IMG/VR virus record: IMGVR_UViG_3300014819_000089
Coordinates: 1 to 20,059 of that record
DNA: 20,059 bases
Strand: one strand, 5' to 3'
Source: a virus
The number at the start of each line of letters is the position of its first letter. Positions within the stretch are counted from its first letter, which is position 1. Below are positions 1 through 20,059 of this stretch, piece after piece. The notes below the pieces were generated by a model that saw nothing but the letters and a program-made list of their open reading frames with translations, was not told the origin of the DNA and ran no database searches. The translations under genes were made by a program, and so were the position numbers.

Positions 1-896
1 GCTTTTTCTCCTGCATCGCAAATTTTTTCTATTTCATCTTTTAATTGAATAGCAATTTCATAATCAAATTCCGTTTCAATTATTTTATAAAAGTCTTCTG
101 AAGAAGGCATTTTCTTTTCGATATAAAACTCGATTATATTATTGATAGAATTTAATTCAGATTTTATAGAGTGAATCCATCTGTACCAATCCGATTTCAA
201 TTTTATTCTGTTTTGTCCGTTATTATATGAAATTACTACTCCCTCTTCTCCTTTCCATTTTTTAATATGTTCGTATATTTTTTGTAAGTCTCTTACATCA
301 TTAAAGCTATAAGTTTTGGGTGTAGGAATAGGTCCGATCTTTCTCCAAATTTCAGTTAATTCGAAAGAAGGGACTACACTTAAATCATTCTTGTTTATTG
401 CACCGAGAAGATAAAATTCGATTTCTTTTGGTCTAATAACTATAACATTGTTTGGTGTAACAATTTCAAATAAAAGAGTAATATGAGAATTTTCTCTTAA
501 AAATTCTACTACTTTTGGATACTTTTCAGGAAGTAATTCAAAGTCACTTGCATTTGGTAAAGTAATATAAGAAAAGGTTCCTCTGGTTCTCATAGAGAAT
601 TGACCATTTATATAATCAGCAATTAAAAGGGAACCGTCTTTTTTTTCCTCATATTTCAAATCATTAAAGTTTTTAGGGTCAGGATAGCAATCTGGTTTTT
701 CTTCATAGTTAAAAAACTTGGGCCAACCAGAAGACAAAACGTTTCCTTCTTTATCTGTAATAAGAGAACGATAAAATAAATTATTACTATTCCATTTAGC
801 ATCCATTTCCGGAGTTATCAAATAACAATCCAGACCGCAAAATGTATTTGGAATAATATTAAAATACCCCTCTTCTATAGGAAGACTAACTTTCAT
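1..896 (-). CDS. RNA ligase, T4 Rnl1-like (3' end outside window)
   Basis: The frame is open from ATG at 896 to the window edge (298 codons), so the C-terminus is missing. Nucleotidyltransferase-ligase motifs appear in order: motif I EKKDGSL (about residues 84-90, lysine nucleophile K85 in KxDG), an RTRG box at 103-106, motif III FEIV (143-146), motif IV EEGVVI (217-222) and motif V KLKSDWY (232-238). Order and spacing match T4 RNA ligase 1, which seals 5'-phosphate and 3'-OH RNA ends through a ligase-adenylate intermediate, classically to repair cleaved tRNA anticodon loops. That role here is inferred from the family. It is one of two RNA ligases in the window, and a single-TM microprotein gene lies just upstream. 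Confidence 0.85.
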   Translation of the reverse strand, partial: MKVSLPIEEGYFNIIPNTFCGLDCYLITPEMDAKWNSNNLFYRSLITDKEGNVLSSGWPKFFNYEEKPDCYPDPKNFNDLKYEEKKDGSLLIADYINGQFSMRTRGTFSYITLPNASDFELLPEKYPKVVEFLRENSHITLLFEIVTPNNVIVIRPKEIEFYLLGAINKNDLSVVPSFELTEIWRKIGPIPTPKTYSFNDVRDLQKIYEHIKKWKGEEGVVISYNNGQNRIKLKSDWYRWIHSIKSELNSINNIIEFYIEKKMPSSEDFYKIIETEFDYEIAIQLKDEIEKICDAGEK

Positions 897-911
897 TTTT
901 ATAATACTACA

Positions 912-1001
912 CTATTTTTTAGGAAACATCAACCAAAAATATAAAATAGTAACAACCGCAAATGAAATAAAAGCTAAAATGTGTTTTGTTTTAGTCTTCA
1001 T
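912..1001 (-). CDS. 29-aa single-TM microprotein
   Basis: A short frame starts MKTKTKHILAF and ends FPKK. It has a basic N-terminus followed by one hydrophobic stretch (about residues 8-26), so it is probably an inner-membrane peptide. The start overlaps the end of the upstream 80-aa gene by 11 bp, as with other coupled genes here, and the stop lies 15 bp before the RNA ligase start. Nothing identifies a function. The call rests on fit in the gene train and a plausible TM segment, so it could still be a chance frame. Confidence 0.45.
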   Translation of the reverse strand: MKTKTKHILAFISFAVVTILYFWLMFPKK

Positions 1002-1233
1002 TATAAATCTTTCTGTGTTTTCTCCAACCATTTCTATACTTTAAAATCCAGTCAATTAGAGCGGCACTATAACCAATATCATAGCCTTTCTTTTCACTCT
1101 CCAACCATTTATGTTTTAGAATTTCTTCTTTTTCTTCTATAAATTCCTTATATACTAAGGAATTATAAAAAAAAGATTCTGTTGCCGATAATGCATCTGT
1201 CATAATATTACTTATTCTTTTTATATTAAACAT
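991..1233 (-). CDS. Hypothetical protein, 80 aa
   Basis: Soluble, charged and helical, ending in a conserved-looking basic stretch (GYDIGYSAALIDWILKYR followed by GWRKHR). That C-terminal pattern of a glycine turn, a helix with DWI and basic WR/HR residues resembles short phage proteins I have seen before, but I cannot name the family. It overlaps the phosphoesterase gene upstream by 8 bp and the microprotein downstream by 11 bp, so translation is probably coupled. Confidence 0.7.
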   Translation of the reverse strand: MFNIKRISNIMTDALSATESFFYNSLVYKEFIEEKEEILKHKWLESEKKGYDIGYSAALIDWILKYRNGWRKHRKIYNED

Positions 1234-1927
1234 ATGTGTTTCCCCAAATCTCGTTAATATCTAACAATTTATGTTTGCATCCGTTGATTTCTTCTGTCCA
1301 AGAACTATGAAAGTGACCATAAAGATGAAGTTTTGGTTTGCATAGTTTAAAAATCTCGTCCATTATTGCTCTTTCGTTACTAAGATCTCCTATAAGATAT
1401 GCGTCCTCCAATGCCCAACCATAAACCATTTCATTAAACTGTTGGGGAAAACACCAAGATGGAGCAGTATGGGTTACAAGAATATCAACTTCTTTGCATT
1501 TGTCTCTATTCAATTTAACGACTTCATCTTCCCAATATGAAACACCTTCTTTACGAGATGTTCTATCGATAGAAACAGCACCACCAATAAATTGAATTGT
1601 TTTATTTCCATAATTCATCACGGTATAATCTTCAATCAATTCAAAATTACTTAAAGAAACTCTGTTAAGTCCTTGAAAATAAACAGGATTAGAATGATTT
1701 CCGCGTATGCTCAAATATTCTATATTGTATTTTTTAAAAAGATTATTTAAATTTTCAAATTGTCTTAGTTGTTTGTCTTTATGAATAAAGCCCTCTCCAC
1801 CATCTCCAACGCAAATAATATAACAATTTTCTATTTTTTTTGATATTATAATATCAAAAACAAAATTCCATGCGCCATGATGATCTCCTAAAAATAATAA
1901 AGGTTTGTTTTTGTTTAGTGTTTTCAT
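1226..1927 (-). CDS. Calcineurin-like metallophosphoesterase
   Basis: A 233-residue protein with the full metallophosphoesterase signature: GDHHG (14-18), GDGG (41-44), RGNHS (75-79), THTAP (152-156) and GHFH (204-207). These supply the metal-binding Asp, Asn and His residues of the two-metal PPP-like fold. The substrate is not visible; relatives include phosphodiesterases, phosphatases and RNA 2',3'-cyclic phosphodiesterases. I chose the ATG at 1927 because it overlaps the upstream stop as TAATG. A second ATG four codons upstream (1939) is possible. Proximity to an RNA ligase allows a role in RNA end processing, but that is only inference. Confidence 0.85.
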   Translation of the reverse strand: MKTLNKNKPLLFLGDHHGAWNFVFDIIISKKIENCYIICVGDGGEGFIHKDKQLRQFENLNNLFKKYNIEYLSIRGNHSNPVYFQGLNRVSLSNFELIEDYTVMNYGNKTIQFIGGAVSIDRTSRKEGVSYWEDEVVKLNRDKCKEVDILVTHTAPSWCFPQQFNEMVYGWALEDAYLIGDLSNERAIMDEIFKLCKPKLHLYGHFHSSWTEEINGCKHKLLDINEIWGNTYV

Positions 1928-1928
1928 A

Positions 1929-2213
1929 TTACCATTCATCTTCTTCGTTTTCTTTTTGAGATTGTTTTTCTTCTTCTATTTTTTCTTTTAAGATATCTCT
2001 TAAAACGGTCAATGCTTTTTCATATGAAGCAAATTCTTCTTCGATTCTGTCAAGAATATAACCATGATGTTGAACGGTGTAGATGGGAGGATGTCCATAG
2101 CTCCATTTTGTTTCTATGTACCAATGACAATCACGATCTTTATGGTGATCTTTTCCTATTAAGAAGTACCAATCTTCTGTTAGTTGTGTAATTTCTTCAA
2201 TAATATTTTTCAT
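1929..2213 (-). CDS. Hypothetical protein, 94 aa
   Basis: Starts MKNIIEEITQ. It has an aromatic and histidine-rich middle (DWYFLIGKDHHKDRDCHWYI, then a GHPPIY segment) and an acidic, lysine-rich helical tail. The ATG at 2213 is preferred over one at 2243 because it sits 2 nt after the HNH gene stop, as other junctions here do. No family is recognised. The His/Cys/Trp-rich core could be a small ligand- or metal-binding domain, but no clear metal motif is present. Confidence 0.65.
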   Translation of the reverse strand: MKNIIEEITQLTEDWYFLIGKDHHKDRDCHWYIETKWSYGHPPIYTVQHHGYILDRIEEEFASYEKALTVLRDILKEKIEEEKQSQKENEEDEW

Positions 2214-2215
2214 AA

Positions 2216-2797
2216 TTAAATTGTATTTAAAAATAAATCCCAATCTTCTATTTCGTCTTTGTTTCTAATATAGAAGGAAACTGGCATGAATCTAGGCGCA
2301 GATGGTTTTTTTATTAATTTCAAACCTGCTTGTTCTGGTGTTTTATCTGCTTTTCTGGCGTTTATTTCTTTATGCGCCAATACACAATTTTCCCATGTTG
2401 TTTTTCCTCCTTGTGATTTAGGAATAATATGGTCTATATTACCTGTGAGTTTGGTTATTTTTTTACCAGTATATTGACATGTAAAATTATCTCTTTCCCA
2501 TAAATTTTTTTGTGTAAACTTTACGGTTTGTCTTGGAATTTTATCATAATGATTTAAAACAATAACCGTTGGAATTTTAATAAATCCCCTTACGGTTTTT
2601 ACTTTTCTATCATTATCATTGACCTTTAAACAAACCCATTCGTGCCACTCTAGCGGAACAACTTTATCTTCTTCTATCATTATTCCTTTTGCATGATCAG
2701 AATACATTAAAGAAAAAGAATGTCTAGCCGTAGTAGTATTAATCGGTATCCAGTGTTTATTTAAAATTAAAACATTGTGTCTATCAATAAATTTCAT
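2216..2797 (-). CDS. HNH endonuclease
   Basis: 193 aa. The N-terminal half (LILNKHWIPINTTTARHSFS) is the beta-strand/helix lead-in typical of the common HNH family with a VLVLN-type start. The C-terminal half has the nuclease core: CQYTGKK, then IDHIIPKSQGG and ENCVLAHKEINARKADKTPE. IDHI carries the first catalytic His, ENC the Asn, and the AHKEIN region the last His. The usual zinc-binding CxxC is reduced to a single Cys (CQYTG). Free-standing HNH genes in phages are often homing-type nickases or packaging helpers; which applies here is unknown. It abuts both neighbours by short overlap or gap. Confidence 0.88.
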   Translation of the reverse strand: MKFIDRHNVLILNKHWIPINTTTARHSFSLMYSDHAKGIMIEEDKVVPLEWHEWVCLKVNDNDRKVKTVRGFIKIPTVIVLNHYDKIPRQTVKFTQKNLWERDNFTCQYTGKKITKLTGNIDHIIPKSQGGKTTWENCVLAHKEINARKADKTPEQAGLKLIKKPSAPRFMPVSFYIRNKDEIEDWDLFLNTI

Positions 2798-3444
2798 CAG
2801 TCGTTTTTATATGGTTCTTTAACAATTACATAATATGTTCCAGCAACTTCTTGTACGCTAGAACTAGAGCCTTTCGGTAAACTATTCTTAAATGCTTTGT
2901 CTACTAGTTCCCAAACCAAAGTAAAGTCTTTATTCTTCATTGCTTTATCCACCCGATCTTGATATCTTTGTGGAATTCTGAATTCTTTTTGCGGTTTCCA
3001 ATAAGCAAATTCCGACAGCATACGAGAAGGTTCTATGATTTTTGGAATAGGAACATCAGAAATTTGAAAAGCCCCATCACCAGAAACATTACAAATACTT
3101 CTATAACCATCATTCCTTTGATAGTGTAGATATTGATCAATGGTCTTTTTAATCTCCCATGCTACAGTGCCATCTTTCATTTTCTCGCAACCAACACCAT
3201 AGTAAGCATTTCTGTGTTCCATCAATTCTTTTTCTTTATAAAAAACAATAGTTCTTACCATGCTCTCTAAAACTTCGCCATCCTCATATGTTAAATCCTT
3301 ATCCCAATATGCAGCATCCATAGCAAATTTAATCTGTCCAGAACGAAGACGAGAATAAACTTCTAATGCTGTTGCGAGAGTACCGAGATGTCTTTCATCA
3401 AACTCTATAGACACTTTTTTAGATGGTTTATTTTTCTTTTTCAT
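2797..3444 (-). CDS. Hypothetical phage protein, 215 aa
   Basis: The N-terminus is basic (MKKKNKPSKKVSIEFD), followed by a helix LATALEVYSRLRSGQI. That segment resembles the ALExYSRxxxGQ stretch of a widespread but uncharacterised phage family. A second region (HRNAYYGVGCEKMKDGTVAWEI) is rich in His/Tyr/Cys, and no catalytic motif is obvious. Its stop overlaps the HNH start as TGATG and its start overlaps the upstream gene by 17 bp. Function unknown. Confidence 0.75.
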   Translation of the reverse strand: MKKKNKPSKKVSIEFDERHLGTLATALEVYSRLRSGQIKFAMDAAYWDKDLTYEDGEVLESMVRTIVFYKEKELMEHRNAYYGVGCEKMKDGTVAWEIKKTIDQYLHYQRNDGYRSICNVSGDGAFQISDVPIPKIIEPSRMLSEFAYWKPQKEFRIPQRYQDRVDKAMKNKDFTLVWELVDKAFKNSLPKGSSSSVQEVAGTYYVIVKEPYKND

Positions 3445-4012
3445 AATCTTTAATTAGATTATGTACTATATTTTTCAAACAGTCAACTCTTTTTTCAAAA
3501 TTTTCTTCTTTCGATGGTGTTTCTATTGTACAATAGGAAATATTTCTTCTTCTTAAAGCTCTTTCTAATGTTCCTTCATATGGTTGTTTACCATTTACTA
3601 TAACACCATTTTTTGTTTTATCTCCATGCGCGGAATTAGCTATAGTTAACTCTATATCACTCAAACAAGATGACACTTTAGACTCTAAATCAGGAGAGCA
3701 ATAAGCATATACACCATCAACCTCATCATCTTCATGTAAGGATATTACAACTGATGGATTTAATTCTTCTATCTTTAAAAGTATTTTATCTTGTAAATCA
3801 TTATCATCATTAGTATCAAAATGACGATTTAAATCTTTACCATCTAATTTTCTTTTTTTTGTTTTATTTATATTAGAAATAACATAAACATTTTTTTGGT
3901 TTTTAAAAAATTCAGCGGCTTTATTTCCTGCTGGTTCATCACCATGAATGCCGGATATAATAACAAAAGTTTTTTTGTTTAATAATTTTTCAACCAAAAA
4001 ATCAAATTTCAT
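3428..4012 (-). CDS. Aspartoacylase/succinylglutamate desuccinylase-like (M14-type) metallohydrolase
   Basis: 194 aa. The zinc-site motif GIHGDEPAG (HxxE, about residues 21-29) is followed by DLNRHF (about 60-65, substrate Asn-Arg), SLHED (about 91-95, third zinc ligand His) and IETPS near residue 168, where family members place the catalytic Glu. This is the AspA/AstE branch of the zinc carboxypeptidase fold. Such enzymes cut N-acyl amino acids or peptidoglycan-type peptide amides. Length is near the minimal domain. In a phage it could act on murein peptides or a small metabolite; the sequence does not decide. Confidence 0.8.
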   Translation of the reverse strand: MKFDFLVEKLLNKKTFVIISGIHGDEPAGNKAAEFFKNQKNVYVISNINKTKKRKLDGKDLNRHFDTNDDNDLQDKILLKIEELNPSVVISLHEDDEVDGVYAYCSPDLESKVSSCLSDIELTIANSAHGDKTKNGVIVNGKQPYEGTLERALRRRNISYCTIETPSKEENFEKRVDCLKNIVHNLIKDYEKEK

Positions 4013-4019
4013 ATATTAA

Positions 4020-4358
4020 TTATTTATAAAATTCGCTTAATTTTATTACCACAAGACCGATTATAGATAAAAATATACCAATAATCGTGATTATATTAAA
4101 ATTGATATTGAAAAATATAAAAGGTATAAACACTCCAAATAAAGTAGCAGATACCTCCCAAATTAAATCTATAAAATATATACTATTATAATTTGAATTT
4201 TTAATTAAAAGATACCATCCAGACATTGAAAGAATAGATGCCATATAACCAAAAGCGTAACCTTTGTATTCATGTAATCTTATAGCATCATTATAAGAAA
4301 TTAAAACAAATATAATATTTGCTAATAAAAATAAAATAAATGATATAAAATATATCAC
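4020..4358 (-). CDS. Four-TM membrane protein, SMR/EamA-like
   Basis: About 112 aa starting at GTG 4358, whose GTGA overlaps the upstream stop. An in-frame ATG at 4400 would force a 46-bp overlap and add a charged segment, so GTG is preferred. Four hydrophobic segments are visible, including the first (IYFISFILFLLANIIFVLI) and the last (IITIIGIFLSIIGLVVIKL). The last helix has the Gly-rich pattern of the final helix of small multidrug resistance and EamA-type transporters, and total size fits SMR proteins. The SMR-type catalytic Glu in TM1 is not seen, so function stays open. Confidence 0.65.
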   Translation of the reverse strand: MIYFISFILFLLANIIFVLISYNDAIRLHEYKGYAFGYMASILSMSGWYLLIKNSNYNSIYFIDLIWEVSATLFGVFIPFIFFNINFNIITIIGIFLSIIGLVVIKLSEFYK

Positions 4359-4615
4359 AATATTTTTTTTAAAAATATAGGAGTATTTTCCCCAACCCAT
4401 GTACCTTCTACATTGAATTGAAAATATTCTTCCGCTTCTTCTTCGGACATTCCATCTTTTATCAATAGTTCTATACATTCAAATCTATCATATACAGCAA
4501 TAGGTCTACCGAATTGTCTACCAATACCTACAAATGCATCATCAAATCCATCTGCTAATAAAAAATTTTCATCTTCGCCTATTATATCTATAATTTTTTC
4601 TTTTAGTGTTTTCAT
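4355..4615 (-). CDS. Conserved phage protein, 86 aa
   Basis: Contains DGFDDAFVGIGRQFGRP, then AVYDRFECIELLIKDGMSEE, then EAEEYFQFNVEGTWVGENTP. I recognise this as a small protein found in many large phages and some bacteria, with invariant GxGRQ, DGMSxEEAxEYFxFN and GxWVGExTP segments. Its function is not known to me. Both ends are coupled: ATGA with the 35-aa microprotein upstream and GTGA with the membrane protein downstream. Confidence 0.85.
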   Translation of the reverse strand: MKTLKEKIIDIIGEDENFLLADGFDDAFVGIGRQFGRPIAVYDRFECIELLIKDGMSEEEAEEYFQFNVEGTWVGENTPIFLKKIL

Positions 4616-4719
4616 TTTATTAAAACTTCTAATATTTTATATGTTCCATATAAAGTGGAATACATAGTTGCTATTATTATAGCAACCCAACAAAAAATAT
4701 CAAACCAATTCTTTTTCAT
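4612..4719 (-). CDS. 35-aa single-TM microprotein
   Basis: Starts MKKNWFDIFCWVAIIIATMY and ends KILEVLIK. One TM helix (about residues 8-28) has a positive N-terminus. The stop overlaps the next start as ATGA and its start lies inside the end of the upstream 102-aa gene (20-bp overlap). The coupled position and membrane-like composition make it a credible gene. No function can be assigned. Confidence 0.6.
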   Translation of the reverse strand: MKKNWFDIFCWVAIIIATMYSTLYGTYKILEVLIK

Positions 4720-5008
4720 CTGTATATAGTATAGTATCTAAAATATTAAATTTTTGTTTTAATAAAACATCTACTTCGTCCAATATACTATTATCATTAG
4801 TAATATCAGAAAAAGATAATTGACTTATTTTTTGTTTGATTGAATTATCAATTTCTATCATTCTTGATATTTCTTTTAAAATTTCTTTTTGTTCGGATTT
4901 TCCATTATAATTGTCTAATATATCATCACACAATTTTCTGGATTCTTCTATTGCACTTTCACAATAGCCTATCATTTCCTGTGAAAGAATATTTTCATCT
5001 TTTTTCAT
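4700..5008 (-). CDS. Hypothetical helical protein, 102 aa
   Basis: Acidic and almost entirely helical in appearance (MKKDENILSQEMIGYCESAI near the start, KQKISQLSFSDI in the middle), with no membrane segment or catalytic motif. It is followed by the overlapping 35-aa TM microprotein. Not recognised. Confidence 0.65.
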   Translation of the reverse strand: MKKDENILSQEMIGYCESAIEESRKLCDDILDNYNGKSEQKEILKEISRMIEIDNSIKQKISQLSFSDITNDNSILDEVDVLLKQKFNILDTILYTDEKELV

Positions 5009-5050
5009 TCTATATTGAATTTAACAGATTTAAAAAATTATGCAAGTATT

Positions 5051-5344
5051 TTAAAAATTATTATACTTGTCTAAAGAAGCATCGAAATTTATATCACCAT
5101 CAAATGAAATTTCCCCACTATTCATTATTAAACAATCCCATAACTTTCCAATATTAACTTCATTTACTTCTATATTATCCCATTGTTGATCGGTTAATTC
5201 TTCTAATTCTGTTGGGTTTTGATTCAGCCAACTTAATACATTATATATCTGAACAACTGGTCTTTGGGTTGCATTAGAATATAAATTTGATTTAAATTCA
5301 AATTCTGGATATAGTTTTGATAAATTTTTTATAATTTCATCCAT
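5051..5344 (-). CDS. Hypothetical protein, 97 aa
   Basis: Soluble and acidic, starting MDEIIKNLSKLYPEFEFKSN. It carries an IYNVLSWLNQNPTELEELTD segment and a low-complexity Asp/Phe-rich end (ISFDGDINFDASLDKYNNF). Its start overlaps the stop of the lipoprotein gene upstream by one base (TAATG), so they are probably co-translated. No family recognised. Confidence 0.65.
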   Translation of the reverse strand: MDEIIKNLSKLYPEFEFKSNLYSNATQRPVVQIYNVLSWLNQNPTELEELTDQQWDNIEVNEVNIGKLWDCLIMNSGEISFDGDINFDASLDKYNNF

Positions 5345-5943
5345 TAGAGTATTCCTTTTATTCTTAGATAAGTTGCTCCACCCATTATAACAAGTAAAAA
5401 TATTATTGCAATATTTCTTTGTAAAATCGCAAGATCTTTTTCTATCAATTTTTTTTGCATTATATTCAAATCTCTAATCATTTTATCATTATATTCCATT
5501 TGACGAATCAATTCCTGATCTACTGCTATTTTTGTTTCTGTTATATTGGCAATATCTTTTTCTATTTGTTCGTATGTTTCTTTATCTTTTAAGAGTTGTT
5601 GATATTCTTCGGAGCTTACAACAACAACCGTATCGTTTTTATATTTTTCGGGTATTATTAAAACTCTTTGTTTGTTTATAATTGTTGGTTTTACTTTGCT
5701 TTGACTTGAAATGTTATCAATATTTTTTTTATAAACTGGTTTAATATCTATTCTTTGTTTAGGTGGTTTTACTATTCTTGTTGATTCATTAGCATAAGAA
5801 TCTGCCAAGTCGAGACGAGCATTATCCAAAGAATCTTTTGTTGCATATACAGAACGAGATAATGCTTCGGATTGTTTTTCAGTATAAACAGTACAGCTGT
5901 TTAATAGTAATAAAATAGAACAAAATAAAAATAACTTTTTCAT
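5344..5943 (-). CDS. Lipoprotein with C-terminal TM; candidate unimolecular spanin
   Basis: 199 aa. The N-terminus is a lipoprotein signal (MKKLFLFCSILLLLNSC) with lipobox LNSC and acylation site Cys17. Next come a Pro/Lys-rich stretch, a predicted helical/coiled region (about 115-170) and one C-terminal TM helix (about 177-193) with basic residues after it. An outer-membrane lipid anchor at one end and an inner-membrane helix at the other is the topology of u-spanins such as T1 gp11, which fuse the two membranes at lysis. The coiled region is longer than in T1 gp11. No holin or endolysin is visible nearby, so a structural envelope lipoprotein remains possible. Confidence 0.6.
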   Translation of the reverse strand: MKKLFLFCSILLLLNSCTVYTEKQSEALSRSVYATKDSLDNARLDLADSYANESTRIVKPPKQRIDIKPVYKKNIDNISSQSKVKPTIINKQRVLIIPEKYKNDTVVVVSSEEYQQLLKDKETYEQIEKDIANITETKIAVDQELIRQMEYNDKMIRDLNIMQKKLIEKDLAILQRNIAIIFLLVIMGGATYLRIKGIL

Positions 5944-5955
5944 ATAAAATATTTA
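5943..5955 (-). repeat. 13-nt intergenic element, copy 1
   Basis: Minus-strand reading is TAAATATTTTATA. The same 13-mer occurs exactly at 11022-11034 (minus) and 14570-14582 (plus), each just upstream of a gene start and in the same orientation relative to that gene. Here it runs directly into the lipoprotein start codon. Confidence 0.45.
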
Positions 5956-5973
5956 TCTTTATTTTAAATAAAT

Positions 5974-6006
5974 AAACCCCTTTAGGTTGGTAGCCCAAAG
6001 GGGTTT
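5974..6006 (-). terminator. Hairpin terminator after the tRNA cluster
   Basis: A 10-bp perfect stem (AAACCCCTTT with AAAGGGGTTT) closes a 13-nt loop. On the minus strand it is followed by a T/A-rich run (TATTTATTTAAAATAAA). It sits 19 nt past the tRNA-Glu 3' end and before the lipoprotein gene, so it probably ends the promoter-ncRNA-tmRNA-tRNA transcript. The U-tract is imperfect, so read-through is likely. Confidence 0.7.
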
Positions 6007-6025
6007 GGTTCGACTCCGCAAAATT

Positions 6026-6100
6026 TGGCATCTCTAAGGGGATTTGAACCCCTACTAATACCGTGAAAGGGTACTGTGCTAACCGTTACACTATAGAGAC
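6026..6100 (-). tRNA. tRNA-Glu (TTC)
   Basis: Full cloverleaf: acceptor GTCTCTA/TAGAGAT (7 bp, one G-U), anticodon stem GTACC/GGTAT around loop CTTTCAC giving anticodon TTC, T-arm GGGG-TTCAAAT-CCCC, discriminator G and an encoded CCA. Variable loop and D-arm are normal for tRNA-Glu. It reads GAA/GAG, and GAA is frequent in this AT-rich genome. Third tRNA of the locus, just before the terminator. Confidence 0.95.
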
Positions 6101-6109
6101 ATATGGAGA

Positions 6110-6182
6110 AGCCTCGTATCCGGATCGAACGGATGACATCGATATTACAAATATCGCGCTCTACCAACTGAGCTAACGAGGC
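6110..6182 (-). tRNA. tRNA-Thr (TGT)
   Basis: Full cloverleaf: acceptor GCCTCGT/ACGAGGC (7 bp), D-arm AGCTCAGTTGGTAGAGC, anticodon stem CGATA/TATCG around loop TTTGTAA giving anticodon TGT, T-loop TTCGATC and discriminator T. Unlike its neighbours, CCA is not encoded (TCT follows the discriminator), so a CCA-adding enzyme is needed. It lies 6 nt from tRNA-Tyr and 9 nt from tRNA-Glu, consistent with one precursor. Confidence 0.95.
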
Positions 6183-6188
6183 ATAAAA

Positions 6189-6273
6189 TGGTGGGCAGTG
6201 TTGGACTCGAACCAACGAACTCCGAAGAGGGAAAATTTACAGTCTTCTGCAATTGCCGCTATGCGAACTACCC
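6189..6273 (-). tRNA. tRNA-Tyr (GTA)
   Basis: A class II tRNA with a long variable arm. Acceptor GGGTAGT/ACTGCCC pairs over 7 bp with one T-G wobble. Anticodon stem GAAGA/TTTTC encloses loop CTGTAAA, giving anticodon GTA. T-arm TTGG-TTCGAGT-CCAA is followed by discriminator A and an encoded CCA. It is downstream of the tmRNA, separated by about 190 nt that may hold a small gene. Confidence 0.95.
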
Positions 6274-6459
6274 AATATTTATTTGTTTTTGTAAATTTAA
6301 TAATAACTTATGATTTTCAAAAGTCCAGTTTTTATTTTGTTTTTGTTTTATATTTCTTATTTTTTTAAGAATGTCATTTCTAATTTTACAATTTTTATTT
6401 TGTGATTTTTCAATTTTAACAAAACTAAAATTTATATTATCTTGATTTTTTCTACTCAT
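6268..6459 (-). CDS. Possible 63-aa lysine/asparagine-rich protein between tmRNA and tRNA-Tyr
   Basis: A frame starting MSRKNQDNINFSFVKIEKSQ, very rich in K, N, Q and I, with a later KNWTFENHKLLLNLQKQ helix. It starts 7 nt past the tmRNA 3' end with no visible Shine-Dalgarno sequence, and its stop falls inside the first bases of tRNA-Tyr. Such overlap with a tRNA is unusual. Composition resembles the genome background, so it may be just an open AT-rich spacer between RNA genes. Confidence 0.35.
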   Translation of the reverse strand: MSRKNQDNINFSFVKIEKSQNKNCKIRNDILKKIRNIKQKQNKNWTFENHKLLLNLQKQINIG

Positions 6460-6466
6460 ATTAAAA

Positions 6467-6882
6467 TGGTGGAGATGAGGGGAATCGAACCCCTGTCTTT
6501 ATAATATCCTCTAAAAGATACTACATGCTTTAATGTATTTGATTTATAAGGTATCTTGGCACATTAACCAACCTTTATGTTTTAAAGTTACATCAAACTC
6601 CGTAATATATTTTACATGATTTCTAACAGATCGTCAAAACCTCTGCAATTCAAAACGGATTTAGAGGATTACCGTTAGGCTTCAAGCGGCGAGTGCGTAA
6701 CACTCTTCTTCAACGCCACCGAGGAACTCGTCAGCATTGTTGAAGATGTATTCAGCTTCGGCTAAAAGATCAGACATATCATCGTCTGCATTTAGTTCTT
6801 TGATAGATTATTAAAGAGGCCAACTATCATCCTCTACATGCACTTTTAGGTTTCAACTATAAATCGAAACCAGTACACCCCC
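6467..6882 (-). ncRNA. ssrA: tmRNA (transfer-messenger RNA), complete
   Basis: 416 nt. The tRNA-like ends fit: 5' GGGGGTG pairs with 3' CATCTCC (7 bp, two G-U), followed by A and an encoded CCA. The T-arm is AGGGG-TTCGATT-CCCCT. The 5' region GTACTGGTTTCGATT and 3' region AAGCATGTAGTATC match tmRNA conserved blocks. Pseudoknot PK1 is clear: AGAGG/CCTCT with GATAG in its loop pairing with downstream CTATC. Twelve nt later, at RNA position 94, is resume codon GCA (E. coli: about 90). The tag frame is 35 codons, ends in CYALAA and stops at TGA 6684-6682. It would rescue stalled ribosomes and tag nascent peptides for proteolysis. Phage-borne tmRNAs are known but uncommon. Confidence 0.95.
6682..6789 (-). 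other. tmRNA proteolysis-tag reading frame (35 codons)
   Basis: From resume codon GCA (6789-6787) the frame reads ADDDMSDLLAEAEY at its start, has an NNADEFLGG middle, and ends EEECYALAA before TGA. The terminal ALAA is the classical ClpXP/ClpAP degron and matches the E. coli tag end (YALAA). The extension is strongly acidic and about three times longer than the common 10-residue tag. The frame is open upstream for only six more codons before a TAA, so the resume codon is well bounded. An internal ATG (codon 5) is in frame. Confidence 0.85.
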
Positions 6883-7584
6883 ATAAATTTCAAAGATCAT
6901 TACCAGAAAGTTCTTCATTGGCTACCGTGTTTTTCTCACGTTGGACGAAGATTACTTGTTACCCTCTGCCTAATCGAGTCTGGTGACAGTCTGCAACGGT
7001 GAGCTTTTTAAGAACAGCACAGCACACTATTCCCGTCCGACTTATCAAAATTAACTGGTGTGCCTTTTACAGCCAAAGGGGTTACGAATTTCTCCGTCCT
7101 GTGAAACGCAATTCACGGTCATCTCCGTACCTATAAATAGGATGTATGGCTTATTTGAATTGTGTCCATACGAATTACCAGTTCTCCACGTCCAATCTCC
7201 CACTCCTTAGATGATGGTTTTCTAAACCAACATTCCAGTTTTTAAAATCATTACCAAGACCTCTCATTCTAATCATTAGTCCTCCAAGTATCTTATGGAC
7301 GCATACATAATAATCGAAGAAGTTCCCTATGGGTTAAATGTTGTTTCCGGAAACATTGCATTGTCGCTCATCGCGGTAGAGCTTTCGAAGGCATCTGCGC
7401 TTGGTAAAAGAACACCCGCCAAAGTGTGCATCAACTTACTAGTTGCCGTGTACTTTAGAAACTACTCATGTCAAGTGAGAGGCATGGCGGGTCTACTAAA
7501 AATAAAATGTCAAATATCAATTTCCGATTTTGTATTCAACCGAGTATTCTCAGTCCCATTGGCTCATCGGGAACCAACTATCTA
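6883..7584 (-). ncRNA. Large structured non-coding RNA, GOLLD/ROOL-like candidate
   Basis: About 700 nt with no credible gene on the minus strand and visibly higher GC than the flanks. It lies between a strong promoter and the tmRNA. Complementary segments on the minus strand include ACCCGCCA with TGGCGGGT (7492-7485 with 7421-7414), TGGTTT/AAACCA (7229-7215), GTATGG/CCATAC (7171-7144), GCACAC/GTGTGC (7063-7022), CTCACCGTTG with CAACGTGAG (7003-6935), CTGAG/CTCGG near the 5' end, and GTTGGTT (7578-7572) with AGCCAAT (6923-6917), which would close the whole fold at about 660 nt. Size, structure and the setting beside phage tRNAs match the ornate GOLLD and ROOL classes. I cannot assign either from memory. 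The 3' end may be made by processing at the tmRNA 5' end. Confidence 0.65.
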
Positions 7585-7590
7585 ATAAAG

Positions 7591-7619
7591 ACTATATATC
7601 AATTTTCTAAAAATGTCAA
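7591..7619 (-). promoter_or_regulatory. Promoter of the ncRNA-tmRNA-tRNA locus
   Basis: TTGACA (7619-7614), a 17-bp spacer and TATAGT (7596-7591) form a near-consensus sigma70-type promoter, with a predicted start near 7584. It directly follows the stop of the 132-aa leader-bearing gene, and nothing coding lies between it and the RNA. This is one of the best promoter matches in the window. Confidence 0.75.
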
Positions 7620-7622
7620 CAA

Positions 7623-8021
7623 TTATATATCTTCATGATCGGGTTCATCCGAACTAAAATCATATCTACCATTATCTATATCTGATTCAATATCTGCATA
7701 AATAGCTGATTGAATTTGACTCAATATGTCTTTATCTAGTTCTTGTAATGGTACTTGAACATTATCATCTATTGTTGGATCATATTTCCATACTCCAACA
7801 ATATCTATTTTTGGATCATCGTAAAATGTTCCATGTTGCTCTACGCTTCTTGTTAAGTCAACATCATAAGATACGGAATAAACGTCTTCTCCGATATTAA
7901 TTTCATCAATAGTTCTAACGCTATTAGATGATCCTTTTTGAATTTCATATCCAGTTCCTAAATTTTCTTTTAAGATTTTTGAATATGCTTGTTCCAGTAA
8001 AATTTGATCTTTGCTTTTCAT
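7623..8021 (-). CDS. Leader-bearing hypothetical protein, 132 aa (candidate packaged protein)
   Basis: Starts MKSKDQILLEQAYSKILKEN, almost identical to the starts of two other genes at 19321 and 20001. The leader holds LLE and LKE, both matching the (L/I)xE consensus that T4 prohead protease gp21 cuts to remove capsid-targeting sequences. The rest is acidic and beta-rich (INIGEDVYSVSYDVDLTRSV, then KIDIVGVWKYDPTID), with no known domain. A role as an internal virion protein injected with DNA is inferred from the leader only. Its stop abuts the promoter of the RNA locus. Confidence 0.75.
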   Translation of the reverse strand: MKSKDQILLEQAYSKILKENLGTGYEIQKGSSNSVRTIDEINIGEDVYSVSYDVDLTRSVEQHGTFYDDPKIDIVGVWKYDPTIDDNVQVPLQELDKDILSQIQSAIYADIESDIDNGRYDFSSDEPDHEDI

Positions 8022-8055
8022 ATTAATTTACTTATCTTATTAAATAACAAAAAGA

Positions 8056-8244
8056 TTAATCATTTAATAATAATTCAAATTGTTTTTCCAAATCATCTAA
8101 TTCTTTATTTATTTCGTTTAATTCTATTAAAAGTTCTTTACATTTTTTTGGATTTTTATGATAAAGATCCAATATATTATCAGTCATATTTTTTATATCA
8201 TTTTGAATATCTCCAACCTCCGCTAATTCGGAGTAAAGATTCAT
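8056..8244 (-). CDS. Small coiled-coil protein, 62 aa
   Basis: Starts MNLYSELAEVGDIQNDIKNM and continues as a Leu/Ile heptad-like helix with many Lys, Glu and Asn residues (KKCKELLIELNEINKELDDL). It probably dimerises or forms a helical bundle. Its start overlaps the upstream gene stop as ATGA. Function unknown. Confidence 0.65.
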   Translation of the reverse strand: MNLYSELAEVGDIQNDIKNMTDNILDLYHKNPKKCKELLIELNEINKELDDLEKQFELLLND

Positions 8245-8420
8245 CGAATGACTTTCATTCCTCCAGTTTCGAGGTTTGTGACTCTATACATAGTTTTTGT
8301 ATTAGGATAATATTTGCTGTACTTTGCATGATATACTTTAATTTCTTCCCTTGTTTTAAATGGAGAAAGCATTACTTCATACCACATACCTTCATTTTCT
8401 TTTCTTTCTAGTTTGTACAT
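8241..8420 (-). CDS. Hypothetical protein, 59 aa
   Basis: Starts MYKLERKENEGMWYEVMLSP and ends RVTNLETGGMKVIR. It looks like a compact beta-rich domain with several aromatic residues. The ATG at 8420 sits one base after the RNA ligase stop (TAATATG) and is preferred over an upstream ATG at 8459 that would overlap the ligase by 38 bp. Coupled downstream by ATGA. No family recognised. Confidence 0.65.
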   Translation of the reverse strand: MYKLERKENEGMWYEVMLSPFKTREEIKVYHAKYSKYYPNTKTMYRVTNLETGGMKVIR

Positions 8421-8421
8421 A

Positions 8422-9432
8422 TTAGTCTTTATAGTTTCTGTTGATGAGTTTGAATCCAAGTGGTCTGCGAGAAGAATAACCTTTCGGATAAGATGATGGT
8501 CTTATCACTAATCCCTCCCCATCCAATCCACTTGGATATTTTTGTTTGTCTGCTAATTCTTGTAGTTTTTGCAGAGGATTTATCCAAAGTTTTATTTGAT
8601 CTTCCAAACTCAACTTACATACTAGCGGAACAACATCGCAATGTAAAGAATTTTCGCAAAAATCTTTCATCTCTTCATATGTCATGTATTTTTTATTTTG
8701 ACTAATTTGAAATACAAAAATCTTAACGTCTTCTAATTTAAGCTGGTTGCGTTGGATTCCATTACCGCAAAGTTCTCCTTGGATTGTACCAGTCCAGCCT
8801 TGAGGAATAGTAAGTTTTCTTGCCGCTTTCCAGAATGTATTATTTTCGGTTTCTTTCTTGGAAAGATTTCTAGTACAAACTTGGGTGAGTTCTCCATTTT
8901 CAACAATGAGTGTAATTGAGCTACCATCCAGCTTTTGAGTTACTGTGATATGAGAATCGTGATTAAGAACTTTTTCAACTAATTTTGGATCATTCAATCC
9001 ATTATCTTCATCTGTTTTTGATATAATATTTGTTGGAAAATCTCCTAATGTTTCTCCCGAAAGATTAGCTGGAATTTCTTTTACATACTTTTGAATACCG
9101 AGTATTTCTGTTACATCATCACCAACATCTAGAGATTCAAATTGTAAAGGAAATTCAATCATTGGAATAACCAATCCTGAACTATACTCACCACGTAGTT
9201 TTATGTTCTTTAATCTAATAGGCTTATCTGGATTCTTTTGATCTACCAAAAAATCAGACCATTCACAACGAGGAATAATAGTATCAATTGTAATAAAAAC
9301 AACCTTATCCCCTTCTTTGTGGATTCCTTTTTTCACAACTGTTTGCCAACCAAGAACTTCTGCAATTTCTAAAGAATCAGCATTAGGGTGAACTTTTATA
9401 TTTTTTATGACTTCTATTGATGCAAGTTTCAT
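8422..9432 (-). CDS. RNA ligase, DraRnl (Rnl5)-like
   Basis: 336 aa. An N-terminal OB-fold-like domain (ASIEVIKNIKVHPNADSLEI through about residue 115) precedes the adenylyltransferase domain. Ligase motifs: I KLDGSS with nucleophile K167, QGELCGNG (about 218-225), IV DGEGLVIR (304-311) and V GFKLINRNY with K328. An N-terminal OB domain before the ligase core is the hallmark of the Deinococcus radiodurans RNA ligase family, which seals 3'-OH/5'-phosphate nicks in duplexed RNA. That differs from the T4 Rnl1-type ligase at the other end of the window. It has its own promoter upstream (9437-9467). Confidence 0.88.
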   Translation of the reverse strand: MKLASIEVIKNIKVHPNADSLEIAEVLGWQTVVKKGIHKEGDKVVFITIDTIIPRCEWSDFLVDQKNPDKPIRLKNIKLRGEYSSGLVIPMIEFPLQFESLDVGDDVTEILGIQKYVKEIPANLSGETLGDFPTNIISKTDEDNGLNDPKLVEKVLNHDSHITVTQKLDGSSITLIVENGELTQVCTRNLSKKETENNTFWKAARKLTIPQGWTGTIQGELCGNGIQRNQLKLEDVKIFVFQISQNKKYMTYEEMKDFCENSLHCDVVPLVCKLSLEDQIKLWINPLQKLQELADKQKYPSGLDGEGLVIRPSSYPKGYSSRRPLGFKLINRNYKD

Positions 9433-9436
9433 AAAA

Positions 9437-9467
9437 CAAATTTACTAACATTTTTTAAAAATGTCAA
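9437..9467 (-). promoter_or_regulatory. Promoter of the DraRnl-like ligase gene
   Basis: TTGACA (9467-9462), a 17-bp spacer and TAAATT (9444-9439). The first 12 bases, TTGACATTTTTA, are identical to those of the ncRNA promoter at 7619. The sequence also fits the Bacteroidetes TTG-N20-TAnnTTTG pattern (TAAATTTG), so the sigma type is ambiguous. The start codon follows closely, implying a very short leader. Confidence 0.6.
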
Positions 9468-9502
9468 ATATTTTTTACAGAGAAACATATTCTCCATTAT
9501 CA

Positions 9503-9883
9503 TTAGTCCATATTATTTTTTTTAAAATTATGGTATTTTAATAAATTTTCACACGAAGAACAAGGTTTTGATAATGCCAAGTTTCCATTTTTATCATATC
9601 TTAAATTTACCAATATACATTTATTTGTATCTATATTCGTCATTCTTTTCAATTTTAAAATAGAATTCAATTCAGAACATATTTGTTTTTGATCTGAAAC
9701 ATTTGATCCATTTTCTTTAGAAAATTTTGGATTTAATAAATTTATTGGATGTGTTTTCTTACAATTCATACCAATAGATATTATTTTTCTTTTGTATAAA
9801 ATAAAAGAAAAATGACGACATCTTGTTTTAAAAGAATTCTCGTCTATTAGAGACTTTGCAATTTCTTCTAATCTAGAAAACAT
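9503..9883 (-). CDS. Cytidine/deoxycytidylate deaminase-like protein
   Basis: 126 aa. Zinc-site motifs of the deaminase superfamily are present: CSE (69-71) in place of the usual HAE, and PCSSC (107-111) for PCxxC. E71 is the presumed proton shuttle and the three Cys the zinc ligands. The N-terminal strand pair (HFSFILYKRKIISIGMN) and the THP turn (44-46) fit the fold, and the protein is short but complete. It could act on dCMP, a free base or an RNA/DNA base; the substrate is not readable. Cys as first ligand occurs in CDA-type members. A promoter lies immediately upstream. Confidence 0.7.
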   Translation of the reverse strand: MFSRLEEIAKSLIDENSFKTRCRHFSFILYKRKIISIGMNCKKTHPINLLNPKFSKENGSNVSDQKQICSELNSILKLKRMTNIDTNKCILVNLRYDKNGNLALSKPCSSCENLLKYHNFKKNNMD

Positions 9884-9889
9884 AGTAGT

Positions 9890-9919
9890 ATTCTAACTAC
9901 AACTATGTTTTTTTGTCAA
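9890..9919 (-). promoter_or_regulatory. Promoter of the deaminase-like gene
   Basis: TTGACA (9919-9914), an 18-bp spacer and TAGAAT (9895-9890), located 7 nt before the start codon. The -35 is perfect and the -10 is fair. The start would be close to the ATG, giving a leaderless or nearly leaderless transcript if real. Confidence 0.5.
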
Positions 9920-9924
9920 TATTA

Positions 9925-10440
9925 TTATTTATTTAATTTTACTGCACCCTTACTTCCAGAACGAACCAATCCTGTTCCTGCTGCTTGAATTGTACCAGAT
10001 TTTTGTAAATGCTTTTTAAAAGTATTGAACAAATCTTGTTTTAATGCATCGGTGTCCTGTATACCTAATCCTAAATTTTTAACGTCTCTTACGACACCAG
10101 TTAACATACTATTTAAATATTGTGTCAATCTTTGTCCGGTATATTGACTATCCACTTCATTTCTTTTTTTTGAAAGTTCTGATTGTTTTATTTGTTGATC
10201 TTTATATGATTGTAATGAACGAGGATCTTGTCCCTTTGCTCCTGCGACAGCACCAATTCCCATTTGTTTGGCTTTAGAAAATCCTTTTTGTGCGCCAATT
10301 ACAGCTTTTTTAGCAGCACCACCCAATCCTCTAACCACATCACCACCTACGGTTTTAAAAAAAGAACCTAAATCTTCATCTAATTGTTGTTCAATTACTT
10401 TGTTATAGGCTTCGTTCAATAAAATATCATCTTTTTTCAT
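9925..10440 (-). CDS. Leader-bearing Gly/Ala/Lys-rich protein, 171 aa (candidate internal virion protein)
   Basis: Starts MKKDDILLNEAYNKVIEQQ, a variant of the shared leader with LNE and LDE (L/I)xE sites. Next comes a Gly/Ala-rich amphipathic stretch (FFKTVGGDVVRGLGGAAKKA, then GAVAGAKGQDPRSLQSYKDQ), a helical middle and a basic end (SGSKGAVKLNK). The mature part is basic and low in complexity, like packaged DNA-associated or membrane-active phage proteins. No enzymatic motif is visible. A TATAAATA box (10454-10447), the T4 late-promoter core, lies 6 nt before the ATG. Confidence 0.7.
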   Translation of the reverse strand: MKKDDILLNEAYNKVIEQQLDEDLGSFFKTVGGDVVRGLGGAAKKAVIGAQKGFSKAKQMGIGAVAGAKGQDPRSLQSYKDQQIKQSELSKKRNEVDSQYTGQRLTQYLNSMLTGVVRDVKNLGLGIQDTDALKQDLFNTFKKHLQKSGTIQAAGTGLVRSGSKGAVKLNK

Positions 10441-10446
10441 AGTATG

Positions 10447-10454
10447 TATTTATA
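10447..10454 (-). promoter_or_regulatory. Possible T4-type late promoter core
   Basis: Minus-strand reading TATAAATA is identical to the T4 late-promoter core and precedes a candidate virion gene. The start codon is only 6 nt downstream, so transcription would begin at or near the ATG, and the genome is AT-rich. Tentative. Confidence 0.3.
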
Positions 10455-10475
10455 CTTACTCTATACATTTCCTTT

Positions 10476-10646
10476 TTATACAATTCTTATAAAATTTTTA
10501 GAAACTTTTTCTACTGGTGAAGCATAACATCTTCTAATTAAAAAATTTTCTCTATCTTCCGATACTATCTGTATCAACTCTCCCTCTTTTATTCCATTGT
10601 TGGTATCTCTTATTATTATACCTTGACGATGAGACATTTTGTTCAT
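10476..10646 (-). CDS. Hypothetical protein, 56 aa
   Basis: Starts MNKMSHRQGIIIRDTNNGIK and continues EGELIQIVSEDRENFLIRRC to a short basic end. It looks like a small beta-barrel (SH3-like: strand, turn, GELIQIV strand, FLIRR strand). Its start overlaps the upstream stop as ATGA. An in-frame ATG three codons later is possible. No family recognised. Confidence 0.6.
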   Translation of the reverse strand: MNKMSHRQGIIIRDTNNGIKEGELIQIVSEDRENFLIRRCYASPVEKVSKNFIRIV

Positions 10647-11014
10647 TTTTTTCTTTCCAAATATATCACTCTATCATTTAGTGAATCGATTTGTTTTTGA
10701 TAAGATGCGGTCAAAATATTAAATGTTTTAAGTTGTTCGTTAAAAATTGTTTGTTGATTTATTATAGTTTCTAATTTAGTTTGTGTTATTTCAAATCTAG
10801 ATTTCAATAATTCATCTTGTTGTTTATCGAATGCTATTTGTTTTTCTACATATGCGCTAAATTTATCTTGTCGAACATAGTTTGTAGATAACCACATGGT
10901 ATAGTAACCCATTGATAAAAATGCAATTAATGTTAAAAGAGGTTTTAATATTAAATTTATAAATGCTCTATGTTTAGTTTCAAAGTCATTAAATTTATCC
11001 ATCGAGTTTATCAT
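10643..11014 (-). CDS. Signal-anchor protein with coiled coil, 123 aa
   Basis: One TM helix near the N-terminus (about 22-43, ILKPLLTLIAFLSMGYYTMW), then a Gln-rich heptad-like coiled coil to the C-terminus (QTKLETIINQQTIFNEQL). The likely topology is N-in with the coil in the periplasm, as in an inner-membrane spanin or other phage signal-anchor proteins. No outer-membrane lipoprotein partner is embedded or adjacent, so the spanin idea is weak. An in-frame ATG four codons later (11002) is an alternative start. Confidence 0.65.
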   Translation of the reverse strand: MINSMDKFNDFETKHRAFINLILKPLLTLIAFLSMGYYTMWLSTNYVRQDKFSAYVEKQIAFDKQQDELLKSRFEITQTKLETIINQQTIFNEQLKTFNILTASYQKQIDSLNDRVIYLERKK

Positions 11015-11021
11015 TTGTTGT

Positions 11022-11034
11022 TATAAAATATTTA
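11022..11034 (-). repeat. 13-nt intergenic element, copy 2
   Basis: Exact copy of TAAATATTTTATA on the minus strand, 7 nt before the ATG at 11014. Confidence 0.45.
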
Positions 11035-11051
11035 CCTCTGAAAAATTGTAT

Positions 11052-11079
11052 TTGACATTGTTTTTTTATATAGTAATCT
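11052..11079 (+). promoter_or_regulatory. Promoter of the HTH-phosphoesterase gene
   Basis: TTGACA (11052-11057), a 16-bp spacer and TAATCT (11074-11079), then a GAAG stretch and ATG at 11087. It shares the TTGACATT start with two minus-strand promoters in the window. It serves a plus-strand gene set among minus-strand genes. Confidence 0.6.
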
Positions 11080-11086
11080 GAAGTAG

Positions 11087-12265
11087 ATGAGCATTAATAC
11101 AAACTCAAAACAAACAAAACAAGAACAAGTATTGTCCCTACACAAAAAGGGGAAATCTAACACCGAAATCTCAGAAATTTTAGGTGTACCAAGGTCAACT
11201 GTTTTCGATTGGATTACTGGTAGAAAGCGAACAACCAAAGTAAAAACTACTATAATCGAAGAAGAATCTTCTTATGATGAGAATGATAATAGAGTAGATA
11301 TTATTACCGAACAAGAATCTGAACAACCGGAATCATTTCCCTTTATTTCTAATTTTTCGAAATTTGATGAACAAAAAATAAAAGAAATTTTGATGAATAT
11401 CAAAGCTGTTCAATATCCAGCACCACCAAGACCAAGAACATATTTTGAACCAAATAAAATAGCTCTTGTTATTGGCGACACCCATTTTGGTGTAGAGTGC
11501 TGGAATACTCTAGATATTTTCCTACAAGTTGTAGATGAGCTTAAACCACAGAAGGTTATTCTAAATGGTGATACTGTTGATATGTTATCGATCAGTCGTT
11601 ATTCAAAAGATCCTCGTCATACGCATACTTTGAACGATGAGATTTTGGCATATCATAAATTTTTAAAGCTTTTACATGATATTACAGAACCATATCAAAC
11701 AGAAATTTTGGAAACTAATGGAAACCATTCTGGAAATGGTGTAGAAGGTCGCTGGTGGCGTTATATCTCTTCTAGTGACGATATTAAACAACTCCTGTGT
11801 ATTCCTACTATTGCGAACAATCTTTCATATTCGAAAGTATTCCATCCGCATGAAAGTTGGTCACGAATTAAATTGATTGAATCCAACGAAGACGAAGAAT
11901 CTATCGTTGAGCTTCCAGATGATTTGTTTGTTCTTCATGGTGATGTTGTGAGAAAAAATGGAGGGTTTTCTGCGAGAGGAACATTCGAAAAACGCTATGC
12001 ATCAACTATTACTAATCATACTCATCGAATTGGTTCCACTTGCCAAAGAATTCCTCGTATTGGATCTAGACCAGATCAAATTATTAAGAACTATGAAAAT
12101 GGTTGTGCTTGTAAGTTGAATCCTACTTATGTTTCTGGTGCAAATTGGCAAAATGGTTTTTCTATTGTTAATTACACCGAAGATGTAACTGGGGTGGAAA
12201 CAGTTGTTGTTCATAATAAGAAAGCAACAGTTTGTTCTTTGAACAAAACTATTAGAGTAAGTTAG
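11087..12265 (+). CDS. HTH domain fused to metallophosphoesterase
   Basis: 392 aa. The N-terminus (about 12-45) is a helix-turn-helix of the transposase/resolvase type (SNTEISEILGVPRSTVFDWI). An acidic linker (about 57-85) follows, then a calcineurin-like phosphoesterase domain with GDTHFG (130-135), NGDTVD (160-165), NGNHS (211-215), LHGD (283-286) and NHTHR (310-314). All metal-ligand motifs are intact. This suggests a DNA-directed nuclease or phosphodiesterase, but the reaction is not determined. It stands alone on the plus strand with its own promoter and a strong terminator, so it is expressed independently of the flanking late-type genes, possibly early. Confidence 0.88.
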   Translation: MSINTNSKQTKQEQVLSLHKKGKSNTEISEILGVPRSTVFDWITGRKRTTKVKTTIIEEESSYDENDNRVDIITEQESEQPESFPFISNFSKFDEQKIKEILMNIKAVQYPAPPRPRTYFEPNKIALVIGDTHFGVECWNTLDIFLQVVDELKPQKVILNGDTVDMLSISRYSKDPRHTHTLNDEILAYHKFLKLLHDITEPYQTEILETNGNHSGNGVEGRWWRYISSSDDIKQLLCIPTIANNLSYSKVFHPHESWSRIKLIESNEDEESIVELPDDLFVLHGDVVRKNGGFSARGTFEKRYASTITNHTHRIGSTCQRIPRIGSRPDQIIKNYENGCACKLNPTYVSGANWQNGFSIVNYTEDVTGVETVVVHNKKATVCSLNKTIRVS

Positions 12266-12282
12266 TTTTTACAAAAATGTTT

Positions 12283-12323
12283 AAAAAATTGCGAAGAAAT
12301 TATAACTTCTTCGCAATTTTTTT
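12283..12323. terminator. Strong bidirectional rho-independent terminator
   Basis: A 16-bp perfect stem, AAAAAATTGCGAAGAA with its complement, closes an 8-nt loop, with A-tract and T-tract forming both ends. It can stop plus-strand transcription of the phosphoesterase gene (stop 18 nt upstream) and minus-strand transcription from the 283-aa membrane-protein side. The stop codon of the minus-strand 52-aa gene lies in its loop. Confidence 0.92.
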
Positions 12324-12458
12324 ATACATACAAATTAACCATTCCCAAAATCTAACTAACCAATTTTTATTTTTTGTTTTTTTATCTATTTTTTGCATTA
12401 ACTTTTCAACTTCTTCATTTATAGTATCCCTATAAGATCTGTTTGAAGAATAACGCAT
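12300..12458 (-). CDS. Hypothetical basic protein, 52 aa
   Basis: Starts MRYSSNRSYRDTINEEVEKL and ends in an aromatic/basic amphipathic stretch (NWLVRFWEWLICMYKKIAKK). The Trp-rich end could bind a membrane. It begins 7 nt after the stop of the 283-aa membrane protein and its stop codon falls in the terminator loop, so gene and terminator overlap. No family recognised. Confidence 0.6.
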   Translation of the reverse strand: MRYSSNRSYRDTINEEVEKLMQKIDKKTKNKNWLVRFWEWLICMYKKIAKKL

Positions 12459-12465
12459 AGATATA

Positions 12466-13317
12466 TTATTTATCTTTATACTTTACATTAAGAGGTATGC
12501 TTTTTCTTTTAAACAAATTAAATTTTTGTTTTGGTTCCTCTTCTTTATTTTCTTCGGTTGGTTCTTCTTCTTTTTTGTTTTTTCTATTCACTATATTATT
12601 ATAAGCAAGAACTAAAGACACTGCTAGTGGATCAAAAACTAAAACTATTATAATAGTAAACCATTTAACTATTGTTTGAATATCTAAATTGAAAAGATTA
12701 GAAACGAATTTTAAAGTTCCTATGTCAGTTGATTTAGATTCTTCTGCTTTTAGTCCCAACAAATCGGTTTCTATGTTGTTTATTTCTAAAAAATAATTTT
12801 TATTTTTTTCTTGTAATTCATTTAATTCCGAATTTGCTTTTTCTATTGCGGCATATGCTTGTTCTCTTGGTAATTTATAGTTCCCCGCCTCTTTTACTCT
12901 TTGTTCTTGAGAGATTCTTATATCGTTTAAAACATCTATTCTTTTTTTGTTTATATCGATTTGTTCTGTAATTGATGTTTTTTTAGTTTCCAGCATTTGT
13001 TTTTTATAATCTACCATTTCAATTTTCACATGACTTTCTTGATATGCTGATGTTAAAAAACCAAATATTCCAAGAGATGTTATTGTCATTAAAGATATTA
13101 CAGCAATTATCAAATATGTTTTTAATAAAAAATTAGTTTCTTTCCAATAACGATGCAAGTAACTTGCAGCAACTAATTTACCAAATTCTAAACCTCCAGC
13201 CATTATACAAACCGATATAAATTGACCAGCATATAAAGTGGCAAGACCTTGTACTGAAAAGAACGCAGCACAACCAGCGACAACAAAAGCAGAAAATCCT
13301 ACAATATATTTAAACAT
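12466..13317 (-). CDS. Phage multi-TM protein with central coiled coil, 283 aa
   Basis: Three N-terminal TM helices (about 4-26, 32-54 and 65-90) have a Gly-rich second helix (SVCIMAGGLEFGKLVAASYL). A long coiled coil follows (about 96-205), then a fourth TM (about 217-241) and an acidic then basic tail. I recognise this layout and the SLGIFGFLTSAY-type third helix from an uncharacterised membrane protein common in large marine T4-like phages. Function is unknown to me; both termini appear cytoplasmic. It probably transcribes with the 52-aa gene downstream, up to the terminator. Confidence 0.75.
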   Translation of the reverse strand: MFKYIVGFSAFVVAGCAAFFSVQGLATLYAGQFISVCIMAGGLEFGKLVAASYLHRYWKETNFLLKTYLIIAVISLMTITSLGIFGFLTSAYQESHVKIEMVDYKKQMLETKKTSITEQIDINKKRIDVLNDIRISQEQRVKEAGNYKLPREQAYAAIEKANSELNELQEKNKNYFLEINNIETDLLGLKAEESKSTDIGTLKFVSNLFNLDIQTIVKWFTIIIVLVFDPLAVSLVLAYNNIVNRKNKKEEEPTEENKEEEPKQKFNLFKRKSIPLNVKYKDK

Positions 13318-13338
13318 AATATTAATAATTATATTTTT

Positions 13339-13965
13339 TTAAGCAAAAAAATTAATAGTGCATCCACTATATTCATTTACCTTTAACACTTGTAAGTTTA
13401 ATAATAAAGAATGATTTGAAGATGTGTTTTTTCCTATTGGTATAGAGCAAGACATTCCGCTGGTTAACGTTAAATTTACATTAACCTGATCATTAGAATC
13501 ATTATGTATTAATATTTGATTTGGAACAAATGATGGATTTCCACTTATTCTAGTTTCACATTTTGTGTAAGAATATGGTAACGGACTTATAGAATTTGTA
13601 ACATATACTTTAAGTGCGCTTAAAGGCGCATATACCGATGCGAAATTTCCCAATCTATCACCAATGGTTACATCGTCTTCTGTAGATTCTAAATCTTGAC
13701 TTATAACTCTCAATGCCCCCAAACCAATTCCAACAGGAACTACATCTGCTTGTAAACCACTATCAGGATCTTGTATATGAACAGATCCTATATCTAAATT
13801 ACCAGCAGATAAACTGATATTAATATCATCAAAATTAGTTATATAAGAAGCTTGCGCAAAAAGTTCTCTGTCAGCATTGTTTTCAACATGAATCCACGAA
13901 TTGTTGTAACCTACGTTACAATTTAACGGAACAGCTGAAACATCATTTTTTAAAGCGTATGGCAT
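13339..13965 (-). CDS. Beta-rich possible virion protein, 208 aa
   Basis: No TM or catalytic motif. It has many short Val/Ile/Ser/Asn strands, with a pattern such as QILIHNDSNDQVNVNLTLTS followed by SIPIGKN that resembles phage decoration, fibre or baseplate jelly-roll proteins. The sequence begins MPYALKNDVSAVPLNCNVGY. Assignment as structural rests on composition only. The upstream GTAAGTATA stretch may be promoter-like but is not convincing. Confidence 0.6.
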   Translation of the reverse strand: MPYALKNDVSAVPLNCNVGYNNSWIHVENNADRELFAQASYITNFDDINISLSAGNLDIGSVHIQDPDSGLQADVVPVGIGLGALRVISQDLESTEDDVTIGDRLGNFASVYAPLSALKVYVTNSISPLPYSYTKCETRISGNPSFVPNQILIHNDSNDQVNVNLTLTSGMSCSIPIGKNTSSNHSLLLNLQVLKVNEYSGCTINFFA

Positions 13966-13986
13966 TACCCATATACTTACAAAAAA

Positions 13987-14190
13987 TTATTCTTTAATCC
14001 CAACAACAAGTTCTTTCCAAGAAAGAAAATTTTCTAAATCTTCTGGTTTATCCCAACCAAAAAACCAAAATTTTTCTTTTCTATATTGTGCTATTTCAAA
14101 AAGATTTTTTCCGTCTTTATCCGTTTCTTTTGTTTCTACTAAATATAGAAATTCTTCTTTTGGTATTGGGTTATCAATTCTTAGTGCCAT
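13987..14190 (-). CDS. Hypothetical protein, 67 aa
   Basis: Starts MALRIDNPIPKEEFLYLVET. It is rich in charged and aromatic residues (REKFWFFGWDKPEDLENFLS does not appear as one domain I know; key part KFWFFGWDKP). The start lies 17 bp inside the end of the upstream 66-aa gene. Small and soluble; not recognised. Confidence 0.65.
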   Translation of the reverse strand: MALRIDNPIPKEEFLYLVETKETDKDGKNLFEIAQYRKEKFWFFGWDKPEDLENFLSWKELVVGIKE

Positions 14191-14374
14191 ATTTTTCTAT
14201 TATATACAATTCATAAACATTATCAATAGAGTTTATTACCTTTGCAAAAAATTTTTCATTGTTATATGAAAATTTTATATTGTCTCCAACATATATATCA
14301 CATTCGGAGTTAGAATTATTGGTATCTATGTAATATTTAGAACCCTCTTTAAAAACAAGTTTATCGAATATCAT
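14174..14374 (-). CDS. Hypothetical protein, 66 aa
   Basis: Starts MIFDKLVFKEGSKYYIDTNN and has a beta-rich pattern (IYVGDNIKFSYNNEKFFAKV, then YELYIIEKYG) that looks like a small SH3- or KOW-like barrel. ATGA overlap with the membrane protein upstream and a 17-bp overlap with the gene downstream. Function unknown. Confidence 0.6.
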   Translation of the reverse strand: MIFDKLVFKEGSKYYIDTNNSNSECDIYVGDNIKFSYNNEKFFAKVINSIDNVYELYIIEKYGTKN

Positions 14375-14559
14375 TTTATTTTAAATTTTTTAAAGAAAAA
14401 ATACATAATTGAATTATATACAAGTACTCCCAGTGTTAGACATAAAAAATAATTTAAAAGCAAAAAATTAAAAATTGAAAATGTGGTTATCAAACATAAG
14501 AAAAAAGTAGACATTAATGATAATAAAAATATAAAAAGTAATATTAGTATATATTTCAT
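14371..14559 (-). CDS. Two-TM membrane microprotein, 62 aa
   Basis: Almost wholly hydrophobic with two TM helices (MKYILILLFIFLLSLMSTFF, then a second segment near residues 28-52) and a basic tail KKFKIK. Size and hairpin topology fit a small holin-like or accessory membrane protein, but nothing specific supports lysis. It is divergent from the plus-strand nucleotidyltransferase gene. Confidence 0.55.
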   Translation of the reverse strand: MKYILILLFIFLLSLMSTFFLCLITTFSIFNFLLLNYFLCLTLGVLVYNSIMYFFFKKFKIK

Positions 14560-14569
14560 TTCATTATAG

Positions 14570-14582
14570 TAAATATTTTATA
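14570..14582 (+). repeat. 13-nt intergenic element, copy 3
   Basis: Exact copy of TAAATATTTTATA in the 46-bp gap between divergent genes, oriented toward the plus-strand gene whose ATG is 23 nt downstream. TATAAT at 14581-14586 overlaps its end and could be a -10 box. Confidence 0.45.
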
Positions 14583-14605
14583 TAATTATCCTAGTACATA
14601 CAAAA

Positions 14606-15292
14606 ATGAACAAATTAAATTCTGATATATGGAAAAGCAGTAGAAAAATAGATAAACAAATAAAAGAAAAATTATTGAATGTTGCCAAAATTTTTTTAAA
14701 AAATATAGAAACTCCTATTGAAATAAAAAATATATTTTTAACAGGTTCTTTGGCATCATATGTTTGGAACAATTTGAGTGATTTGGATTTGCATATAATA
14801 GTAGATGTTTTAGATGAAAACTGCCTAGACACGGTTTCTGATTATTTTGATAGTAAAAGTAAATTGTTTAACAAGGAACATGATATTTTTATTAGAGGTT
14901 ATAAAGTAGAGGTAAACATTAGAACGAAAGAAGAAGAATTAAAGGGAAAAGCTATTTATGATTTATTAAAAGATGAGTGGCATATAAAACCAATAAAACC
15001 CAAAAGAACCATGCAAGATCATGATGTTTTAACTTTGGTTTCCAGATTACAATATGAAATAGAAGATTCCACAACAAATAAAATAGATTTGGATGTTATA
15101 AAAAATTTAAGGAAAAAAATAAAACAGATGAGAATAAATGGACTACAGGAAGAAGGGGAGTATTCTATTGGTAATCTTGTTTTTAAAAGTTTAAGAAACA
15201 GTGGACATATACAAAAATTAATAGATTCTAGTAGAGAATTACAAGATGATATTCTTTCACTAGAAAGTTTTAGATATTATTTGTACAAATAA
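14606..15292 (+). CDS. Pol-beta-superfamily nucleotidyltransferase
   Basis: 228 aa. The catalytic signature TGSLASYVW...SDLDLHIIVD (GS at 47-48, metal ligands D59 and D61) is followed by VEVNI with E103 as the likely third acidic residue. This is the DNA polymerase beta-like minimal nucleotidyltransferase core seen in many large phages; the C-terminal half is helical and basic. Substrate is unknown: family members add nucleotides to proteins, tRNA ends or small molecules. It is one of only two plus-strand genes in the window. Its end overlaps the minus-strand 47-aa gene by 16 bp. Confidence 0.82.
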   Translation: MNKLNSDIWKSSRKIDKQIKEKLLNVAKIFLKNIETPIEIKNIFLTGSLASYVWNNLSDLDLHIIVDVLDENCLDTVSDYFDSKSKLFNKEHDIFIRGYKVEVNIRTKEEELKGKAIYDLLKDEWHIKPIKPKRTMQDHDVLTLVSRLQYEIEDSTTNKIDLDVIKNLRKKIKQMRINGLQEEGEYSIGNLVFKSLRNSGHIQKLIDSSRELQDDILSLESFRYYLYK

Positions 15293-15420
15293 ATCTTTTT
15301 TCCGTTTTTATTTTTCACTTCTTTTTTATCGTTTTCTTTTTTCCAAAGAATATCATCGAAGTTTTTATTAAAAATTTTTTTATTTAATGGTCTTGGTTTA
15401 TCGCCTTTTCCTGCGCTCAT
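15277..15420 (-). CDS. Small conserved phage protein, 47 aa (GDKPRP type)
   Basis: Starts MSAGKGDKPRPLNKKIFNKN, then FDDILWKKENDKKE and a Lys/Asn-rich end. Short phage proteins beginning MxAGKGDKPRPV with a later NYDxIxxxK stretch are widespread; I recognise the pattern but no function. It has its own promoter upstream (15428-15456) and converges on the plus-strand nucleotidyltransferase, overlapping its end. Confidence 0.75.
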   Translation of the reverse strand: MSAGKGDKPRPLNKKIFNKNFDDILWKKENDKKEVKNKNGKKIYLYK

Positions 15421-15427
15421 ATAAAAA

Positions 15428-15456
15428 ATTATAATATAATGTTTTTAAAAAATCAA
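15428..15456 (-). promoter_or_regulatory. Promoter of the 47-aa gene
   Basis: TTGATT (15456-15451), a 17-bp spacer and a perfect TATAAT (15433-15428), 7 nt before the ATG at 15420. The -35 is weaker than in the other promoters here. Confidence 0.55.
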
Positions 15457-15458
15457 GT

Positions 15459-15704
15459 TTATTTTTTTAAATTTAAAATGTCGGTTAATTGTTTATTTAA
15501 TTTTAAAGAATTTGCAACACTCAAATAAATCAAAATACCACCAAAAGAAAACTTAATAAGAGTGTCTTCCAAAACTTCTCCCGATTCATCCAAAACCTCC
15601 TCAATAGAAAAAGAAGATGTGACAAATCCTTCTCCCTTTTTTCTTCTCTTTCGGTTTTCTTCAGACTTTAATCTTTTATTCCAATTTGTTTTTTTAGGCG
15701 ACAT
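15459..15704 (-). CDS. Hypothetical protein, 81 aa, basic N-terminus
   Basis: Very basic start (MSPKKTNWNKRLKSEENRKR), then an acidic middle (FSIEEVLDESGEVLED) and a hydrophobic, beta-like end (TLIKFSFGGILIYLSVANSL). The basic head suggests nucleic-acid binding. Not recognised. Confidence 0.6.
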   Translation of the reverse strand: MSPKKTNWNKRLKSEENRKRRKKGEGFVTSSFSIEEVLDESGEVLEDTLIKFSFGGILIYLSVANSLKLNKQLTDILNLKK

Positions 15705-15744
15705 AATTTAATATCATATATACTTATTTCCTTTTGATATTAAA

Positions 15745-16401
15745 TTAATTAACCTTATAAAAGTCTTCCCAAACTGACTCACTAAGACCAAAATCAACTA
15801 ATACTACGATTGGGACACCATCTCTAAGAACTTCACCATAGGAATTTACCCTCCCGAAGTCACCAGGATACTTCATTCCAAAATTCATAATCATATCCGT
15901 GAGTGATGTTAAAAATTGATTGTCATTTACTTTCTGACTAAATTCGTCGTGTAATTGCTTTAATTGTTCTGGTTTTAAATATTTTCTTCTGGAACTATTA
16001 TTCAGTGTTTCCATTACACGAAGCATATCTTGAACTTCATTTAAACTTATTCCGGTTAATTGTTTAAATCTATTTGGTGTTAATTTTTTAGCCAATTCCA
16101 TTTCAACCCAAAAGTGATCTTCGTTTGTATTAAATATTTTAGCAACTATATCAGACATTCTTTGCAATCCCCAATCCGATTCTATTGAATTTTGACCTAT
16201 TCCTTTTTTATTCTTGGCTATTTTTAAAACCTTTTCATCATCAACCTTATATACAACTCTGGCACTACCGGAAGATATTTTCTGCAATCTTTCATTTGCA
16301 TATTTCAATTTACCATTATATGATTTAATGTTATTAAATTCATCAAAAGAAAAACTTACAGGATAAGCCATTTCCTTTATATATTGTTTAAAAGATTTCA
16401 T
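15745..16401 (-). CDS. Protein-kinase-like enzyme with capsid-targeting-type leader
   Basis: 218 aa. Leader MKSFKQYIKE ends in IKE, an (L/I)xE site, and resembles T4 internal-protein leaders (MKTYQEFIAE). Kinase features follow in order: nucleotide loop SSGSARVVYKV (43-53), VLKIAK with K60 as the VAIK-type lysine, a hinge EMEL (100-103), catalytic-loop DFGRVN (D181, N186; DxxxxN) and metal-binding DFG (203-205). All key residues are present although the HRD His is absent. Target unknown. A packaged kinase could act on host proteins on entry. ATGA-coupled to the upstream gene. Confidence 0.72.
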   Translation of the reverse strand: MKSFKQYIKEMAYPVSFSFDEFNNIKSYNGKLKYANERLQKISSGSARVVYKVDDEKVLKIAKNKKGIGQNSIESDWGLQRMSDIVAKIFNTNEDHFWVEMELAKKLTPNRFKQLTGISLNEVQDMLRVMETLNNSSRRKYLKPEQLKQLHDEFSQKVNDNQFLTSLTDMIMNFGMKYPGDFGRVNSYGEVLRDGVPIVVLVDFGLSESVWEDFYKVN

Positions 16402-17744
16402 ATAGAAGTTTTTGGTTTGTTTCTTTCGTAAAAATAATAATATATTTGTATTATAGGAAACATTTCTCTTAATAATTCATCATGAACATTATCGTTTTCA
16501 CTATCTGAAGAATAACTTAAAATTAATTTATTTGCTGTCATATCTATTTCATTTAATTTATCGGTTAAAACCGAAGTATTTGAAACAGCATTGAAAAATT
16601 TTGATATATCACTATTTTTATTATCCAATTGTTTTCTTATTTGTTCTTTATTAAGTCGATTGAAATATAATTTATCTTCAAATATATTACCTAAAGCATC
16701 GACTGGTATTTTAATGTTTACTGTTGAATTAAAAATTAATATATTGTTTTTAACCTGCGCACTATATGATAAACTTGTAAAATTATCTGATATTGTTGCT
16801 CTTCTTAGAAAAGTTTTAAATTTATCAGTTACTTCTCTTGCTTTATCTAAAAACTCCAATCTTCTATCCTTTAACAAATCTTCTTGGGTTCTATCTAAAT
16901 TTGGATATTCAGAATAATCTCCTGTATATAAACCTTTTAAATAAACAAATCCTTTTTTATTTTTAACCTTTGAATTGAAGTTTTCGGTAGCCCAATCAGT
17001 AGCAAAGGTTTTAAATTTTTCTATTTTTGCGCCATATTTATTTGGTCCAACTGCATATGCCAACTCTTGCTCTTTATTAACCATTGGTCTTAATAAAATT
17101 CTAGATAGTGGTTTTTTCAATGCTATCTTACCGTTTTGTCTTAATTCAGATTTAGGAACCAAATATAATATAATAGAACCTTTAGAAACATCCGCACTTA
17201 ATGCACACTTCATTTCACCACCTTCTAAATTCATACAAGATGTCCAACTTCTATCAGTAGATGCTCCATATATATCATATGGATGACGAGAAACTACAAC
17301 AACCATTTCGTTTGATGTTATGTTTTTTATTGGATCTGATTTATACATTTCCACTTCTTCGGTGGTTTTTATTTTACCACCTTTTTTTGTAATCAGTTCC
17401 GTCTCTTGTCCAAATTTATTTAATATTTTTCCTATGTTATATACATTTTTATCATTTTGTTTATAACATATTCCTTTTATATAATCGGATATATTTTTAA
17501 TATAAAAGTTATACTGTTCTAATAATTCATTTATTTTATAAAAAGTACTTGTTGGATCAGTCTTAATATTTGAATAATCCTTTTCTACATCTAAATCAAA
17601 ATCATATATAAGTCTATCCTTATTACCAAAAACATCATTTATCTGTTTGTTTATATATGCCCCGCTTTTTTTTCGGGTCATTTTCTTTTCTTTAGCAACA
17701 GAAAGAGAAATAGCTTCTAGAAAATATTTTTTAAAACAAATCAT
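16398..17744 (-). CDS. Uncharacterised phage protein, 448 aa, with leader
   Basis: I chose ATG 17744 because it overlaps the upstream stop as ATGA; an ATG at 17771 is possible. The start MICFKKYFLEAISLS is leader-like (FLE rather than a strict (L/I)xE). A conserved-looking core at about 147-176 (VVVVSRHPYDIYGASTDRSW followed by TSCMNLEGG) resembles a motif I have seen in other large-phage proteins, where STDRxWTSCMNL is nearly invariant; the Cys/His content suggests a catalytic or metal site. The C-terminal half is helical. Function unknown. Confidence 0.7.
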   Translation of the reverse strand: MICFKKYFLEAISLSVAKEKKMTRKKSGAYINKQINDVFGNKDRLIYDFDLDVEKDYSNIKTDPTSTFYKINELLEQYNFYIKNISDYIKGICYKQNDKNVYNIGKILNKFGQETELITKKGGKIKTTEEVEMYKSDPIKNITSNEMVVVVSRHPYDIYGASTDRSWTSCMNLEGGEMKCALSADVSKGSIILYLVPKSELRQNGKIALKKPLSRILLRPMVNKEQELAYAVGPNKYGAKIEKFKTFATDWATENFNSKVKNKKGFVYLKGLYTGDYSEYPNLDRTQEDLLKDRRLEFLDKAREVTDKFKTFLRRATISDNFTSLSYSAQVKNNILIFNSTVNIKIPVDALGNIFEDKLYFNRLNKEQIRKQLDNKNSDISKFFNAVSNTSVLTDKLNEIDMTANKLILSYSSDSENDNVHDELLREMFPIIQIYYYFYERNKPKTSI

Positions 17745-18898
17745 TTTTTCTTTTTCTTTTTTGGTACACAATTAGGAACCATTCTTTTTCCTTTTTTCTT
17801 CATCCCTTCTTGTTTGTAATTTTTCCAACATGCTTCTGTAAAAAAATTTTTGAAGGATTCACCGATTCTATTTCTAACTCCAGTTACTATATCTTCATGA
17901 TCTTTGCTAACATCAAACCCTTGAGGAACTCCCAACATATCTTTATACCTCTTAATCTTTTCTTCGTTCTTTTTTGATAATATATATGGTTTTGTTGATT
18001 GAATTGTTCTATCTGGTAAAACAACTCCTATGTCGGGTCTTTCATTTTTAGGGGCAGCATGTTGTATTTTTAATGCAACAATATCACACCAAACATCCCA
18101 TAAGTTTTTTGAAATTGGAATTTTCATAGCATCTTCCAAAGATTTTAAAAAATTTAAATAACCCTGCGCAACGTCTTTTCCGGGATTTTTTCCAGTAGTT
18201 GTTAATTCTTTTGTCTTTTTATCCTTTGCTGCGGATTTCATTGATAACTTGTCGTTACCTTCTTCGTCTTTACCCAAAGTAAATAACTCTTTAGGTGCTA
18301 AAGTTTTATAAACAACAGAATTAATCGAATCAATACAACCCAATTGTCCTAACATAAGTTGTACAACAAAAGCTGCTTTTGTTGGTCCTAGTCCAGATAA
18401 TTTCATTAATCTATACCAAACTTGTGTAGATACTTCCAACATATCTTCTTGTGTTTTTATTGGTTTAGCTTTTATGATAGTCATAACATCATCATACAAT
18501 CTAGTTTTATCCACCCACAACTCTCTTATATATTGATTATTGTTTGATCTTTTTCCCACCCTATTGATCAGTCCACTAAAAGATTCATCATTACCAAATA
18601 ACCAACTTGTAGTTGCTGGACTGTTTTGTGATTTTTTGTCGGTATTTATAACCCATCTTATAAAATCATCGAAATGATATTTTACATCCGTCCATTGTTT
18701 TTGAATGGTGAAAAACACAAATGAAATTAAAATAGCCATGTTAACATCATTTGCTAAAGCGAATTGTTTTATCTGTGGTTGATGTAAACAAAATCCACTT
18801 TCCGCATCTGGTTTTTCTTTAGAGGAATCTACTGTTCCTGCATATGGTTTTCCTGTTGCGTCCAAAATCTCTTCGATTAATAGTTTTATTTTTTTCAT
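17741..18898 (-). CDS. HhH DNA-glycosylase-like protein with leader and CW/CVP tail
   Basis: 385 aa. Leader MKKIKLLIEE contains LIE and IEE sites. A helix-hairpin-helix LSGLGPTKAAFVVQLMLG (about 167-184) is followed by CIDSIN, with D190 placed like the catalytic Asp of HhH-GPD glycosylases (which read VDTHV). An insert of Lys/Thr-rich sequence follows (about 213-245). The C-terminus is FFTEACWKNYKQEGMKKKG, then a VPNCVP segment and a polylysine end. That CW-Y-Q-GMKKKG-VPNCVP tag recurs at the ends of unrelated phage proteins in my recollection. Probable DNA-binding or base-excision role, perhaps packaged. Confidence 0.68.
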   Translation of the reverse strand: MKKIKLLIEEILDATGKPYAGTVDSSKEKPDAESGFCLHQPQIKQFALANDVNMAILISFVFFTIQKQWTDVKYHFDDFIRWVINTDKKSQNSPATTSWLFGNDESFSGLINRVGKRSNNNQYIRELWVDKTRLYDDVMTIIKAKPIKTQEDMLEVSTQVWYRLMKLSGLGPTKAAFVVQLMLGQLGCIDSINSVVYKTLAPKELFTLGKDEEGNDKLSMKSAAKDKKTKELTTTGKNPGKDVAQGYLNFLKSLEDAMKIPISKNLWDVWCDIVALKIQHAAPKNERPDIGVVLPDRTIQSTKPYILSKKNEEKIKRYKDMLGVPQGFDVSKDHEDIVTGVRNRIGESFKNFFTEACWKNYKQEGMKKKGKRMVPNCVPKKKKKK

Positions 18899-18925
18899 GA
18901 TAATATTTAATATATTTATTCTAAA

Positions 18926-19321
18926 TTATTGAGAACTCCAAATACTATGATAATCTTCGCTGTACTCATCATCAAAATATATATCACTCATTTTGTTTTC
19001 TATAGCCAAATTTTTTAATTCTCTTAATTGTTTTTGATTTGGTTTCATTTTATTATTATGACAATATAATTCGCTTCCTATATATGTCAACCTCATCCAA
19101 CCTTTTATAAAAAGCAAATCATATACCTGATTTGCAAACATCATATCTTTTGTAGATATATTGTATCTATCCTGTAGAATTTTTTTACCAGATGAAAAAT
19201 GACCCTCTCCTTTATTTGAAATTATTTCCCCTGATGGATTCATCCATGCATACAAAGAACCCGATTCATTTAGAATATCTAAATAAAGATTTTCCAGTAA
19301 TATTTGATCTTTGTTTTTCAT
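18926..19321 (-). CDS. Leader-bearing protein, 131 aa
   Basis: Start ATG 19321 overlaps the upstream stop as ATGA and has AAAGGA 5 nt upstream, the clearest Shine-Dalgarno here; a start at 19339 is less likely. Leader MKNKDQILLENLYLDILNES has LLE and LNE sites. The body (LYAWMNPSGEIISNKGEGHF, then FIKGWMRLTYIGSELYCHNN and KQLRELKNLAIE) resembles an uncharacterised phage domain with an AWxNPxG start, a GWxRxxYxG core and a KQLxxLKxLAIE helix. Function unknown. Confidence 0.75.
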   Translation of the reverse strand: MKNKDQILLENLYLDILNESGSLYAWMNPSGEIISNKGEGHFSSGKKILQDRYNISTKDMMFANQVYDLLFIKGWMRLTYIGSELYCHNNKMKPNQKQLRELKNLAIENKMSDIYFDDEYSEDYHSIWSSQ

Positions 19322-20001
19322 TTTAATCCTTTTATCCACATGTAATCTTCTCCACGTTTCAAATATTGTTTTAATAGTATTTGATCACATTCAAATCTTG
19401 ATAAATCTGGAGAAATTCTTTTGCTGACCTCATTATACTCAAAACCTTCTTTTCTTCTTTCTTCCGATGCTTTTAATCTATCAGAAACTAAATTGGGAAT
19501 TTTTGGATTGTCGTGTGGAAATCTTTCATCTGTATTCCACCATTCGGGTAATTTGTCTTTATAAACATATTCTGGATGTTTGTGGGGATTTAATGTGATA
19601 GATTTCCAATCACCACTTGATAATATACTAGGAATTTTGCTCATGTCAAACTCAACATCTTCAACAATTCCTTCCACAAGTAAGTTTGGCTTCTTTTTAC
19701 CATATGCTGGATTTAATTGAACTTTTGAAAGATCACTGTGTTTTACTTCTGCACTACAATTTTTTAATAATAATGTTCTTGCATTATGAACAACTTTCCA
19801 TTTTAACTTTCCGTTTTCTGGAACTAATTCCTTTATAGACCATGCCATATAATGATCAGGATCACTTTCTGGTGTACCTTGAATTGCAGGATGTACTTGA
19901 ACTTTCTTTCCAATCAATTCTTGTGGATTCTCCTTTACAACCTTTTCTTCATAAATTAATTCATACAAATTCTCTAGTAATATTTGGTCTTTTGTTTTCA
20001 T
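19318..20001 (-). CDS. Leader-bearing hypothetical protein, 227 aa
   Basis: Leader MKTKDQILLENLYELIYEEK is nearly identical to that of the next gene. The body begins with a beta-rich part (LIGKKVQVHPAIQGTPESDP, then KLKWKVVHNARTLLLKNCSA) and ends in a Trp/Pro-rich and charged segment (LPEWWNTDERFPHDNPKIPN). No catalytic motif is evident. ATG 20001 lies one base after the upstream gene stop and is preferred over an ATG six codons upstream that would overlap that gene. Confidence 0.72.
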   Translation of the reverse strand: MKTKDQILLENLYELIYEEKVVKENPQELIGKKVQVHPAIQGTPESDPDHYMAWSIKELVPENGKLKWKVVHNARTLLLKNCSAEVKHSDLSKVQLNPAYGKKKPNLLVEGIVEDVEFDMSKIPSILSSGDWKSITLNPHKHPEYVYKDKLPEWWNTDERFPHDNPKIPNLVSDRLKASEERRKEGFEYNEVSKRISPDLSRFECDQILLKQYLKRGEDYMWIKGLK

Positions 20002-20002
20002 A

Positions 20003-20059
20003 TTAATAAGCAAATGCACCCAAAGTTAATAGTGAACTATAATCCATCTGTCCGTTTTC
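20003..20059 (-). CDS. C-terminal end of an upstream gene (partial)
   Basis: The last 18 codons and stop of a frame running off the window: ENGQMDYSSLLTLGAFAY. The frame ends one base before the next start, consistent with the gene train. Too short to identify. Confidence 0.5.
   Translation of the reverse strand, partial: ENGQMDYSSLLTLGAFAY

Follow-up and report, generated by a model that had tools for sequence, protein, structure and literature searches.

A phage tmRNA with a 35-residue tag that holds a conserved amphipathic segment, found in a family of uncultured viral contigs

The bacterial one-piece tmRNA (ssrA, RF00023) is the best-described relative of the viral RNA considered here, and the two share a tRNA-like domain (TLD) with G3-U70 and CCA, PK1, a sequence context of the A86 type, an alanine resume codon and an LAA-type end of the tag. 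They differ in that the viral tag has 35 codons (32–45 in its relatives), most of which encode a conserved helix placed between the usual start and the usual end. Published tags are 8–35 residues long (PMC3968760, PMC8012679); LAA is recognised by ClpX (PMC3968760), and mutation of A86 in Escherichia coli abolishes activity or shifts the frame (PMC2481249). Phage tmRNAs have been reported for Bacillus phage G and for mycobacteriophages such as Wildcat (PMC4131195), Melnitz (PMC9004378) and Marzo (PMC8928761). They resemble the present case in being complete ssrA genes in a virus, accompanied in Marzo by tRNA genes (PMC8928761), but a long conserved tag is not described for them in the portions of those reports drawn on here, and the Melnitz tmRNA is two-piece (PMC9004378), whereas the present one is one-piece. 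The roles proposed for phage tmRNA in the portion of the Melnitz report drawn on here are the upkeep of hijacked ribosomes or the recycling of host proteins (PMC9004378). In Wildcat, the tmRNA is the most highly expressed lytic gene (PMC7474061). This expression suggests that phages profit from a tmRNA.

The tag of Mesoplasma florum is about 27 residues long. Like the viral tag, it is long and contains a distinct segment for recognition, but it is read by Mf-Lon (PMC9097571), whereas here the LAA-type end is kept and Lon was found in 0 of 17 related viral records.

The window, i.e. the whole stretch of DNA analysed, is a 20-kb fragment from IMG/VR (20,059 nt), from a virus of aquatic bacteria. 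Its features in the region of interest are collected in Table 1.

Table 1. Features of the RNA region, with positions in the window and the basis on which each was assigned
Feature	Position	Strand	Basis
Sigma-70-like promoter TTGACA-17-TATAGT, start of RNA region	7591..7619	(-)	Consensus scan, 11/12 matches; number of sites no higher than in shuffles
R1 RNA, candidate new structured family	6902..7046, core 6902-6984	(-)	Covariance model, 20 loci
One-piece tmRNA gene	6467..6882	(-)	RF00023 126.3 bits, E 1.8e-49; ARAGORN
Acceptor stem, 5' strand GGGGGTG, with G3-U70	6876..6882	(-)	G3-U70 in 60/60 complete family members
PK1, S1 AGAGG/CCTCT and S2 TGATAG/CTATCA	6801..6835	(-)	Covariation, 29 distinct sequences
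CTAAAT preceding the resume codon, with U at -5 and, as counterpart of E. coli A86, A at -4	6790..6795	(-)	71 family members
Tag reading frame, 35 codons and TGA: ADDDMSDLLAEAEYIFNNADEFLGGVEEECYALAA	6682..6789	(-)	Translation; frame-specific purifying selection
Conserved tag core EAEYIFNNA, codons 11-19	6733..6759	(-)	pN/pS; AlphaFold helix; coincides with the start of ARAGORN's 25-aa tag
C-terminal YALAA, ClpX-type degron end	6685..6699	(-)	Sequence; PMC3968760
T-arm, 3' acceptor strand, discriminator A, encoded CCA	6467..6494	(-)	Read from sequence
tRNA-Tyr (GTA)	6189..6273	(-)	ARAGORN, Rfam
tRNA-Thr (TGT)	6110..6182	(-)	ARAGORN, Rfam
tRNA-Glu (TTC)	6026..6100	(-)	ARAGORN, Rfam
Intrinsic terminator-like hairpin, 13 bp, past the tRNAs	5974..6006	(-)	Sequence scan

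The tmRNA model search that the preliminary description of this locus had proposed returned a match over the full length of RF00023 (model positions 1–374), far above the cut-off of 47 bits (E 4e-53 for one genome), and the bounds given by ARAGORN and Infernal were identical. The parts follow the order 5′ TLD, PK1, tag and 3′ TLD. A permuted (two-piece) tmRNA is ruled out, because the 3′ TLD part does not precede the 5′ part in the gene. The intact tRNA-like domain with CCA that had been read from the sequence was borne out: all seven acceptor pairs and all five T-stem pairs form, G3-U70, which is the alanine identity pair, is present, and CCA is encoded. Both stems of PK1 were likewise recovered. 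Across 29 distinct sequences, 97.9% of the PK1 cells were paired, nine of the ten pairs had changed on both sides, and the covariation score was reached by none of 500 shuffles; such strong covariation indicates that the tmRNAs of this family are maintained RNAs. PK2–PK4 were placed by the Rfam alignment at low posterior.

The resume codon is the GCA at 6789–6787(−), nucleotide 94 of the RNA as originally proposed. It lies 11 nt past PK1 (9–14 nt among family members) and sits under the consensus resume codon in the Rfam alignment. From there, translation of the frame gave the claimed 35 codons, with a coding part at 6685–6789(−), the YALAA end and a stop TGA at 6684–6682(−). The same tag was found in an independent contig (L005) and nearly the same tag in two more (L013 and L056), so a sequencing error or a hidden stop is unlikely. 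At the upstream GCA, A was found at −4 in 71 of 71 family members and U at −5 in 69 of 71. Purifying selection was also evident in the first part of the frame: pN/pS for codons 2–10 was 0.30 in frame versus about 1.25 in shifted frames, and for codons 5–10 it was 0.34 versus 1.7–2.7 in the start-selected set, or 0.40 (0.32–0.57) when that set was thinned to 18. It is apparent from the low in-frame and high shifted-frame values that codons 2–10 are translated, and the preliminary description's concern that the resume codon might lie much further downstream was not substantiated.

A different start was called by ARAGORN, at nucleotide 124 (codon 11), which would give a tag of 25 residues. In the window, −5 is U and −4 is A at this codon too, but among the members A occupies −4 in only 55 of 76, as against 71 of 71 at the upstream GCA. 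Moreover, the codon is GAA, an unusual resume codon, it would stand about 41 nt from PK1, and a start there would skip codons 2–10, on which selection acts at the protein level. Codon selection and the A86 context rule out the 25-residue tag, and it is therefore highly improbable that the ARAGORN call is correct. The program recovered just 23 of 75 family loci and lost the tag start in 22 of those 23. Since the standard annotation tool shortens or misses these tags, long phage tags have probably been under-reported.

More than 80 uncultured viral contigs have the same kind of tmRNA. The family was built from sequence patterns (tag core, PK1 and start context), its records are fragments, and all of the evidence is comparative. 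A degenerate EAEYIFNNA pattern retrieved 75 IMG/VR stretches, in which the in-frame reading resembles tmRNA tags; 69 of the 71 readable tags in this core-selected set were 32–35 residues long and the other two were 45 (L003 and L004, AENYISDLLAEAEYIFNNASEFLGDVVDSVVDFFNGADEEYALAA and a near-identical one). PK1 alone, used as an independent pattern, retrieved 13 stretches, all 13 with a long tag. The start context alone retrieved 56 stretches; tmRNA tags could be read in 51 of them and were 32–35 residues long, and the core variants among them included EAEYCFNNA, EALYCLENA, EAEYCINHA, EAEYIINNA and others. The LAA-like end was kept in 54–56 of 57 unique tags, depending on the position, and LLAV, SLEA and YALVA were found as C-terminal variants in some members. 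The unusual length attributed to the window tag must be qualified: the 35 codons stand, but 35 residues lie at the top of the published range of 8–35 (PMC3968760, PMC8012679), and only the 45-residue tags fall outside it. Known tag length is thus extended to 45.

Viral contigs were also surveyed by other means. Sampling based on Gp23 found a tmRNA in only 1 of 20 records, mostly short ones. When the tRNA-like domain alone was used, ARAGORN reported 82 tags, 67 of 8–16 residues and 15 of 21–31 residues, some of the latter being doubtful permuted calls. By eye, several of the long tags are sound (e.g. L119, ADEEYRDLLAEAEQIFNNADAYVPEEALLAA; L206, AESNFDFAPSVAEADAFLKASGFVDAELLAA; and L128), and by manual reading the tag frame of L163 reaches 34 residues; it follows that long tags recur in viral tmRNAs outside the family. 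As judged from sequence, this suggests that extension of the tag has been repeated in phages. Unrelated long tags of 24–34 residues were noted in the viral tmRNAs L163, L206, L128, L177, L226 and L197.

The strength of selection on the tag was estimated as pN/pS, a pooled pairwise measure calculated with no tree. For the core, the value was 0.07 in 37 unique tags chosen solely by their start and 0.11 (bootstrap 95% 0.04–0.19) when the start-selected set was thinned to 18, with 1.10 in a shifted frame over the core. The last three codons gave 0.15 (0.00–0.35) in the same thinned set. As both values are low, the inserted middle is about as constrained as the classical LAA degron. Synonymous sites in the core are close to saturation (pS 0.65–0.78), which indicates that the constraint is on the protein and not on the RNA. 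RNA structure was considered as the cause of the constraint and ruled out on the basis of that pS and of shifted-frame values above 1.

The conserved feature of the tag is an amphipathic helical segment. Many peptides are given a short predicted helix. AlphaFold modelled the tag with only moderate confidence (mean pLDDT 75, rising to about 89 at residues 11–20) and predicted a helix at residues 5–17, followed by two more helical stretches. The hydrophobic moment exceeded that of most shuffles in three of the four tag variants tested, consistent with an amphipathic character. Searches with the tag gave no match in Pfam, no fold match of note with Foldseek and no convincing match to PDB sequences. 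The most divergent tag, that of L308 (AKTNVKAILAKVKKAVNTITEFCLCDEMAPLAIAA; 29% identity), has 35 residues, a lysine-rich middle and an AIAA end, and resembles the other tags in length, hydrophobic spacing and layout. Acidity therefore does not appear to be essential, and its candidacy as an essential feature of the tag is weakened; of the earlier proposal of an acidic extension with a function, the function remains likely, because the extension is under strong purifying selection at the protein level, but the acidity is not conserved. At 29% identity, L308 also implies that strict recognition of the sequence may be confined to the main clade.

The preliminary description had called for tag frames to be compared in phage and host tmRNAs. 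Tags are 32–35 or 45 residues long in the viral relatives versus 9–17 in 64 bacterial tmRNAs, these being samples of the phylum of a Bacteroidetes genome, the class of a Keguizhuia genome and a few others. When 84,980 prokaryote species genomes were scanned, the tag core gave 24 hits, none in a tmRNA and all inside unrelated reading frames; the pattern is so strict that a divergent host tag would escape it. No match to a 33-residue family tag was found by tblastn in 50,697 phage records. Origin of the tag from the sampled bacteria was accordingly rejected. The related records that bear Gp23 are T4-like, with about 34% identity to the nearest cyanophage Gp23. No smpB was found in 28 related viral records, so host SmpB must serve; a phage-encoded SmpB or Lon was thus rejected for the related records examined (0 of 28 and 0 of 17, respectively). 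ClpP is encoded in only 2 of 18. A ClpP-like protease lies about 5.5 kb from a long-tag tmRNA in G004 (83236–83730) and G015 (33303–33797).

Taken together, these data make it probable that the window encodes a functional phage tmRNA of a virus-specific family that uses the host's AlaRS, SmpB and EF-Tu, and that its 35-residue tag is a degron with an inserted, sequence-specific amphipathic helix that recognises a partner. Support is good for the tagging machinery, and the data show the anatomy of the RNA, its reading frame and selection on its peptide; that the RNA is charged and tags proteins in the cell, that it relies on the host's SmpB, and what the helix binds are inferred. The process is most likely ordinary trans-translation in which only the tag is changed. 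Host AlaRS would charge the phage tmRNA, and host SmpB and EF-Tu would bring it to ribosomes that stall on broken or cleaved mRNA in the infected cell. Translation would resume there at GCA (nucleotide 94), append 35 residues and stop at TGA. The tag so added would open with an acidic stretch like that of host tags (ADDDM or AEDNT), continue with the amphipathic helix SDLLAEAEYIFNNADEFL and close with a host-like ClpX-type end (YALAA, LLAA), and might act as a bipartite degron in which LAA is meant for ClpX and the helix makes a second contact, most likely with a protease or adaptor. Compared with the host's tag of about 10 residues, this would alter or speed up the handling of tagged chains. 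That the helix has been kept across dozens of uncultured phages implies that something specific is probably done to the rescued proteins.

Other explanations of the extension must be weighed against this bipartite degron. It might be a spacer only, i.e. a tail whose extra length and accessibility let an unfoldase grip it better and which has no specific partner. A length of 32–35 residues in nearly all members, kept in L308 despite a very different sequence, is what such a spacer would lead one to expect, but EAEYIFNNA is not needed for spacing, and yet its nine residues have a pN/pS of 0.07–0.11, as low as that of LAA; in addition, 10 extra residues are tolerated in L003 and L004. The constraint on the core sequence thus disfavours a pure spacer, which is considered unlikely. 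A similarly low probability is given to a role of the helix outside degradation, in which the tag would mark nascent chains for a host or phage factor, or block one, e.g. by adaptor titration or in the exit tunnel. Consistent with this, a chain of 35–45 residues would about span the tunnel, the helix is constrained at least as much as the degron end, that end varies in some members, and no partner protease was found (among the related viral records, ClpP in 2 of 18 and Lon in 0 of 17); the LAA-like end of almost all members nevertheless favours proteolysis. Finally, the long tag may have been inherited from an unsampled host lineage with a long-tag tmRNA of its own. Published tags do reach 35 residues (PMC3968760), but the core is in no tmRNA of the 84,980 species genomes, although the strict pattern misses divergent tags, and the samples from two bacterial groups gave only 9–17 residues; inheritance of this kind is very unlikely.

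The degron reading leads to a broader and more tentative hypothesis. Aquatic uncultured phages, as a widespread group, may have rewritten the ssrA degron, such that a conserved helical domain redirects rescued proteins to a fate of the phage's choosing (a specific protease, an adaptor or a regulator), and tags of this long helical kind may have arisen repeatedly in other phage tmRNAs; such reprogramming of host machinery by way of the tmRNA tag would not have been described previously. The constraint on the helix, which matches that on LAA, and its absence from the searched bacterial tmRNAs make two questions testable: what binds the helix, and what becomes of tagged proteins during infection?

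The region upstream of the tmRNA was also analysed. No convincing ORF was found in these 740 nt, which are as conserved as the tmRNA itself (92–97% in most close relatives versus 78–88% for the RNA ligase gene). The global fold of the whole 740 nt was no better than that of shuffles, but the R1 block within it is clearly structured. This candidate RNA lies 19 nt upstream of the tmRNA and has no match in Rfam. Its covariance model found it in 20 loci and in 10 of 29 virus records; the core of about 83 nt has 19 consensus pairs, with compensatory changes in seven of them, and its near-invariant segments are GATTAGGCAG and TTCGTCCA/GTAGCCAA. R1 is also present in L004, L016, L018, L043, L046, L057, L317 and others. 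In 36 of 52 occurrences, a count that partly includes duplicate loci, the R1 core is followed by a long-tag tmRNA no more than 700 nt away, and some other R1 cores adjoin tRNA genes (tRNA-Cys or tRNA-Ser). Inside the conserved region that is free of ORFs, a hairpin at 7414–7491(−) resembles abiF RNA (RF03085, 29.9 bits, under the cut-off of 37).

Some variation was observed in the tRNA-like domain of the family. CCA is absent from the gene in 21 of 60 complete tmRNAs, and these would need a CCA-adding enzyme. Non-canonical T-loops (8-nt TATCGTAT, or GGCAGNN, versus TTCRANN) occur in some members (L004, L007, L008, L010, L014, L019, L024, L055, L063 and others). They are largely paired with distinct D-loop sequences, while the rest of those RNAs is very similar, a pattern in the sequences that suggests either an exchange of halves of the tRNA-like domain or the coevolution of D- and T-loop modules.

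Lastly, several unrelated ORFs of the window share a leader, e.g. MKSKDQILLEQAYSKI or MKSFKQYIKEMA. It was found on the ORFs at 7623–8021, 9925–10440, 15745–16401, 18926–19339 and 19318–20019 (−), and is reminiscent of the capsid-targeting leaders of T4-like phages.
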